A stretch of 32,681 nucleotides of DNA. Source: Bacteriovoracaceae bacterium. Its GTDB lineage: Bacteria > Bdellovibrionota > Bacteriovoracia > Bacteriovoracales > Bacteriovoracaceae. The position numbers were made by a program, and so were the translations under genes. The stretch lies in NCBI GenBank assembly GCA_023137315.1, contig JAGLPP010000017.1:1-32681 (forward strand), given 5' to 3'. The notes under the pieces are model-generated. The model ran no database searches and was not told the origin of the DNA. It saw nothing but the letters and a program-made list of their open reading frames with translations. How positions within the stretch are numbered: the stretch's first letter is position 1; every line of letters begins with the position of its first letter. Below, piece by piece: positions 1-32,681 of this stretch.

Positions 1-9
1 TCCGTCAAA

Positions 10-288
10 CTAGGGAAAGATCATAATTGTAATTTGCCCTGCCCATCCCCTCGCTGAATATACATGTACTCCCTTGTTTTCACCATTAAATGACATGTTA
101 TTATTAATAGTTTTCACCTTCCCTGTTTTGGAATCAATTTCAAAAGGAAAAGAAAATCCTGTTTTCTGTATATCGGCATTTGCATCTTCAATATATTTAC
201 TACAATAAGTATAATCAATTTCTGAAGCCAATAAATTTGACAAAAATATTAAGCAACAACCCAAAGTAAACACTTTCAAAAAATTCAT
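10..288 (-). CDS. small secreted protein of unknown function
   Basis: I do not recognise this 92-residue protein. Residues 1-22 form a typical signal peptide: a lysine near the start, a hydrophobic core, then LLAS before an acidic residue. The mature part is about 70 residues and probably lies in the periplasm or outside the cell. It contains one cysteine (Cys29) and ends hydrophobically (ITIMIFP). An AGGA ribosome-binding site lies 8 bases before the ATG, which supports the start. The stop codon is inside the window, so the frame is closed. The abrupt hydrophobic end leaves open that it is a shortened member of a longer family. No function can be assigned. Confidence 0.6.
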   Translation of the reverse strand: MNFLKVFTLGCCLIFLSNLLASEIDYTYCSKYIEDANADIQKTGFSFPFEIDSKTGKVKTINNNMSFNGENKGVHVYSARGWAGQITIMIFP

Positions 289-536
289 GCAATAAATCCT
301 ATGTTCAAAATAATTATCTACCTGCCAATATGATTTTATCAGATTTCCATTTCATTAGAAACAACAAGTATCTTTTACCAACCGACCTGGTACTTTATAA
401 TCCGACAGACCGGAATTATTCCGATTTAACTATTTTCCTATACTTATGTCTGCAAAGTTTTCCGTTAAAAGAAATAAAACATCATTCATCGAATGGTGTA
501 GGTCAAAGGGCCCAAACTTTTCGTCGATAAGCTCAA

Positions 537-563
537 AAAAGCCCTCTACAAAAGAAGGCTTTT
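537..563. terminator. possible bidirectional terminator hairpin
   Basis: AAAAGCC (537-543) pairs with GGCTTTT (557-563), and an inner TCT/AGA pair (545-547 with 553-555) extends the stem across one mismatch. Read on the minus strand the stem is followed by six T residues, and on the plus strand by four. No obvious gene ends just before it on either strand, so what it terminates is unclear. It may end a small RNA or act as an insulator. Confidence 0.4.
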
Positions 564-635
564 AAAATGGCAGAGACGAGTAGATAACTTTCGAAATGAG
601 TGTTTAGCCTATGCTGCGTAACAAACTTATTAAAA

Positions 636-680
636 TCACCGAAAAATGGTGAAAGGTGAGAACATTTTAATGTGTTCTCG
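636..680 (+). other. two stem-loops upstream of the ablB-like gene
   Basis: TCACC (636-640) pairs with GGTGA (648-652) around a 7-base loop. GAGAACA (658-664) pairs with TGTTCTC (673-679) around an 8-base loop. They lie 96-140 bases before the acetyltransferase start and could be part of a structured leader, provided transcription starts upstream of them. The sequence matches no riboswitch class that I recognise. Confidence 0.3.
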
Positions 681-775
681 CAATACTGTAATCCGTTCAC
701 TTCAGCTATTCGATTTAACATCGTCCCCTTTTCTGTTATTATCGGTCTCCATAATGAATTTTCGAGGTACTTTCG

Positions 776-1804
776 ATGACACAACATAAAAACGGTAAGC
801 ATAACCCACTTATTAACCTTGATTCAACAGTTGAATCTCTATCATCAAAAATGGTCAAGATGGCCACGGATGAATGGAGTGGATCTAGTCCAACCAGTAA
901 AGATATGGGAGTTGTTCAACTCACATTAGACAAAGGAATTAAGACAACAATTGTCGGAACTATTTATGGGCTCGATTTTGAGATTGAAGAGGAAGACTAT
1001 ACCGTAAATGTCTTCTTTGACTATTATAACAAAAGATTAAAAGTACTAGATTATACATGCAAAAACTACAGCAATATGCTGAAAAGACTTGCCTGGCTAG
1101 CAGAGGCGAATTGCTTTGACAAAATTTTTATTAAAGCACACCACGATGACTTTCAAGATTTTCTTTCCCATGGATACATGATGGAAGGAATACTTAGATA
1201 CTATTTCAATGGTAATGACGCCTATGTACTATCTCGGTTCTCTTCAGCACAAAGAGCAGAGAGTCCAGATCTCGTTGAAGAATCAAAGCTCATTGAAGAA
1301 ATTATTTATGAATCAAAACCTGCACCCCAAAGAAAGATACCCTCAGATATCAAAATCATAAAAGCAGACAAAGGCCATATCTCTCAGCTTGTTTATATTT
1401 ACAGACAGGTATTTGAAACTTACCCTTCTCCGCTGACAAATCCAGATTACATTAAATCTGTTATGGATAGAAATGTTCACTTTGTCCTCGCCACACAAGG
1501 AGATGAGCCTGTCGCAGCCGCCAGTGCCGATATTAGTCAAAAATATTCAAATGCCGAACTGACCGACTGTGCTACAGTACCTACGCTACAAGGTAAAGGC
1601 GTTATGCAATTTATCCTTCAAGAATTAGAGGAGATTCTAAAGCAAAAGAACATCCTAACATCTTATACTCTTGCTCGTGCTAAAAGCGTCGGAATGAACA
1701 AATCATTTTTCAGGCTGAACTACGAATACTCCGGAAGATTAATTAAGAACTGTGATATTTATGGTGAATTTGAAGATTTGAACATCTGGGTAAAACGGAT
1801 TTAA
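776..1804 (+). CDS. ablB: AblB-like beta-lysine N-acetyltransferase
   Basis: The protein resembles AblB, the GNAT enzyme that acetylates beta-lysine to the compatible solute N-epsilon-acetyl-beta-lysine. Family signatures are visible: DYYNKRLKVLDY (residues 82-93), the FLSHGYMMEGILRYYFNG stretch (129-146), and a C-terminal GNAT domain (about 190-340) with NAELTDCATVPTLQGKG (259-275, acetyl-CoA loop), YTLARAKSVGMN (297-308) and LNIWVK (335-340). At 342 residues it is longer than the roughly 270-290 usual for AblB; about 50 extra residues at the N-terminus look polar and unstructured. The start is supported by GAGGT 8 bases upstream. The usual partner, lysine 2,3-aminomutase (AblA), is not in the window, so the exact substrate is inferred. 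Confidence 0.8.
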   Translation: MTQHKNGKHNPLINLDSTVESLSSKMVKMATDEWSGSSPTSKDMGVVQLTLDKGIKTTIVGTIYGLDFEIEEEDYTVNVFFDYYNKRLKVLDYTCKNYSNMLKRLAWLAEANCFDKIFIKAHHDDFQDFLSHGYMMEGILRYYFNGNDAYVLSRFSSAQRAESPDLVEESKLIEEIIYESKPAPQRKIPSDIKIIKADKGHISQLVYIYRQVFETYPSPLTNPDYIKSVMDRNVHFVLATQGDEPVAAASADISQKYSNAELTDCATVPTLQGKGVMQFILQELEEILKQKNILTSYTLARAKSVGMNKSFFRLNYEYSGRLIKNCDIYGEFEDLNIWVKRI

Positions 1805-1871
1805 AACAGCTGCTCTAGCTCGAACGTATCGCTCTCTTGTATTTATAATGTGTTGAACTTAAATTTAAAAA

Positions 1872-1963
1872 TGGCGGAGACGGTGAGATTCGAACTCACG
1901 GACCCCAATTAAGAGGTCGACGCCTTAGCAAGGCGCTCCCTTCGGCCACTCGGGCACGTCTCC
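1872..1963 (-). tRNA. tRNA-Ser(GCT)
   Basis: On the minus strand the acceptor arm GGAGACG pairs with CGTCTCC, followed by a G discriminator and an encoded CCA. The anticodon loop TTGCTAA, closed by GCGCC/GGCGT, carries anticodon GCT (reads AGC/AGU). A long variable arm and the GTTCGAATC T-loop are present, as expected for a class II serine tRNA. It lies five bases after the neighbouring tRNA-Ser(TGA) and downstream of serS. Confidence 0.96.
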
Positions 1964-1968
1964 GTAAA

Positions 1969-2056
1969 TGGCGGAGGACACAGGATTCGAACCTGCGGAC
2001 CCTTGCGGGTCAACGGTTTTCAAAACCGCCGCTTTCGACCACTCAGCCAATCCTCC
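1969..2056 (-). tRNA. tRNA-Ser(TGA)
   Basis: On the minus strand GGAGGAT pairs with GTCCTCC, with one T-G pair, followed by a G discriminator and an encoded CCA. The anticodon stem CGGT/ACCG closes the loop TTTGAAA, giving anticodon TGA (reads UCN codons). The long variable arm pairs GACCC with GGGTC, and the T-loop GTTCGAATC is intact. It begins about 51 bases after the serS stop codon, so it may be processed from the same transcript. Confidence 0.96.
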
Positions 2057-2107
2057 ATAATAGAACTAAACAACTATATTCAATCATAAATGCGATGACA
2101 ATATTTA

Positions 2108-3382
2108 TTACCTATTCGAAATAATCTTCACTCCACCCATATATGACAACAAAATATTCGGTACTGTAATCGTACCGTCTTCTTGCTGATAATTTTCCAT
2201 GATCGCAACAAGTGTTCTTCCGGCAGCAAGACCAGATCCATTCAAGGTATGAGCAAATTGCGGTTTACCATTATTATCCCGATATCTGATGGAGGCCCTT
2301 CTTGCCTGGAAATCAGTACAATTTGAAATCGACGAAATTTCACGATAACGATCCTGTCCCGGAAGCCATACCTCCAAATCAATACACCTTGTCGCACCAA
2401 AACCCATATCGCCAGAAGAAAGAAGAACCTCCCGATACGGAAGCTCCAATTTTTCCAGTATCGCACATGCCCGTCGAACCATTGCATCGTGTGCCGCGAT
2501 TGAATCCTCGGCAGCAACAATACCCACTAATTCAACCTTGTTAAATTGATGTAGTCGAATTAATCCTCGGGTATCCTTGCCATGAGATCCTGCTTCACTT
2601 CTAAAACACGGTGTATAGGCACAATATTTAATAGGCAGTTCCTTAAAACTAAAAAGCTCATCCCTTTTTAAATTAACCAGGGGAACTTCCGCCGTTGGGA
2701 TCAAATACCAATCACGCCCCTCCAGCCTGAATAAATCTTCTTCAAATTTGGGTAATTGACCAGAGCCATGCATTGAACTTGCGTTAACAATATATGGAGG
2801 AATTATTTCCTCGTATCCATTATCAAGATGATCATCAATCATAAAATTAATAAGTGCTCTTTCCAATCTCGCCAGCAACCCCCTGTTAACGACAAAACGT
2901 GATCCTGTTATTTTGGCCCCTGCCTCAAAATCCAGCATCCCTAAAGACTCCCCCAGCTCCACATGATCTTTTGGTGTAAAAGAAAACTGCTTTGGTTCTC
3001 CCCACGAATTAATTATTTTATTGGATGATTCATCTTCTCCAACAGGAACATCATCGGCCGGGATATTAGGAATCACTGACAAAATCTCTTGTTGCTGCTT
3101 TTGTATTTTCTCCAGGGTCAAACCTGAGTCCTCAATCTCTTTCTTGATAGACGCCACTTTGGTCATTTCTTTTTTTGCATCCTGGCCGTTTTTTTTAAGC
3201 TGGCCGATTTCCCTGGACAATTTCTTGACTTCTGCCCGCCTGCCTTCAACTTCTTGAATGAACTCACGTCTTTTTTTGTCCAAATTCATAATTTCATCGA
3301 CAATATTTACATCCATAAATCTCTTTTTAAGATTCTTTTTAAACAAATCCGGGTCGTTAACAATTAATTTCAGATCATGCAT
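2108..3382 (-). CDS. serS: seryl-tRNA synthetase
   Basis: This class II synthetase charges tRNA-Ser with serine in the cytoplasm. Its 424 residues match the family length. Residues about 30-102 are a charged antiparallel coiled coil that grips the long variable arm of tRNA-Ser. The catalytic domain follows, with the TAEVPLVNL serine-site segment (230-238), motif 2 FRSEAGSHGKDTRG (260-273) and motif 3 NGSGLAAGRTLVAIMENYQ (381-399). GGAGTG lies 7 bases before the ATG. The gene starts 15 bases after the upstream TPR gene and is followed by two serine tRNA genes on the same strand, so enzyme and substrates are probably co-transcribed. Confidence 0.97.
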   Translation of the reverse strand: MHDLKLIVNDPDLFKKNLKKRFMDVNIVDEIMNLDKKRREFIQEVEGRRAEVKKLSREIGQLKKNGQDAKKEMTKVASIKKEIEDSGLTLEKIQKQQQEILSVIPNIPADDVPVGEDESSNKIINSWGEPKQFSFTPKDHVELGESLGMLDFEAGAKITGSRFVVNRGLLARLERALINFMIDDHLDNGYEEIIPPYIVNASSMHGSGQLPKFEEDLFRLEGRDWYLIPTAEVPLVNLKRDELFSFKELPIKYCAYTPCFRSEAGSHGKDTRGLIRLHQFNKVELVGIVAAEDSIAAHDAMVRRACAILEKLELPYREVLLSSGDMGFGATRCIDLEVWLPGQDRYREISSISNCTDFQARRASIRYRDNNGKPQFAHTLNGSGLAAGRTLVAIMENYQQEDGTITVPNILLSYMGGVKIISNR

Positions 3383-3397
3383 TTTTTTTCACTCCAT

Positions 3398-6300
3398 TTA
3401 TCTTAGTCTTCTAATCTCTGTCTTTATTTTATTCCTGTCTGGTGCATTAGGATATAAATTCAAATAATTTTTAAAGAACTCCAATGCCAGATTCCCTTGT
3501 CCAATAACCTTGTATACATATCCCAGCTGTTTGTTGACTTCCGGATTGGTTTTTTCCTGTTCCCATGCACGGTTATAATATTCCCTCGCTGCATCATATC
3601 GTCCTTGTCGAAATTCTATAGAACCGAGATTCATTAATGCTTCTATTGATTTGGGATTCTTTGATATTGCAGTTGAAAGATTTTTTATCGCCTTTGAATA
3701 ATTGTTGCTTTTCTCTTTTTTGTTCTTGGATTGTATTGCTTTTTTAAGAAAACTTTTTCCCAGTATCATGTATCCTTTTTCACTGTTTGGATAAAATTCC
3801 GTTTCAGAGGCACCTCTCGTAATCGCTTCATCAAATGAATTTTGAAGATAGTGAAGTTTTCCAATAAAATAATTTATATCCTTGTGTGAGGGCATGTTTT
3901 CAAAAACATCCTCAAATACGGCCTTTGCATCATTATACCTTTTAACCTTCATAAGGTTTTCACCTAGTATGACTTTGTTTTTAAGATCACCTGGGTCCAA
4001 TATCGAAATTTTTTCAGAACTCTTTATGGCCTCGTTAAAATTACCCTCCATTGTCGCTTTTTTTATTAGAAATTTGTATAAGGATGTATCTTCAGTCCTT
4101 AACTTTTCAAGTTTGTTTTTGTATTTTTCATAAAACTTTACCTGCCCGCTATCATGATAAAATATAGCGATTTTTCCCAGCAATACTGGTTCATCTGGAT
4201 ATTTTTTTAATTCATTTCTTAAAAAACCGATAGCAACGTTTGCACCATCCTTGTCATAAAGAATGTCTGCATATAAGGAAATATATTCTGTATTATCCGG
4301 CTCCAATGTCATTGCTCTTTTAAGCATTGCAATACTTTTTTTATATTTTCTATATTTTAAGTATATTTTCGCCAACTCAAAATAATCCTCCGTATTCATT
4401 GGATCTCTTTCCAGACCTTCACGCAAATTCCTCATTGCAACAACCAATTTTTCTTTTTTTAAAAAAACACGTCCGACGAGGGAGGAGTACTTTGCAGAGA
4501 AGACAATTTTTTCATATTGAGAAATCAGACTCAACATCTTTTGTGCTTTGGTAACCCGGCCGGAATCAATATATGCTTCGACCAGCTTAAGCCTGATATT
4601 GATGTTGTTTTTATGTTTGGCTTGAAGTTCTTCAAGCTTCTTTATTGCCCAAAAATAGTGTCCGCGCTTTAACTGTAAATCAACCAACCACATCTGTGAT
4701 GGTATATAGTCCTTGTGTTTATCAGATGCTTCAATTGCATATTTATATGCCTCTTCCCATTTTTTCTTTTTGGCAAATCTTTGTGAAGTCCTCATGAGAT
4801 CAATTATTTCACTCTCGAGAATAATATGCTTGCTTACCTTGTCCCCTCCTGCTTCAAGTTCGGCAAGCCGGGATCTTAACTGATCGGATTCACTTATGCT
4901 CAATGCTTTTTTAAAATATTTAGCAGCCAGCTTCGGCTTTCTCTGCCAGGCACTGAGAAAGCCGCGATATTCAAGATATTTTGCATAATAAACGGGAGAA
5001 CTTTCAAGACGTAATCGTTTTAATACTTCCAAATTTTTTTCAAACTTGCTGTAATTTTTCTCTCTCAATATGTATTTATTATATTCAAGTATAAGTTGGA
5101 CTGATTTTGGATGTTTTGCGCCAGCAATTTCCAGTAATTTTTTTCCCTTGTCAAACTCCTGGTTAATCTCATGAAACATGGAACAGTATATCTCTTTTTC
5201 CGGTATACTGTTTTTTACCGAAAGAAGTTTTGTAAATATTTTTTTTGCATCGGCTAATCGACCTTCCTTTATAAAGGCACCTAAAAGTAGTGACATCAAT
5301 TTTATGTTTGGCTTTTGCTCCATACGAAGATAATCTTCCATTATTTTTATTGCCGTTTTATACTTTTGATTTTGAAAGTAAAATAATGCCGCACCATATG
5401 CAGCATTTGCATTTTTTAACAGATTAATCTTGTTGATTTCCACAAGGCGAAATAAAATACCGTTTGCCCATGACTTGTCTTTTACGTTTGGAAGCATCTC
5501 TGCATATGTTAATATCAACCAACTCAAGGCATCGTTTTTGCGAAACTGGGCCCTTGATGATGTCAGGAAATACTCGGCTGATTTTAACTTTGATTTATAT
5601 GTACCTTTGCGATATTCATTAATTCCTTTGATATAAAATTCTTTTGCAACTTCTTTATTAATATATTCATTCACAACAGGAAATTGAATCTGTGGATATA
5701 TCAGCTTGATCGCATCATCTGTATCCTCTGAAGGAAAAAACACGTACCAGGCTATCATGAAAAGCGTTACTGCATAGAGTATTCTGTTGCGCTTTTTGGG
5801 TGGTATTTTTTTTGTAAAGCTCTTGATTTTTACAAAAGTTTTTTCGCTTTTTTCTAAAATAGTCAATTGCTTTTCAAACTCTTCTTCCGCTTTTTCTGTT
5901 TCTTTTTTTATCTCCGGCAGGATTTCTTCGAGATTAACAACTTTCGTTCCGGCAGCCCGGTCAACTACTTTTTCTTTATGAGCCTCCTCCTCTTTACCCA
6001 AATCCTCATCCGGTACTTCTTCCAACTTCTCTTCTGCATAAGGAACCTGTTGCTCGATGACTTTGGTTTTATCATATTGCGTGGTTGGTTTGTGGATATC
6101 ACGCACGAGGACTGTTTTTTCAATATCACTATCATCTGAAACAGGTTCTTCCCCGGTCTCTTCTAATACCACACTTTCCGGAACATGCTCATCTTCCTTT
6201 TTAAATTCAAACTCCCGAAACTCAACTTCATCTGTTTCGGTACTCTTGTCTGCCCCACTCTTTTCCTCTGCCAGCCCCTCTCCCATGTATATTTTTTCAA

Positions 6301-6541
6301 TGGTTTTATTTGATTTTTTGTTCTCAAGATTTTCCATTGAATGTTCGTCATTAATTATTCCATTAATTAAATCCAAAATTTCATCACAATATTCAACGTG
6401 TTGCCATTTTCCGTCCGGAAAATGTTGGAATTCTTCATCACCTTCTATTTTTCCACGAATATATAGCTCTCCAACCTGACTTACTGTAAATGGGCCTACA
6501 ATTCTTCCTGATGGATATTTAATTTTATATTTTTCAGCCAT
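3398..6541 (-). CDS. GYF-domain, membrane-anchored TPR protein
   Basis: The 1047-residue protein has three parts. Residues 1-60 resemble a GYF_2-type domain (GRIVGPFT near 12-19, then a GKW near 44-46), a cytoplasmic peptide-binding module. Residues 60-240 are acidic and low in complexity, probably disordered. After a basic stretch (KKIPPKKRNR, 244-253) comes one transmembrane helix (about 254-269), so by the positive-inside rule the rest is periplasmic. Residues 290-1047 are almost entirely tetratricopeptide repeats. This design suggests a scaffold linking cytoplasm and periplasm, but the partner is unknown. The gene starts 8 bases after nuoN without a clear ribosome-binding site, so translation may be coupled to nuoN. 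Its place in this operon suggests a link to the Nuo-like complex, though it could equally serve an unrelated envelope function. Confidence 0.85.
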   Translation of the reverse strand: MAEKYKIKYPSGRIVGPFTVSQVGELYIRGKIEGDEEFQHFPDGKWQHVEYCDEILDLINGIINDEHSMENLENKKSNKTIEKIYMGEGLAEEKSGADKSTETDEVEFREFEFKKEDEHVPESVVLEETGEEPVSDDSDIEKTVLVRDIHKPTTQYDKTKVIEQQVPYAEEKLEEVPDEDLGKEEEAHKEKVVDRAAGTKVVNLEEILPEIKKETEKAEEEFEKQLTILEKSEKTFVKIKSFTKKIPPKKRNRILYAVTLFMIAWYVFFPSEDTDDAIKLIYPQIQFPVVNEYINKEVAKEFYIKGINEYRKGTYKSKLKSAEYFLTSSRAQFRKNDALSWLILTYAEMLPNVKDKSWANGILFRLVEINKINLLKNANAAYGAALFYFQNQKYKTAIKIMEDYLRMEQKPNIKLMSLLLGAFIKEGRLADAKKIFTKLLSVKNSIPEKEIYCSMFHEINQEFDKGKKLLEIAGAKHPKSVQLILEYNKYILREKNYSKFEKNLEVLKRLRLESSPVYYAKYLEYRGFLSAWQRKPKLAAKYFKKALSISESDQLRSRLAELEAGGDKVSKHIILESEIIDLMRTSQRFAKKKKWEEAYKYAIEASDKHKDYIPSQMWLVDLQLKRGHYFWAIKKLEELQAKHKNNINIRLKLVEAYIDSGRVTKAQKMLSLISQYEKIVFSAKYSSLVGRVFLKKEKLVVAMRNLREGLERDPMNTEDYFELAKIYLKYRKYKKSIAMLKRAMTLEPDNTEYISLYADILYDKDGANVAIGFLRNELKKYPDEPVLLGKIAIFYHDSGQVKFYEKYKNKLEKLRTEDTSLYKFLIKKATMEGNFNEAIKSSEKISILDPGDLKNKVILGENLMKVKRYNDAKAVFEDVFENMPSHKDINYFIGKLHYLQNSFDEAITRGASETEFYPNSEKGYMILGKSFLKKAIQSKNKKEKSNNYSKAIKNLSTAISKNPKSIEALMNLGSIEFRQGRYDAAREYYNRAWEQEKTNPEVNKQLGYVYKVIGQGNLALEFFKNYLNLYPNAPDRNKIKTEIRRLR

Positions 6542-6549
6542 ATCTAATA

Positions 6550-7932
6550 TTACTGCAACAGATAAGGTGTCAAACCACCAATCAGCATCAACAGGGCCAA
6601 CAGGGTCATTATACCGTCACTGCGAAAATTGTTAACCACCATGGTTTTCTTTTTCATTATTATTTCTTCTGGAATTATAGTAAAAATATTCATAACCATC
6701 TTTAAGATATATGCCATCATTACCAGGAACGCTATAAGCATAATCACCATTTCAACAATAAATCCCTCTTTAAAATATGTGTAGGTAATATAGTATTTTG
6801 AAGCAAACCCTGCAGTAAAAGGCAACCCCAGAATGCAAAGCAGAAAAATTACATAAAGCGTGGATTTGTAACTATTCACATAGAAGCTTCCGCTTAGTTC
6901 GTTCGCTGTATCCTGTATTCTACCGTCAGCACATAAATCCTGCATAAGATATGCACATCCTCCAAACGAAATAGCCTGTGTTGCCATGAAAAATAATGTA
7001 TATCTTTCAACAACCTCTTCGGGAACCAGATTTACAATCATAAGAATAAAGCTTGAATGTGCCATATAGAAATATGCCAATGCTTTTTTGTTTTGTTGTT
7101 GGTTGATCCCAATTATGCTTGATATTATCGCAGATGCCAATACAACAACAGTAACACCTCCAAGTATGATCTTTTGCATTTCAGGTGAACATTCAAAAAT
7201 CATCCTCTGTAACAACATCAGAAGATTGTATGCAATAACAAGCCGGACAATAATAATATTCTGAAATATGTTCTTTTTTTCCACAGAATTAAAAAGATTC
7301 GGCAGGCATATACCAAGTGGAAATATTCCCAAATAATAACACGTAATTAAAAACACAAGACTGATTGATATTAAATAAAATGACTCCTCTTTTACTACAT
7401 GTTCATATATTGAAAATGTTCCAGTACTCATATAAAAAAATGTAATTGCAAGTATGAAAAAAATCATCATCATTAATGATGAAATAAATGATTTTATTGC
7501 CGCATTATATCGTTTGTCATCGCCCCCGAGACAATTCGCCAAATCCGAAATAATGCTCAGTGAAATTATTGCAATAAAAAATGAAATGAATTCGCCTGCT
7601 CCGGCTAAAATAAGTGCAAACAACAAATATATCATAATTAATATACATTTTCCTGTTTGCTTGTTGCTGTTGAATCCATTCATTATAATTGACATGACAG
7701 ACATTGTGCCAACTATCCACATAAATTTGTTTTTAACGCCGGAAAAAGAAATTAACACATGTGGAACTTGAATCAGATTTCCCAAAAAAAATACCGCCAT
7801 CGCTGCTGTTGCTGCAATAGAAATCAGCCAAACCATTATTCTTCCGTATTTTCCGACACAAAGCAACACCATTGATAATAAAACAATCAGGGCATAACCA
7901 TGAACCGCATATTGTAAGATATAATCCAACAC
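6550..7932 (-). CDS. nuoN: NuoN-like complex I membrane subunit (divergent)
   Basis: NuoN is an antiporter-like proton channel subunit of NADH:quinone oxidoreductase. This 460-residue, roughly 13-14-helix protein shows NQQQNKKALAYFYMAHSSF (277-295), matching the family's QTNxKRxLAYSSIAH segment, and GLPFTAGFASKYY (369-381), matching the last-helix GxPxxAGFxxKFY with its lysine (Lys379) kept. Two key residues look lost. The TM5 glutamate site reads FISFFIAIISL (115-125) with no acid after Glu114, and the lysine of the FKxxxxPFHxWxPD motif is Tyr200 in YYLGIFPLGICLPNLF. Translation begins at GTG, preceded by AAGGAAAAGGGG, 15 bases after nuoM. By sequence it is a NuoN homologue; proton pumping by the usual route is doubtful. 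Confidence 0.85.
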   Translation of the reverse strand: MLDYILQYAVHGYALIVLLSMVLLCVGKYGRIMVWLISIAATAAMAVFFLGNLIQVPHVLISFSGVKNKFMWIVGTMSVMSIIMNGFNSNKQTGKCILIMIYLLFALILAGAGEFISFFIAIISLSIISDLANCLGGDDKRYNAAIKSFISSLMMMIFFILAITFFYMSTGTFSIYEHVVKEESFYLISISLVFLITCYYLGIFPLGICLPNLFNSVEKKNIFQNIIIVRLVIAYNLLMLLQRMIFECSPEMQKIILGGVTVVVLASAIISSIIGINQQQNKKALAYFYMAHSSFILMIVNLVPEEVVERYTLFFMATQAISFGGCAYLMQDLCADGRIQDTANELSGSFYVNSYKSTLYVIFLLCILGLPFTAGFASKYYITYTYFKEGFIVEMVIMLIAFLVMMAYILKMVMNIFTIIPEEIIMKKKTMVVNNFRSDGIMTLLALLMLIGGLTPYLLQ

Positions 7933-7947
7933 AACCCCTTTTCCTTG

Positions 7948-9402
7948 TTATCCTAAAATACCTGCTATTATATTAGGATAAATTCCAACCGTTAAAACAA
8001 GAATTATAAGCATAATCAAAATAAAACCCTCACGTGCACTAACATCATTGATTGATGCATCATCCACCGTTATCTTATTTTTCACGAGCATAATCATTTG
8101 AAAATACCTTAGTAGATAAATCGGACAGATTGCAAAACATGCGGCAACAAACAAACCTACGACAAGATTCATTCTGACAGCATCGATTGTTACCATATAA
8201 CGTGAGATAAACCCCGAAGACATTGGCGGCCCAAGACATAAAATAATTAATATAAAAAACAACCTGTTAAACAGCGGCATTCTTGCTTTCATATTACCGT
8301 AACTTTCAAAAGTTATTTTTTTCATTCTGTCCTGTAAAACATGAACCACATATAGCATGCCCGCAACATGTATAAGATGATTAAAAATTACAATATACGT
8401 ACCTCCAACAGTGTTTGATTCATATAAGAAAATTGAAACCATCAAAAGTGACAGGTGACCAAAAATAAAATAAATTACAACCTCTTTTATATCGTTCCAC
8501 CTCAGAGCACACAATGTGCAGTATAAACATCCCAAAACCCCGACTATGGCTATTGACATTGAAGCACCTGCCATCTCGTTGGTAAAAGCGGGCACAATTA
8601 GTTTTATCATGCCAACAACTGCAACCAATGGGAGTGAACTCAATATCAAAATATTGCAAAATGTTGGCATCCTTTTACACAACTGTAAAAGCGGAAAATG
8701 AAACGGAAAAACAGTCATTTTAATAAACATGCTCATGCACAAACAGATAAAAATGATTGCCGACGAATAACTGCCAACCTTGTTGCTTGTAATCAGATTT
8801 TTTAAAACTTCCGGTCCAAGACTCGAAACTCCAAGCTCCCCAGTTGATACCATTGTTAAATAAGTAATTGATGTCACGGAAAGCAGCGTGCCTATTGCCA
8901 AAAACACAACATAAAGCAGTATCTTATTTCTTAAATTCTTATCACAAAAAACAACCATGAGAATTGCCAATGGAAGAATCAACATTTCCGAAAACATCAA
9001 AAATCCCATCATGTTATTCGCAAGAACAGCTCCACATAGAATCCAGACAATAAAATAAGTCAACACCTTAAACAGCCTCTCTCCCCTTTTATCCATATCC
9101 CATCGTGGCAAACTTACTATTAACAATATTAATGAAATCATTATTATAAAAATCGGGCCATCTCCATCCAACACCAGCTGACCAGGATTTAAATCAGGAA
9201 AGCTGGCAATAGTAAGATCCACGGACTTGAGAGCATGTCCTTTATGTAGAAATATTATTAATCCGGTAATAAACAAATGTGTTAATGATGTTGCAACATG
9301 CACCATCCCACCAAGAACATTCCCCCAAATGCCAAATAAAAGCATTATTGCAATCGGAAAAAAGAAATAAATATGAAGTGAATATTCTAAAATGTTTTCC
9401 AT
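7948..9402 (-). CDS. nuoM: NuoM-like complex I membrane subunit
   Basis: This 484-residue antiporter-like subunit is the best conserved of the three. It keeps the TM5 glutamate (Glu139 in MFSEMLILPLAIL), the TM7 lysine followed by the PFH motif (Lys228, MFIKMTVFPFH) and an NDIKEVVIY segment (303-311) like the family's DLKKLIAYSS. The lysine expected in the following helix and the glutamate of the FxGEF motif (here FISRY, 398-402) are missing. I chose the ATG at 9402, overlapping the nuoL stop by 16 bases, because it gives a normal NuoM N-terminus; the nearest Shine-Dalgarno-like sequence (AGGGA) is rather far. The frame is open upstream as far as 9510, but using that would overlap nuoL by about 120 bases. 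Confidence 0.87.
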   Translation of the reverse strand: MENILEYSLHIYFFFPIAIMLLFGIWGNVLGGMVHVATSLTHLFITGLIIFLHKGHALKSVDLTIASFPDLNPGQLVLDGDGPIFIIMISLILLIVSLPRWDMDKRGERLFKVLTYFIVWILCGAVLANNMMGFLMFSEMLILPLAILMVVFCDKNLRNKILLYVVFLAIGTLLSVTSITYLTMVSTGELGVSSLGPEVLKNLITSNKVGSYSSAIIFICLCMSMFIKMTVFPFHFPLLQLCKRMPTFCNILILSSLPLVAVVGMIKLIVPAFTNEMAGASMSIAIVGVLGCLYCTLCALRWNDIKEVVIYFIFGHLSLLMVSIFLYESNTVGGTYIVIFNHLIHVAGMLYVVHVLQDRMKKITFESYGNMKARMPLFNRLFFILIILCLGPPMSSGFISRYMVTIDAVRMNLVVGLFVAACFAICPIYLLRYFQMIMLVKNKITVDDASINDVSAREGFILIMLIILVLTVGIYPNIIAGILG

Positions 9403-11282
9403 AAAATTAAAATTACGTTCCCTAATATAATTATAGTACCACTTGTTAAAATCAACAAAATCATTGATGACAATGTCATTCCCTTCAAATTTCCAAACAT
9501 TGCAAACCATGACGCCATTCTTACAGTATTTTTTTTGAAAAATCGGCCAATACCTTCATTTATATATTTATCAAGCATAAAAGAGAGAAATCTTATTGGA
9601 ATAAAAATGACATTTTTTGCAATTCCCGCCTGCCCGAATTCCATGTTGCTAACGTGGGATAATAATCTCGTTTTACGGTTTAATACCTCAATAAATCTTT
9701 TGTTCCTTTTTCCATAAAGAAAAATATATTGTGTCACCAAAATTGCTATAAAGGCGAATCCAATTATCAGAATTTGCCAAAACTTAAGATCAAATGTGTT
9801 TATATCGTTTATTGCAATATGTTTGTTAATAAATTTTTGAAATATTCCTGCCCATTCTCCGGCCATGCTCTTTGGCATCCCCAGATACCCGGCCGTAAAA
9901 ACTATAAAAGCCATCGTCGTCAAATATGTCCTGTAGGTTACTCTTTCCACAATGGTTGCTTCACCACTGGTTGTCCGTGAGTGAAAAAACATCTGTAAAA
10001 TAATATTCATCACCGACAAGACCACAATAACTCTCGTCAATGTTAACAACACAAAACAAAACACCCCCTCTCTGCCAAGGGCCATGGTAGACCAGAGAAC
10101 TTCATTTACACTGAAAAAACACGGGAAACCGGGAATGGGGGATATTGACAACAACACGAACACCATTGTCCAAAATGTCCAGCACACACCTTTTTTAGCA
10201 AATATTTTTTTATAGTTAAATGTTTTGAAATCTGCACCTATTCTAAAAATCGTTATCATAAATATTTGGTTTATCAACAGCATTGTAAACATATGATATA
10301 CTGACGTTCCAAAGAGTCCTGTGCCAGCCGCAACAAATGAAAATGATATTTCTATGTTTATTAAAAATGTTGCAATCTTTCTCAAATCCTTTTCATAAAA
10401 CAACATCCATGAAAATAAAAAAGCGGAAATTGCAGGTATCCAAACAATAATATTTCTTATTGTTTGATATTCCACAAATAATGGGGCCATTCTCATTATG
10501 GCAAAAATGCCCATACCATACCCTGCACTACTATTCATAAAAAACAGGTGTCCACGATGGCCCTTGGAAATATCATGTCCCCAAAACAATGCCGGCAAGG
10601 AATTTGCTTTTCCGAGTATCCCAACCACAATAGCAATGGCATAAAAGCAATAATTACTGGTATTTTCACCTGCGCCAATAATTTGAAAAATCTCTGTAAA
10701 TGAATTATTTTTAAATGTAATGGCCATTCCGGCAATACCAATAAATATAAAGAAATCAAATACCAGATTTAAAAATAACAGTTTATTACCTCTTTTGAAG
10801 TTGGCACCTGGTTCCCATATTTTTGGCTTACACATGACATAATTGCAAAAACAAAACCCTTGCCAGCTCCAGAACAAAACAACCAGGTTTTCAGCAAGAT
10901 AAAACATGGTCATAAAAAAAACCAAAAGAGGTAGATAATTATAAAAACTGGAATCAGCTTTTTTTTCTTGTTTTGTATTTATTACCAGCAGTGACACAAT
11001 CGCAACGCCAATTGAAAACAAGACAAAAAATACTGCCAATTCATCAAACCTGAGGGCAAAATAAACCTTTAGACCCTCAATATTTATCCAATCCCAATAA
11101 TTTATATTAATCTCTGTTTTGGCACCCCTGCTATATTGAAATATAGTCAGCAAAACCGCGCTGGCTAACAGAAAAATCGTCATACACTTAGCCTTGTGGC
11201 TATTTGACTTGAATATAAAGTAATTCACCAAAAAAGGAATCAATAACAAAAACGGAATAATTCCTATATACCAACCTTCCAT
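9387..11282 (-). CDS. nuoL: NuoL-like complex I membrane subunit (divergent)
   Basis: The 631 residues match NuoL length, including the C-terminal lateral-helix region. Recognisable segments are FWSWQGFCFCNYV (137-149, family GWEGVGLCSYLLI), GKANSLPALFWGHD (224-237, family KSAQLPLQTWLPDAM), EKDLRKIATF (297-306), and PGFPCFFSVNEVL (384-396, family xxAGFxSKDEIL). Asp176 and Lys225 are kept. The TM5 glutamate is Gln141, the histidine and lysine of the HAFFK segment are Met334 and Asn338, and the KD pair is Val392-Asn393. The distal pumping route seen in E. coli therefore appears dismantled, while the reading frame is intact. AGAGGA precedes the ATG, and nuoK ends 4 bases upstream. Confidence 0.87.
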   Translation of the reverse strand: MEGWYIGIIPFLLLIPFLVNYFIFKSNSHKAKCMTIFLLASAVLLTIFQYSRGAKTEININYWDWINIEGLKVYFALRFDELAVFFVLFSIGVAIVSLLVINTKQEKKADSSFYNYLPLLVFFMTMFYLAENLVVLFWSWQGFCFCNYVMCKPKIWEPGANFKRGNKLLFLNLVFDFFIFIGIAGMAITFKNNSFTEIFQIIGAGENTSNYCFYAIAIVVGILGKANSLPALFWGHDISKGHRGHLFFMNSSAGYGMGIFAIMRMAPLFVEYQTIRNIIVWIPAISAFLFSWMLFYEKDLRKIATFLINIEISFSFVAAGTGLFGTSVYHMFTMLLINQIFMITIFRIGADFKTFNYKKIFAKKGVCWTFWTMVFVLLSISPIPGFPCFFSVNEVLWSTMALGREGVFCFVLLTLTRVIVVLSVMNIILQMFFHSRTTSGEATIVERVTYRTYLTTMAFIVFTAGYLGMPKSMAGEWAGIFQKFINKHIAINDINTFDLKFWQILIIGFAFIAILVTQYIFLYGKRNKRFIEVLNRKTRLLSHVSNMEFGQAGIAKNVIFIPIRFLSFMLDKYINEGIGRFFKKNTVRMASWFAMFGNLKGMTLSSMILLILTSGTIIILGNVILILWKTF

Positions 11283-11286
11283 CTAC

Positions 11287-11586
11287 TTAATCCTCTTCCG
11301 TTACATTTTTCATATCCAGTGTTTTTTCTTTTTGAAAATAAATCATTATAAAAACCAAGGACAATATTACAAATATGATTTGAAAAAGTATTATGGAAAA
11401 AGCAAATATTTGAACATTTATTTCGCCGGCTCCCGGTAATTGTAAAATTAAAATTACAATTGCAACCATGTTTAAAAGTAAACATTGAAAACATGACAAT
11501 ATATCCCTTCTTAAAAAACAACCTGTCCATGCAACACAAAAAACCAGCAAGAACAAGGCAAATCCAATCATCTCAACGCTTATCAC
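11287..11586 (-). CDS. nuoK: NuoK-like complex I membrane subunit lacking both key glutamates
   Basis: NuoK is the small three-helix subunit that forms part of the first proton channel next to NuoJ and NuoA. I chose the GTG at 11586 because GGAGG stands 6 bases before it and the resulting 99-residue protein, beginning MISVEMIGFALF, matches the usual length (100 in E. coli). It overlaps nuoJ by 14 bases. Landmarks are GCFLRRD (22-28), LLLN (36-39) and the charged C-terminus. The glutamate expected four residues before the conserved Asn is Cys35 (Gln34 next to it), and the second glutamate (Glu72 in E. coli) is Gln69. No acidic residue lies within the membrane helices. A full complex would need another proton route. 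Confidence 0.85.
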   Translation of the reverse strand: MISVEMIGFALFLLVFCVAWTGCFLRRDILSCFQCLLLNMVAIVILILQLPGAGEINVQIFAFSIILFQIIFVILSLVFIMIYFQKEKTLDMKNVTEED

Positions 11587-12070
11587 TCGACTCCTCCGCA
11601 TCGTTCCTTAAAAATACTGTCAATATCAGTGTACCCAGTATCGAAAACATTACCGCTATAAATGGCAAGAAATTTTTACGGTTAAGAAACATAAATATAT
11701 CTGCTTTTTTTTCAATGCTTGTCGTATTTGTTAAAACTTCCCGATTGTACTCAAAAAGTATAAACATTGCTCCTACGAAAATCATTGTGGAGATCATTCC
11801 CAAAATTATTGTTTTTATTTTTATTTTATAATCATCCTGATATAATTTGTAATCGTAAAATATGTGACCAAAAACAAAAAAACAAATGCTCGTAAAAAGC
11901 CCTACCACCAGTTGCACCACTGCTAAAAACTCATATCCATTGCGAATCATGTATAATGACAGGAATCCCACTATCAAAAAATAAATTATTGTTGTTTTTA
12001 CTGCATCCTGCTTGATAACAAATAATATAGCAAAAATAAAAACAATAACCGCCAATATAAATTCCACCAT
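11573..12070 (-). CDS. nuoJ: NuoJ-like complex I membrane subunit
   Basis: This 165-residue, five-helix protein matches NuoJ in length and position. The stretch EFLAVVQLVVGLFTSICFFVFG corresponds to the family's EFLAxVQxxVYVGAIMVLFLFV helix, but the conserved Tyr-Val-Gly of the pi-bulge region is Val-Val-Gly. The start chosen is the ATG at 12070, which overlaps the nuoH stop as TGATG and is preceded by AAGG; an ATG nine codons earlier would extend it to 12097 but overlaps nuoH more and has a poorer context. In the family the third helix couples quinone chemistry to the proton channels. The C-terminal helix is followed by a short charged tail. Confidence 0.82.
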   Translation of the reverse strand: MVEFILAVIVFIFAILFVIKQDAVKTTIIYFLIVGFLSLYMIRNGYEFLAVVQLVVGLFTSICFFVFGHIFYDYKLYQDDYKIKIKTIILGMISTMIFVGAMFILFEYNREVLTNTTSIEKKADIFMFLNRKNFLPFIAVMFSILGTLILTVFLRNDAEESSDKR

Positions 12071-13119
12071 CAGAATGCCGCCTTGAAATACAAACAAAAT
12101 GTGGACATCAATAAATCAAATATTGCAAGAGGTAATAAATAATATTTGGCAAAATTAACAAACTGACTGACTTTAAATCTTGCAAGTCCCCATTTTGACA
12201 TGGAAACAACAATCGTTGCAATCAAAAGCTTTATCAACATACTTGCTGCTCGTAATACCTGTATGTTTTTATAAAAAACCACCTCCGAATGGTCCGGCAC
12301 CCAAATTGTCTCATAACCACCAAGAAAAACCATTATGAAAACCAAAATCATTGTAGCCAGATAAACATTTGCGGACAATTTGTATAAAAGATACTTTATA
12401 GATAAACATTCTCCATGAAATCCATCACTCAATATATCGTTTTTTTCGTCATCAAACGGAAACAATCCGTTGTTGACCAGGATACAAAAGAAAAACAATA
12501 TTGCCCCCACTGGCTGAACAAAAATACCCCAACGTGGAATAATCCCCCATAACTGCCCCGTCTGCGTGACAACAATTTCATGTAAATTACCAGACCTGTT
12601 GTTTATATAGACTGACAAGAAAATTATCAGCATGACTAATTCAATATAAACCTGTTTTTGCAAAAACCTCCATATTCCAATCATTGAAACCTTGTTATTG
12701 CTTATCCACTCTGGAAGGATTTTATGCAGACTCCCAAGAAACAAAAATAAAAACAGGTATAGTATGGCCGGATTTATGGTTAAAACCTCCATGTTCCCAA
12801 CATCTTGCAATAAATTAATCTCAACACCGAAAGGCAATAATGAACCTGGCAGAAAAGCTAAAATCATGGATATTGCCACAGCAACAAAAAGAGTAGTTGG
12901 TTTAATATTGTGAGATATTGTTCTTTCCTTGAATATAAGTTTCAAAAAATCTGCAATAATCTTCTTTAGCGATCGCCCAATTCCCGACATTAAACCTCTT
13001 TTTCTGGCCAAAAATTCATTGCATGTATTAATAACGATATTTACAAGCAATCCTGAACATGAAAGCAAAATAACTGTTCCCAGAATCTTTATAATAATGA
13101 GAGGTATTTCAGGTTTCAT
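12070..13119 (-). CDS. nuoH: NuoH-like complex I membrane subunit (divergent quinone loop)
   Basis: NuoH holds the quinone chamber at the junction with the peripheral arm. The 349 residues (usual 320-350) include LARKRGLMSGIGRSLKKII (37-55) and DFLKLIFKE (57-65), matching the first cytoplasmic loop, WISNNKVSMIG (138-148), a helix with Glu160, and PFD (221-223). The loop normally reads PFDLPExExELxxGYHTEYSG; here it is PFDDEKNDILSDGFHGECLS, so most of the conserved Pro-Glu-x-Glu residues and the preceding Arg are gone, though some acids remain. It starts inside the nuoA stop (ATGA). With no NuoB, NuoD or NuoI in the operon, its quinone role is uncertain. Confidence 0.83.
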   Translation of the reverse strand: MKPEIPLIIIKILGTVILLSCSGLLVNIVINTCNEFLARKRGLMSGIGRSLKKIIADFLKLIFKERTISHNIKPTTLFVAVAISMILAFLPGSLLPFGVEINLLQDVGNMEVLTINPAILYLFLFLFLGSLHKILPEWISNNKVSMIGIWRFLQKQVYIELVMLIIFLSVYINNRSGNLHEIVVTQTGQLWGIIPRWGIFVQPVGAILFFFCILVNNGLFPFDDEKNDILSDGFHGECLSIKYLLYKLSANVYLATMILVFIMVFLGGYETIWVPDHSEVVFYKNIQVLRAASMLIKLLIATIVVSMSKWGLARFKVSQFVNFAKYYLLPLAIFDLLMSTFCLYFKAAF

Positions 13120-13481
13120 TTATTGCTACCATTTTTAAAAGTTTGAATACCCCAGATGGCAAATATATAAGCAACAACAGTGGTTAAAATCAGGATTAAA
13201 AAAAAAGCAATTTTCTCAGTACTTGTATTGCTACCAACCACCGCCAATCCCCATGGTAATAATAAAATGACCATGGAAACAAAAACCATCATCAATATAA
13301 ATTCATACGCATTATGAACGGTATAGCGACGCCTTGCGCCACCAAATGGTTTGACACCACCCTCATAGCTATTAAGGATTCTTTGTTTTTTTCGAAAACA
13401 GAGAATCCTAGCACCGACCAAGACCCCCATGCTTACGCATAGAACCGCGCCAACATAGGCAAAAAGAACAAAAATTTTCAT
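13116..13481 (-). CDS. nuoA: NuoA-like complex I membrane subunit (divergent)
   Basis: The 121-residue, three-helix protein matches NuoA/ND3. SYEGGVKPFGGARRRYTV (38-55) corresponds to the family's YECGxxPxGxARxxFxV loop, but the conserved cysteine is Gly41. In the second helix the family's FDxE before xxxLxPW reads F67-V68-S69-M70, so both acidic residues are absent, while LLPW (74-77) is kept. It is the first gene of the operon, 139 bases from the divergent mfd start, and no clear Shine-Dalgarno is seen (GATGGG is nearest). The next gene, nuoH, overlaps it by ATGA. In standard operons nuoB, C and D would follow; here they do not. Confidence 0.83.
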   Translation of the reverse strand: MKIFVLFAYVGAVLCVSMGVLVGARILCFRKKQRILNSYEGGVKPFGGARRRYTVHNAYEFILMMVFVSMVILLLPWGLAVVGSNTSTEKIAFFLILILTTVVAYIFAIWGIQTFKNGSNK

Positions 13482-13490
13482 ACACCCATC

Positions 13491-13496
13491 ATTATA
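13491..13496 (-). promoter_or_regulatory. possible -10 element for the nuo operon
   Basis: TATAAT reads on the minus strand 10 bases before the nuoA ATG. Transcription from it would begin almost at the start codon, giving a nearly leaderless message. No good -35 lies at the right distance (TCTTTA is the best), so the call is tentative. Confidence 0.3.
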
Positions 13497-13574
13497 AGCA
13501 GTTTAATAATACTTAAAGACTACATGAATCCAACCATTATGAAAATATTTCACCTCTATAAAAAGGGTTGGTCG

Positions 13575-13595
13575 ACTTCACTTGAAAAGTGAAGT
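13575..13595. repeat. perfect palindrome over the mfd promoter
   Basis: ACTTCACTT (13575-13583) and AAGTGAAGT (13587-13595) form a perfect inverted repeat with a 3-base centre. The probable mfd -35 element (TTGAAA, 13582-13587) lies across its centre, so a dimeric regulator bound here would block or adjust mfd transcription. It is not followed by a T run, so it is an operator candidate rather than a terminator. Confidence 0.5.
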
Positions 13596-13609
13596 GCGAT
13601 TGGTATAAT
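13582..13609 (+). promoter_or_regulatory. probable mfd promoter, extended -10
   Basis: TTGAAA (13582-13587) is followed after 16 bases by TATAAT (13604-13609), preceded by TGG, which makes an extended -10 (TGnTATAAT). Transcription would start near 13616, only about five bases before the ATG at 13621. No Shine-Dalgarno sequence lies before that ATG, so the message may be leaderless. Confidence 0.6.
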
Positions 13610-13620
13610 TGTTTCAAAAA

Positions 13621-16600
13621 ATGACTTTATTTTTATCCATTACCCACAAAATAAAAAACTGGTTTAATAGCGGAACTGAGCCGCTGAACATCAATGGCAT
13701 TACACCATCCCAGTGGATTTTTCTATTTAACAACTTTATAAGGGATGGTTTGGGGATAACCCAAAAAAATCATTTGATCCTGTGTCCGACAGTCGAACTG
13801 GCTGAATCAATACAAGTATCATTATCAAAAATATCCACAGAAAAACACGTACATTTCTACCCTGGACTTGAAAATTCCCCATACGGTAAAATACTGCCTT
13901 CACAAAGTGATCTTCTTCAAAGATTCAAGGTTTTGGATATTCTTGCCCAAAAAAAAACAAGCAACGTAATCATTATGACTGTTGAGGCTTTTCTATTAAA
14001 AATGCCACCGTGTAATTTTTTTGTTTCCAAAGCATTCGACATTGCTGTTTCGGACATTATTTCCCGCGAAGAACTATCAAAAAAACTTGTTGGGGTTGGC
14101 TATGCCCACACAAATTCCACCGAGGAACCGGGAACTTTTTGCTCAAAGGGTGAAATTTTTGACATTTATCCCATATCCGGACGCCCCATTCGAATTATTT
14201 ATTATGATGACATGATTGAACACATCTATCACATAGACCTGGAAACCAATAAAAGTATTCGCAACGACAATATTAATCGCATACATATCGCAGTCTCTCC
14301 AAATATATTCTCTTCCGAAGAATTTACACAAAACCTGAGAAAATACATACCTATTCCCGGACCACAGTTTAAAAATAAATTTGAACGAAGAAAGGAAATT
14401 TTTAATAAATTATCCCACAATCAGTTATTTGAGGATTTTCCAAATTTTGTCTCTCTTTTTATGGAACAAACCACCGGTTTTGAGCATTATCTCAACCCAA
14501 ATGACTGGATTATCACATCTGTTAACCATAACGAAAACATGGATATATTCACAATGCTTCTCGAAAAGTTACGGGAAGAATTTAATACCTCACTTACAGA
14601 ACCAGACAATAGTCTTCTTTTGCCTTCTCCTGAAAAGCTTTACTCTTATACATTTTCCGATTCTCTGAATAATTATAAATCCATTTTAACCAATACTGTT
14701 GAAATTAATCTTGATATAAATAAAATACTTGCCTCAAAAATCGATCTTGCATTTGAAAATACACCGCACTTTATTGGAAAACACATAAACCAGTCACTGG
14801 GCAAACACGAATATATCAAGCATGCGTTGGAATTTTTACGCTCACATTTTGAGAATAAAGGCAGCATCGTATTTGCGACATTTGTAAAGGAAACAAAGGC
14901 TGAAATAGAATATCTGATGGATTTATACGAATTCCCACAATCACTAAGAGAACGTATTTTCTTCAAAAATTTCAACCTGTCTGATGGTTTTTATTATGAT
15001 CTTGAAAACATTCTAATCATCTCAGAAGGTGATCTGTTTGGCAGAAAACAGGTTAAATCAAAATCAAATTACCGAAAAAATATCGACCTGTTCGCAGAAC
15101 GCCTGGCTACAATAAAACCTGGTGACTATGTAATGCACAGCGAACACGGATTAGGTATCTACAGGGGCCTGCAAACCATTGCTATTGATTCCAGCAATAC
15201 TGATTATCTGATTATTGAATATACCGAAGGCGACAAAATTTACGTTCCCGTTTACAAGATGAATCTGGTTCAAAAACATGCCGACACCACGGCAAACCTG
15301 TCTCCTGCCAGCCTCAGATCAAACAAATTTAATCAACTTAAAAACAAAGCACGCAACTCTGCCAAGAAACTTGCATTTGACCTTCTTAAGTTGCAAGCCG
15401 AAAGACAATCACACACGGCTTTTGCATTTTCCCCTCCTGATCATGTTTTCAAGGAATTTGAACTTGCCTTTCAATTTACGGAAACTCCAGATCAGATCAG
15501 CGCCATAGATAATATTATAGAATCAATGCAAAAACCTGTTCCCATGGACTACCTTGTATGTGGAGATGTTGGATACGGAAAAACAGAAATAGCCATGAGG
15601 GCCGCATTCAAGGCGATTTTGGATGACAGACAGGTTGCTGTTTTAGTGCCAACAACCATTCTGGCATTACAACACCATCAATCCTTTTGTGAACGATTTA
15701 AAAACTTTCCTGTTAATATTGAGTTTATTTCAAGATTCAAGTCAGCAAAACAAATAAAGGAGATTAAACAGAATTTAAAAGAAGGTAAAATAGATGTCAT
15801 CATTGGCACTCACAAGCTTCTACATGAATCTGTTATATTCAAATCCCTGGGACTTGTTATTGTTGACGAAGAGCAGCGATTCGGTGTTTCACATAAGGAA
15901 AAATTAAAATTATACAAAGCCACTGTTGATTTTATGACATTAACAGCAACTCCAATTCCACGCACACTACAATTAGCCTTTTTAGGTCTAAAAGACCTGG
16001 TACTGATTCAAACCCCACCGCCCAAAAGACAATCCATAAAAACTTACATCGTTAAAAATGACGAGAGCACAATACAATCAGCAATAAAAAAAGAACTTCA
16101 ACGCGGTGGACAAGTCTTCTTTGTTCATAATCGTGTAAAGGATATCGAAATAATTTACGGAAAATTATCTGAGCTGGTACCTGACGCCAGTATCGTCATT
16201 GGACACGGACAATTACCGGAAAAAATCCTCGAACAACGAATTGAGGCATTTTATTCAGGAAAATTTCAAGTACTACTTTGTACAACAATAATAGAATCAG
16301 GGCTGGATATCCCAAATGCAAATACAATGATTATTAATCGTGCTGATACTTTCGGCCTCGCACAGTTGCACCAATTGCGCGGAAGAATTGGCAGATCCGA
16401 CAGAAAGGCATACGCCTATTTTATGGTTCCAGAATATCACAACATAACGGTGGAAGCAGAAAGAAGACTCAAGGCACTGCAAACATATGCGGAGATTGGA
16501 GCAGGATTTTCTCTTGCTTCCTGTGATCTTGAATTCAGGGGTGCCGGTGACATTCTTGGTTCCAGTCAATCAGGTCATATTGAATCGATAGGACTCGAAC

Positions 16601-17118
16601 TATATATGGAGCTCCTCCAGGAAGCCATACGGGAAATAAAGGGTGAACGAAAAATTATCAACAAAAACATCGAAATTTCAACGCCTTATCCTTCATATAT
16701 TCCCAACAATTACATTTGCGATTCATCTGCGAGATTAAAATACTACAAAAAATTATCAAATTGCCTGGAACACGGACCATTAACAAATATTTTTGATGAG
16801 ATGTGTGATGTTTACGGCAGACCACCCAAAGAGCTTGAAAATTTATTTACCATTATCCGCACACGCATTCAGGTTCAAACCATTGGACTCAGAAATATAA
16901 AGGTGGCGGGAAATATTATTTCAATGGCATTTGATAAAAACATTTTGGATAATGATGCGATATTAAGAAACAAAATTGTTGAAACATTTTTAAAACGTCC
17001 AAAAGTATACCAATTTACTCGGGATTATAAGGTTGTCTACTGTCACAAGAACAGCGTCGGCCCGGCTGATCTTCTTGAGTTTTCAAAAAATATTGCTGAG
17101 CAAATATTACCGTGTTAA
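13621..17118 (+). CDS. mfd: transcription-repair coupling factor Mfd
   Basis: Mfd removes RNA polymerase stalled at DNA damage and recruits UvrA. The product (1165 residues from the ATG at 13621; a TTG at 13609 would add four) has the full order: a UvrB-like N-terminal region, the CarD-like RNA polymerase interaction domain (about 495-560, PGDYVMHSEHGLGIYRG then the VPVYKMNLV segment), Walker A GDVGYGKTE (about 647-655), DEEQ box VDEEQRFGVSH (about 748-758), the TATPIPRTL motif, and the HQLRGRIGR motif VI followed by the translocation-in-repair and C-terminal domains. It heads a plus-strand cluster that also contains uvrA, its repair partner. There is no ribosome-binding site before the start. 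Confidence 0.96.
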   Translation: MTLFLSITHKIKNWFNSGTEPLNINGITPSQWIFLFNNFIRDGLGITQKNHLILCPTVELAESIQVSLSKISTEKHVHFYPGLENSPYGKILPSQSDLLQRFKVLDILAQKKTSNVIIMTVEAFLLKMPPCNFFVSKAFDIAVSDIISREELSKKLVGVGYAHTNSTEEPGTFCSKGEIFDIYPISGRPIRIIYYDDMIEHIYHIDLETNKSIRNDNINRIHIAVSPNIFSSEEFTQNLRKYIPIPGPQFKNKFERRKEIFNKLSHNQLFEDFPNFVSLFMEQTTGFEHYLNPNDWIITSVNHNENMDIFTMLLEKLREEFNTSLTEPDNSLLLPSPEKLYSYTFSDSLNNYKSILTNTVEINLDINKILASKIDLAFENTPHFIGKHINQSLGKHEYIKHALEFLRSHFENKGSIVFATFVKETKAEIEYLMDLYEFPQSLRERIFFKNFNLSDGFYYDLENILIISEGDLFGRKQVKSKSNYRKNIDLFAERLATIKPGDYVMHSEHGLGIYRGLQTIAIDSSNTDYLIIEYTEGDKIYVPVYKMNLVQKHADTTANLSPASLRSNKFNQLKNKARNSAKKLAFDLLKLQAERQSHTAFAFSPPDHVFKEFELAFQFTETPDQISAIDNIIESMQKPVPMDYLVCGDVGYGKTEIAMRAAFKAILDDRQVAVLVPTTILALQHHQSFCERFKNFPVNIEFISRFKSAKQIKEIKQNLKEGKIDVIIGTHKLLHESVIFKSLGLVIVDEEQRFGVSHKEKLKLYKATVDFMTLTATPIPRTLQLAFLGLKDLVLIQTPPPKRQSIKTYIVKNDESTIQSAIKKELQRGGQVFFVHNRVKDIEIIYGKLSELVPDASIVIGHGQLPEKILEQRIEAFYSGKFQVLLCTTIIESGLDIPNANTMIINRADTFGLAQLHQLRGRIGRSDRKAYAYFMVPEYHNITVEAERRLKALQTYAEIGAGFSLASCDLEFRGAGDILGSSQSGHIESIGLELYMELLQEAIREIKGERKIINKNIEISTPYPSYIPNNYICDSSARLKYYKKLSNCLEHGPLTNIFDEMCDVYGRPPKELENLFTIIRTRIQVQTIGLRNIKVAGNIISMAFDKNILDNDAILRNKIVETFLKRPKVYQFTRDYKVVYCHKNSVGPADLLEFSKNIAEQILPC

Positions 17119-17211
17119 TGCCATTATTCATGACAGTTTTCCTTTGATGAAATAGATAGTAGAATGGGTATTAGGAATGGACAATAAATTTAACTTCAGG
17201 ATTGATTTGAT

Positions 17212-18030
17212 ATGAAAAAACAAATTTTATTAATCGTAGCTTTTTTAACTTTCTCATTAAATTCTTTTTCCGCAAAAAAAGACAGTGTTGTAGCCACGGT
17301 CAACGGGAGTCCTATTTTACAAAATATTTTTGACCAAACCTATAAACAAAATCTTCTATTTCTTTCAGGCAAGAAAATTACAAAAAGAAAGGTGCTTTAT
17401 GATTTGATTAACAGAGAAATCGGCATCCAAAGGGCCAAGAAAAACAAGCTTGACCAGGATCCAATTGTCCGTAGAAAAATGGAGGATATTCTTTTCCATG
17501 CACAGGTATCAAAGGATTTGGAACCACAATTAAATATTATAAAAGTAAGCGATTATGATGTACAAACATATTATAAAAATTATCCCGAATACAGAACAGC
17601 TCACATTCTAATGAGAGTTCCAGTGGAGGCAAGTGAAAATCAACGTGATTCTGCCTTAACCCAATTATTGAAAATATACAGGGAACTTGAAAAAGATCAG
17701 TCAAAATTTCCAGAGTTGGCAAACAAGTTTACGCAGACAAGCGCAGCCCCAAATGGTGGAGACATAGGATTTCAACCTGCTACACGACTAGCTCCTGAAT
17801 ATTTTAAAGCTATTAAAAACAAACCTGTTAATTTTATAAGCAAGCCGGTGAAAACCCAATTCGGTTATCATATAGTTAAAATACTTGCCAAAAAAAATTA
17901 TAATCAAATTGACCAACCTCTCTATAAAAAAATAGTTTATGACATAAAGCGAGATAAAATCATTACTGGATATTTCAAAAAACTGCGAAAAAAATCCACT
18001 ATCACCGTTATTGATAAGTATCTAAAATAG
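17212..18030 (+). CDS. PpiC-type parvulin prolyl isomerase, periplasmic
   Basis: The 272-residue protein has a signal peptide (residues 1-21, SFSA before KK), an N-terminal SurA/PrsA-like helical part starting VVATVNGSPI (26-35), and a parvulin rotamase domain (about 129-227) with AHILMRV (130-136), GGDIGF (182-187) and FGYHIVKIL (217-225), all typical of active PPIC domains. It probably isomerises proline bonds in, or chaperones, outer-membrane and periplasmic proteins. AGGA lies 10 bases before the ATG. It is 93 bases after mfd and 60 bases before a second SurA-like gene, with which it probably works. Confidence 0.88.
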   Translation: MKKQILLIVAFLTFSLNSFSAKKDSVVATVNGSPILQNIFDQTYKQNLLFLSGKKITKRKVLYDLINREIGIQRAKKNKLDQDPIVRRKMEDILFHAQVSKDLEPQLNIIKVSDYDVQTYYKNYPEYRTAHILMRVPVEASENQRDSALTQLLKIYRELEKDQSKFPELANKFTQTSAAPNGGDIGFQPATRLAPEYFKAIKNKPVNFISKPVKTQFGYHIVKILAKKNYNQIDQPLYKKIVYDIKRDKIITGYFKKLRKKSTITVIDKYLK

Positions 18031-18090
18031 CTCTTACGATTGGATTATGTTATAGTTCCCTGGTCTAAACCTTCACAGGGATTTATATTT

Positions 18091-18999
18091 GTGAAAATAT
18101 TTATTTTAATCTCATTTGTATTTTTATCACTTCCGGTCAATTCACGTCTTTTAGATAAAATTGCGGCAGTTATTGACGAAAATATTATTACATTGTCTCA
18201 ATTAAAGAGGATTCAAAGCAACCTATATGCCAGAAAGAAGATTTCAAACGTAATATATCAGAAAGATAAGTACACAGATGTGGAAATTGCAAAAATATTA
18301 GTCGAAAGATTTTTGATTCGGGAAAAACTTTCCGAGATCGGATATGTTATCAACGATGAACAAGTTGAAATGCAAATCAAGGAAACTGAGCGTAACCTTG
18401 GTGTCAATCGTGATTATCTTCTCGATTTTCTAAACTCAAACAATCTTACCTTTGATGAATATTTTGAATTAATAAGAGAGACCCTGGAATTTAATATTTT
18501 TAACACAAGAATCATCAGACCATTAATTTCCATTACTGAACAGGAGGTAAGGAATAGATTTTATCGGGAAAATATCAACAACAAGACTCTTTCTTTTAAG
18601 TATACTCTTGTCGATTTTTATATAAATGAAAAGGAACTCGGAGCCTCCCTGAGAAAAAATTTAAAAATGGTCTTAACCCGCTTTCAAACGGACGGAATTC
18701 TTCCCCATAAATATCGCAATGTTAAAACCAACCTCATAGAGAGAATCAGCGAAGATGGTTTGACTTCCAACATGAAAAACATTCTTAAGCATACCGATGA
18801 GGGATCATTTACCAAACTTATCAAAATAGGTAATCAATTTCATGTCTTTTTTATTAAGAAAAAAGATCTTGTTGAATCGGAGCTTTTTAATAATGCCAAA
18901 GAGCGTATCCAAAATGTTCTCTTCTACGAAGCAACCACAAAGATAATATCCTTGTGGTATCAAAGGGAACAAAACAAACACTATGTGAAATTTTTTTAA
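18091..18999 (+). CDS. surA: SurA-like periplasmic chaperone
   Basis: I place the start at GTG 18091, preceded by AGGGA, because it begins a clean signal peptide (MKIFILISFVFLSLPVNS) of a 302-residue protein; an upstream TTG at 18040 would put 17 polar residues before it. The mature protein starts LLDKIAAVIDENIITLSQL, the SurA N-terminal signature. Residues about 60-145 are helical as in the SurA_N chaperone domain. The C-terminal half (about 148-290) follows the parvulin layout but lacks the HILV and GG.xG.. motifs, so prolyl isomerase activity is unlikely. E. coli SurA is about 430 residues with two parvulin domains, so this is a short form. Active isomerisation may come from the preceding PpiC protein. 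Confidence 0.8.
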   Translation: MKIFILISFVFLSLPVNSRLLDKIAAVIDENIITLSQLKRIQSNLYARKKISNVIYQKDKYTDVEIAKILVERFLIREKLSEIGYVINDEQVEMQIKETERNLGVNRDYLLDFLNSNNLTFDEYFELIRETLEFNIFNTRIIRPLISITEQEVRNRFYRENINNKTLSFKYTLVDFYINEKELGASLRKNLKMVLTRFQTDGILPHKYRNVKTNLIERISEDGLTSNMKNILKHTDEGSFTKLIKIGNQFHVFFIKKKDLVESELFNNAKERIQNVLFYEATTKIISLWYQREQNKHYVKFF

Positions 19000-19020
19000 A
19001 TGGCGAAGTGGGGATAAGCC

Positions 19021-21831
19021 ATGATAAATGAAATAATTGTAAGTGGTGCCCGTGAACATAATTTAAAAAATATCAATGTTCGAATTCCCAAAAATACATT
19101 TACAGTTATAACTGGGCCATCTGGATCAGGAAAATCATCTCTTGCATTCGACACAATATATGTTGAGGGACAAAGAAGATATATTGAATCCCTTCCATCA
19201 TATGCCAGACAATTTCTTGGACAACTACAACCACCCGATGTTGATTCAATTGACGGCTTGTCTCCATCCATTGCCATAGAACAAAAATCCACTGTTACTA
19301 ACCCAAGATCGACAGTCGGTACGATAACTGAAATATACGACTATTTAAGGATTCTATTTGCCAGAATCGGAACTCTTTATTGTGTTGACACCGGAGTTGA
19401 AATAAAAAATTATTCTCCAACCCGTATTATGCGAATATTGGAAAAATATCCGGAAAAAACAAAAATTCAAATTCTTGCACCAATTAAAATCACAAAACAA
19501 ACAAACAGCAAGAATATTATTTCAAAATATTTGAGCATGGGATTTACAAAGGGTCGCATAAAAAACGAAATATTCATGCTTGATGAAATAGACACCTTGC
19601 AAGATATTGAAACTTTTGAAATTGTTGTTGATCGAATAATCGTAAAGCCAAACATATCAAAACGAATCTTTGATTCTGTCGAATATGGATTACAGATTGG
19701 CAACGGAACAATATATGTCATTGCCGACAACAACAAACCTGTTGTTTTCAGTGAAAAAAACATTTCCCCGGAAACCATGAAGGAATACCCACCACTGACA
19801 CCAAAGCTCTTTTCTTTTAATTCGCCAATTGGAGCATGTCATTCATGTAATGGCCTCGGAAAAAAACAAGGTCTGGATAAAAATCTTATGATAACAGACC
19901 CAAGTCTTTCCATTTTTGAAGGTGCAATTAAACCAGTATCGCAAAAGAATTCATTTATCTACAAAATGTTGATTAATGTTTTTGAGCAAGAAGGCCTTAA
20001 CATCAATGCCCCACTCAATTCATTTCCAGAATCAACTCTTGAATTAATATTTCAAGGCTCCGATAAAAAATATAATTTCTCGTTTAAATCGCAAAATACA
20101 AATTTTAATTTCAACAAGAAGTTTCCAGGTATTGTTGGCTGGCTGAACAATAAATACAATGAAACCACATCAAAAAGAACCAAAAAGGAACTTGAACAAT
20201 ACATGACCGTGCAGACTTGCAGTGAATGCATGGGGTATCGATTGAACCCTATTGCTCTTTCAACAAGGATACACAATAAAAACATCATGGAACTGAGTGA
20301 GTTTAATATTTCAGATCTGCACCATTTTTTTCTTGGACTTGACCTTCCTCATGAAAAAAAGAAAATATCAGAAAAATTAATAAAAGAAATCACCAACCGC
20401 TTAAACTTCCTTGTCAAAGTGGGACTGGACTATTTAAATCTTCTTAGAAATGCCAATAGTCTCTCGGGAGGAGAAAACCAAAGACTTAGCCTCGCAACAC
20501 AAATGGGTTCAGCCCTTAGCGGTGTTCTTTACGTTCTTGATGAACCAAGTATTGGTCTGCACCAAAAAGACAATAATAATCTTATAAAAACATTTGTTGA
20601 TTTGCGTGATCTTGGCAATACAGTACTGGTTATTGAACATGATCACGATACAATCAACAGCGCAGACTGTATCATTGACATGGGCCCGGCTGCCGGGATA
20701 CACGGCGGCCAGATTACATCCCAGGGAAACAAACAATTTATCACTAATGATGAAAATTCATTAACCGGATTATATTTAAGCAAAAAAAAGATAATCCCAA
20801 TTCCACAATCTTACAGAGATTTAAATAAAAAAATATTTTTAAAAAAAGCAACATGCAATAATATTGTTGATCTCAATGTGGAAATTCCGCTAGAAGGACT
20901 GGTTTGTATTACCGGCGTAAGTGGTTCTGGCAAGTCAACACTCCTTCATGAAATACTGGTTCCTGCCATTAAAAAAAATCTTTCAAAAAGTGAAACTTTT
21001 TTTACAAGTAATTACCACTCAATAACAGGCATTGATCAAATAAACTCAATCGCTGAAATGGATCAATCCCCTATTGGTCGGACCCCCCACTCCAATCCTG
21101 CAACATATTGTAATTTATTTGATGATATTCGTAGTATCTTTGCACAAACAGTGGAAGCGAAAACAAGAGGATATAAACCCGGAAGATTCAGTTTTAATGT
21201 CAAAGGTGGAAGATGTGAGGAGTGTGAGGGAAATGGTGTTAAAAAAATTGAAATGCATTTTTTACCAGACATATATATTACCTGCAGTGAATGTGACGGT
21301 ACAAGATATAACCAGGAAACGCTTTCAATTCTTTACAAGAAAAAAAATATTGCCGATGTCCTTGACATGACAATTAATGAAGCATGTGAGTTCTTTAAAA
21401 ACCATAAACGCATTAATAGAATTATAACCACCCTTGTCAGTGTTGGATTGGGCTATATTAAGCTAGGTCAATCGGCTACAACACTGTCTGGAGGGGAGGC
21501 CCAGAGATTAAAACTTTCCAGGGAACTTTCAAAATCCAAAAAAGGACATTGTCTCTATGTTTTGGATGAACCAACCACCGGTCTTCATATTGATGATATC
21601 AAAATTCTGCTTGGTGCCCTGAACGATCTCGTAAACAAGGGAAATTCTGTCCTGGTCATAGAACACAATCTTGATGTTATCAAATGTGCTGATTATATTA
21701 TTGACCTTGGCCCGGATGGAGGCAATGATGGAGGCAAGGTGGTTGCGACAGGAACCCCTGAAGAAATTATCAAAAATTTCAATTCCCATACGGCGGTTTA
21801 CTTAAAACAAGTTATGGATTCAAATAAATGA
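19021..21831 (+). CDS. uvrA: excinuclease ABC subunit UvrA
   Basis: UvrA is the damage-recognising ATPase of nucleotide excision repair. All hallmarks are present in 936 residues: Walker A GPSGSGKSS (32-40), a first zinc-binding module (CHSCNGLG and CSECMGYRL), ABC signature LSGGENQRLSLA with Walker B VLYVLDEPSIGLH, then Walker A GVSGSGKST (about 633-641), the second zinc finger CEECEGNG...CSECDGTRY, and LSGGEAQRLKLS with LYVLDEPTTGLH. It follows the surA-like gene by 21 bases and overlaps the next gene by ATGA. The shared cluster with mfd fits joint action in transcription-coupled repair. Confidence 0.98.
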   Translation: MINEIIVSGAREHNLKNINVRIPKNTFTVITGPSGSGKSSLAFDTIYVEGQRRYIESLPSYARQFLGQLQPPDVDSIDGLSPSIAIEQKSTVTNPRSTVGTITEIYDYLRILFARIGTLYCVDTGVEIKNYSPTRIMRILEKYPEKTKIQILAPIKITKQTNSKNIISKYLSMGFTKGRIKNEIFMLDEIDTLQDIETFEIVVDRIIVKPNISKRIFDSVEYGLQIGNGTIYVIADNNKPVVFSEKNISPETMKEYPPLTPKLFSFNSPIGACHSCNGLGKKQGLDKNLMITDPSLSIFEGAIKPVSQKNSFIYKMLINVFEQEGLNINAPLNSFPESTLELIFQGSDKKYNFSFKSQNTNFNFNKKFPGIVGWLNNKYNETTSKRTKKELEQYMTVQTCSECMGYRLNPIALSTRIHNKNIMELSEFNISDLHHFFLGLDLPHEKKKISEKLIKEITNRLNFLVKVGLDYLNLLRNANSLSGGENQRLSLATQMGSALSGVLYVLDEPSIGLHQKDNNNLIKTFVDLRDLGNTVLVIEHDHDTINSADCIIDMGPAAGIHGGQITSQGNKQFITNDENSLTGLYLSKKKIIPIPQSYRDLNKKIFLKKATCNNIVDLNVEIPLEGLVCITGVSGSGKSTLLHEILVPAIKKNLSKSETFFTSNYHSITGIDQINSIAEMDQSPIGRTPHSNPATYCNLFDDIRSIFAQTVEAKTRGYKPGRFSFNVKGGRCEECEGNGVKKIEMHFLPDIYITCSECDGTRYNQETLSILYKKKNIADVLDMTINEACEFFKNHKRINRIITTLVSVGLGYIKLGQSATTLSGGEAQRLKLSRELSKSKKGHCLYVLDEPTTGLHIDDIKILLGALNDLVNKGNSVLVIEHNLDVIKCADYIIDLGPDGGNDGGKVVATGTPEEIIKNFNSHTAVYLKQVMDSNK

Positions 21832-22619
21832 TTGAAGTCAATGAAATAGATCATCCGGAAATACAAATATTCAGATCCCTTCGAGATAATATATTAAAAA
21901 ATGAAGATCAAATAATTGTTGAATCTGAAAAAGTTGTCTTAAAGCTTCTTGAAACAGACATTGAAATTATCAAAGCCTTTTTGACTCATAATTTTTTTGA
22001 AAAACACCGCTATCTTATTGAGCAAAGAATCGCGCATATAAGCAAAATTTTTCTGACTGATAAAAAAATAATGAAACAAATCGTCGGATATAATGTTCAC
22101 CAGGGCGCAATGATGCTCGCAAACAGACCGCAAAATACGCCGATAAATGAAATTACCTTTCCCGTACTTGTGCTTAACGGCCTTACACAACTTGAAAACG
22201 TTGGAACAATTATTCGAAATGCCAGAGCCTTTGGAATCAATTCAATCATAGTGGATACCACGACATGTAACCCCTGGCATCGAAGATGTATTCGTGTTTC
22301 CATGGGAAATGTCTTTTATATGAATATTCACAGCACCGAAAATCTTGAAAAAACAATTAATAACATGAAAAAACAAAACATTAAAATTACGGGAACCACG
22401 GGAAAAGTAATTGCAAAAAATATTCATGACCACACCTTTATTAAAAATTGCGCAGTAATAATTGGAAGTGAAGGAAATGGTATTGCTCCTGAAATCGCTA
22501 AAATCTGTGATGATTTTGTAAGAATTCCCGTACTACAAAACGTAAGTTCAATTAATGCTGCCTGTGCTGCAGGAATTATACTTTATAAAATGAATGTTGA
22601 TCTATCTATCTTCAGGTAA
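21828..22619 (+). CDS. SpoU/TrmH family RNA 2'-O-methyltransferase
   Basis: The 263-residue protein has the three SPOUT motifs: NVGTIIRNARAFG (124-136, with the catalytic arginine Arg130), IGSEGNGI (212-219) and IPVLQNVSSINAACAAGI (233-250), which form the S-adenosylmethionine-binding knot. The N-terminal 100 residues resemble the substrate-binding part seen in rRNA-directed members. It probably methylates a ribose in tRNA or rRNA; which one cannot be told from sequence. It is translationally coupled to uvrA through an ATGA overlap. Its TAA is directly next to the stop codon of the convergent atpE gene, with no base between. Confidence 0.88.
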   Translation: MIEVNEIDHPEIQIFRSLRDNILKNEDQIIVESEKVVLKLLETDIEIIKAFLTHNFFEKHRYLIEQRIAHISKIFLTDKKIMKQIVGYNVHQGAMMLANRPQNTPINEITFPVLVLNGLTQLENVGTIIRNARAFGINSIIVDTTTCNPWHRRCIRVSMGNVFYMNIHSTENLEKTINNMKKQNIKITGTTGKVIAKNIHDHTFIKNCAVIIGSEGNGIAPEIAKICDDFVRIPVLQNVSSINAACAAGIILYKMNVDLSIFR

Positions 22620-22937
22620 CTATTTAATGACAAAAATCGTAGAGAAAGTAAAAATAATCAACGACTCAATAAGTGCCAGAGAAAGAATTAATGGAACAAA
22701 TATTTTTTCCGATGCAGCAGGATTTCTGGCAATCCCCTCAAGGGCCACAATTGCCGTTTTGGATTGCGCCTTTGTTCCAAAAATAGCTGCCACAGCAACA
22801 CACAAAAAATACATACAGTATTTTACTTGAGTAATATTTCCAGTAATTTCACCACCAGCAATTGAATCCGACGCCCAAACCAGTCCAGTCATCAATGATG
22901 CCACCATTACAAGGAATAACAAAAATAATTTTCTCAT
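22620..22937 (-). CDS. atpE: ATP synthase c subunit with signal-like N-terminus
   Basis: The c subunit forms the rotating ring of Fo. Of 105 residues, the first 23 (positively charged start, hydrophobic core, VWAS) look like a signal peptide; E. coli AtpE (79 residues) lacks one. Helix 1 runs from about 38 to 66 and ends LEGIARNP (66-73), the polar loop that contacts F1. Helix 2 carries the ion-binding glutamate Glu91 in LALIESLIIF. Gln58 lies nine residues before Glu67, and Ser92 follows Glu91, as in sodium-binding rings, but the usual tyrosine is Phe96. The glycine repeat of helix 1 is largely replaced (AVAAIFGTKAQSK), with lysines at 56 and 60. GGAGAG precedes the ATG. Confidence 0.88.
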   Translation of the reverse strand: MRKLFLLFLVMVASLMTGLVWASDSIAGGEITGNITQVKYCMYFLCVAVAAIFGTKAQSKTAIVALEGIARNPAASEKIFVPLILSLALIESLIIFTFSTIFVIK

Positions 22938-22980
22938 TTAATCTCTCCGCAATTTTATAAATATCATAAATATTATCACT

Positions 22981-23721
22981 TTAATCATGTGAAGTAGCAA
23001 GACTAATATAAACCATGGAAAGTATTGTAAACACATATGCCTGTACAATACTGACCAAAATTCCAAACGTGAGGAAAAAAATTGGTATAATCCATGGAGT
23101 CATACTATAGAAAGTGGAAAGAACAAGATGGTCTCCCATTATGTTTCCCCTCAACCTCAGGGCCAGGGTTATCGGCCTGAAACAATGAGAAATCAACTCT
23201 ATTGGAAATATTAATATCGCCAAATACCACATTGGGCCGGCAAAATGCTTAAGATAGTTAACAACTCCATTTGCCCTGACTCCCTTGTAGTTGTAATAAA
23301 TGAAAGAAAATAATCCAAGTGCCAACGTAGTACTAACATGTTCTGTTGGCGGCAAAAAACCCGGAACAAGGCCTACAAGATTCGACAACAGAATAAGAAT
23401 AAATATTGTTGCTATAAATGAAAAATATTTTTTTGCCCGGTCTTCTCCAAGAATAGCAATTGCCTGCGACATGATAAATTTTCCATAAATATCCACTATG
23501 TTTCTAAATGTTATTGCTCTATCGGGATAAACAACATTCTTATTTTTGAATAACTTATATCTGTAGACAAGACCAAAACAAGTTAACAACAGACCAACCA
23601 AAAAACAGGTTACTACGTGTTCCGGTAATGCCACTTGTTCCTTGACCAGGGAATACCACGTTACCCCTTCGCTGGCATACAGTTTTTGAGAAAAAAACAT
23701 GCACAGTACAATCTTTTTCAT
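22981..23721 (-). CDS. atpB: ATP synthase a subunit
   Basis: The a subunit forms the static ion half-channels beside the c-ring. The 246-residue protein has the essential arginine in TLALRLRGN (Arg189), glutamate in PIELISH (Glu175) and glutamine in VQAYVFTILSMVYIS (Gln227). The N-terminus (MKKIVLCMFF...YASEGVTW) looks like a cleavable signal sequence. It overlaps the preceding atpI-like gene by ATGA and is 43 bases before atpE. Genes for subunits b, delta, alpha, gamma, beta and epsilon are not in the window, so the synthase is split between loci. Confidence 0.95.
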   Translation of the reverse strand: MKKIVLCMFFSQKLYASEGVTWYSLVKEQVALPEHVVTCFLVGLLLTCFGLVYRYKLFKNKNVVYPDRAITFRNIVDIYGKFIMSQAIAILGEDRAKKYFSFIATIFILILLSNLVGLVPGFLPPTEHVSTTLALGLFSFIYYNYKGVRANGVVNYLKHFAGPMWYLAILIFPIELISHCFRPITLALRLRGNIMGDHLVLSTFYSMTPWIIPIFFLTFGILVSIVQAYVFTILSMVYISLATSHD

Positions 23722-24098
23722 TGGCCCTTATTTTTTTTTCTTTTCATTGATAAAACAAACACAAAAACATGAACAAGATAATCCCCCAAACATATAATTG
23801 CCCAATTTCCAACAAGCTGCACACTTTCATACAGGGCAAATAACAACAATGCTGTTTTAAAAATGAAGACTACAATAATTTTAATAACAAAAATCCACTT
23901 ACTCCCACCATTATGGATCATTGAAAATAATAAATTTCCAATATAGACCCATAGCACCTGGGTAAAAATTATCAACAGATGAAATGCGGCAATAACGGCT
24001 ATAACTTTTGGTGTTTTTGCAATAATCAGACAAGTTGCCAGCAATAACAGGCTCAAAAGACCGTAAAGTTTAAGATTTATTCTTTTCCTTATATGCAT
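23718..24098 (-). CDS. atpI: AtpI-like membrane protein
   Basis: This 126-residue protein has about four hydrophobic helices and a lysine-rich tail (MKRKKNKGQ). Sequence conservation with AtpI is weak, but its size, topology and position directly before atpB fit AtpI, an assembly factor for the c-ring. It overlaps the upstream atpZ-like gene by 29 bases, which is long for this operon, and no good ribosome-binding site precedes the ATG at 24098, so the true start could be slightly further in. The call rests mainly on context. Confidence 0.65.
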   Translation of the reverse strand: MHIRKRINLKLYGLLSLLLLATCLIIAKTPKVIAVIAAFHLLIIFTQVLWVYIGNLLFSMIHNGGSKWIFVIKIIVVFIFKTALLLFALYESVQLVGNWAIICLGDYLVHVFVFVLSMKRKKNKGQ

Positions 24099-24276
24099 AC
24101 CAAACCATCAAACCCAGTGCGTCGACTATTGTAAATACTATGATAAATGCACCCAACCCAGATCCTATTATATCCTTTTTGATCATTTGTGTAACCAGCC
24201 AAACAGTAAAAATTATTGTCGAAGGCAGGCTCAACGCCAAAGCAAGACTTTTTTGCCACTTTTTTTCGCCAAACAT
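24070..24276 (-). CDS. atpZ: AtpZ-like small membrane protein
   Basis: The 68-residue protein has two hydrophobic helices (about 10-30 and 40-62) around a short KKD loop, with a basic start (FGEKKWQK) and a lysine-rich end. AtpZ proteins have this size and two-helix hairpin, occur next to atpI, and have been linked to ion supply to the synthase. The fit is by topology and place rather than strong motifs. It starts 5 bases after the lipoprotein gene stop. Confidence 0.65.
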   Translation of the reverse strand: MFGEKKWQKSLALALSLPSTIIFTVWLVTQMIKKDIIGSGLGAFIIVFTIVDALGLMVWYAYKEKNKS

Positions 24277-24281
24277 TTTTA

Positions 24282-25061
24282 TTACCGTCTTCTTGCAATT
24301 TTTCTCTCATAAATTGAATTTAATCGATTTTTTACAACTTCAGTATTTGGATACTCCCCCAACAGGGAGTAGTATAAATCATAAGCCTGCTTAAGATTCT
24401 CCATGGTTTCATAAGCATTTGCCATGAGAAACTTTGTGCGAACAATGTTGTCTCTTCTTTTTTCTTTTCTAATATACAATATCCAGTATTTTACTGCCTT
24501 CTCCCAATTTTCTTTTTTAAAATTAATAATTCCCATTTCATAAAATGCATGAACATAGTACTTATGCTTGGGCTTTTTAAGAATTGAGCGAAAAATATCT
24601 TGTGATTTGTCGAAACGACTAATTCTTTTATAAGAAAGTCCAAGTCTGTACTCATAAAACTCATGATTTTGCAAACTTGGAACGAACCTGGTTAGTTTGC
24701 GATAGCTTTCAATACTTCCCTTATAGTTTGCCAAATACGAAAAATTAATTTCGGCAATTCTTTCTTCACTTTTACACAACCATTTTGGATCATCTGATTC
24801 GTTTTTTACTTTTCTAAAGTAAGATATTGCTTTTAAGTTATTAAACAGATGAATCGAATAAAGTTGTCCCAATTGATAATAAATTTTAATTCTTATCTCT
24901 TGCGGACAGTCGTCATTTAAAACTTCCTCGTACTTTCTTATTGCCTTCTGGAATTTTTGTTTTGATATATTATTTTGGGCAACCAGTATTTCTTTTTGAA
25001 TCCTTGGCGTAAAATCGCAGGCACTAAAAAAAATCAATGTTATAAAAAAGATGTATCGCAA
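24282..25061 (-). CDS. TPR-repeat lipoprotein
   Basis: The 259-residue protein starts at TTG, with AGGTG 7 bases before it. Residues 1-15 are a lipoprotein signal ending in the lipobox FSAC, so the mature N-terminal cysteine (Cys15) is lipidated. Asp16 follows the cysteine, which in E. coli would favour retention in the inner membrane; that rule may not hold here. The rest is helical with tetratricopeptide-like repeats (for example the YEYRLGLSYKR and HAFYEMGIINFKKENWEKAVKYW segments), as in BamD or YbgF-like proteins. It is inserted between gyrA (11 bases) and atpZ (5 bases). A role in envelope assembly or in supporting the Fo proteins is possible; none can be proved. Confidence 0.8.
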   Translation of the reverse strand: MRYIFFITLIFFSACDFTPRIQKEILVAQNNISKQKFQKAIRKYEEVLNDDCPQEIRIKIYYQLGQLYSIHLFNNLKAISYFRKVKNESDDPKWLCKSEERIAEINFSYLANYKGSIESYRKLTRFVPSLQNHEFYEYRLGLSYKRISRFDKSQDIFRSILKKPKHKYYVHAFYEMGIINFKKENWEKAVKYWILYIRKEKRRDNIVRTKFLMANAYETMENLKQAYDLYYSLLGEYPNTEVVKNRLNSIYERKIARRR

Positions 25062-25072
25062 AAAAACACCTG

Positions 25073-27529
25073 TTATTCGTCAGGATCAACAATGTTCTCT
25101 ACGGCCACAACCCCTTCTCCCGGTTTTAGTCTTATTATTCTAACCCCTTGAGTTGCTCTACCCAGCAGCGAAATTCCCGACATTTTTGTTCTAACAACCT
25201 GACCCTTATCTGTAATTATCACCAAGTCATCACTGTTTAATACCGGTTTAATGGAAACAATATCACCAACCTTCTCCGTTAGCTTCATTGCAAGTATACC
25301 TTTCCCACCACGGCTTTGTTTTCTATATTGAGAAACCATGGTTCTTTTTCCATATCCATTTTGGGTTATTGAAAAAATTTCAACCAAATCATCTATTATC
25401 TCCAAACCAATAATCTGCTCGGAACTTGTCAGGGTAATCCCCTTTACACCTTGTGATATGCGCCCCATGGAACGACAATCGCTTTCTGAGAATCTAATAA
25501 TCTTTCCCGATGTTGAACATAATAAAACATCCTTTGAGCCATCCGTAACCCTTACACTTAACAATGCATCCCCATCTACAATTTTAATCGCCCTAAGTCC
25601 GGATTGTTTAATTTTTTGATATTCAACCAGTGGAGTCTTTTTTACCACTCCTTTCTCTGTTGCAAACATCAGAAATTTTTCTTCCCAACTTTCACCGTCT
25701 TTAATTGTAATAATTTCCTTAATCTTCTCACTCGCTGAGATTGGAAGAAGGTTTGCCAAATTTCTGCCACGAGCTGTTCTGGACCCCTCGGGAATATCAT
25801 ACACTTTTTTCAAGAAAACCTGTCCGCGTGATGTAAAAAACAAGATATTATCATGTGTATTTGCTGCAAAAATATCTGTATAAAAATCATCGTCCAGACC
25901 GCTTGCACCCTTTACACCTGAACCACCGCGCTTTTGTGTTTTATATGTATCTTCGGCCATTCGATTAATATATCCCTTGTGGGTGATTGTCACCATGACT
26001 TGTTCGTTTCTTATTAAATCCTTAAGCCTGATCTCCTTGGTTTTTGCAACAATTCTTGTTCTTCGCTCATCACCATAATTATCAACAATCTCCTTAAACT
26101 CATCTGTTATAATTTTTTTTACCAGCTCCTCTTTTCCAAGAATGGTTTCCAGTCGCTCAACCTCTTTGATCGTTTCCTTGTAGTCCTTTATGATCTTATC
26201 TCTTTCAAGTCCCGTGAGACGCTGTAATCTCATATCCAATATGGCCTGAGCCTGAATACCGGACAAGGAATACTTGTTTTTTAGTTCTTCTTTTGCCTGC
26301 GCCGGCCCATCTGCCATTTTTATTAAGGCTACAATCTCGTCAATATTATCAACAGCAACTTTAAGACCTTCCAGGATATGGGCCTTCTCTTTCGCCTTCT
26401 TCAATTCATAAATCGTTCTCCTGATAACAATCTCACGTCGATGATCTATAAAACACTGAAGTTGCTCTCTCAGGTTAAGAACCTTTGGTGTACCATTTAC
26501 AATTGAAAGATAAATTATTCCAAATGAAACTTGAAGCTGTGTATGCTTAAAAAGACGATTTAAGATCACCGATGCAATTTCACCTCTTTTAAGCTCAATA
26601 CAAATACGAATACCAAGACGATTGGACTCATCTCTTATGTCGGAAACACCTGTTATTATTTTCTTATTTACAAGTTCCGCCACCTTTTCAATCAGCTTGG
26701 CCTTGTTCACCTGATACGGAATCTCTGTAATCAAAATACGTTCACTGTTTTTACCAAAAGCTTCAATTTCTGTTTTTGCACGAACCTGGATAATACCTTT
26801 ACCTGTGTGATATGCAGACCTGATACCTTCCAGACCGTGAATCTCACCGGCCGTTGGAAAATCAGGGCCTGGAATTACTTTTATCAATTCTTCTATTGTT
26901 GTATCCTTGTTGTCAATAAGAAGCAAAAGACCTCTCATCACTTCGAATAAATTATGTGGTGGAATATTGGTTGCCATTCCCACAGCAATTCCGGCTGATC
27001 CATTCACCAAAAGATTTGGGATTCGAGTAGGTAGCACGGTTGGCTCATTAAGTGAATCGTCATAATTTGGTTGCCAGTCAACAGTTTCCTTATCCAGATC
27101 CTTTAGTATCTCTTCAGAAAACTTTTTCATTCGTATTTCTGTATACCTCGGAGCAGCCGCTGCATCCCCGTCCACTGAACCAAAATTTCCCTGTCCGTCA
27201 ACGAGCGGATAACGAAGAGAAAAGTTTTGTGCCATTCTTACAATGGTACCGTATACAGCTGAATCACCGTGCGGATGATATTTACCGATAACATCACCAA
27301 CAACACGGGCTGATTTTAAAAATGGTTTATTGTGATAATTACCAAGTGTTCTCATGGCATATAATATTCGACGATGTACCGGCTTCAGTCCATCTCGTAC
27401 GTCGGGGAGCGCCCTGCCAATAATTACAGACATGGCATAATCGAGATAACACCCCCTCATCTCGTCTTGAATCATCAACGGTACGACATTATCTATTTCT
27501 TTCGTAGTATCATTTGTTTCGTCAGTCAT
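25073..27529 (-). CDS. gyrA: DNA gyrase subunit A
   Basis: GyrA cuts and rejoins DNA and wraps it for negative supercoiling. The 818 residues contain the conserved start of the breakage-reunion domain ([21 protein letters not shown], 34-54), catalytic Tyr129 in PRYTEIRM, and a C-terminal beta-pinwheel with a GyrA box (QSRGGKG). The quinolone-determining region reads GDSAVYG (88-94): the serine (Ser90) is kept but the position equal to E. coli Asp87 is Gly94. E. coli GyrA is 875 residues; the acidic tail is shorter here. AAGG precedes the ATG, 15 bases after gyrB. Confidence 0.98.
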
Positions 27530-27544
27530 TCTTAACCTTGTTTG

Positions 27545-30010
<2,466 letters not shown>

Positions 30011-30029
30011 TTAGCTGACATCTCGAACT

Positions 30030-31130
30030 CTAAATTCTATCTATCTTTCCGCTGTTAACACAGATTTTGACTGCATTATCAATTTTTTCCAATTCTTTTC
30101 CAAATCCCTCGTTGGCAGTCGTAATAAGGACCTGGAAATCACATTTCTTTAAGTAGTCAATCAAGTTGCGCCAGCGATACTTATCAAGCTCTCCAGACAC
30201 ATCATCAATCAGAACTATGGGGTATGTGTTGAAGTTATACCTAAAGAGCTCAATATAGGCAAATAAGAGGCTTAAATAACTCATTTTCTGTTGCCCCAAA
30301 GAACAATAATCCAGAGAACTAAGGCCATCAAAATGCGGCAAGTAGTCATCCTTGTGAACGCCGAGACTTGTGTGGCCCAAAATTTTATCTTTTTCTATAT
30401 TGCTGCGCATGATTTCAGCAATCTGTGCCTCTGTGTTATCCGCAAATTTTGTGTCCATATAAATTTCCAACTCATGTTCTTCAGAGAATATTTGTTTGAA
30501 TGATTTTCTGCAGTGCTCCTTTATGTCGTTTAGAAATTTCTTTCTTTTGCGAATAATCGATACTGAATATTTTGCCAACTGCAAATCTATTGCGCAAATC
30601 TGCTCCTCATACTTGGTTGGTTTTCTGGATAGCAATGTATTACGAAAACGAAGTGACATATTATATTTTTTAAGGGTTTTTTTGTAATCAATGTCCAGGT
30701 TGCCAATATGATCATCAAACCATTTCCTCCTAAAGGCATTGCTGTTAAAAAAATTGTACGAGTCAAATGGGTTTATAAAAACGGCTGCAATATCCAGACG
30801 TTTTTTTGTTTGCATATCGTTAATGTACCAAAAAGATGAGTCCGATTTTATTTTTGCTGAATATGAGTACCTGTCATCATCACTTTTGGACAATATGGAA
30901 GATAGAAGGATTTCGCTTTGCTCGGAATCAATACTCAAAAATTGCGAAAAGTTTGAATTTTTTCTGAAAGATTTTCTGTATATCATCACATAGATTGCTT
31001 CGAGAATATTCGTTTTCCCGTTTCCATTTTCTCCGAAAATACAATTTATTCCCGAAGAAAAATCTACAATATCAGGATAAAGATTTCTAAAGTTTGTAAC
31101 TTGAAGCTTCTCAATACAGAAACGATACAT
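30030..31130 (-). CDS. recF: DNA replication and repair protein RecF
   Basis: RecF is an SMC-like ATPase that loads RecA at gaps with RecO and RecR. From the ATG at 31130 it has 366 residues, the family length; a longer reading frame to 31172 would overlap dnaN. Visible motifs are Walker A GENGNGKT (33-40), signature SLGQQKMSYLSL and Walker B VLIDDVSGELD (about 304-314). The start is 8 bases after the dnaN stop, with TAGGT as the ribosome-binding site. Its place between dnaN and gyrB is the classical origin-proximal order. Confidence 0.95.
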   Translation of the reverse strand: MYRFCIEKLQVTNFRNLYPDIVDFSSGINCIFGENGNGKTNILEAIYVMIYRKSFRKNSNFSQFLSIDSEQSEILLSSILSKSDDDRYSYSAKIKSDSSFWYINDMQTKKRLDIAAVFINPFDSYNFFNSNAFRRKWFDDHIGNLDIDYKKTLKKYNMSLRFRNTLLSRKPTKYEEQICAIDLQLAKYSVSIIRKRKKFLNDIKEHCRKSFKQIFSEEHELEIYMDTKFADNTEAQIAEIMRSNIEKDKILGHTSLGVHKDDYLPHFDGLSSLDYCSLGQQKMSYLSLLFAYIELFRYNFNTYPIVLIDDVSGELDKYRWRNLIDYLKKCDFQVLITTANEGFGKELEKIDNAVKICVNSGKIDRI

Positions 31131-31138
31131 TCGCAGAC

Positions 31139-32257
31139 CTAGATTTTTAGAGGCATAATCAAACCAAGGCAATTTGGAGCATTATAGGACTTCACCAAAA
31201 CGGGGCCGAATTCATTGTTTAATTCAAGAAGAATATCTCCTTCATCCATGGTTAAAAGAATATCTATTAAAAATTTCGCATTTAATCCCAGTTCCATTTC
31301 ATTGCCATTGTAATCAACAGGCATTCTTTCGAAGGCCTTACCGAGTGATGGGTGATTTGCTCTTATCTGTATCTCGTTTTTGGAGAGTTGTACTTTTATA
31401 CCGCTCGTTTTCTCGTTTGACATAATCCTTACTCTTCGTAATGCGTTTAAGAAAAGATTCCTGTCAACAACAACAGTAAATGCCACCTTGGATGGAATTA
31501 CTGTTTGGTATTTTGGATATTCTCTAGCTATAAGTCTTACTGATAAAAATTCCTTGTTATCCATGCTTGCATAGATAAATGATTCATCCACGGAAAGCAA
31601 AATTTCTTTTTCTGGATAAGCTTCAGCCATTCTTTTAAGTTCCGTTACTCCTTTTTTGGGAATAATAATACCATTATTCAAGTAATCAATATTTTCCTTT
31701 TCAAATTCATAATCCACCAATGAAAGACGGTATCCATCAGTTGCGACAACCCGCAATTTGCAGTCCATTTGCTGGAGATAAAGTCCGTTAAGAAAAAGTC
31801 TTGTTTCATCTGTGGATATGGCGTGTGATGTTTTACTTATAAAATCCAACATATTTGCCGATGTAATACAAAACGAATCTTTGTTTTTGTTAAAAAACAA
31901 CTGAGGGTACTCGCTATTTGAAAAACCAATCAGGGAAAAGTGAATATCTTCAAAAAATATTCTAATAATATTATTTTCCGAATCCATCTCTAAATTAATA
32001 ATTGATATTCCCGAAAGCTCTCTAAGAATGTCTGATATATTTTGAGCATTTACACAAAAGGAGCCTTCGTTTTCAACACTTGCTGTAACAATTGATTTGG
32101 CTGAAATTTCCAAATCTGTTGCAGAAAGCTCAAGTTGATTATTTTTAGCAATCAATAGAATATTGCCAAGTATGGGTCTTGCACTTCTTTTATCAACGAT
32201 AGGCAAAAGTCTTGATAGAGCATCTTTTAGTAGATCTGCTTGAACTTGAAGGCGCAT
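31139..32257 (-). CDS. dnaN: DNA polymerase III sliding clamp (beta subunit)
   Basis: The 372-residue protein has the normal length of the beta clamp, which encircles DNA and holds polymerase III. The three repeated clamp domains are recognisable from MRLQVQADLLKDALSR at the start, an ATDGYRLSLVDY segment in the middle domain, and the ending NCLGLIMPLKI, which matches the family's C-terminal IMPMRL. AAGGA lies 8 bases before the ATG. It is the first gene of the dnaN-recF-gyrB-gyrA run next to the probable origin; dnaA is not in the window and probably lies beyond its right end. Confidence 0.96.
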   Translation of the reverse strand: MRLQVQADLLKDALSRLLPIVDKRSARPILGNILLIAKNNQLELSATDLEISAKSIVTASVENEGSFCVNAQNISDILRELSGISIINLEMDSENNIIRIFFEDIHFSLIGFSNSEYPQLFFNKNKDSFCITSANMLDFISKTSHAISTDETRLFLNGLYLQQMDCKLRVVATDGYRLSLVDYEFEKENIDYLNNGIIIPKKGVTELKRMAEAYPEKEILLSVDESFIYASMDNKEFLSVRLIAREYPKYQTVIPSKVAFTVVVDRNLFLNALRRVRIMSNEKTSGIKVQLSKNEIQIRANHPSLGKAFERMPVDYNGNEMELGLNAKFLIDILLTMDEGDILLELNNEFGPVLVKSYNAPNCLGLIMPLKI

Positions 32258-32292
32258 TTGGTTGTTCCTTTTGATGTTTAGACTCTTTTATA

Positions 32293-32320
32293 ATTATGAA
32301 ATCTTTTAATCAAGTGACAA
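32293..32320 (-). promoter_or_regulatory. probable dnaN promoter
   Basis: On the minus strand TTGTCA (32315-32320) is followed after 16 bases by CATAAT (32293-32298). Transcription would begin near 32286, giving a leader of about 29 bases that contains the AAGGA site of dnaN. It would allow dnaN and the genes after it to be transcribed independently of dnaA. Confidence 0.5.
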
Positions 32321-32336
32321 TTCAGATAAAATAATT

Positions 32337-32380
32337 GGTATATATATGTATATATTTAAATACTATTATACATATATACC
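32337..32380. repeat. AT-rich imperfect palindrome, candidate unwinding element
   Basis: The left arm starts GGTATATATATGTATA and the right arm ends TATACATATATACC; they are complementary apart from one extra TA in the left arm. The centre includes ATTTAAAT. Apart from the GC pairs at its two ends it is nearly pure A and T, so it melts easily. Confidence 0.55.
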
Positions 32381-32382
32381 GT

Positions 32383-32398
32383 GTTAATAAGTTAATAA
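32383..32398 (+). repeat. tandem GTTAATAA repeat
   Basis: GTTAATAA occurs twice in direct tandem (32383-32390 and 32391-32398) at the edge of the AT-rich segment. Short AT-rich direct repeats are common in origin unwinding elements. Confidence 0.5.
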
Positions 32399-32528
32399 CT
32401 AAAAAACACCATGATTTCAAACAATTGAGAATGACGCAAAAACTATTTATATGGATAAAAATGATTTTCATGTCAAACAGGTGCGCATATTATTTTAAGG
32501 TGTCGTGATTAATTTTCTTTAAAAATTT

Positions 32529-32537
32529 TTATCAACA
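32529..32537 (+). promoter_or_regulatory. DnaA-box-like site
   Basis: TTATCAACA differs from the consensus TTATCCACA at one position. A weaker copy, ATATCAACA, follows at 32541-32549 in the same direction, 12 bases on, start to start. Confidence 0.45.
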
Positions 32538-32612
32538 CAGATATCAACATGGTGCGATCATGTGCTTGCGCAACGTGCAAAACAAGCAAAATCTGACAAC
32601 ATTATTCAGGTG

Positions 32613-32631
32613 TTTTCCACATTGTGGAGAA
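32613..32631. promoter_or_regulatory. inverted pair of DnaA-box-like sites
   Basis: TTTTCCACA (32613-32621) and, on the opposite strand, TTCTCCACA (32623-32631) face each other with one base between. Each differs from TTATCCACA by one base. Together they form a near-perfect palindrome. Confidence 0.55.
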
Positions 32632-32681
32632 ATTTTTTTTAACATTGTAAAAACAGTAATGAAAAGAATTACACAAATGTG

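What the first reader, a model, noticed from the sequence alone, without database searches (positions are those of the whole stretch)
3398..6541. GYF-transmembrane-TPR protein co-transcribed with the Nuo-like module
A 1047-residue protein with a cytoplasmic GYF-like domain, an acidic linker, one membrane helix and about 750 residues of periplasmic TPRs starts only 8 bases after nuoN. Co-transcription with seven membrane subunits suggests it could be an assembly factor or a new structural part of the complex, possibly linking it to the cell envelope.
Basis: partly seen in the sequence, partly recalled or inferred. Interest (0 to 1): 0.58.

Follow-up and report, generated by a model that had tools for sequence, protein, structure and literature searches.

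The report
Predation scaffold beside decayed complex I
The protein is the relative of a Bdellovibrio protein needed to attach to prey, and it is encoded at the end of an operon for a respiratory complex I that, in this bacterial family, has step by step lost its pump and electron-entry parts while its membrane genes mostly stay in place.

Summary
The genome belongs with the Bacteriovoracales (Bdellovibrionota). The protein is the orthologue of B. bacteriovorus Bd0075, in print as required for prey attachment and killing, with two-hybrid partner Bd0474; a Bd0474 orthologue is in the window genome. It occurs in 272 of 290 phylum genomes, also away from nuo (Bdellovibrio) and where complex I is gone, and is missing in two families that keep complex I. 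So it is not a dedicated complex I factor, although a nuo-like set lies directly upstream in 31 of 33 family loci. The larger surprise is that partner: a degenerate complex I. In the window many proton-channel residues and a quinone-site His are gone and no NuoEFG module was found; in relatives antiporter-like subunits shrink towards half size and NuoB cysteines are lost, while the seven membrane genes usually stay in order under purifying selection. A new cysteine-rich lipoprotein heads the matching nuoB-CD-I operon. I favour a Bd0075-type envelope scaffold; physical union with the degenerate complex is the bold, untested reading.

The parts
3398..6541 (-). Finding: GYF-TM-TPR protein, 1047 aa, orthologue of B. 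bacteriovorus Bd0075
6353..6541 (-). cytoplasmic GYF domain, residues 1-63
5783..6352 (-). acidic, mostly disordered linker, residues 64-253
5726..5782 (-). single transmembrane helix, residues 254-272 (N-in by charge)
3404..5656 (-). extracytoplasmic TPR array, residues 296-1046
6550..7932 (-). divergent NuoN; E->I123, K->Y200, K->R230, distal K kept (K379)
7948..9510 (-). divergent NuoM (listed start is probably about 36 codons too early); central K->L295, distal E->R437, E175 and K264 kept
9387..11282 (-). divergent NuoL; E->Q141, K->N338, K->V392, D->N393, K225 kept
11287..11601 (-). divergent NuoK; both membrane glutamates lost (L42, F77)
11573..12097 (-). divergent NuoJ, assigned by order and profile
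12070..13119 (-). divergent NuoH
13116..13481 (-). divergent NuoA; D->V68, E->M70
2108..3382 (-). serS, downstream neighbour shared with Bdellovibrio
13609..17118 (+). mfd-like neighbour (name recalled; not scanned), divergent from the nuo operon

Best explanation
The protein is the Bacteriovoracales orthologue of B. bacteriovorus Bd0075. An N-terminal GYF domain in the cytoplasm recruits cytoplasmic partners, one helix anchors it in the inner membrane, and a long TPR superhelix in the periplasm docks partners such as the Bd0474-type FHA-TM-TPR protein of the Tad/type IVb pilus cluster. It thus serves as an envelope scaffold for prey attachment and killing. It is encoded as the last gene of a nuo operon, an arrangement shared by several families of the phylum. 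In this family the nuo genes beside it encode a degenerate complex I that very probably no longer pumps as complex I does. Shown: orthology, domains, topology signals, gene order, residue losses. Taken from papers for Bd0075: phenotype and two-hybrid partner. Inferred: that role in the window organism, GYF as a recruiting domain, co-transcription.
For: Orthology: profile match in 272 of 290 phylum genomes. In G103 (contig 3,782,950 bp, which I recall as the HD100 size) the ORF from its internal Met is 965 aa, the length printed for Bd0075, followed by a 102-aa membrane protein and serS. The 674-aa frame matches printed Bd0474. Bd0075: mutant cannot attach or kill, complemented (PMC6561027, passages); GYF, TM, TPR domains and two-hybrid binding to Bd0474 (PMC12034629, passages). 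The window genome holds a Bd0474 orthologue with two FHA domains and a TM. TPR persists where complex I is lost, and TPR/Bd0474 are co-absent in 8 genomes, all of f7 and f9.
Against: Within the family TPR stays with the nuo-like set (31 of 33 loci) more than with serS (17 of 33), which suggests a tie to the complex. The co-absence signal rests on two families, so it is not many independent events. No expression or phenotype data exist here for this family, and whether the window organism is a predator is unknown. Identity to the Bdellovibrionaceae-family protein is low (16% for L068).
Confidence: 0.65

Rival explanations
1. Dedicated assembly factor or accessory subunit of a working complex I.
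For: Last gene of nuo operons in f1, f4, f5, f8, f12 and f20; tight or overlapping spacing.
Against: Orthologue without adjacent nuo in Bdellovibrio; kept in 18 of 21 genomes without a NuoH hit; absent in f7/f9 that have complex I; the window complex lacks channel residues.
Confidence: 0.07
2. In this family the TPR protein is a periplasmic part of the degenerate complex, which no longer converts energy but still forms a membrane platform, perhaps with the nuoB-operon lipoprotein (not exclusive of the best explanation).
For: Gene stays with the set while mfd and serS move; seven shrunken genes kept in order, dN/dS below 0.3 where dS could be estimated; lipoprotein family heads the partner operon.
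Against: G018 keeps TPR and lipoprotein without any recognisable nuo gene, and G006 keeps the lipoprotein without nuoB/CD/I beside it; TPR exists outside the family without degeneration; 12 of the 15 family genomes without a lipoprotein hit have TPR; no physical data.
Confidence: 0.3
3. Bystander: TPR merely shares an old transcript; the degenerate complex is on its way to loss after replacement by Na+-NQR, Rnf or a second complex I.
For: Window genome has nqrF/E and rnfC/D over cut-off; many relatives carry a second canonical membrane set; G018 has lost the nuo set altogether.
Against: ORFs intact in dozens of loci of many genera, and purifying selection persists; a lipoprotein specific to this operon is well conserved.
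Confidence: 0.25
4. The complex still works as a redox enzyme without NADH module or full pumping, e.g. a ferredoxin- or hydrogenase-linked 11-subunit complex.
For: Window NuoB keeps its four Cys and NuoI two 4Fe-4S motifs; 11-subunit complex I-like enzymes exist (PMC11238625, search listing only).
Against: The second His of the NuoD HPATHG motif is gone at the aligned column in all 14 divergent rows; NuoB Cys lost in 4 of the 12 divergent rows aligned; channel residues lost.
Confidence: 0.15

Closest known systems
Bd0075 of Bdellovibrio bacteriovorus (GYF-TM-TPR; partner Bd0474)
   Same: domain order, topology, serS neighbourhood, profile match, partner orthologue in the genome
   Different: low identity; here at the end of a nuo operon and without the 102-aa protein before serS; function untested in this family
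Respiratory complex I membrane arm (NuoA,H,J,K,L,M,N)
   Same: gene order and subunit-specific homology
   Different: channel residues lost, no NuoEFG module found in the genome, quinone-site His lost, shrunken in relatives
11-subunit complex I-like enzymes without NADH module
   Same: lack NuoEFG; A, B, CD, H-N present
   Different: those are described as functional enzymes (PMC11238625, search listing only); here channel and quinone residues are lost
GltJ of Myxococcus xanthus (GYF domain, gliding machinery)
   Same: GYF fold, PDB 7z3c among the matches
   Different: a 674-aa protein with no TPR listed, and GltJ homologues reported absent from Bdellovibrio (PMC3169522, passages)

Membership tests
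Bd0075 family | sequence relation over most of the length | tested here: met
   HD100-like genome G103 is among the matches
Bd0075 family | N-terminal cytoplasmic GYF domain | tested here: met
   (Foldseek E only about 1e-3, but every confident match is GYF)
Bd0075 family | single TM helix then extracytoplasmic TPR array | tested here: met
Bd0075 family | binds the FHA-TM-TPR partner Bd0474 | not testable with these tools
   partner orthologue present in the genome; binding only in print for Bdellovibrio
Bd0075 family | needed for prey attachment and killing | not testable with these tools
   in print for Bdellovibrio only
complex I assembly factor or subunit | occurs only where complex I occurs | tested here: not met
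   18 of 21 genomes without a NuoH hit keep it; f7/f9 have complex I without it
complex I assembly factor or subunit | encoded with nuo genes | tested here: inconclusive
   yes in f1, f4, f5, f8, f12, f20 loci; no in f6 and f11 loci
complex I assembly factor or subunit | physical association | not testable with these tools
   none
working complex I (window nuo set) | homologous A,H,J,K,L,M,N | tested here: met
working complex I (window nuo set) | conserved channel residues of NuoA, K, L, M, N | tested here: not met
   roles from PMC9271201 and PMC13073174 passages, (NuoA pair recalled)
working complex I (window nuo set) | NuoEFG NADH module | tested here: not met
   five PF01512 proteins in a 95% complete genome; none beside nuoB-CD-I, none of the four scanned over the NuoF cut-off
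working complex I (window nuo set) | quinone-site His of NuoD | tested here: not met
   functional role recalled
working complex I (window nuo set) | N2 ligands of NuoB | tested here: met
   window row; lost in some relatives; ligand role recalled

The most novel reading that the evidence does not exclude
In Bacteriovoracaceae a whole complex I has been turned into a non-pumping, in places non-redox 'ghost' complex: seven shrinking membrane subunits plus NuoCD kept as a membrane platform that, with the Bd0075-type TPR scaffold and a new cysteine-rich, probably outer-membrane lipoprotein, forms an envelope-spanning machine used in predation.
Probability: 0.22. Interest if true: 0.92.

Novelty: new variant of a known kind. 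Interest (0 to 1): 0.7.

Why it matters
It ties a predation-essential scaffold of unknown mechanism to a genomic context that can be tested. It also gives a natural series of complex I decay in living genomes: full operon (outgroup families; G014 has a B-CD-E-F-G-I operon), vestigial NADH module (G005), no NADH module found and channel residues lost (window), short antiporter-like subunits (Halobacteriovorax), only a NuoCD remnant left in the partner operon (G015), everything gone (G018). That series shows which parts of complex I can be lost and suggests an order, and it raises the question what the non-pumping remainder is kept for.

Tried and rejected
Rejected: the weaker paralogue hit G000:C207 as the Bd0474 partner; it is a TPR protein with a lipoprotein-like start and no FHA gene was found in that contig. 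Rejected: the divergent set as a recent copy of the second canonical set; in the NuoH tree the canonical ('type 2') rows form a 100/100 clade without any divergent row, but long branches make the exact place of the divergent rows unsure.

Weak or negative: hhalign of the most reduced subunits against canonical ones is near zero except a little for H and K; the link runs through intermediate sets. Against the intermediates the 'marine' and 'halo' groups score best on the diagonal for 6 of 7 subunits, M' failing in both, with several of those probabilities low (2-42%); the smallest group links only for J and K. M' is therefore assigned by order alone in the reduced sets. dS was saturated for many pairs, so several dN/dS values could not be given. 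Promoter-like matches (54) do not exceed shuffles (49.1, sd 6.9); terminator-like matches do (16 against 7.9, sd 3.1) but none lies between nuoN and TPR. Foldseek of the whole protein finds only generic TPR scaffolds. The lipoprotein has no significant Pfam family (best E 0.18) and no PDB sequence match. An alignment of reduced M' subunits was made and not folded. 35 divergent orthologues gave no searchable stretch, so 11 closer ones were used. Literature searches on degenerate complex I or complex I in Bacteriovoracales/Bdellovibrionota (listings only, plus passages of PMC10225642 and PMC4014512) showed no paper on it; subscription journals are mostly not held, and the B. marinus genome paper was not held.

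Full report
1. What is there. The reported ORF exists at 3398-6541 on the minus strand, 1047 aa, 8 bases after nuoN. Predicted structure: GYF domain (1-63), disordered acidic linker, TM helix 254-272 with the positive side cytoplasmic, then helical TPR repeats 296-1046 (mean pLDDT 80.6). The N-terminal domain alone (pLDDT 86.7) has only GYF domains as confident Foldseek matches, including the Myxococcus GltJ GYF domain 7z3c; the best E-value is a modest 1.1e-3. Pfam GYF_2 is hit in 17 of 35 orthologues at E<=1.

2. Whose genome. Named relatives are Bacteriovoracaceae, Halobacteriovorax and RIFOX 'Bdellovibrionales' MAGs, among others (25 loci). The window is one whole contig of a 95% complete genome.

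3. The protein is Bd0075. A profile of 35 orthologues finds it in 272 of 290 phylum genomes (92 of the 97 f1 genomes) at E<=1e-30. G103 has a single contig of 3,782,950 bp, which I recall as the size of B. bacteriovorus HD100. Its ORF, from the internal Met, is 965 aa, the length printed for Bd0075, followed by a 102-aa membrane protein and serS. A 674-aa frame in G103 equals the printed length of Bd0474, and a neighbour frame of 387 aa (386 from its Met) fits Bd0473. Passages of PMC12034629 say that Bd0075 has a cytoplasmic GYF-like domain, a TM helix and extracytoplasmic TPRs and binds Bd0474 in a bacterial two-hybrid assay; the terms 'NADH' and 'seryl' do not occur in its main text. Passages of PMC6561027 say that the Bd0075 mutant neither attaches nor kills and that killing is restored by complementation, and that Bd0474 lies in an operon with tadC; 'NADH' and 'nuo' do not occur there. 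The window genome has a Bd0474 orthologue: two FHA domains (E 1.3e-30), a TM helix and weak TPR matches, beside another FHA gene. In G002 the same genes follow a T2SSF (TadC-type) gene.

4. Is it tied to complex I? For: among 33 f1 loci fetched around TPR (32 genomes, G026 twice), 31 have at least three membrane genes directly upstream on the same strand. L058 is cut by its contig and L053 (G018) has none. The gap is at most 20 bases in 21 of the 32 loci with a gene there, and 12 overlap. serS lies in 17 and mfd in 15 of the 33. Outside f1, five loci read show nuo...N-TPR: f4, f5, f12, and f8, f20; serS or, in f8 and f20, a serS-like frame judged by eye follows TPR in four of the five, all but f12. 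Seven more genomes show NuoH and TPR on one contig and strand in the tables; those tables are truncated, so there is no total. Against: no nuo gene next to TPR in the HD100-like locus or in L066 and L068. Of 290 genomes, 21 have no NuoH hit and 18 of those keep TPR (20 of the 21 are listed; the unlisted one is not among the TPR-less). Families f7 and f9 have NuoH (all but G058) and no TPR. Absence of TPR (18) and of the Bd0474 profile (20) coincide in 8 genomes, all f7 or f9 (Fisher p 3e-6); TPR and NuoH absence coincide in 3 (p 0.13). These counts ignore shared ancestry: the 8 are two families.

5. The partner is a degenerate complex I. The window's three antiporter-like proteins are the only PF00361 hits of the genome. 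Its NuoB, NuoCD and NuoI lie on another contig beside Na+-NQR. Five PF01512 proteins exist elsewhere. One is RnfC over its cut-off; one scores best to RnfC below the cut-off; two are 588 and 656 aa, match NuoF below its cut-off and sit in other redox clusters; for the fifth I scanned only the adjacent frame. None is beside nuoB-CD-I. Against canonical relatives the window has lost NuoA D and E, both NuoK glutamates, NuoN E and first K (central K became R), NuoM central K and distal E, and NuoL E, central K, distal K and D. These columns match E. coli numbering at near-constant offsets; the roles of the NuoL, M, N and K residues are from passages of PMC9271201 and PMC13073174; that of the NuoA pair is recalled. 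One caution: E. coli NuoN E133A and K217A mutants still pump, so single losses prove little; the claim rests on the number of losses.

6. Decay in relatives. Parsed TPR-adjacent sets (48 loci, with some genomes in twice) total 2480-2564 aa when canonical (9 loci), 2359 in the window, and 1273-2368 in the other 38 divergent ones; the other 18 of the 66 loci could not be parsed as seven genes or were set aside and are not counted. Intermediate sets match canonical subunits one to one (probability 97-100% on the diagonal). Reduced sets match intermediates best on the diagonal for 6 of 7 subunits in two groups, several weakly; the smallest group links only for J and K. In one genus (three genomes) identity is 88-99% for canonical L/M/N, 33-53% for L'/M'/N', 61-74% for A'/H'/J'/K', 69-74% for the lipoprotein and 84% for TPR, with no internal stops; dN/dS is 0.10-0.29 for the divergent membrane genes where dS is finite, against 0.02-0.06 for canonical. 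The second His of the HPATHG motif is gone at the aligned column in all 14 divergent NuoCD rows; NuoB has lost cysteine ligands in G034, G032, G067 and G009. G015 has a NuoCD remnant of 402 aa without B or I beside it; G005 keeps frames in the E-F-G positions, the F one a weak PF01512 match. G018 has no PF00346 or PF00146 hit but keeps TPR, Bd0474 and the lipoprotein.

7. A new lipoprotein. In all six f1 peripheral loci first read, a 483-558 aa predicted lipoprotein precedes nuoB or, where nuoB is degenerate or missing, its place (28-38% pairwise identity; lipobox Cys plus eight invariant Cys; no significant Pfam or PDB match). The residue after the lipobox Cys is A or S in all six, which by the recalled sorting rule points to the outer membrane. 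A profile finds it in 83 of 290 genomes, 82 of the 97 f1 and one partial f2. In nine of 13 further f1 loci read it is directly followed by nuoB and nuoCD; of the other four, G018 and G006 show no nuoB/CD/I, G012 only a weak NuoCD, and in G011 the contig ends. 12 of the 15 f1 genomes without it have TPR, so TPR does not need it either.

8. Reading. The finding's protein is best explained as a Bd0075-type predation scaffold. Its operon neighbours are a complex I in decay. Whether the two are physically one machine in this family is open; the gene order favours it, and the survival of TPR without complex I speaks against a strict dependence.

9. Limits. Many genomes are MAGs; absence calls in fragmented genomes are unsafe. 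Nothing here shows transcription, assembly or function in this family. I saw no paper on this degenerate complex I (listings), a search of open-licence papers only.

Noticed in passing
L076:14879-16555 (-), G000 contig C147: New cysteine-rich lipoprotein family heading the nuoB-CD-I operon, nearly confined to this family of bacteria (82 of 97 genomes) and kept even in genomes where nuo genes are gone.
   Followed up: partly
L147:7233-8168, L149:11925-12893, L151:7058-8038: The second ('type 2', B-C-D-I) peripheral operon starts in 3 of 3 loci with a 311-326 aa protein with a signal-peptide-like start; weak metallopeptidase-like Pfam hits in two (E 0.006-0.014). Homology among them not tested.
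   Followed up: no
L205:7681-10492 (G005): Frames of 133, 369 and 434 aa in the E-F-G positions behind lipoprotein-nuoB-nuoCD: likely a vestigial NADH module.
   Followed up: partly
L053 (G018): mfd-TPR-serS with the whole nuo set missing between them; no PF00346 or PF00146 hit in the genome.
   Followed up: yes
window 7948-9510: The listed NuoM start overlaps nuoL by 124 bases; an internal ATG about 36 codons on looks like the better start.
   Followed up: no
L034 and L058 (G026): Two TPR copies in one genome, one behind a divergent set and one behind a canonical-looking antiporter-like gene at a contig end; could be contamination.
   Followed up: no
L060 (G004): Divergent set with only one short antiporter-like gene left (214 aa) plus K', J', H', A' by size and order.
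   Followed up: no
L213-L217 (G000): Window organism also has Rnf, Na+-NQR and an [FeFe]-hydrogenase-like protein with a histidine kinase part.
   Followed up: partly
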